In this document: positions 1 through 23,220 of the stretch, one piece after another
Layout of the letters: each line of letters opens with the position of its first letter
Position numbering within the stretch: position 1 is the first letter of the stretch
Origin: Candidatus Eiseniibacteriota bacterium
GTDB lineage: Bacteria; Arandabacterota; Arandabacteria; JAGLYR01
Length of the DNA: 23,220 nt
Direction of reading: 5' to 3'
Assembly: GCA_023132135.1 (NCBI GenBank)
Contig: JAGLYR010000049.1
Span: forward strand, 1-23,220
Made by a program: the position numbers and the translations under genes
The notes under the pieces: model-generated
What the model saw: the letters and a program-made list of their open reading frames with translations, nothing else
Databases searched by the model: none
What the model was told of the DNA's origin: nothing

Positions 1-81
1 GACAAGTGTCGAGTGTCGAGGAAATGGGGCAGCCTTCCGCAGGCTAGTGAATGTCGCAACCGCAGGTGCGTGAAATTTGTG

Positions 82-110
82 TTGACAAAGGTTTGGGGCG
101 TAAGTATGGT
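82..110 (+). promoter_or_regulatory. sigma-70-like promoter for the ExbB/TonB operon
   Basis: A perfect -35 hexamer TTGACA (82-87) is followed after exactly 17 bases by TATGGT (105-110), which matches four of six positions of the -10 consensus. Transcription would start near 117, leaving a leader of about 115 bases before the ExbB-like gene. The position, directly upstream of the first gene of a co-directional block, supports the call. Nothing was tested experimentally. Apart from this element I see no gene in bases 1-230. Confidence 0.55.
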
Positions 111-230
111 GCGGGCGGGATTGTTGCCTTGGGTGTGTGTAGCATGTTGCTCGGCGCAGGGTCAGGGATTCCGTTGTGTTGGATTTCGGGAAGACGTGGA
201 GTTTAGGACTTCGATAGAGGAGTGGGGTTC

Positions 231-1115
231 ATGGTCAACGTGTGGGTTCGCGGTGTAAGCTTGATTTCGGTGAGTCTGGTGATCCTCGTTGGGCTGTGGG
301 CAATGCCCCTGTTTGCACAGGAAGAGGCGCCGCCCCTGCCCGGTGAGCTGGAAGAATCCGATATGGCAGTGACCGACAGCCTTGGGGCGGCTGAGGACAG
401 TCTGTGGGAGGAAGAGTTTGCGGAGGAGGAAATGGCTCCCATCGAGCAGGCTCCCACCTTTCTTGACAAGGTCAAGAACAGCGGGCTGGTCACGCTCTTC
501 AGGCAAGGCGGCCGGTTCATGTGGGCGTTGCTCCTTTGCTCCGTGGTTGGTCTGGCCGTCATTATCGAGCGCTTCATTACGCTTAATCGCGCGAAAACGA
601 ATGTCGCAAAGCTGATGAGCAACATCATCGGAGCGCTTCACAACGATGGCGTCGAGGGAGCGATTTCCGTGTGCGAGGGCACACGGGGTCCAATTGCGGC
701 GATCATCCATGCCGGTCTGATGAGACACCATCTCGGGACGCCCGCTGTGGAGAAGGCCATTGAGAGCTCCGGCACTATTGAGATGTCGTTCCTTGAGCGC
801 GGGCTCATAGTTCTCGCCAGCGTGATCAACATTGCGCCGATGCTCGGGTTCCTTGGGACGGTCTCCGGAATGATCGGCGCGTTCAACGCGATCGCGTCGG
901 CAGAGCAGGTCAACGCCAAGCTGGTGGCCTCGGGAATTTCCGAAGCGCTGATCACGACGGCTTCCGGATTGTTGATCGGCATCGTGGCGCAGGCCTTCTA
1001 CAACTACTTCATCTCCCGGATTGACAGCTATGTAATCGAAATGGAGGAGTCCACCGCAGAGCTGGTCGACGTCATGGTCGATCTTGAGGCAAAGGCGAGT
1101 GGCGGAACGGTGTAA
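231..1115 (+). CDS. MotA/TolQ/ExbB-family proton channel protein
   Basis: This is the inner-membrane proton channel subunit that, with ExbD/TolR, uses the proton-motive force to drive a TonB/TolA-type protein. The 294-residue product starts with a signal-peptide-like segment (residues 1-29, ending near LFAQ), followed by an acidic linker (about 30-77), and then the usual three-helix ExbB core. Conserved features include the stretch LGFLGTVSGMIGAFN and the later ISEALITTASGLLIGI, which carry the pore-lining Thr and Gly residues of the family. I chose ATG 231 because AGGAG ends 8 bases upstream; GTG 222 in the same frame is the alternative. The extended, probably cleaved N-terminus differs from E. 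coli ExbB. Two ExbD genes and a TonB gene follow immediately. Confidence 0.93.
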   Translation: MVNVWVRGVSLISVSLVILVGLWAMPLFAQEEAPPLPGELEESDMAVTDSLGAAEDSLWEEEFAEEEMAPIEQAPTFLDKVKNSGLVTLFRQGGRFMWALLLCSVVGLAVIIERFITLNRAKTNVAKLMSNIIGALHNDGVEGAISVCEGTRGPIAAIIHAGLMRHHLGTPAVEKAIESSGTIEMSFLERGLIVLASVINIAPMLGFLGTVSGMIGAFNAIASAEQVNAKLVASGISEALITTASGLLIGIVAQAFYNYFISRIDSYVIEMEESTAELVDVMVDLEAKASGGTV

Positions 1116-1132
1116 CCTCCGGAGATGTGAAG

Positions 1133-1537
1133 ATGAAAGTACGAAGAAGCAAAGCGATGCCGGAGGTTCCATCTTCCTCCATGGCAGATATTGCTTTTCT
1201 GCTGCTGGTGTTCTTCCTGTCGACCACGACCTTCAGTCTGGACCAGGGCTTGCTCCTCCAGCTGCCGGGTCAACAGTCGGAGGTCAAGCGGATTTCTCGA
1301 AAGAACATCCTGGTCGTGAAGGCGCACGCAGACGGATCGGTCACGTTGGGCAACGAGTTCATTGCGGTGTCTGAAATCCGGGGTCGTATCGAGGAAGAGC
1401 TCGAGAAGAACGAGAAGCTCGTTGTGGTCATTGAGACGCATCCCGAGGCGAGGTACGAAATGTACGTCGATATCCTGGATGAGTTGAAGATGGCCAAGGC
1501 TCCCAGGATTTCGCTGAAGACAACGGGAGAGAGCTAG
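1133..1537 (+). CDS. ExbD/TolR-family protein, first copy
   Basis: This is a proton-channel accessory subunit: a short cytoplasmic N-terminus, one transmembrane helix and a periplasmic domain, 134 residues. The diagnostic SSSMADIAFLLLVFFL segment carries the essential membrane aspartate (Asp19). The periplasmic part (about 45-134) has the ExbD fold pattern, with alternating strands such as NILVVKAHADGSV and a helix near YEMYVDILDELKMAKA. ATG 1133 is preferred over the in-frame GTG 1127 because GGAG lies 8 bases upstream. The gene lies 17 bases after the ExbB-like gene and 24 bases before a second ExbD, so the complex may contain two different ExbD chains. Confidence 0.92.
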   Translation: MKVRRSKAMPEVPSSSMADIAFLLLVFFLSTTTFSLDQGLLLQLPGQQSEVKRISRKNILVVKAHADGSVTLGNEFIAVSEIRGRIEEELEKNEKLVVVIETHPEARYEMYVDILDELKMAKAPRISLKTTGES

Positions 1538-1561
1538 AGAGTAAGCCGGAGAATCGATGAG

Positions 1562-1975
1562 ATGAAAATTGAGCGGAAGAATCGCGCGGAGGCCAGGGTC
1601 CCCAGCTCGTCAATGGCGGACATAGCGTTCTTGCTTCTGGTGTTTTTCATGGTGACCACCGTGCTCAAGCTGGAGGAGGGAATGCCCATCAGCATTCCCA
1701 AGGCTGAGGCGGCACAGGACGTGCCCAGGGACAAGGTCATGCGCATATGGCTGTCTGGGGCGGGCGAGATCATGATGAACGACATGCTCATCACCGTGGC
1801 CGACGTCGAGCCAATGGTGGTCAAGCGCTTGATGGAAAACCCGGGTCTCATCGTGGCATTCAACACAGACTCGGGATGCCCGTATGGAGTTCTGTCCGAC
1901 GTCATGGACCAGCTGAAACGTGCGAATGCCGTCCGGGTGTCATTCACGGCAAAACGGGAGCTCAAGGGGTCCTAG
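1562..1975 (+). CDS. ExbD/TolR-family protein, second copy
   Basis: The second ExbD/TolR-type subunit has 137 residues and the same topology as its upstream neighbour. The membrane segment SSSMADIAFLLLVFFM again carries the proton-relay Asp (Asp20). The periplasmic domain differs clearly from the first copy (it starts LEEGMPISIPKAEAA), so this is an old paralogue, not a recent duplication. ATG 1562 is preceded by GGAG ten bases upstream. The TAG stop is also the first three bases of a TAGCCTGGACTA element sitting in a small hairpin. Tandem ExbD genes next to ExbB and TonB are common in FCB-type bacteria. Confidence 0.92.
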   Translation: MKIERKNRAEARVPSSSMADIAFLLLVFFMVTTVLKLEEGMPISIPKAEAAQDVPRDKVMRIWLSGAGEIMMNDMLITVADVEPMVVKRLMENPGLIVAFNTDSGCPYGVLSDVMDQLKRANAVRVSFTAKRELKGS

Positions 1976-1995
1976 CCTGGACTAGCACGGACCCC
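1966..1995 (+). repeat. small hairpin spanning the exbD2 stop codon
   Basis: Seven-base arms GGGGTCC (1966-1972) and GGACCCC (1989-1995) pair around a 16-base loop that begins with the stop codon and reads TAGCCTGGACTAGCAC. The loop sequence recurs almost unchanged at 11453. No T-run follows, so this is not a classical terminator. It may affect mRNA processing or be the remnant of a palindromic repeat. Confidence 0.45.
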
Positions 1996-2029
1996 AGGGT
2001 AGGTTTCACGCCGAAGCGAGGCGAGTTTC

Positions 2030-2650
2030 GTGTCTAATGCAATCGCAAACAAGGAATTCAAGGCCGGCTATACGAAGATCATTGAGCTGTCGGCGGTTGT
2101 GGCCATTGCTCTCCATGCGGTCGCGTTTGGTGTGTGGCCGGAGTACGTTCCCGAGGTGTACAAACTCAGGGAAGAGAAGAAGATAGAAGTCATCCAGATG
2201 CCGGAATTCAGCATCCCGCCGCCGCCGAAGGAGATCGAAAGACCGCAGATTCCGCTGGAGGCCGAATCGGACGAAGAGGTGGACGAGGAGGAGACCATTA
2301 CGGAAACGAGTCTGGACATCGAGAACCTCCCACCCGCGCCGCCGCCACCGGTCGATCAATCCGAGGAGTTCCTGCCCTTCGACACAATGCCGGTTCCGCT
2401 TCATATCGAAAGACCGAAGTATCCGGATCTGGCGAGGCGGGCGGATCTGGAGGGATCGGTGGACGTGATGATCAAGATTGATAAGAAGGGACGGGTCGTG
2501 AATGCCCGGATTGTGAAGTCGACGGCGGAGGTGTTCAACGAAGCGGCGATCCAGGCGGCCTACAAGTGCCGGTTCAAACCGGCACTTCAGAGGGATGTCG
2601 CCGTGCCTTGCCGCATCTCCATTCCGTTCCGGTTCTCGTTGCGGCATTAG
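2030..2650 (+). CDS. TonB-family energy transducer
   Basis: This protein would carry energy from the ExbB/ExbD motor to outer-membrane partners. The 206 residues comprise one N-terminal membrane anchor (about 17-37, IIELSAVVAIALHAVAFGVW), a proline-rich and acidic periplasm-spanning region with runs such as IPPPPKE and APPPPVD, and a C-terminal TonB domain (about 125-206) with YPDLARRADLEGSVDV and a final beta segment ending SIPFRFSLRH. The start is GTG 2030, with GAGG 8 bases upstream. It closes the ExbB-ExbD-ExbD-TonB block. No TonB-dependent receptor is present in the window, so the cargo is unknown. Confidence 0.9.
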   Translation: MSNAIANKEFKAGYTKIIELSAVVAIALHAVAFGVWPEYVPEVYKLREEKKIEVIQMPEFSIPPPPKEIERPQIPLEAESDEEVDEEETITETSLDIENLPPAPPPPVDQSEEFLPFDTMPVPLHIERPKYPDLARRADLEGSVDVMIKIDKKGRVVNARIVKSTAEVFNEAAIQAAYKCRFKPALQRDVAVPCRISIPFRFSLRH

Positions 2651-2811
2651 GCGCGGGCCAATGGGCTCGCGGGATGCCCGCATGGGTGAGAGCAGGCCGC
2701 GGCCGATGGCGCATGTGGGGTATTGCAGCTATGAAAGGCAGGGTGCGATATGCACGCTGCCTTGTTGTTTGTGGGGCAGCATTATGCGGACTCTCGAGTG
2801 TGGAGGGAACA

Positions 2812-3558
2812 ATGGGCTCGGATGAAACTATTGAAGCGGAAATGGAGTACCAGAAGGGGAAGGAAGAAGTCATGGGTTTTGGGGACCGCGTCCTCTCCGT
2901 TTTCATGGCGCCGCGCGAGGCCGCTCGAAGCCTTGCCCGGCACCCCGAGTGGATCCGGGCGCTGGTCGTCGTAGCTTTGGTCACGGCGGTTGCATCGGTG
3001 TTGATAACCCGGGAAAACGCGGAGTTCTCCCGGGAGATGATGGCCTCAGCCAGTCGCCTTGAGCTCACCGACGAACAGCTGGCGCGGATGGGAGAAGTAA
3101 CCACAAAGACGTTTGTTTCGAGAGGAGTGGGAGGCGTATTCTGGGCGGGATTCTCCACATTGCTGTACACGCTGGTGTTGTTGCTCTGCGGGAAGGCCAC
3201 GGGTGGGCAGGCGGGGTTCAGGCGGGTGTTCTCCATGGTCTCGTATTCGGGCCTGGTCGGCGCTCTGGGAGCTGCGGTAATGGCCGCTGTGGTCAGGCTC
3301 ACGGGGACGTTCCCGGTTGAGACATCTCTGGGAGTGTTGGCGGGGGGATCATACTGGTCCTTGTCGCGCGTGGCGCTTGGCAATCTGGAGATTTTCTGGC
3401 TCTGGCAGCTGGTGGTCCTGACCCTGGGACTGTCGGTCATGCAGGGATTCTCCGTGGGCAAGGCCGCGGTCTCGACCGTTGTTCTTTTTGTGATTCGCAC
3501 CCTTGTGTTGGTGGGTATCACGGCGGCGACGCGGGGTTTCCTGGGAGTGGCCTACTGA
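2812..3558 (+). CDS. Yip1-family multi-spanning membrane protein
   Basis: The product is a 248-residue inner-membrane protein with about five hydrophobic segments (near residues 47-66, 107-127, 140-165, 190-210 and 222-242). The N-terminal FGDRVLSVFMAPREAARSLA pattern is typical of bacterial Yip1-domain proteins. The molecular function is not known. I chose ATG 2812 because GGAGG lies five bases upstream. Two other starts are possible: ATG 2872 (MGFGDRV), and ATG 2731, which would add a signal-peptide-like segment (ARCLVVCGAALCGLSSVEG). The gene sits between the TonB block and the TolC-like gene, 22 bases before the latter, and may belong to the export operon. Confidence 0.75.
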   Translation: MGSDETIEAEMEYQKGKEEVMGFGDRVLSVFMAPREAARSLARHPEWIRALVVVALVTAVASVLITRENAEFSREMMASASRLELTDEQLARMGEVTTKTFVSRGVGGVFWAGFSTLLYTLVLLLCGKATGGQAGFRRVFSMVSYSGLVGALGAAVMAAVVRLTGTFPVETSLGVLAGGSYWSLSRVALGNLEIFWLWQLVVLTLGLSVMQGFSVGKAAVSTVVLFVIRTLVLVGITAATRGFLGVAY

Positions 3559-3580
3559 CCCCTGAGGAAGGAGTGCAAGG

Positions 3581-4951
3581 ATGGCGGGTTTCCAGACACG
3601 GTCCGCCGGATTCCTGGTGATGCACCGGGTTGCGGTTTTCGTTCTTCTGTGCGTGTGGGTTGGACCCCTGAGCACCGAAGGAGCCCGGGCGGCGGATTGG
3701 AGCGATCTGGAAGGTCGGAAGCTGACCCTGCATGAGTGCATCTCCATTGCACGGGAGAACAGCCCCGCTCTTGCCAAGTCGCTGGTGGGCGTTCGATACG
3801 CGGATGCGGGAGTGGGGCAAGCGTGGGCGAGTGTCCTTCCAAAGGTATCCAACTATTTCAGCTACTACCGGTTCGACGAACCCAGATTCTATCTGACGGG
3901 CTATGGTCTGGACGCGTCGGACACCAGGTACACAAGCCTGCTGAGAGTCGAGCAGTCCCTGTTCAAGGGCGGCGGGAATGTGGCAGGCATATCGAGCGCG
4001 CGGGCGGCGTTGCGGGCGGCGGAGAACGACCAGCGCAGTGCAGAGCAGGGTCTGGACCTCGATGTCGAGGCAAGATATATTGAATTGCTCCAGGGCAGGG
4101 CGTTGCTTAGGGTTCGGCAGGAAACAGTGGACCTGAGCGAGCAGCACGTCATGCGCGCCGAAGCGTTCTACAGAGCCGGGGAGAAAACACAGGCGGACGT
4201 CTTGCGGGCTCGGGTGGAACTGGCCCAGAATCACCTGGAGCTGATTTCGGCGAGAAATGCCGTTCAGACGGCTCGAGCAACGCTGGCCTACACCCTCGGT
4301 ATCTCGGTCGACACAGAGCTCGATGTGATAGACTTGCCGGATCCTGTTCTCACGGGAAGCAGCGATCTCGATCGTGAGTTCCAGGACGCTACCCGACTCC
4401 ATCCCCTCCTGGCAAGCCGGCGTTTCTCGGTCGAGAGCTCGAAGGCCAGTATCACGGTGGCCAAGAGTAGTCGCTGGCCCTCTGTGACCGCGGCGTGGGA
4501 TTACCAGTGGAACGATTTCGAACTGCCACGATTCAGGGGAGACCACCATCGCTGGGGGGCTAACGATGAGTGGTGGATCCGTCTGTCCATGGGGTTCAAT
4601 ATTTTCGACGGGAGGCTCACGAAGTCGAATATCCGCCGGGCGGAAGCGGGGCTGCAGTATGCGAGGGAAGACTACAAGCAGGCTCTGAGCGACGTGTTGT
4701 TGGGTGTGAAGAAGGCTCACCTGGATCTGACCGAAGCGCAGGAGAAGATCCGGGCTGCGGAGGAAGCTGTTGTGCTGGGGGAGGAGGACCGGCGCCTTCA
4801 GGCGGAACGGTATCGGTTGGGAGAGGGGACTCTGTTGGAGCTCAACGATGCGCTCGTAGCGCTCACAAAGGCCAGAGTTTCGAAGATCACAGCAATCTAT
4901 GACTATCACTTGGCCAAGGCCCGTCTGGATTGGGCCGTAGGGAGAGGCTGA
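3581..4951 (+). CDS. TolC-family outer-membrane efflux channel
   Basis: This is the outer-membrane exit duct of a tripartite exporter. The 456 residues start with a signal peptide (hydrophobic stretch VAVFVLLCVWVGPL, probable cleavage after GARAA near residue 38). They continue into two repeats of the outer-membrane efflux fold, each with long coiled helices (for example RAEAFYRAGEKTQADVLRAR and the second-half EEDRRLQAERYRLGEGTLLE). The LTLHECISIARENSPAL opening is typical of the family. ATG 3581 has GGAAGGAG about 7 bases upstream. Its TGA stop shares one base with the ATG of the adaptor gene, showing translational coupling with the ABC exporter. Confidence 0.93.
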   Translation: MAGFQTRSAGFLVMHRVAVFVLLCVWVGPLSTEGARAADWSDLEGRKLTLHECISIARENSPALAKSLVGVRYADAGVGQAWASVLPKVSNYFSYYRFDEPRFYLTGYGLDASDTRYTSLLRVEQSLFKGGGNVAGISSARAALRAAENDQRSAEQGLDLDVEARYIELLQGRALLRVRQETVDLSEQHVMRAEAFYRAGEKTQADVLRARVELAQNHLELISARNAVQTARATLAYTLGISVDTELDVIDLPDPVLTGSSDLDREFQDATRLHPLLASRRFSVESSKASITVAKSSRWPSVTAAWDYQWNDFELPRFRGDHHRWGANDEWWIRLSMGFNIFDGRLTKSNIRRAEAGLQYAREDYKQALSDVLLGVKKAHLDLTEAQEKIRAAEEAVVLGEEDRRLQAERYRLGEGTLLELNDALVALTKARVSKITAIYDYHLAKARLDWAVGRG

Positions 4952-6249
4952 TGGGGGTCGGGGGTAGTTCTGCCGGAGTGAAGGGATTGGACAGGTCCCG
5001 CATGCGGAAGCGGGCGATCATCCTGGTGGGCGCGCTGGTGCTTGTGGTAGTGTTGATCGTGGTTGTGAACCAGAGAGTCGGCGGGCCCGGCAGTGTCAAG
5101 GTATACGCCTCAGAGGTGGCGCAACAGACGATTCGGGCGACTGTCTCGGGCCCGGGTCACGTGGTTCCGGAGAAGCAGGTGGACATGAGCTCCGGCGTGA
5201 TGGGAAGGATCGTGCACCTGGCTGTCCGGGAAGGCGATCAGGTGAATGAGGGGGATTTGCTCCTTCAGATAGATAGCACCCAGTACGCGGCTCGCGTGCG
5301 GCAAGCCGAGAGCTCACTGCGTGCCGCGCGATCGAGCGTGACGCTCCAGCAGAGCCGTCTCGAGAGGCTGGAGATGGAGCTTAAGCGGCGGCGGGAGCTT
5401 CGGAGCAATCGGCTCGTGTCGGAAAAGGAAATCGAGGCGGCCGAGACGGACGTGAAGGTGGGTCGGGCCGAGGTCAACTCGGCCGGTCACAGGGTCGAGG
5501 AAATGGAGGCGAGACTGGCCTCCATGAATGATGATCTTCTCAAGACCACAATGACGGCACCGATCTCGGGAATCGTCTCCTCCCTGAAGATCGAGGAGGG
5601 AGAAATCGCGATCGTCGGGACCATGAACTACCCGGGGACTGTGTTAATGACCCTGTCGGATCTCTCGCTGATGGAGGTGGAGGCGGAGATCGACGAAACG
5701 GATATTCTGGATGTGGCGGTGGGGCAGGACGCGACCGTTCACGTGGATGCGCTGGGTGACAGCACGCTCAAGGGAACCGTGATCGAAATTGCGAGCTCCG
5801 CTCACAGAGTGGGAGTGGGGACAATGGAAGAGGTAACCAATTTCAGGGTGAGGGTCCGGATCGATGGGGAGAGAGTACCGCTGAAGCCCGGAATGAGCGC
5901 GAACGTGGATATCGAAACCGCGGTGAGGAGTGATGTGGTATCTGTCCCCATTCAGTCGGTGGTGAAGCGGAAGTGGTCATCTGAGGGCGATTCCGGGGAC
6001 TCGGGCGAAGACGCCGACGAAAGCAGTAGCAACAAAGAGGAGAAGCCGGGCGTGTTCGCGGTGGAGGACGACAAGGCCGTTTTCCGGGTCATTAAGACGG
6101 GTATCAGTGATGAGACGGACATCGAGGTCCTCTCGGGCTTGGAGAAGGGACAAACGGTGATCACCGGTCCGTACAAGATCCTGGCACGGCTCAAGGATGG
6201 CGACCGCGTGTCCATCGAGGAGGACGAGGAACCGGATCGTGCTGATTGA
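4951..6249 (+). CDS. MacA/HlyD-type periplasmic adaptor protein
   Basis: This is the membrane-fusion protein that links the ABC transporter to the TolC-like channel. It has 432 residues, with a positively charged N-terminus and one membrane anchor (about 22-42, [18 protein letters not shown]). A split lipoyl domain follows ([22 protein letters not shown], then [17 protein letters not shown]) around a coiled-coil hairpin (about 105-190), and then beta-barrel and membrane-proximal domains. An acidic, serine-rich insert ([19 protein letters not shown]) interrupts the membrane-proximal domain. ATG 4951 is used because it overlaps the TolC stop and follows GGGAGAGG; an upstream TTG at 4930 is less likely. 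The end overlaps the ATPase gene by 11 bases. Confidence 0.92.
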
Positions 6250-6937
6250 GATCGAGGGAATCAAGAAAATCTACGAGGTGGGGACCGAGCAGGTACATGC
6301 GCTCCGGGGCATTTCACTGGGGATCGACACCAACGAGTATGTTGCCATCATGGGTCCCTCGGGTTCCGGCAAGTCAACACTTATGAACATCCTTGGATGT
6401 CTGGATACCGCAACGGTGGGCATCTACCGTCTGGACGAAGTCCTGGTCGGTGAGCTGACGGACGACGAGCTGGCCTACATACGGAACCGGAAGATAGGCT
6501 TCGTATTTCAGACCTTCAATCTCTTGCCACGAGCGGATGCCCTGCACAATGTCGAACTCCCGCTGGTGTATGCCGGAGTGAGTCCGCGAGATCGCAGAGA
6601 GCGGGCCCTCTCGGCGCTGGAGGCCGTGGGGCTTGCCGATCGCTCGCACCATCGGCCGAACGAGCTGTCGGGGGGCGAGCGCCAGCGGGTGGCGATTGCC
6701 CGGGCACTGGTCAACGATCCCACGATTATCCTGGCGGACGAGCCCACGGGAAATCTGGACAGCGCCACAGGCAAGGAGATCCTCGCGTTGTTCCAGCGGT
6801 TGCATGAGCTGGGAAACACGATCCTGATTGTCACCCACGAGGAGTACATTGCCTCGCAGACGCATCGGGTGATCCGGCTTCTGGATGGCCATGTCAAGGA
6901 GGACCGCAGGGTGGCCGGTTTCGCGCGACCGTCATGA
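6239..6937 (+). CDS. MacB/LolD-type ABC transporter ATP-binding protein
   Basis: This is the cytoplasmic ATPase that powers the two FtsX-type permeases downstream. All ABC motifs are present in 232 residues: Walker A GPSGSGKS (39-46), Q-loop FQTFNLL (Gln91), signature [10 protein letters not shown] (143-152), Walker [10 protein letters not shown] (163-171) and the switch histidine in IVTHE (His200). The sequence belongs to the MacB/LolD/FtsE branch. I start it at GTG 6239, with a GAGGA ribosome site nine bases upstream; the first in-frame ATG at 6197 lies deep in the adaptor gene. The stop overlaps the next gene as ATGA. In canonical MacB the ATPase is fused to the permease; here it is separate. 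Confidence 0.94.
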
Positions 6938-8148
6938 CATTGGGCGAACACGTCAGAATTGGACTGTCGGCTCTCGGGATGAACCGCGCCCGAGCGGGCC
7001 TGACGATGCTCGGAGTGGTGATCGGCCTGATGGCCGTCATCTCGCTCGTATCCTTTATCCAGGGTCTCAACCGCTACGTGGGCGGCCTGTTCGGTGAGAT
7101 GGGTTCGCGGAATTTTGTAGTCCAGAAGGCGGGAATCATTACGGATCTGGAAGCGTATCTCGAGTCAATGAAGCGCAAGGATTTCACCAGGCAAGATGCG
7201 CTGGCCCTCCGGACGTGCCGGCATGTCCGATTTGTGGCGCCCACGCTTGCCGCCATGCACGACATCAAGAGAGGCCGCTACCGGGCCAGGGAAGCTTGGG
7301 TGACGGGGACCACCGCGGACGCTGGTCTCATGGGGGATGTCGAGGTGGCAGTGGGGCGTTACATCTCCGAGGTGGATGTGGAGCACCGACGGGCCGTCTG
7401 TGTGCTGGGCTCAGAGGTGGCCGAGAGAATTCTGCGGGGTGAGCAGGCCTTGGGAGAGTGGATTCGGGTAGGCCCGCATCGGCTCCGGATCATTGGTGTG
7501 GAGAAGGAGAGGGGCAGTATTCTGGGATTCTCGCAGGACAACCGGGTCGTTATTCCCATCACCACATTTGAGAAATTGTTTGGTTCCCGATCCGATCTCG
7601 GCATCACCGTGCAGGCGACGGGCCAGGATGAGATGGACAAGGCGGTCGATGAGGTGACCCACCTGCTGCGGCGAAGAAGAGGGGTTGCCGGGGATGAAGA
7701 GAATGACTTCGCCATCCTGACGTCCGATACCCTGGTGCATGCCTGGAAGGCTCTGAGTTCGGGGGCGCTGGTGGCATTGGTGGGAGTGGGGGCGATATCC
7801 CTGGGGGTGGCTGGAATCGGCATCATGAATATCATGCTGGTGTCGGTGCGCGAGAGGACCCGGGAAATCGGTTTGCGGAAAGCGATGGGGGCAAAGCGCA
7901 GCGATATCCTTCGCCAGTTTCTCGTGGAATCCAGTCTGCTCTGCCTCATGGGAGGGTTGCTTGGGGTGGCTCTGGGAATCACGGCTGCCCGGGTGATCAC
8001 CTGGCGATTCCACTTCCCGTCGGCGGTGTCCGTCGGCGCGATTGTGGTGGGACTTGTGGTCTCAGTCGGCGTGGGCCTGTTCTTCGGGATATTCCCGGCC
8101 GGCCGGGCAGCGAAGCTGGATCCCATCGAGTGTCTCCGGCACGAATAG
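6934..8148 (+). CDS. MacB/FtsX-type ABC permease, first
   Basis: This inner-membrane subunit is typical of mechanotransmission exporters: a first helix (about 22-42, [20 protein letters not shown]), a large periplasmic MacB_PCD domain (about 48-265) and three C-terminal helices in the FtsX domain, 404 residues in all. The conserved [25 protein letters not shown] loop, which couples to the ATPase, is easily seen near residues 300-330. The protein ends with the classical [17 protein letters not shown] motif. ATG 6934 overlaps the ATPase stop by four bases. It and the next gene are paralogues and probably form a heterodimer. Confidence 0.93.
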
Positions 8149-8164
8149 GACGGCATAGGACGTC

Positions 8165-9385
8165 ATGAATCGTCACGAGTTGCTGGACGCAATCCGAACC
8201 GCGTGGAGCTCGATTGCGTCTCACAAGCTGCGGTCTTTCCTCACGACGCTCGGGATCGTGGTGGGCGTGGGGACGGTGATTGCTATCGTTTCCATCATCC
8301 ACGGGTTGAACACCTCCATGGCGCGGCAGGTGGAATCCTTGGGGAGCGATGTGGTTTTCGTACGGGCGGCTCAGCCGGAAGATGGCCGGCCGGGTAGCAC
8401 CGAGCGAGTCCGGAAGTTGACGCTCCGGCACGCCCGGATGATCCAGCGGGCGTGCCCGCACGTGGCTCGTGTAGCTCCCTTCCGGCGAACCCTGGAGCGA
8501 GTGGCGTTCGAGGGTCGCAAAACAGGGCATATCCGGCTGCTGGGAGTGACACCGGACTACGCAGAGGTGAGTCAGTACCACGTGGACCGCGGGAGGTTCC
8601 TGACGGATCTGGATCTCGACGGTGGGCGGCAGGTGTGCGTGTTGGGCGAGACGGTGGAACGGAGCCTGTTCCGCAATAGGTCGGGTGTAGGTGAACATGT
8701 GACTATCGAAGGGCGGCGGTTTCTCGTAGTGGGGGTGTTGGAGAAGAAGGGCCGCTTCATCACCAACGATCTCGACGAGATCGCTCTTATCCCGCTCCGC
8801 ACCCTGGAGAAGATGAAGGGCACGCAGGAGTCGATCGGCATCAACGTGATGCCGGTTACAACGGAGTCTCAGGGATTGGCCGTCGATGAGATTCGCCACC
8901 TTCTGAGGCGCTTGAGGGGAATCGATGAGGACGATGACGAGGATTTCGAAATCATGACCCAGGCGTCTCTCATGGAGACCTATCACAGCATTACCCGGAT
9001 CGGGTACATGGTAATCAGGGTCGTGGCTTCCATCTCCCTTCTGGTGGGCGGGATCGGGATCATGAACATCATGCTGGTGACCGTGGCGGAGAGGACCCGG
9101 GAAATTGGAATCCGCAAGGCACTGGGCGCCCGATCGCGCGATGTCCTTCTTCAGTTCCTCGTTGAAGCGGTGGGACTGAGCCTGGTCGGAGGGATTCTGG
9201 GGACAGGGCTGGGTGTCCTGGCGGGAGGTCTGGTGAGACTGGCATCGCCATTGCCGGCGGCGGTTCCACCCTGGGCGTTGGGCCTGGCTTTCGGAACATG
9301 CTCGGCTGTCGGTCTCTTTTTCGGGGTGTATCCGGCGGTGAGAGCTGCCAGGATGAATCCCATCGAGGCGTTGCGGTATGAATAG
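8165..9385 (+). CDS. MacB/FtsX-type ABC permease, second
   Basis: This is the second permease of the exporter, 406 residues, with the same four-helix layout: first helix SFLTTLGIVVGVGTVIAIVS (about 25-45), MacB_PCD periplasmic domain, and a C-terminal FtsX domain. It carries the coupling loop TVAERTREIGIRKALGARSR and ends PAVRAARMNPIEALRYE. Similarity to the upstream permease is evident throughout but diverged, which suggests an old duplication and a heterodimeric transporter. The start ATG lies 16 bases after the preceding stop. The last 8 bases overlap the GWxTD gene, so all five export genes and that gene are probably cotranslated. Confidence 0.93.
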   Translation: MNRHELLDAIRTAWSSIASHKLRSFLTTLGIVVGVGTVIAIVSIIHGLNTSMARQVESLGSDVVFVRAAQPEDGRPGSTERVRKLTLRHARMIQRACPHVARVAPFRRTLERVAFEGRKTGHIRLLGVTPDYAEVSQYHVDRGRFLTDLDLDGGRQVCVLGETVERSLFRNRSGVGEHVTIEGRRFLVVGVLEKKGRFITNDLDEIALIPLRTLEKMKGTQESIGINVMPVTTESQGLAVDEIRHLLRRLRGIDEDDDEDFEIMTQASLMETYHSITRIGYMVIRVVASISLLVGGIGIMNIMLVTVAERTREIGIRKALGARSRDVLLQFLVEAVGLSLVGGILGTGLGVLAGGLVRLASPLPAAVPPWALGLAFGTCSAVGLFFGVYPAVRAARMNPIEALRYE

Positions 9386-10676
9386 AGCGATGCGAAGGTC
9401 GGTGATAGCGCTTCTCATATGCCTGGGTCTGCCCCTGGTGGGGGCGGCAGAGGGTATTGCAGGCAGCAGGCACTGCCCGAAGGCAACTTCCGAACGGCTT
9501 CCTCTCAGGGTTGCAACATTCCCGCGGTTCGAGGCCGATCTCAGCTACTTTGCTCTGGATGCGGAGATCTACCGCCTGGAAGCCTGGATTTCCGTCCTGA
9601 ACGACGATCTCCAGTTCGTGAAGCGGGAGGGACGCTACCTGGCGCGCTACGAGATCACGGTCATAGCGAACGATGGTGGTGGAACGCAGGTCAGGGGAGA
9701 CCAGATGAGGAAACGGCGGTGGGTGGACACCTACGAGGCCACAAACCGCACGGAAACGGTAGTTCTGGATCTTGTGACCCTGAAATTGCCCCACGGTGCG
9801 TACGACATCGCGATCCGGATCTGCGATTTGGACAGCGGTGTTGAGTCGAGCGGGCAACAGAGGGTGGTTCTTCCCAAGGGTGGGGACACTCCCTGGTTGA
9901 GCAGTCTCAAGTTCCTGGTGGGGACGCTGGAGAGAGGAGAGTCCTTCGACAGCTCTGGAGTGGAGGTGAGGCGCTCCTACGGCGATTCGTTGCCTGTTAT
10001 GCGGGCCTATGTCGAGCTCTACGGCGCCGGGAACGCCGCGCCGCCCGTGGAGCTGATCTATGAGATGGAGGATCCTGAGCGGGACCGTGTGGCCGTTGGC
10101 AGAGGACGGAGCCTGGGCGCTGGAGGATTCGGTCGTCCGTACCTCATTGAGGTTCCTACGGACAGTATCTCAATCGGAATCTACGATCTCAAGGTGACGG
10201 CGCGGGTGAGTGGGGAAGCTGTCGCTACAATGTGCGGTTCTTTCCGGGTGGCTTCTTCCAAGTCGCTCTGGGTGCGGGATTTCGACGCCATGCTGGACCT
10301 ACTGAGCTACATCGCCACGAGCGAAGAGATGGACAAACTGAAGGAGGTATCGCTGGAGGACCGCCGGGAGGCATGGGAGGAGTTCTGGGCCGGGCGTGAT
10401 ATCACGCCCGAGACGGGCCGGAACGAAACCCGGGATGAGTTCTTCACGCGAGTGGCATACGCCAATCGACACTTCGGGCAAATGTTGATCGAGGGCTGGC
10501 AAACGGACCGGGGACGGATCTACATCACCGAGGGCCCTCCGGACAACATCGAAAGCCATCCCATGAGCATGTCGGGGAATGCCTGGGAGGTATGGCACTA
10601 CCAGCGGCGGGGAATCATCTACATCTTTGAGGATCGAAATGGATTCGGGGAATATGTTTTGACTGGCATTCGGTAG
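9378..10676 (+). CDS. GWxTD-domain exported protein
   Basis: This 432-residue protein has a signal peptide (VIALLICLGLPLVGAAEG, cleavage near residue 26-29), a beta-rich middle part and a C-terminal GWxTD domain. The signature GWQTDRGRIYITEGPPD is at residues 373-389, preceded by REAWEEFWAGRDITPE and followed by the conserved WEVWHYQRRGIIYIFEDRNG. GWxTD domains are found mainly in FCB-group bacteria; their biochemical role is not known. The gene overlaps the second permease by 8 bases, so it is very likely cotranscribed with the exporter and may act with it in the periplasm or be exported by it. That role is inference from position only. Confidence 0.88.
   Translation: MNRAMRRSVIALLICLGLPLVGAAEGIAGSRHCPKATSERLPLRVATFPRFEADLSYFALDAEIYRLEAWISVLNDDLQFVKREGRYLARYEITVIANDGGGTQVRGDQMRKRRWVDTYEATNRTETVVLDLVTLKLPHGAYDIAIRICDLDSGVESSGQQRVVLPKGGDTPWLSSLKFLVGTLERGESFDSSGVEVRRSYGDSLPVMRAYVELYGAGNAAPPVELIYEMEDPERDRVAVGRGRSLGAGGFGRPYLIEVPTDSISIGIYDLKVTARVSGEAVATMCGSFRVASSKSLWVRDFDAMLDLLSYIATSEEMDKLKEVSLEDRREAWEEFWAGRDITPETGRNETRDEFFTRVAYANRHFGQMLIEGWQTDRGRIYITEGPPDNIESHPMSMSGNAWEVWHYQRRGIIYIFEDRNGFGEYVLTGIR
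10391..10410. repeat. 20-bp perfect palindrome inside the GWxTD gene
   Basis: The sequence CGGGCGTGATATCACGCCCG is its own reverse complement over all 20 bases, centred on GATATC. It encodes GRDITPE in a conserved part of the GWxTD domain. It could be chance plus coding constraint, or a protein-binding or extrusion site. Confidence 0.8.
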
Positions 10677-10732
10677 TACGGGTCTCTACTTTCTGGCGCA
10701 TTCTTCCCCAGAAACGGCGGTGATGACGGGAC

Positions 10733-11455
10733 ATGACGACAACAGATGCTGGTAGTAATTCCGGGGCGCGCGTGGTTCAGGTCGGGAGACTGTACAAGGC
10801 CCGCGACGGTATTTTCATCGACGGGGTATGCGCAGGGCTGGCGGAGTACATGGGCGTGAGCGCGATGGCTGTGCGGGCCGCGATCGTGATTCTGGCCTTT
10901 GCCGGATTCTGGGGGCTCGTTCTCTACCTTCTTGGGATGGTCCTGATTCCGAGATCGCCGGTTGCGGGCGTCTCTGAGGAGACGGCCGTTGAGAAACCCG
11001 CGGGCAGAGGGTGGGCAGCTGGGCTCGGCCTTGGCATCATCGTCTTGGGAGTTGTTCTTCTTCTGAGCGGGATCGGGCTTTTGCAGGTGCGGTTCTGGCG
11101 GGTCTGGCATATTGGTTTCGGGGTATCGTGGCCGCTCCTTGTTGTGGTGCTCGGGTGGGTAATCATGGTACGGCATGAGGCGGCGACAGACCGACGGGGA
11201 GATTCTTCCGGGAGGCTGGAACGTTGCCGGGATGACCGCATGGTAGCCGGGCTGTGTGGAGGTATAGCGCGGCGGATGCGGCTGGACCCCTCGCTCGTGC
11301 GGGTGCTCTGGTCGTTCTTCACGCTCCTGTCGGGGGGTGTGGGCGCGGTGCTCTATGGCATGCTGGTGCTGGGTATCTCCGAGGAAGCACAGGATACGCC
11401 GGCCGAGGCGGCGGGAAATGGCGCTGAGGCTCCGGAGAAGGTAGATCCACTGTAG
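10733..11455 (+). CDS. membrane protein with two PspC domains
   Basis: The 240-residue protein has a PspC domain at each end. The first (about 19-73) reads LYKARDGIFIDGVCAGLAEY followed by a hydrophobic pair ending VLIPRSP. The second (about 161-217) reads CRDDRMVAGLCGGIARRM and then LWSFFTLLSGGVGAVLYGML. Between them are two further hydrophobic segments (about 97-117 and 127-146) resembling the LiaI/LiaF-like membrane part. PspC proteins belong to envelope-stress responses in many bacteria. No PspA or PspB is nearby, so the role is inferred from domains alone. It starts 56 bases after the GWxTD gene. Its TAG stop abuts an imperfect hairpin. Confidence 0.83.
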   Translation: MTTTDAGSNSGARVVQVGRLYKARDGIFIDGVCAGLAEYMGVSAMAVRAAIVILAFAGFWGLVLYLLGMVLIPRSPVAGVSEETAVEKPAGRGWAAGLGLGIIVLGVVLLLSGIGLLQVRFWRVWHIGFGVSWPLLVVVLGWVIMVRHEAATDRRGDSSGRLERCRDDRMVAGLCGGIARRMRLDPSLVRVLWSFFTLLSGGVGAVLYGMLVLGISEEAQDTPAEAAGNGAEAPEKVDPL

Positions 11456-11498
11456 CCTGGACTATGCACGAATCCGGATGGATTCGCACACAGTCCAG
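11453..11498 (+). terminator. imperfect hairpin after the PspC gene
   Basis: Arms 11457-11475 and 11480-11498 pair in 16 of 19 positions (outer CTGGACT/AGTCCAG, inner CGAATCC/GGATTCG) around the loop GGAT. A T-rich stretch begins only about 20 bases later, so termination is possible but not canonical. The element starts TAGCCTGGACTA, the same 12 bases that follow the exbD2 gene at 1973, and in both places the TAG is the stop codon. It may belong to a repeat family. Confidence 0.5.
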
Positions 11499-11510
11499 CA
11501 CACTTCTCTA

Positions 11511-11538
11511 TTGCGGTCTGTTTTCTATTGTCTATTTT
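11511..11538 (+). promoter_or_regulatory. possible sigma-70-like promoter
   Basis: TTGCGG (11511-11516) and TATTTT (11533-11538) are separated by 16 bases in an unusually AT-rich patch for this window. The element lies behind the hairpin and just before the small membrane-protein gene. The match is modest (four of six in each box). Confidence 0.3.
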
Positions 11539-11555
11539 CCTGCCTGGTGTAGAGG

Positions 11556-11756
11556 ATGATCGTGATTCTGATACGGGCTCTTCTGGCAGTTGCGGTGGTC
11601 TTCTTCGTCGTGGGTTTGGCGAGAGCCATATCCAATGTCCGGGGTGCTCTCTCCGGGCGCGGTGGGAAGACTCCCTTGAGCAGGAAAGCGGATCCGCCGT
11701 ACGACCCCGGAGAGGTCGTCGAAGCTCAGTGGGAGGATCTCGACAAGAAGAAGTAG
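11556..11756 (+). CDS. small single-pass membrane protein, unknown function
   Basis: This 66-residue protein has one N-terminal membrane helix (about residues 2-24, ILIRALLAVAVVFFVVGLA) and a polar C-terminal tail with a PPYDPGEVVEAQWED segment and a lysine-rich end. I do not recognise the family with certainty. Similar short proteins with an N-terminal helix and a Cys-free YDP..VVEAEWE-like tail are common hypotheticals in FCB bacteria. ATG 11556 directly abuts an AGAGG site; GTG 11562, six bases after AGAGG, may be the true start. It lies 55 bases before the M1 peptidase gene. Confidence 0.65.
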   Translation: MIVILIRALLAVAVVFFVVGLARAISNVRGALSGRGGKTPLSRKADPPYDPGEVVEAQWEDLDKKK

Positions 11757-11811
11757 CTTGGGAGAGAGCTTGAACCAGGAAGTGTAGAAGGAAGGACGGG
11801 AGACGCTGGGG

Positions 11812-13836
11812 ATGTCGAACGGGGATCTCAGGCGACGCTTTCTATTGGTGATGGCGCTGCTTCCTATGTGGTTGCATTTGCCGGTGATCGTGAATGCTGC
11901 TCCACCGTCGATGCCCGTGTCGCCGTCCGAATGCCACCGTATGCTGGGTCAGGGTAAGGTGGGGCTGGCGCGAGGACTGGCCGATCGGCCGACCCTCAAG
12001 TCCGGACAGGCCGCTTTCGACGTTCTGCACTATGATTTGGTGCTGAGGGTTGACCCCGCGGACGAGTCCCTGGTGGGTGACATCGGCATCCACGTGGCGT
12101 CGGTCATCGCTTCCCTGGATTCGGTCGTTCTGGATTTCGTGGTGCGCCCGGAAATGACGGTGGACTCCGCGAGCGTGGACGGACAGGCGGCCGGTTTCCG
12201 GTGGGGCGATGATGCCGTGCGCATTGCAATGCCTGCGGGGCTGGCTGCTGGTGAGAGCAGCTGGGTCAGGGTGTGGTACCATGGGCAGCCGGAAACCCCA
12301 ACCGTGGGGTTCGGGTTCGGCGTGACTCCAAGGGGGCATCCCACCATCTGGACTCTGAGCGAGCCGGAGATGGCCCGATTCTGGTGGCCGTGCAAGGATG
12401 CTCCGTCGGACAAGGCTACGGCCACGATCTCGATTCGGGTACCAGAGCCGCTGATGGCCGTCTCCAATGGACTGCTCCTGGAAATCGAGTCCTTGGGAGA
12501 TGGTACCCGAACGTGGCACTGGTCGGAAACCTACCCCATCGCGACGTATCTTGTGTCCCTTGCCATCTGCGAGTACGATGTCTTTGAGGACTCATATGTT
12601 ACAACTTCCGGCGATTCCATGCCTGTCATCTACTATGTATACCCGGAACACCGCTCTCGCGCTGAACGGGATTTCCGTTTCACAGTGGACATGATCGAGT
12701 TCTACGCGTCGGTGTTCGGTGAGTATCCGTTTCTCAGAGAGAAGTACGGAATGGCTGAGTTCCCCTGGGGTGGGGCCATGGAACACCAGACCGTAACCAG
12801 CTATGGCTCGCCCCTGATCACGGGTACGAACATCTACGATTGGATCATTGCGCACGAGCTTGCGCACCAGTGGTGGGGAGATCTCGTAACGCTGGAAACC
12901 TGGGACGACATCTGGCTCAACGAGGGGTTCGCGGTATACTCGGAGGCGCTCTGGGAAGAGCACATTGCTGGTGAGGGCGCGTACCACGCCTACATGGCTG
13001 CCATGGACCGGAAGGTCGGTTTCAGCGGGACTCTCTACGGTCCCAGCGCGGACCCGGATTCAGCGTTCATGGTTCCCTACGTCTACACTGTCTACGACAA
13101 GGGAGCCTGGGTGCTCCACATGCTCCGGCATGTCGTTGGAGACAGCGTGTTTTTCCAGATTCTGCGCGACTACGCGTCGCACACGAGTCATGCCTACCGG
13201 ACAGCCAACACAGTCCAGTTCCAGGCTCTCGCGGAGGATCACCACGGCAGGTCCCTCGACTGGTTCTTCACCAAATGGGTCTACGGCACCGGGCGTCCTG
13301 AGTACGAATACCGGTGGACAACGCGGACGACCGGCGGGCAACATCTGCTGATGCTTCATATCGACCAGGTGCAGACGGCGAGCGGTGTGTTCGAGATGCC
13401 GTTGGACGTGGCGGTTGAGTTCGCAAGTGGGGAGACCACGTTCGTGGTGGTCGACTCATTGGAGTGTCAGGATTTTGAGGTGGTTCTGGAAAAGCGACCG
13501 GTAGCTGTGGTTCTGGATCCGGAAGGCTGGGTATTGAAACGCGCAGTGGAAAGACCGGAGCGGTTTGCACTTTACGGTGTCTGTCCGAATCCATTTCACG
13601 AGACAACGCGTGTGGTGTATGATTTGCACACAACACAAGCGGTAGAGTTTACGATCTATGATGTCACCGGACGGCGGGTGACAAACCTTGTTGATCATGT
13701 CATGTCTCCCGGGCACCACGAGGTCGTATGGGACGGGGGCAACGATCGGGGCGAGCGAGTTGCTCCGGGTGTCTACTTCGGGAAGCTGATCGTGGGAGGA
13801 CGGGAGAACCGGATCCGTCTGGTTTTGATCCGTTAG
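11812..13836 (+). CDS. secreted M1-family zinc aminopeptidase with C-terminal sorting-like domain
   Basis: This is an exported metallo-aminopeptidase of 674 residues. A signal peptide (RRFLLVMALLPMWLHLPVIVNA) is followed by the M1 N-terminal beta domain (about 55-240) and the catalytic domain. The substrate motif GAMEH is at 321-325, and the zinc motif HELAH at 348-352 has its third ligand Glu371 in LNEGFAVY. After the catalytic domain comes a short beta region and then, from about residue 585, a FlgD/T9SS-type C-terminal domain (YGVCPNPFHETTRVVYDL ... IYDVTGRRV ... DGGNDRGERVAPGVYFGKL). Such tails are usual on secreted proteins of FCB-type bacteria. The start follows a purine-rich region with GGGAG. 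It is 20 bases upstream of the PilZ gene. Confidence 0.92.
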   Translation: MSNGDLRRRFLLVMALLPMWLHLPVIVNAAPPSMPVSPSECHRMLGQGKVGLARGLADRPTLKSGQAAFDVLHYDLVLRVDPADESLVGDIGIHVASVIASLDSVVLDFVVRPEMTVDSASVDGQAAGFRWGDDAVRIAMPAGLAAGESSWVRVWYHGQPETPTVGFGFGVTPRGHPTIWTLSEPEMARFWWPCKDAPSDKATATISIRVPEPLMAVSNGLLLEIESLGDGTRTWHWSETYPIATYLVSLAICEYDVFEDSYVTTSGDSMPVIYYVYPEHRSRAERDFRFTVDMIEFYASVFGEYPFLREKYGMAEFPWGGAMEHQTVTSYGSPLITGTNIYDWIIAHELAHQWWGDLVTLETWDDIWLNEGFAVYSEALWEEHIAGEGAYHAYMAAMDRKVGFSGTLYGPSADPDSAFMVPYVYTVYDKGAWVLHMLRHVVGDSVFFQILRDYASHTSHAYRTANTVQFQALAEDHHGRSLDWFFTKWVYGTGRPEYEYRWTTRTTGGQHLLMLHIDQVQTASGVFEMPLDVAVEFASGETTFVVVDSLECQDFEVVLEKRPVAVVLDPEGWVLKRAVERPERFALYGVCPNPFHETTRVVYDLHTTQAVEFTIYDVTGRRVTNLVDHVMSPGHHEVVWDGGNDRGERVAPGVYFGKLIVGGRENRIRLVLIR

Positions 13837-13856
13837 CCAGGAATGGAGTTCATACG

Positions 13857-14291
13857 ATGCCATCTCGTGAAAAAGAACGGCGTACCAGACCTAGAGTCCA
13901 GGTAGGTCTGGCGGCCCAACTCTCCGATGAATCCGGAGCCACTGGGCTGGCTGCCGAGACGGTCAACGTCTCCGTGGCAGGAGTCTGCTGCCGGGTGCCA
14001 AGACCCGTGGAGCCCCTGACCCGGGTAAAAATCACCCTTCTGGTCCCTGACGTGAAGAGCAAAAAGCACGCGAAATCCGCTGTCGTGTCGACAGAGGGTG
14101 TCGTGGTCCGCACGGAGCTGCTGGAGTCGGAGGCGGGTAAGGAAACATATGAAATCGCGTGCGCATTTACCGGATTGAAGGACAAGGATCTAAAAATCAT
14201 GCAATCATACGTGGACAGTCGGCTGGACCAGACGGCGCCCTCTTCGAAAGGCCGCGGGTCGCAAGGTGCGGGTACGAAGCCGGCCTCCTGA
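13857..14291 (+). CDS. PilZ-domain protein, probable c-di-GMP receptor
   Basis: This is a 144-residue stand-alone PilZ protein. The two c-di-GMP binding elements are visible: an arginine-rich RxxxR segment near the start (RRTRPRVQV, residues 8-16) and the NxSxxG motif in TVNVSVAGVCC. Together they predict real ligand binding. PilZ proteins of this type commonly modulate motility, pili or chemosensory output. The start ATG 13857 has GGAG eight bases upstream; the open frame extends further upstream but there it overlaps the peptidase gene. It lies just before the chemosensory operon, separated from it by 259 bases that hold a sigma-54-like element and a repeat hairpin. Confidence 0.85.
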   Translation: MPSREKERRTRPRVQVGLAAQLSDESGATGLAAETVNVSVAGVCCRVPRPVEPLTRVKITLLVPDVKSKKHAKSAVVSTEGVVVRTELLESEAGKETYEIACAFTGLKDKDLKIMQSYVDSRLDQTAPSSKGRGSQGAGTKPAS

Positions 14292-14327
14292 GGCAGAATG
14301 CAACGGAGCGACTGCCTGCCCTGTCCG

Positions 14328-14339
14328 CTCTCCGGAGAG
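14328..14339. repeat. 12-bp palindrome in the pre-cheA intergenic region
   Basis: CTCTCCGGAGAG is a perfect palindrome located about 80-95 bases upstream of the sigma-54-like -24 element, a distance at which activator sites are often found. Only one copy is seen, so an operator role is a guess. Confidence 0.3.
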
Positions 14340-14418
14340 GGCAACCTCATTCGTCACGTATCTATCGATACCGCAGCGTAGTACGGGACCATCTCAAACT
14401 CCTCTTGTGACACTCTCC

Positions 14419-14435
14419 TTGGCTTGCCTCTTGCT
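14419..14435 (+). promoter_or_regulatory. sigma-54-like (-24/-12) promoter for the chemosensory operon
   Basis: The sequence TTGGCTTGCCTCTTGCT has the invariant GG (14421-14422) and GC (14433-14434) ten bases apart, with TGGC, the following G, and TTGCT in place as in the TGGCACG-N4-TTGCW consensus; the central AC is TT. Transcription would begin near 14446, giving a leader of about 105 bases before cheA that includes the repeat hairpin. The operon itself encodes an NtrC-type sigma-54 activator, which makes the match more meaningful. Confidence 0.5.
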
Positions 14436-14492
14436 TCTGCAACAGGGTGGCGGTACGCGCGCGCCGCTACAGGCGCACCTCTGTACTCACAA

Positions 14493-14528
14493 GCCCGCAT
14501 TTCTCACCAGGCGGTGAGAAATGCGGGC
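14493..14528. repeat. palindromic repeat copy 1: perfect 16-bp stem
   Basis: Arms GCCCGCATTTCTCACC (14493-14508) and GGTGAGAAATGCGGGC (14513-14528) are perfectly complementary around the four-base loop AGGC. No T-run follows. The element lies in the cheA leader and covers the upstream in-frame ATG 14521. The arm sequence recurs at 16652-16697 and at the window end, which marks it as a dispersed REP-like element. Confidence 0.85.
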
Positions 14529-14550
14529 CAGCCACTCTGGGAACACCAGC

Positions 14551-16146
14551 ATGCAGCCGGAAACACCTGGATCGCAGATCATCGAGCAAATGCGGGGTGA
14601 GTTCCTTGCAGAAGCCGAGGAACTGCTCGACGAGATAAGGGCGGATCTAGCGCTCTTGGGAAGCGAGGCGAACCGCGCGGCGCCGGATCTTCTGTACAAA
14701 GTTCTGAGGGCCGCCCACTCGTTGAAAGGTTCGAGTGGGATGTTCGGACTGGATGATCTGTCCGAGGCGAGTCACTCGTTGGAAGGTATGCTGGAGGATT
14801 TGAAATCGGGCCGGGTGGAGGATGTCGGGGATTTCATCGAGGCGAGTTTGGACCAGGCGGAGATGATGCGGTCCGTTCTCGATGAGGTGATTGGGGCGCA
14901 GGAAACGAGACCCAAGGACGGGGACTCCGATTCCGCGGTGCCTGTGCAGAGGCCTGAAGCCAGCCAATTCCTGAGAGTCGACATGGGCGATCTGGATCAG
15001 GCTCTCAATCTCGTAGGGGATCTGTTTCTTGGTATCGATGCTCTCCGGAATCTGGACAAGTCGGTGGGGCTTGATGGCGAGAAGCGGAGCGGTCGGCGCG
15101 AGCGCATAATCTCGACGCGCAGACGGGGCCGCAAGTTGACCGAGCTGCGGGAGTGTCTCCTCAGCATGCGGATGGTCCCGCTGGCAAGGATTTTTGCTCG
15201 CCTCGTTCCCGCTGTCCGATCTGTAACGCGCGAGACAGGGAAGAAAGCGGCACTGACGATCGAAGGCGGCGAGACACGCTTGGACAAAGGTATGGCGGAG
15301 CGGCTGTCGGATCCGCTGCTCCATCTGCTTCGAAACGCGATTGACCACGGGCTGGAAGAGCCTTCAGAGCGGGAGAAACTGGGCAAGCCGGCGGAGGGAC
15401 GGATATCGGTGTCGGCCAGGCGAGAGGGCAGCGAGGTCGTGATTGAGGTGCAGGACGACGGCCGCGGCGTGGACCTGGGGAAGCTGCTGGAGAAGGCCAG
15501 GGAACGAGGTCTCCTGAATGGTGAAACGGCCCCGTCGGAGCGCCGGATTCTGGATTGTCTGTTTGCTCACGGCGTGACGACGGCGAGCCGGGTGAGCACG
15601 GTGTCGGGGCGAGGCGTCGGCATGGATGTCGTGCGCACCAACGTTGCCCGCCTGAGTGGTACGGTGGCCGTGTCGACAGAGCAAGGCAAGGGGACTAGAG
15701 TATCAATCCGCGTGCCTCCAACGCTGTCTACCATTGATGGTCTTCTCCTTGAGATTGCCGGGCAGATTGTGGTGCTGCCGTTTTACTCCGTGCGGGAAGT
15801 GATACGAATTACGGAGGCGGATCGGCAGCGTGTTGTAGAGAGTGGGAACTTGCCGTTGAGAGACGAGACCATCCGAGCGGCCGCGCTGGCGCCCATTCTC
15901 GGTCTCAATGACGGGGTGCGAGGGGAGGAATTCGCGGTTGTAATGGCGCGCAGATCCGACACGGTGGCTGTGTTGGTTGACGGGCTGGCCGAGCGGGCGG
16001 AAGTTCTGGTGAAACCGCTGGGACCGCGTCTGGATTCGCTGGACAAATTCTCGGGAGTGACCGAACTGGCCGACGGGCGCGTTGCCCCGGTTCTCGATGT
16101 TTCGGCGGTCATGAAGGGGGTGGGGGGTGTTGAAGGACTGTCCTGA
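14551..16146 (+). CDS. cheA: CheA-type chemosensory histidine kinase lacking P2
   Basis: This is the central kinase of a chemosensory array, 531 residues. Domains in order: P1/Hpt with phospho-acceptor His56 in AAHSLKGSSGMFG; P3 dimerisation (about 140-230); P4 ATPase with N-box LLRNAIDHG (Asn262), DDGRGV (302-307) and GRGVGM (353-358); P5 CheW-like domain (about 390-525). Only about 25 residues separate P1 from P3, so the CheY/CheB-docking P2 domain is missing. I chose ATG 14551 (GGGA eight bases upstream) because the earlier ATG 14521 lies inside a 16-bp hairpin arm. A cheW gene overlaps its end by 20 bases. The absence of P2 and of CheY suggests output to another regulator, perhaps the NtrC-type protein downstream. 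Confidence 0.93.
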   Translation: MQPETPGSQIIEQMRGEFLAEAEELLDEIRADLALLGSEANRAAPDLLYKVLRAAHSLKGSSGMFGLDDLSEASHSLEGMLEDLKSGRVEDVGDFIEASLDQAEMMRSVLDEVIGAQETRPKDGDSDSAVPVQRPEASQFLRVDMGDLDQALNLVGDLFLGIDALRNLDKSVGLDGEKRSGRRERIISTRRRGRKLTELRECLLSMRMVPLARIFARLVPAVRSVTRETGKKAALTIEGGETRLDKGMAERLSDPLLHLLRNAIDHGLEEPSEREKLGKPAEGRISVSARREGSEVVIEVQDDGRGVDLGKLLEKARERGLLNGETAPSERRILDCLFAHGVTTASRVSTVSGRGVGMDVVRTNVARLSGTVAVSTEQGKGTRVSIRVPPTLSTIDGLLLEIAGQIVVLPFYSVREVIRITEADRQRVVESGNLPLRDETIRAAALAPILGLNDGVRGEEFAVVMARRSDTVAVLVDGLAERAEVLVKPLGPRLDSLDKFSGVTELADGRVAPVLDVSAVMKGVGGVEGLS

Positions 16147-16651
16147 CAGGTTGGCATTCGGGTCGCCTTCCGGAGGAGTCACGCAGTCGGCGGACGGGAT
16201 GTACGTGATTCTGTCTCTCGGGAAGCAATACTGCGCCATCAGTGCGGAGAATGTGGAGGAGGTGTTGACCCAGGAACCCTTTACCAGGTTTCCGCTGGCG
16301 GGGAAATCCGTCGCAGGGGCCATGTTTTTCCGAGGTGCCTGCGTGACGGTGTATGATCTGGGCTGGATCCTCGCAAGGTGTCCGGTGAAACCCTCACGCT
16401 CCTCCCGGATCATCGTACTGCGGGAGCCCAACCGGGCCTCATTGCTGGTGGAGCGAATCCTGACGCTGATATCGGGCGCCGGCGAACCTATCGACAGTCC
16501 GGATCTTTCCCTCGGGCGGTACGTGAATGGCCAGATCCGATGGCTCGATCGTCTTGTGAAGATAATTGATGTACACGGGTTGCTACGGTTGGAGGCAGAT
16601 CGCGCCGAAGCATTGATGAGGAAGGCGCCTGGCGAGGCGCCTCGACTCTAG
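16127..16651 (+). CDS. cheW: CheW-like coupling protein
   Basis: This protein would link the MCP-like receptor to CheA. The 174 residues contain one CheW domain (about 22-158): [23 protein letters not shown] is the first strand pair and typical CheW opening, followed by [20 protein letters not shown], which corresponds to the conserved G..N.RG..V.V.DL region. The later half ends [17 protein letters not shown]. Start GTG 16127 follows a purine-rich AAGGGGG and overlaps cheA by 20 bases; TTG 16130 is also possible. Its TAG stop forms the first bases of the long palindromic repeat. Confidence 0.85.
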
Positions 16652-16697
16652 CCGGCATTTCTCGCCAGCCTCGTCGCGAGGCTGGCGAGAAATGCGG
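16649..16697. repeat. palindromic repeat copy 2: long hairpin between cheW and the MCP gene
   Basis: Arms 16655-16673 (GCATTTCTCGCCAGCCTCG) and 16677-16695 are perfectly complementary over 19 bp with a three-base loop TCG. Two more C-G pairs (16652-16653 with 16696-16697) extend it past a single bulged G. The outer sequence GCATTTCTCGCC/GGCGAGAAATGC is shared with copy 1. There is no T-run. Within an operon such a hairpin might stabilise the upstream mRNA or reduce downstream expression. Confidence 0.85.
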
Positions 16698-16731
16698 ACC
16701 AAGAACCAAATCGGTAGCAAGGGGGCTGCGC

Positions 16732-18435
16732 ATGACGGGGCACAACTACGGTAACATAGGATTGACCACTCGAGTGGTCGGGCCGGCGGTCTGTGGGGCA
16801 GGCATTCTCCTGTATTTCCACCTCCGCTGGTACGAGGCCGCCCGGGATGGAGGATGGGTGCCGCTATGGTGGTTGATCGTCCTCGCCGGGCTGGCCGGTA
16901 TCTGGACTCTCATCGTCCGTTGGCAGGTGATTGGTCCCATCCGCGGTCTTTCTCTGAGGAGAATCGAAGACCGGGAAGCCGGCGGGGCGTCCGAGCGCGA
17001 TTTTCCTCCGGAGTTCCGGTTTTTGGACGAGGGCCTGCGGGACATCCTGCGGGGTGCTCGCGAGAGCTTGGAGAGCGAGAGGGAATCCGCCAGGACACTG
17101 GAGATACTGACAGCGTCTCTCACAAGTCAGTGGCGGACAATGCGGACCTCGGCGGGGGTGCAGGCGAGATTGCTGGAGGAGGGGCAGGTGCCTCTCATGG
17201 ATGATTGGCTGGAGTGTCTCGGGGACAGTGTGAACAGGCTGGGGGAGTACTTGAATCGTCTTGAGAACGGGACGGGCGAGGTGGCTGGTTTGCTCGAAGG
17301 CGTCATCTGCTCCTGTCGGGAAGGTCGGGCGTCGGCATCGGAATACCTGGTTCGAGGCCGTGAGTTTGCGGGAATGCTGGACGAAGCGGATGGCCGGATT
17401 CGGATCTTCCAGCGGGCAACGGAAACCGCTGCATCGTTGGTCACCAAGGTCAACGACGTGGCGAGGCAGGTAACGTCAAGCTGCCGGGAACTCAAGCATT
17501 CCACGCGGGACCTGAACCGGGTTGCCACTGAGGGTGAGAAAGTCTTGAAGGAAGCCAATGTCCATGCGAGACACACGTCGGAGGCGGTCTTGGAGAGTGC
17601 GGAGAGCGTGCGGAATCTGGGATCGCGCTCTGGGGAAATCGGGAGCGTCGTGGAGGTGATCGAGAGCATAGCGGACGAGACAAACCTCCTGGCGCTCAAT
17701 GCCGCCATTATTGCAGCACAGGCAGGTGAGCATGGGCGGAGCTTCGCCGTTGTGGCGGAGGAGATCCGCGAACTGGCCGAGCGCACGTCCTCTTCGACAA
17801 AGGAAGTGGCGGATCTGGTCAAGAGTGTCCAGGATGGAATCGGGCAGGCAGCCCAGAGTATTGATGAGAGCGCGAAGAAGGTGCGGCAGAGCGCGAACCT
17901 CGGGGCACAGGCGGGAGAAATCTGGGAACAGGTCAGGAAAAGCTCGGAACAGAACGCCAGGTTGGCAGAAGGGATCGTGTCGTCGTCGTCCGAACAATCG
18001 CGGGACGCGGATCGGCTGGGGAGCGCGATGGATGGGGTTGAGGGATACGTCACTGAAATCGCGGAGAAGATCCGCGGACGTCGGAGGGCGGAGGAGGAGG
18101 CGCTTGGTCGGTTGAGCGCTCTGGAGTCCTCACTGCAGAGCGTGAGTTCACAGGAAGGACGAATCTCGTCCGTTGTTTCCGGATTGGAGGAAGAGGTGGG
18201 AGAGGCAGGTGTGCTTCTGGCCGAGATGGGCACGTGGTGCGCGCGCGGGAAATCTACATCGGCGGAAGCCAGGGGACAACTGGGTAATTTGGAGAGCCAG
18301 ATACAGAAGCAGTTGAGGCTCCTCGAGACACAGGGTGAAACCCTGCGGGTGCGCTCCGCCCGAGCAAATCCGCCTCATGACCTGAACTGGGAAGCAACGA
18401 AGGTATCCAGCACTGACACGGGAATAGACGTGTGA
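16732..18435 (+). CDS. membrane-anchored MCP-like chemoreceptor without a clear sensor domain
   Basis: The 567-residue protein has two hydrophobic segments near the N-terminus (about 14-33 and 42-63) separated by only about eight residues, so almost nothing reaches the periplasm. The remainder is a long cytoplasmic coiled coil. The kinase-contacting hairpin tip is clear near residues 306-350: [20 protein letters not shown], then [21 protein letters not shown] canonical HAMP domain is not obvious after TM2. ATG 16732 follows AAGGGGG. It is preceded by cheW and overlaps the next small gene by four bases (GTGA). It may sense membrane state or a cytoplasmic partner; this is inference. Confidence 0.88.
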
Positions 18436-18710
18436 AACTCAAGTGCATTGTTGAGATGGCCAGAGCACTTCTCGGACGTCTGGTTGAGAGATCAGGGCGT
18501 AGAGACGCCGCCCGCTGTGCCGTGCGGCGGGATCTGGATGGCGGGCCGGTACTTCCCTGCGACTTGCAGGTCGGGGCCGGGACCAGAGCACCGGATCAGG
18601 CCAGGCAGGCGCGCTGGATACGGGCGCGGCTCCAAGCCGGATACTACGACGAGCCGGAGGTCAGGGCTAAGATCGTGGGAGCTTTGATGGAGAGTCTCTG
18701 GCTGAAATAG
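18432..18710 (+). CDS. small protein, possibly FlgM-like anti-sigma factor
   Basis: The 92-residue product has a basic, disordered-looking N-terminal half and a helical C-terminus, [20 protein letters not shown] followed by [14 protein letters not shown]. This resembles the C-terminal sigma-28-binding region of FlgM (the I..A...G.Y...P..VA..L pattern). If correct, it would hold the FliA/WhiG-type sigma factor encoded 2.2 kb downstream. GTG 18432 overlaps the MCP stop by four bases, which supports it being a real, coupled gene. The N-terminal part is not recognisable, and a different helical regulator remains possible. Confidence 0.55.
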
Positions 18711-18729
18711 CAGTGCGCTGGATTTGAGG

Positions 18730-18759
18730 TTGCCGGGAGGGGTGGGGCGGTGGTATAGT
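18730..18759 (+). promoter_or_regulatory. possible promoter giving a leaderless regulator mRNA
   Basis: TTGCCG (18730-18735) and TATAGT (18754-18759) are 18 bases apart. A start 7-10 bases after the -10 box would fall at 18766-18769, on or next to the ATG of the NtrC-type gene, which has no good Shine-Dalgarno sequence at the usual distance. A leaderless transcript is therefore possible. Confidence 0.35.
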
Positions 18760-18768
18760 GCTTCAGAC

Positions 18769-20154
18769 ATGAGAATCCTTATAGTCGATGACGAGAAGAA
18801 TCTGAGGAGTTCCTTGACCACCTCGCTGGGCGGGGGTGGCTTCGACGTGCTGGAAGCAGACACGGGCGGGGATGCCGTGGAAAGCGTCCGGCGTGAGTCT
18901 CCCGAGTTGGTTCTCCTGGATACCCGGCTCCCGGATATGGATGGACTGGAGGTGCTCAGGCAGATCCGGCGGATCGACCGCGACGTGTTGGTAATCGTGA
19001 CCACGGCAGATGGGGGCGTCGACTGCGCTGTGGAGGCAATGAAGCTGGGGGCCATGAACTGCATCCCGAAGCCCTACGACCTGGAGCGGATCGGGTCTCT
19101 TGTGGGGCATGCCGCGGAGAGCGTGCGCCTCAGGCAAGAGGCGCGACATGCTCAGCATCTGAAGGTCGGTCATCGTGAGTCTGACCGCCTTGTGCTGGGC
19201 AACAGCCGGAGCATGCTCAGCATTGTCGAGATCATTGAGAAAGTGGCCGCCAGCAAAGCCTCCACTATCCTGATCGAGGGCGAGAACGGGACGGGGAAGG
19301 AACTGGTGGCGAAGGCGATTCACTTCCTGAGCCGTGACCGGAACGGTCCGTGGGTGGACGTGAACGTTGCCAATCTCCCGGAGAACCTGATCGAGAGCGA
19401 GCTGTTCGGGCATGAGAAGGGGGCCTTTACCGACGCCAGGGCAAGGAAGCGGGGGCTCGCGGAGATTGCGGCTGGGGGCACGTTGTTCCTGGACGAGATC
19501 GGTGAGATGCCTCTACATCTTCAGGCGAAGATCCTGAAGGTCATCGAGAGCAAGATATTCCGGCGCTTGGGTGGGGTTGTGGATCTGCGAGTTGATGCCC
19601 GGATCATTGCCGCAACCAACCGGGATCTGAGGAAGCTGGCGAGCGATGGCGGGTTCAGGGAGGATCTCTATTTCAGGTTGCAGGTGATTCCTATTCGGGT
19701 ACCCCCGCTGAGGGAAAGAGTGTCGGACATTCTCCTTCTGGCGCAGTTCTTCGTGGAGCAGTTCAACCGGGAGCTGTCAAAGAATGTGAAGGGGTTTTCG
19801 GCTGAAGCTGGGGCGCTCCTGCTCCGCTACGCGTGGCCTGGGAACGTTCGGGAACTCCGCAATGTGATCGAAAGGATCATGATCCTCGAGGCCCACGAGC
19901 TCATTCTGGCCGAGCACCTGCCGGCCGAGATCCTGGTGCGAGGGGAGTGGGTGGGGACAGGGCAGATACCGACCGGGATGGAGACGCCTGCCTTTGCTGC
20001 CGTACCTCTGAGCACAGTTGAGAGATATCACATTCTGGAGACTCTGGTTTGGGCGCAGGGGAATAAGACGAAGGCTTCCAAGGCCCTCGGGATTTCAAGG
20101 CAGACGCTCAGAGAAAAACTCAAGCAGTATGAAAAGAACGGGCAAACCGTGTGA
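18769..20154 (+). CDS. NtrC-type sigma-54-dependent response regulator
   Basis: This 461-residue transcription activator has a receiver domain with acidic pair Asp7-Asp8, phospho-site Asp51 (VLLDTRLPDMDGL) and Lys101. The AAA+ domain carries Walker A GENGTGKE (171-178), the sigma-54 contact loop GAFTDA (218-223, a variant of GAFTGA), Walker B TLFLDEIGEM (238-247), arginine fingers in PPLRERVSD and sensor II GNVREL (358-363). A Fis-type helix-turn-helix closes the protein (about 421-455, NKTKASKALGISRQTLREKL). ATG 18769 matches the usual MRILIVDDE start. It ends the chemosensory operon and is followed by an intrinsic terminator. CheA is the nearest candidate kinase; the hybrid kinase 1.7 kb downstream is another. 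Confidence 0.95.
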   Translation: MRILIVDDEKNLRSSLTTSLGGGGFDVLEADTGGDAVESVRRESPELVLLDTRLPDMDGLEVLRQIRRIDRDVLVIVTTADGGVDCAVEAMKLGAMNCIPKPYDLERIGSLVGHAAESVRLRQEARHAQHLKVGHRESDRLVLGNSRSMLSIVEIIEKVAASKASTILIEGENGTGKELVAKAIHFLSRDRNGPWVDVNVANLPENLIESELFGHEKGAFTDARARKRGLAEIAAGGTLFLDEIGEMPLHLQAKILKVIESKIFRRLGGVVDLRVDARIIAATNRDLRKLASDGGFREDLYFRLQVIPIRVPPLRERVSDILLLAQFFVEQFNRELSKNVKGFSAEAGALLLRYAWPGNVRELRNVIERIMILEAHELILAEHLPAEILVRGEWVGTGQIPTGMETPAFAAVPLSTVERYHILETLVWAQGNKTKASKALGISRQTLREKLKQYEKNGQTV

Positions 20155-20220
20155 TCCGGGCATTTCTTGAGATTTCCCTCCGGGTTCTGCGGAATCTTCT
20201 CTACTTGTGAGTTCGGCAGG

Positions 20221-20256
20221 AAGCGGTGGCAGGAAAATTGCCACCGCTTGTTTTTT
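20221..20256 (+). terminator. intrinsic terminator of the chemosensory operon
   Basis: Perfect 11-bp arms AAGCGGTGGCA (20221-20231) and TGCCACCGCTT (20239-20249) surround the loop GGAAAAT and are followed by GTTTTTT. This is the clearest rho-independent terminator in the window, 67 bases after the NtrC-type gene. Confidence 0.9.
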
Positions 20257-20617
20257 GTCCGGCGAATCAGGGGACAACAGCCAGTGTTGGAGTGCCTTTG
20301 CTGACCAGCGGGTTCCCGGATTTGCTGTCGAATGACGCGATTTGTCACGCCCCAGTGCCGGGGGGCTTCGGCAATCCGCTGCATCTGCTTGATCCCCAGA
20401 CACATCCAACTCCACTCCCCAACATGCTGGGAGCCAGAGACCGCGCTTCACTTCAATGTAGGCAGACCTCGCGGGTAAGGTCCGTTTCTTGCGTCCATCT
20501 TCTTCCCGTACTTGAGCATGCTTCTCGCCGGGTTGCCGTGGGCGGTCGGCCCCGGCGCGTGTCAGCGGATGTCGGCCTTTCGCGGAGCTCACCTGTTTGC
20601 AACTTCAAGGCAATCCC
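20257..20617. other. gene-poor gap
   Basis: About 360 bases without a convincing gene. Forward reading frames give proline- and arginine-rich, low-plausibility translations. On the minus strand a short stretch (about 20320-20400) translates to RIAEAPRHWGVTNRVIRQQI, which has a faint helix-turn-helix look but no intact frame around it. No promoter, known riboswitch or strong hairpin was found by eye. Confidence 0.5.
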
Positions 20618-20821
20618 GTGGATTCCTGCAACGCGTTGGAGAAGGACATCGAGAGATTCCTTCTGGAGGCTGAGGCTCGCCTCTGCGTGGCCGAGAATCG
20701 AGTTGGGACACTGGAGCGCGGTGCAGACCGCCGGTGTGTGGAGGTGGCAGCGGGGGTTCGTTCACTGGCCTTGAGTGTGTGGAATACGTCATTGCTGTCC
20801 AAGAGCGGTACTCTAAACTAA
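20618..20821 (+). CDS. hypothetical 67-residue helical protein
   Basis: A possible small gene starting at GTG 20618, with AAGG seven bases upstream. The translation (LEKDIERFLLEAEARLCVAE, then NRVGTLERGADRRCVEVAAG) has a coiled-coil-like spacing of Leu/Val/Ala and many charged residues, unlike the random translations of neighbouring frames. I do not recognise the family. It would lie 68 bases upstream of the sigma-factor gene and could share its transcript. There is no independent support for expression, and an alternative TTG start exists at 20597. Confidence 0.4.
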   Translation: MDSCNALEKDIERFLLEAEARLCVAENRVGTLERGADRRCVEVAAGVRSLALSVWNTSLLSKSGTLN

Positions 20822-20889
20822 GACGAGAGCGGTCGTAGATCATCTATTACACGAGGTGGGTGAACCCTTTCAGGATGAGGCGGTGAAAG

Positions 20890-21840
20890 ATGGCGGAACC
20901 TCTTCTCAGGTCCGAGGAAAGCGGTGGAGCGTACGGGTACGGTTGTGGGGATTCTGCGATCCCGACGGAGGAGGCTTGGCGAAGGTACAAACATCGGGGA
21001 GATCCCATGGCACGGGATCAACTGGTTTTGGAGTACATACGTCTCGCCAAGTACGTGGCGGGTCGGCTGGCCATCGGACTCCCTCCAACGGTGCAGATTG
21101 ATGATCTGATCAGTTCCGGCATCCTGGGCCTGATGGACGCCATCGAGAAATATGATCCCAAGCGGGATACGAAATTCGAGACGTACGCGATGACACGGAT
21201 CCGGGGAGCCATGCTCGACGAGCTTCGAGCCTTGGATTGGGTGCCACGCTCGACTCGGCGCAAGGCGCGGCTTCTGGAAGACGCCTACGCTGGCCTGGAA
21301 GCGCAGCTGGGGCGTTCTGCTACGGACCAGGAAGTCAGTTCGCACCTGAAGATCTCGACGAGAATCCTCCAAGAAATGGTGGCCGAGATCAGTGTGTCCT
21401 CGCTACTGTCTCTTGACGGGTTCATGATGGCGGGGAGTGGCGAGGAGGTATCCCGACTGATTGACCATTTCAAAGACACAGAGGCGCCAAGTCCCTCTGC
21501 GCACATTGAAGTGGAAGAGGTGAAAGATATCCTCGGCGATGCGATCGGCAATCTTCCCAGGAGGGAGAAAGAAGTTGTTTCCCTCTATTACTTCGAAGAG
21601 ATGACCATGAAGGAAATCGGGGGCATCCTGGGCGTTTCGGAATCGCGGGTGTGCCAGATTCACACAAAAGCCATTCTGAGGCTCCGGGCTCGACTGCGCA
21701 GCAACACCGAGGCCTTGGCGAAAGTCTTTGCCGAGGGCAGCCTGGGCAAGGAGTACAAGGGAGTGCGGGGCAGGACTCCGCAGGCGTCGTATTCGCGGAC
21801 TGGCGTAAATGCGGGATGCCCGCTCGCGACTGTCCAGTAG
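20890..21840 (+). CDS. FliA/WhiG-family (sigma-28-like) RNA polymerase sigma factor
   Basis: This is an alternative sigma factor of the sigma-70 group 3 type, 316 residues. Region 2 is clear (LVLEYIRLAKYVAGRLAIGL, DDLISSGILGLMDAIEKYDP, KFETYAMTRIRGAMLDELRA), followed by the family-specific LDWVPRSTRRKAR (115-127), region 3 (GLEAQLGRSATDQEVSSHL) and region 4 (LPRREKEVVSLYYFEEMTMK, then EIGGILGVSESRVCQIHTKA). FliA is usually about 240-260 residues; here there is an extra N-terminal stretch of about 25 and a tail of some 45 residues after region 4. The tail's last codons overlap a sequence resembling the palindromic repeat arm. It may control motility or pilus genes. The hybrid kinase gene follows after 43 bases. 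Confidence 0.93.
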   Translation: MAEPLLRSEESGGAYGYGCGDSAIPTEEAWRRYKHRGDPMARDQLVLEYIRLAKYVAGRLAIGLPPTVQIDDLISSGILGLMDAIEKYDPKRDTKFETYAMTRIRGAMLDELRALDWVPRSTRRKARLLEDAYAGLEAQLGRSATDQEVSSHLKISTRILQEMVAEISVSSLLSLDGFMMAGSGEEVSRLIDHFKDTEAPSPSAHIEVEEVKDILGDAIGNLPRREKEVVSLYYFEEMTMKEIGGILGVSESRVCQIHTKAILRLRARLRSNTEALAKVFAEGSLGKEYKGVRGRTPQASYSRTGVNAGCPLATVQ

Positions 21841-21883
21841 ACAATCTGCGGCAGCGATTGCGCAAAGGTCCCGGAGGGAAGCA

Positions 21884-23116
21884 ATGACGGATAGCGAAAA
21901 GGACACGTGCTCAGGCACGGCTTGCCTGGCGGAGGGAACACACCGAGCGGTCGCCGAGAAGCCGCAATCCGAGGAGAAGGACAGTATCTGGAAGGAGAGA
22001 ATCCTCGTCGTTGATGATGAGGAACGTGTCTGCCAGACGCTGGAGGAGTTCCTGACGCTCCGAGGCTATCTGGTGGACATCGCGTCAGGCGGTCCTGAAG
22101 CCATGAAAATGATGGAGGAAAAGGTCTACGCGTTGATGCTGACCGATCTCATGATGCCGCGCATGAATGGCATGGAGCTGATGGAGCAAGCGAAGGATCT
22201 GGACTCCGATCTGATGGTCGTGATTATCACGGGCTTTGGGACCATCGAGACCGCGGTCCAGGCGCTCAAGCATGGGGCCTACGACTATGTTCTGAAACCC
22301 TTCTCCCTGATGGAAATCGAACGAACCGTGGAACGGGCCCTTGAGAAACGCCGCCTGACCCACGAGAATCTCCAACTGATTGAGCTGAATCGCCGTCTGC
22401 GGGAGATCGATAGTCTCAAATCCGATTTGCTGGGGATCGTCTCGCACGAATTCCGGACCCCGCTCACGAGTATCAAGGGATACGTGTCGCTGATGCTGGG
22501 CGGCGGTCTCGGAGAAGTGTCCGAGCCGCAGAGGGAGGCTCTCGATGCGGTTGAGGAGAACACACGGAGGCTCGAGAAACTGGTGGACAACATCCTGATT
22601 CTGGCCGAAGTGGGGAGTGGTACTGCGGATTTGCGGATTCAGGAGGTGGATGTGGGGGCTGTTCTGGAGGAGGGACTGCGCGCGTGTGCGATGGACATCA
22701 AAGCCAACGACATCGAGGTCTCGACCTTCGTTGAACCGGACCTGCCTGTCGTGCAAGGAGATTCCGAGAAACTGGCTGTGGTTGTCGGGAACACCATTGA
22801 CAACGCTGTCAAGTTCCGCTCCGAGAGAGCGACCATATCTGTCCGCGCTGTGGCCAAGAGTTACAAGGGCGATGGCTGGGTTGATCTGGTGATCACCGAC
22901 AACGGAATCGGGATCGGGGAGCAGGACCTGAACAACATATTCGGGAATTTCTTCCAGGCAGACATGACCGCTACGCGCCGTATCGGAGGGGTTGGGCTCG
23001 GCCTGTGTGTGGTCCGCGAGGTCATCCGTTGCCATGGGGGGACCATCCGGGTCCACAGCAAGCTGGGCGAAGGCACTGAGGTTACCATTTCTCTCCGCAC
23101 GCACACCATCCAGTAG
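21884..23116 (+). CDS. soluble hybrid: receiver domain fused to histidine kinase
   Basis: The 410-residue protein has no membrane segments. After a polar N-terminus comes a receiver domain (about 38-155; acidic pair Asp44-Asp45, phospho-site Asp88 in LTDLMMPRMNGM, Lys138). A coiled linker leads to HisKA with His188 in IVSHEFRTPLTSIKGY, and a HATPase with N-box NTIDNAVKF (303-311), G1 DNGIGIG (339-345) and G2 GVGLGL (369-374). The N-terminal receiver implies that the kinase is controlled by another kinase in a phosphorelay. ATG 21884 has GGAGG six bases upstream; the open frame runs further upstream into the sigma gene. Its output partner is not adjacent. Confidence 0.94.
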   Translation: MTDSEKDTCSGTACLAEGTHRAVAEKPQSEEKDSIWKERILVVDDEERVCQTLEEFLTLRGYLVDIASGGPEAMKMMEEKVYALMLTDLMMPRMNGMELMEQAKDLDSDLMVVIITGFGTIETAVQALKHGAYDYVLKPFSLMEIERTVERALEKRRLTHENLQLIELNRRLREIDSLKSDLLGIVSHEFRTPLTSIKGYVSLMLGGGLGEVSEPQREALDAVEENTRRLEKLVDNILILAEVGSGTADLRIQEVDVGAVLEEGLRACAMDIKANDIEVSTFVEPDLPVVQGDSEKLAVVVGNTIDNAVKFRSERATISVRAVAKSYKGDGWVDLVITDNGIGIGEQDLNNIFGNFFQADMTATRRIGGVGLGLCVVREVIRCHGGTIRVHSKLGEGTEVTISLRTHTIQ

Positions 23117-23203
23117 CCGGCCAGTAACCGGAACACGGAACCAATCGTGCGAGTTCTCGCGCCCTTGCCCTGTCGCCTACTCTCGCACTTCTCCTGTCCC
23201 ATT

Positions 23204-23220
23204 TAGCCTGCGTTTCTCAC
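23204..23220. repeat. palindromic repeat copy 3, cut by the window end
   Basis: TAGCCTGCGTTTCTCAC at the very end matches the left arm of copies 1 and 2 (AGCC-N-GCATTTCTCRCC) with one change (GCG for GCA). The second arm would lie outside the window. Confidence 0.6.

Follow-up and report, generated by a model that had tools for sequence, protein, structure and literature searches.

The window analysed here, the whole 23,220-nucleotide stretch of a contig from an uncultured Candidatus Eiseniibacteriota bacterium, contains a five-gene chemosensory operon on the forward strand. Its genes encode CheA (14551..16146), CheW (16127..16651; Pfam CheW E 2e-16), a two-transmembrane receptor (MCP; 16732..18435), a 92-aa FlgM-like protein (18432..18710) and an NtrC-type sigma-54 activator (18769..20154), and are followed by a strong intrinsic terminator with a 12-bp stem and a GTTTTTTG tail (20221..20249). 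Pfam/NCBIfam searches and the sequence itself bear out this gene set and terminator, which a sequence-only reading had proposed. The start of cheW overlaps the end of cheA by 20 bp, the FlgM-like ORF overlaps mcp by 4 bp, and the 80-bp gap between cheW and mcp is mostly occupied by a perfect palindrome; an Rfam search of the window gave no match. The limits of 14551–20154 set in that reading are too narrow, as the conserved locus extends to both sides, on the same strand. A PilZ gene (13857..14291; Pfam PilZ E 5e-7) lies immediately 5' of the operon, and a sigma-54-type -24/-12 site, TGGCTTGCCTCTTGCT, is found at 14420..14435, 131 bp 5' of the cheA ATG. Immediately 3' are a FliA/WhiG-type sigma factor (FliA2; 20890..21840; TIGR02479) and a REC-HisKA-HATPase kinase (REC-HK; 21809..23116; Pfam). 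The PilZ-domain protein retains the RxxxR and NxSxxG motifs and is likely to bind c-di-GMP.

The core chemosensory unit is complete, with an MCP signalling domain, CheW, and a CheA that has the P1 histidine and the P4 kinase. In Pfam/NCBIfam searches, CheA shows P1 (Hpt, His56), a diverged and weakly matching P3, P4 (HATPase) and P5 (CheW). The linker between P1 and P3 spans only ∼37 residues and therefore leaves no room for P2, a domain that is seen in the E. coli CheA control; the earlier claim of a P2-less CheA thus stands. Taking the missing P2 as a sign of a missing CheY is not justified, since most of the eight P2-less CheAs examined are in clusters containing CheY. The MCP has two N-terminal transmembrane helices and hardly any periplasmic portion. 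The operon holds the sole CheA/CheW/MCP set of the genome, which has no other CheW-domain loci. CheA homologues from the scan of genome contigs come from many phyla, share only 28–38% identity and were used as background only.

The gene order, searched for in related genomes as the sequence-only reading had suggested, recurs wholly or partly in five further, distantly related genomes from the class. The order in the class is PilZ-CheA-(CheW)-MCP-...-FlgM'-NtrC-FliA2-REC/HK, with PilZ directly 5' of cheA in three relatives (G003, G004 and G005). In the relatives' version, CheW is fused to the C-terminus of CheA, which carries two CheW domains, and genes for STAS, CsrA and a complete PilB (T2SSE plus MshEN) are inserted. 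The presence of NtrC beside the che genes is conserved across the class, and the NtrC proteins of the window and its relatives form a clade with 100/99 support. The window NtrC is built as a sigma-54 activator, with a receiver, an AAA+ domain bearing a GAFTGA-type loop and a Fis helix-turn-helix (REC-AAA-HTH_8), and RpoN was found in all eight genomes examined, including its own. Its loop has the GAFTDA variant, which is listed as tolerated and also occurs in D. vulgaris DVU2106 (PMC4641369). The receiver has all its key residues intact (DD/D51/T/K). In four relatives, the acidic pair and the threonine are gone from the orthologous regulators, which have pseudo-receivers; outgroup receivers are all canonical (acidic pair, D51, T/S, K). 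REC-HK, which occupies the same locus position in the relatives, also has an intact receiver.

The FlgM-like protein gave no match in Pfam/NCBIfam (PF04316/TIGR03824 over cut-off), BLASTP or PDB searches. Its relation to FlgM comes from comparison with one protein, the flagellar FlgM of the same genome (C337), which is itself below the HMM cut-off (shuffle z = 9.7; hhalign E 2e-5). The counterpart in the relatives is 76–86 aa long, bears the motif ARxRxCSGYYDS and lies directly 5' of ntrC; the position of the gene next to ntrC and fliA2 is conserved. FliA2 scores 266 bits against TIGR02479 (cut-off 189.6) and shares 50% identity with the sigma factor of the relatives' che locus versus 37–39% with flagellar FliA. 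By sequence comparison, it is an orthologue of the former rather than of flagellar FliA; the position of the window FliA in the tree is weakly supported. The FlgM-like protein, previously regarded as a new component, is thus not isolated, having a FliA next door, and from its sequence looks like one half of an anti-sigma/sigma-28 pair with that neighbour.

The site upstream of cheA is the sole exact TGGCN7TTGCW match in the window, where 0.26 are expected, and its score is equalled by 3 of 132 background upstream regions. A further sigma-54 match, at 20226, coincides with the terminator stem and was rejected. In five relatives from three genera, a -24/-12-type GG-N10-GC lies 75–77 bp 5' of fliA2; the corresponding region of the window holds only an off-spaced GG-N11-GC. 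Sigma-28-type sites precede STAS in four relatives (TTCAG-N15-GNCGAT) and mcp in two (TAAG-N16-GCCGATAA), and none was found near the locus in the window. The sigma-28-type pattern is enriched over the control in G002 (9 versus 1), G003 (13 versus 1) and G006 (7 versus 1), and shows no enrichment in G004 or in the window's genome (2 versus 1). About one third of the matches fall within ORFs, and non-coding ones precede pilin, ComEA, GGDEF and kinase genes (pilin and ComEA in G002). Four relatives also have sigma-28-like matches within the 3' end of ntrC; these were judged to reflect coding conservation and were not taken as promoters. In G002 and G003, the same promoters may be used by both FliA2 and flagellar FliA. 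The placement of -24/-12 sites ahead of fliA2, and of sigma-28-type sites ahead of mcp and/or the STAS-csrA-flgM'-ntrC genes, suggests a reciprocal sigma-54/sigma-28 loop in the relatives.

None of CheY, CheB and CheR is encoded within the window, and the sequence-only reading had treated this as absence from the organism. CheR is however encoded elsewhere in the genome (contig C93), and motAB, flgM, fliD and flagellin genes mark the organism as flagellated. At least four of the six locus-bearing genomes are flagellated; a lack of flagella in G004 and G002, where FliG appeared to be missing, was rejected because flagellar genes lie on other contigs. The locus might therefore serve ordinary flagellar chemotaxis with scattered genes, with a stand-alone receiver as CheY, CheR on another contig, and NtrC and FliA2 only timing flagellar expression. 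The genome encodes 43 receiver domains, several of them stand-alone and several of 116–148 aa, which could serve as CheY. FliA2 may also work for the flagellum, since it is the one FliA that passes the cut-off in G000, the window's genome. This explanation is nevertheless improbable. CheB is absent from all eight genomes and CheR exceeds the cut-off in G000 only; the CheR/CheB adaptation pair of E. coli/B. subtilis-type flagellar chemotaxis is missing. So is the CheY-docking N-terminus of FliM on which that type relies: in G000, G002 and G003, FliM starts at model position 26–27, lacking positions 1–25, and the upstream frame extends for just 1–4 codons. No CheY was found in the flagellar or che loci retrieved, and the eight candidate receivers scanned best match PhoB/PleD/RpaB/NtrC-like NCBIfam models. 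The flagellar loci also carry their own NtrC (GAFTGA) and, in the relatives, their own FliA. Less likely still is a type IV pilus-directed, Pil-Chp-like system in which the transcriptional genes are secondary. PilB in the relatives' operon, the sigma-28-type sites in front of pilin and ComEA in G002, and the upstream PilZ gene would fit such a system, but the window's locus has no PilB, the locus lacks a PilG/PilH-type CheY, and it is NtrC and FliA2, not PilB, that are conserved.

The output of the array is probably transcription, given the conserved NtrC adjacency, RpoN in every genome, the sigma-54-type sites, the absence of CheB and a FliM without CheY docking. A clade-specific chemosensory system with gene expression as its output is accordingly the reading we consider reasonably likely. 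The earlier formula of a path from signal to transcription and not to swimming is partly supported, on stronger grounds than that reading had; given flagella and CheR, some link to swimming may exist. How CheA would reach the activator is a separate question, and the degenerate receivers of the relatives imply that the mechanism is not the same everywhere. Direct phosphorylation of NtrC Asp51 by CheA, as first suggested, is a more specific form of the favoured reading and appears possible but doubtful. The two genes share an operon that contains no sensor kinase with its own input domain, and the canonical receivers of the window and all outgroups indicate that the ancestral regulator was phosphorylatable. 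The claim is weakened by the four pseudo-receiver orthologues and by the second intact receiver in the locus. The usual partners of NtrC-type receivers are HisKA kinases, and a neighbouring gene encodes one, REC-HK; che-linked NtrCs of Zixibacteria likewise have an adjacent kinase gene. A relay, in which CheA phosphorylates the REC-HK receiver and its kinase acts on NtrC (in the relatives, on a third REC protein), is rather unlikely. It would account for degeneration of the NtrC receiver without loss of REC-HK, which is intact in window and relatives, and has a precedent in the transfer from CheA3 to the CheS3 receiver described for Rhodospirillum centenum (PMC3868531). Against it, the window REC-HK sits past the terminator together with fliA2, and the degenerate receiver of the relatives would be no target for a histidine kinase either.

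The favoured reading of a transcriptional output can be spelled out as a model. A single receptor-CheW-CheA array, preceded in the locus by the gene for a PilZ protein of c-di-GMP type, would determine how active the neighbouring sigma-54 activator is, either directly through its receiver in the window organism or through the locus-encoded REC-HK. The activator would open sigma-54 promoters, that of its own operon in the window and that of fliA2 in the relatives. The FlgM-like protein would hold FliA2, which would then transcribe mcp and/or the STAS-csrA-flgM'-ntrC genes, as well as a regulon, seen in the relatives, of sensor kinases, a diguanylate cyclase, a pilin-like protein and a ComEA-like protein. 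A bolder form, at somewhat less than an even chance, is that the sole array of the genome would head a dedicated cascade from sigma-54 to sigma-28, equipped with a private anti-sigma factor and a reciprocal promoter loop, the receptor setting sigma-factor activity rather than the bias of a motor that has lost the CheY-docking peptide; the relatives with pseudo-receivers would use an undescribed route. If true, the conserved array, sigma-54 activator and private sigma-28/anti-sigma pair would offer a compact model for the rewiring of chemotaxis components towards the control of gene expression. A further question is why CheA is retained in a flagellated lineage that has neither CheB nor the CheY-docking end of FliM.

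Only a few chemosensory arrays are known to control transcription, and no two of them are wired alike. The Myxococcus xanthus Che3/CrdA/CrdS system, which the sequence-only reading had invoked, is a valid parallel in that a chemosensory system is tied to a sigma-54 activator with gene expression as output. It does not extend to CheA as the kinase and so speaks against direct transfer: in the published model, CrdS phosphorylates CrdA, with the Che3 system in the role of phosphatase, and the passages on it describe no FliA/FlgM pair (PMC3510030). The R. centenum Che3 system (CheA3-CheS3-CheY3), which governs development and not chemotaxis, resembles the present locus as a Che-like cascade that includes an additional kinase with a REC domain; it differs in ending at the single-domain CheY3, and the abstract names no sigma-54 activator or sigma-28 factor (PMC3868531). 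Zixibacteria/Ignavibacteria-type clusters (CheR-CheY-CheY-CheA-CheB with a histidine kinase and NtrC; L019–L023, L027, L035, L061 and L074) share a P2-less CheA near NtrC, with GAFTDA in most Zixibacterial members. They differ in their full CheR/CheB/CheY set and in having no FliA or FlgM-like gene, and the tree does not show their NtrC as sister to that of the window. The flagellar sigma-54/sigma-28 hierarchy (FlrBC/FleSR, FliA, FlgM) likewise leads from an NtrC-type activator to a FliA-type sigma factor with a FlgM-type anti-sigma factor, but at the present locus CheA stands at the head, and a separate flagellar NtrC, FlgM and, in the relatives, FliA coexist with it.

The five consecutive genes proposed by the sequence-only reading, and the terminator behind them, were all confirmed. 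They encode a CheA with P1, a diverged P3, P4 and P5 (14551–16146), a CheW (16127–16651), an MCP (16732–18435), a FlgM-like protein of 92 residues (18432–18710) and an NtrC-type regulator (18769–20154), and are followed by a terminator with a 12-bp stem (20221–20249). The genome (G000; 3.4 Mb, 96% complete, 345 contigs), of which the window is one entire contig (C290), encodes a single CheA and a single MCP by whole-genome search, and its CheW domains are limited to the window's cheA and cheW. Two perfect palindromes with a common core (GCATTTCTC..GAGAAATGC) flank cheA-cheW (14497–14524 and 16655–16695); the palindrome 9-mer has 10 copies in 140 kb of G000 against ∼1 expected and one copy in all the relatives' loci searched, and the pair thus likely belongs to a lineage-specific repeat family. 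Upstream, 11812–13836 encodes, as judged by eye alone, a peptidase of the M1 type whose C-terminus carries a secretion-tail-like domain.

The operon is part of a larger conserved locus, which probably represents a new form of chemosensory control of gene expression. In G003 and G004, from another family of the class, the order is PilZ, CheA (with fused CheW), MCP, PilB, STAS, CsrA, a small protein, NtrC, FliA, a receiver-kinase (REC/HK) and a REC protein; G002, G005 and G006 contain portions of it as far as their contigs reach. The window lacks PilB, STAS and CsrA and keeps PilZ (13857–14291), the small protein, NtrC, FliA (20890–21840) and REC/HK (21809–23116) in the same order. Absences should be read with some caution, as eight draft genomes were sampled for the class and equally for the phylum. 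No published description of the locus was found in the open-access literature, most subscription papers lying outside that search. The relatives' MCPs end in a cysteine-rich CW-type C-terminus (L112:14533–16179, L176:353–2092), which the window MCP does not have.

The relatives' small proteins (76–86 residues, with the motif ARxRxCSGYYDS) immediately precede ntrC, as does the window protein, and neither they nor the window protein were named by any HMM in profile scans. BLASTP of the window protein against the flagellar FlgM on contig C337 gave no match, while shuffle tests against it gave z = 9.7 (4.0–9.3 for the relatives' proteins) and hhalign an E of 2e-5 (probability 77%, 34 columns); the C337 FlgM itself matches FlgM models weakly (E 0.004–0.007). 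The label "FlgM-like" rather than FlgM is therefore used. The adjacent FliA (FliA2) is 50% identical to the relatives' che-locus FliA versus 37–39% to their flagellar FliA, with weak support for its position in the tree. A search of G000 gave no further FliA above the cut-off; one could sit in an assembly gap, since the flagellar contig stops just past flhA.

All eight genomes encode RpoN. TGGCN7TTGCW has one exact match in the window, 131 bp upstream of cheA (0.26 expected across the whole window), and a GG-N10-GC site lies 75–77 bp upstream of fliA2 in five relatives of three genera (in G002 measured from a start placed 33 bp inside the called gene); among 132 background upstream regions, few score as high. 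Sigma-28-type sites, whose spacers have diverged, precede STAS in four relatives (TTCAG-N15-GNCGAT) and mcp in two (TAAG-N16-GCCGATAA). Genome-wide, the sigma-28 pattern has 9, 13 and 7 matches in G002, G003 and G006 versus one each for a control pattern, and no excess in G004 or G000. Its non-coding matches lie upstream of genes for a pilin-type N-methylation-motif protein, a ComEA-like helix-hairpin-helix protein, PAS and HisKA sensor proteins, a TackOD1-GGDEF cyclase (L204:1572–2717) and a HEAT-repeat protein, the last in two genera (L211 and L203). From the anatomy of the locus and these promoter-like sites, we infer which sigma factor serves each site and how the locus might work. In the simplest reading, NtrC with sigma-54 would drive production of FliA2, which would transcribe the receptor gene and/or the flgM'-ntrC operon, and the FlgM-like protein (FlgM') would restrain FliA2. 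A small lipoprotein-like gene (fibronectin-type fold by eye) downstream of the locus in G003 and G004 (L156:8170–8601, L113:18223–18654) is preceded in both by a strong sigma-54-type site, RTGGTATRSTTCTTGCA, with a similar site in G006 (L177, near 8533), and is possibly a direct NtrC target.

By its gene content the organism is flagellated. On contig C79, genes for a PAS kinase and a separate NtrC (GAFTGA) stand at the head of a flagellar cluster that includes fliG, fliM, fliN, fliI, fliP, flhB and flhA; C337 carries motA, motB-like genes, flgM, fliD, fliS, flagellin, csrA and fliW (names read from translations; FliG, FliM, FliN and FlgM scanned with models). CheY docks on the N-terminal segment of FliM in E. 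coli. FliM in G000, G002 and G003 starts at model position 26–27 with one to four in-frame codons upstream (L109:17186–18064, L153:8933–9868, L175:1312–2238; three genomes, two families), indicating that this segment is missing, and no EIDALL-like motif was found in the flagellar loci examined. The G000 FliN has an acidic N-terminal extension of ∼130 residues. Among the che and flagellar loci examined, no gene could be identified as cheY; eight stand-alone receivers scanned best matched PhoB, PleD, RpaB or NtrC models, and one of them could be CheY. The short FliM and the lack of a recognised CheY support the original conclusion, signalling to gene expression in place of swimming control, better than did the original argument from the missing P2 of CheA. 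P2 was indeed not found by a domain scan that detected it in E. coli CheA, but most of eight P2-less CheAs checked lie in clusters encoding CheY. The lack of CheB noted in the window extends to all eight genomes sampled for the class; that of CheR does not hold for G000 as a whole, where CheR (L107:597–2366) lies on C93 beside an HDOD-like gene, in a genome without any CheB.

Phosphorylation of NtrC Asp51 by CheA, as first proposed, fits the window, whose receiver retains the acidic pair, Asp51, Thr and Lys (sigma-54 loop GAFTDA), but not the locus as a whole. The NtrCs of the window and four relatives form one clade (100/99), and the receiver is canonical in the window and outgroups; in the four relatives, both the acidic pair and Thr are gone, making their receivers unlikely ordinary phospho-acceptors. 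In the window's lineage, direct CheA-to-NtrC transfer may take place. A second candidate acceptor is REC-HK, whose receiver is intact and for which R. centenum offers a precedent: there CheA3 transfers phosphate to the receiver of the kinase CheS3 (PMC3868531). In the Myxococcus Che3/CrdA system, cited earlier as a parallel, the published model has CrdS as the kinase of CrdA and Che3 as a phosphatase (PMC3510030). Zixibacteria che clusters (L019, L020, L027, L061) contain HK-NtrC pairs, and their NtrC likewise carries GAFTDA instead of GAFTGA.
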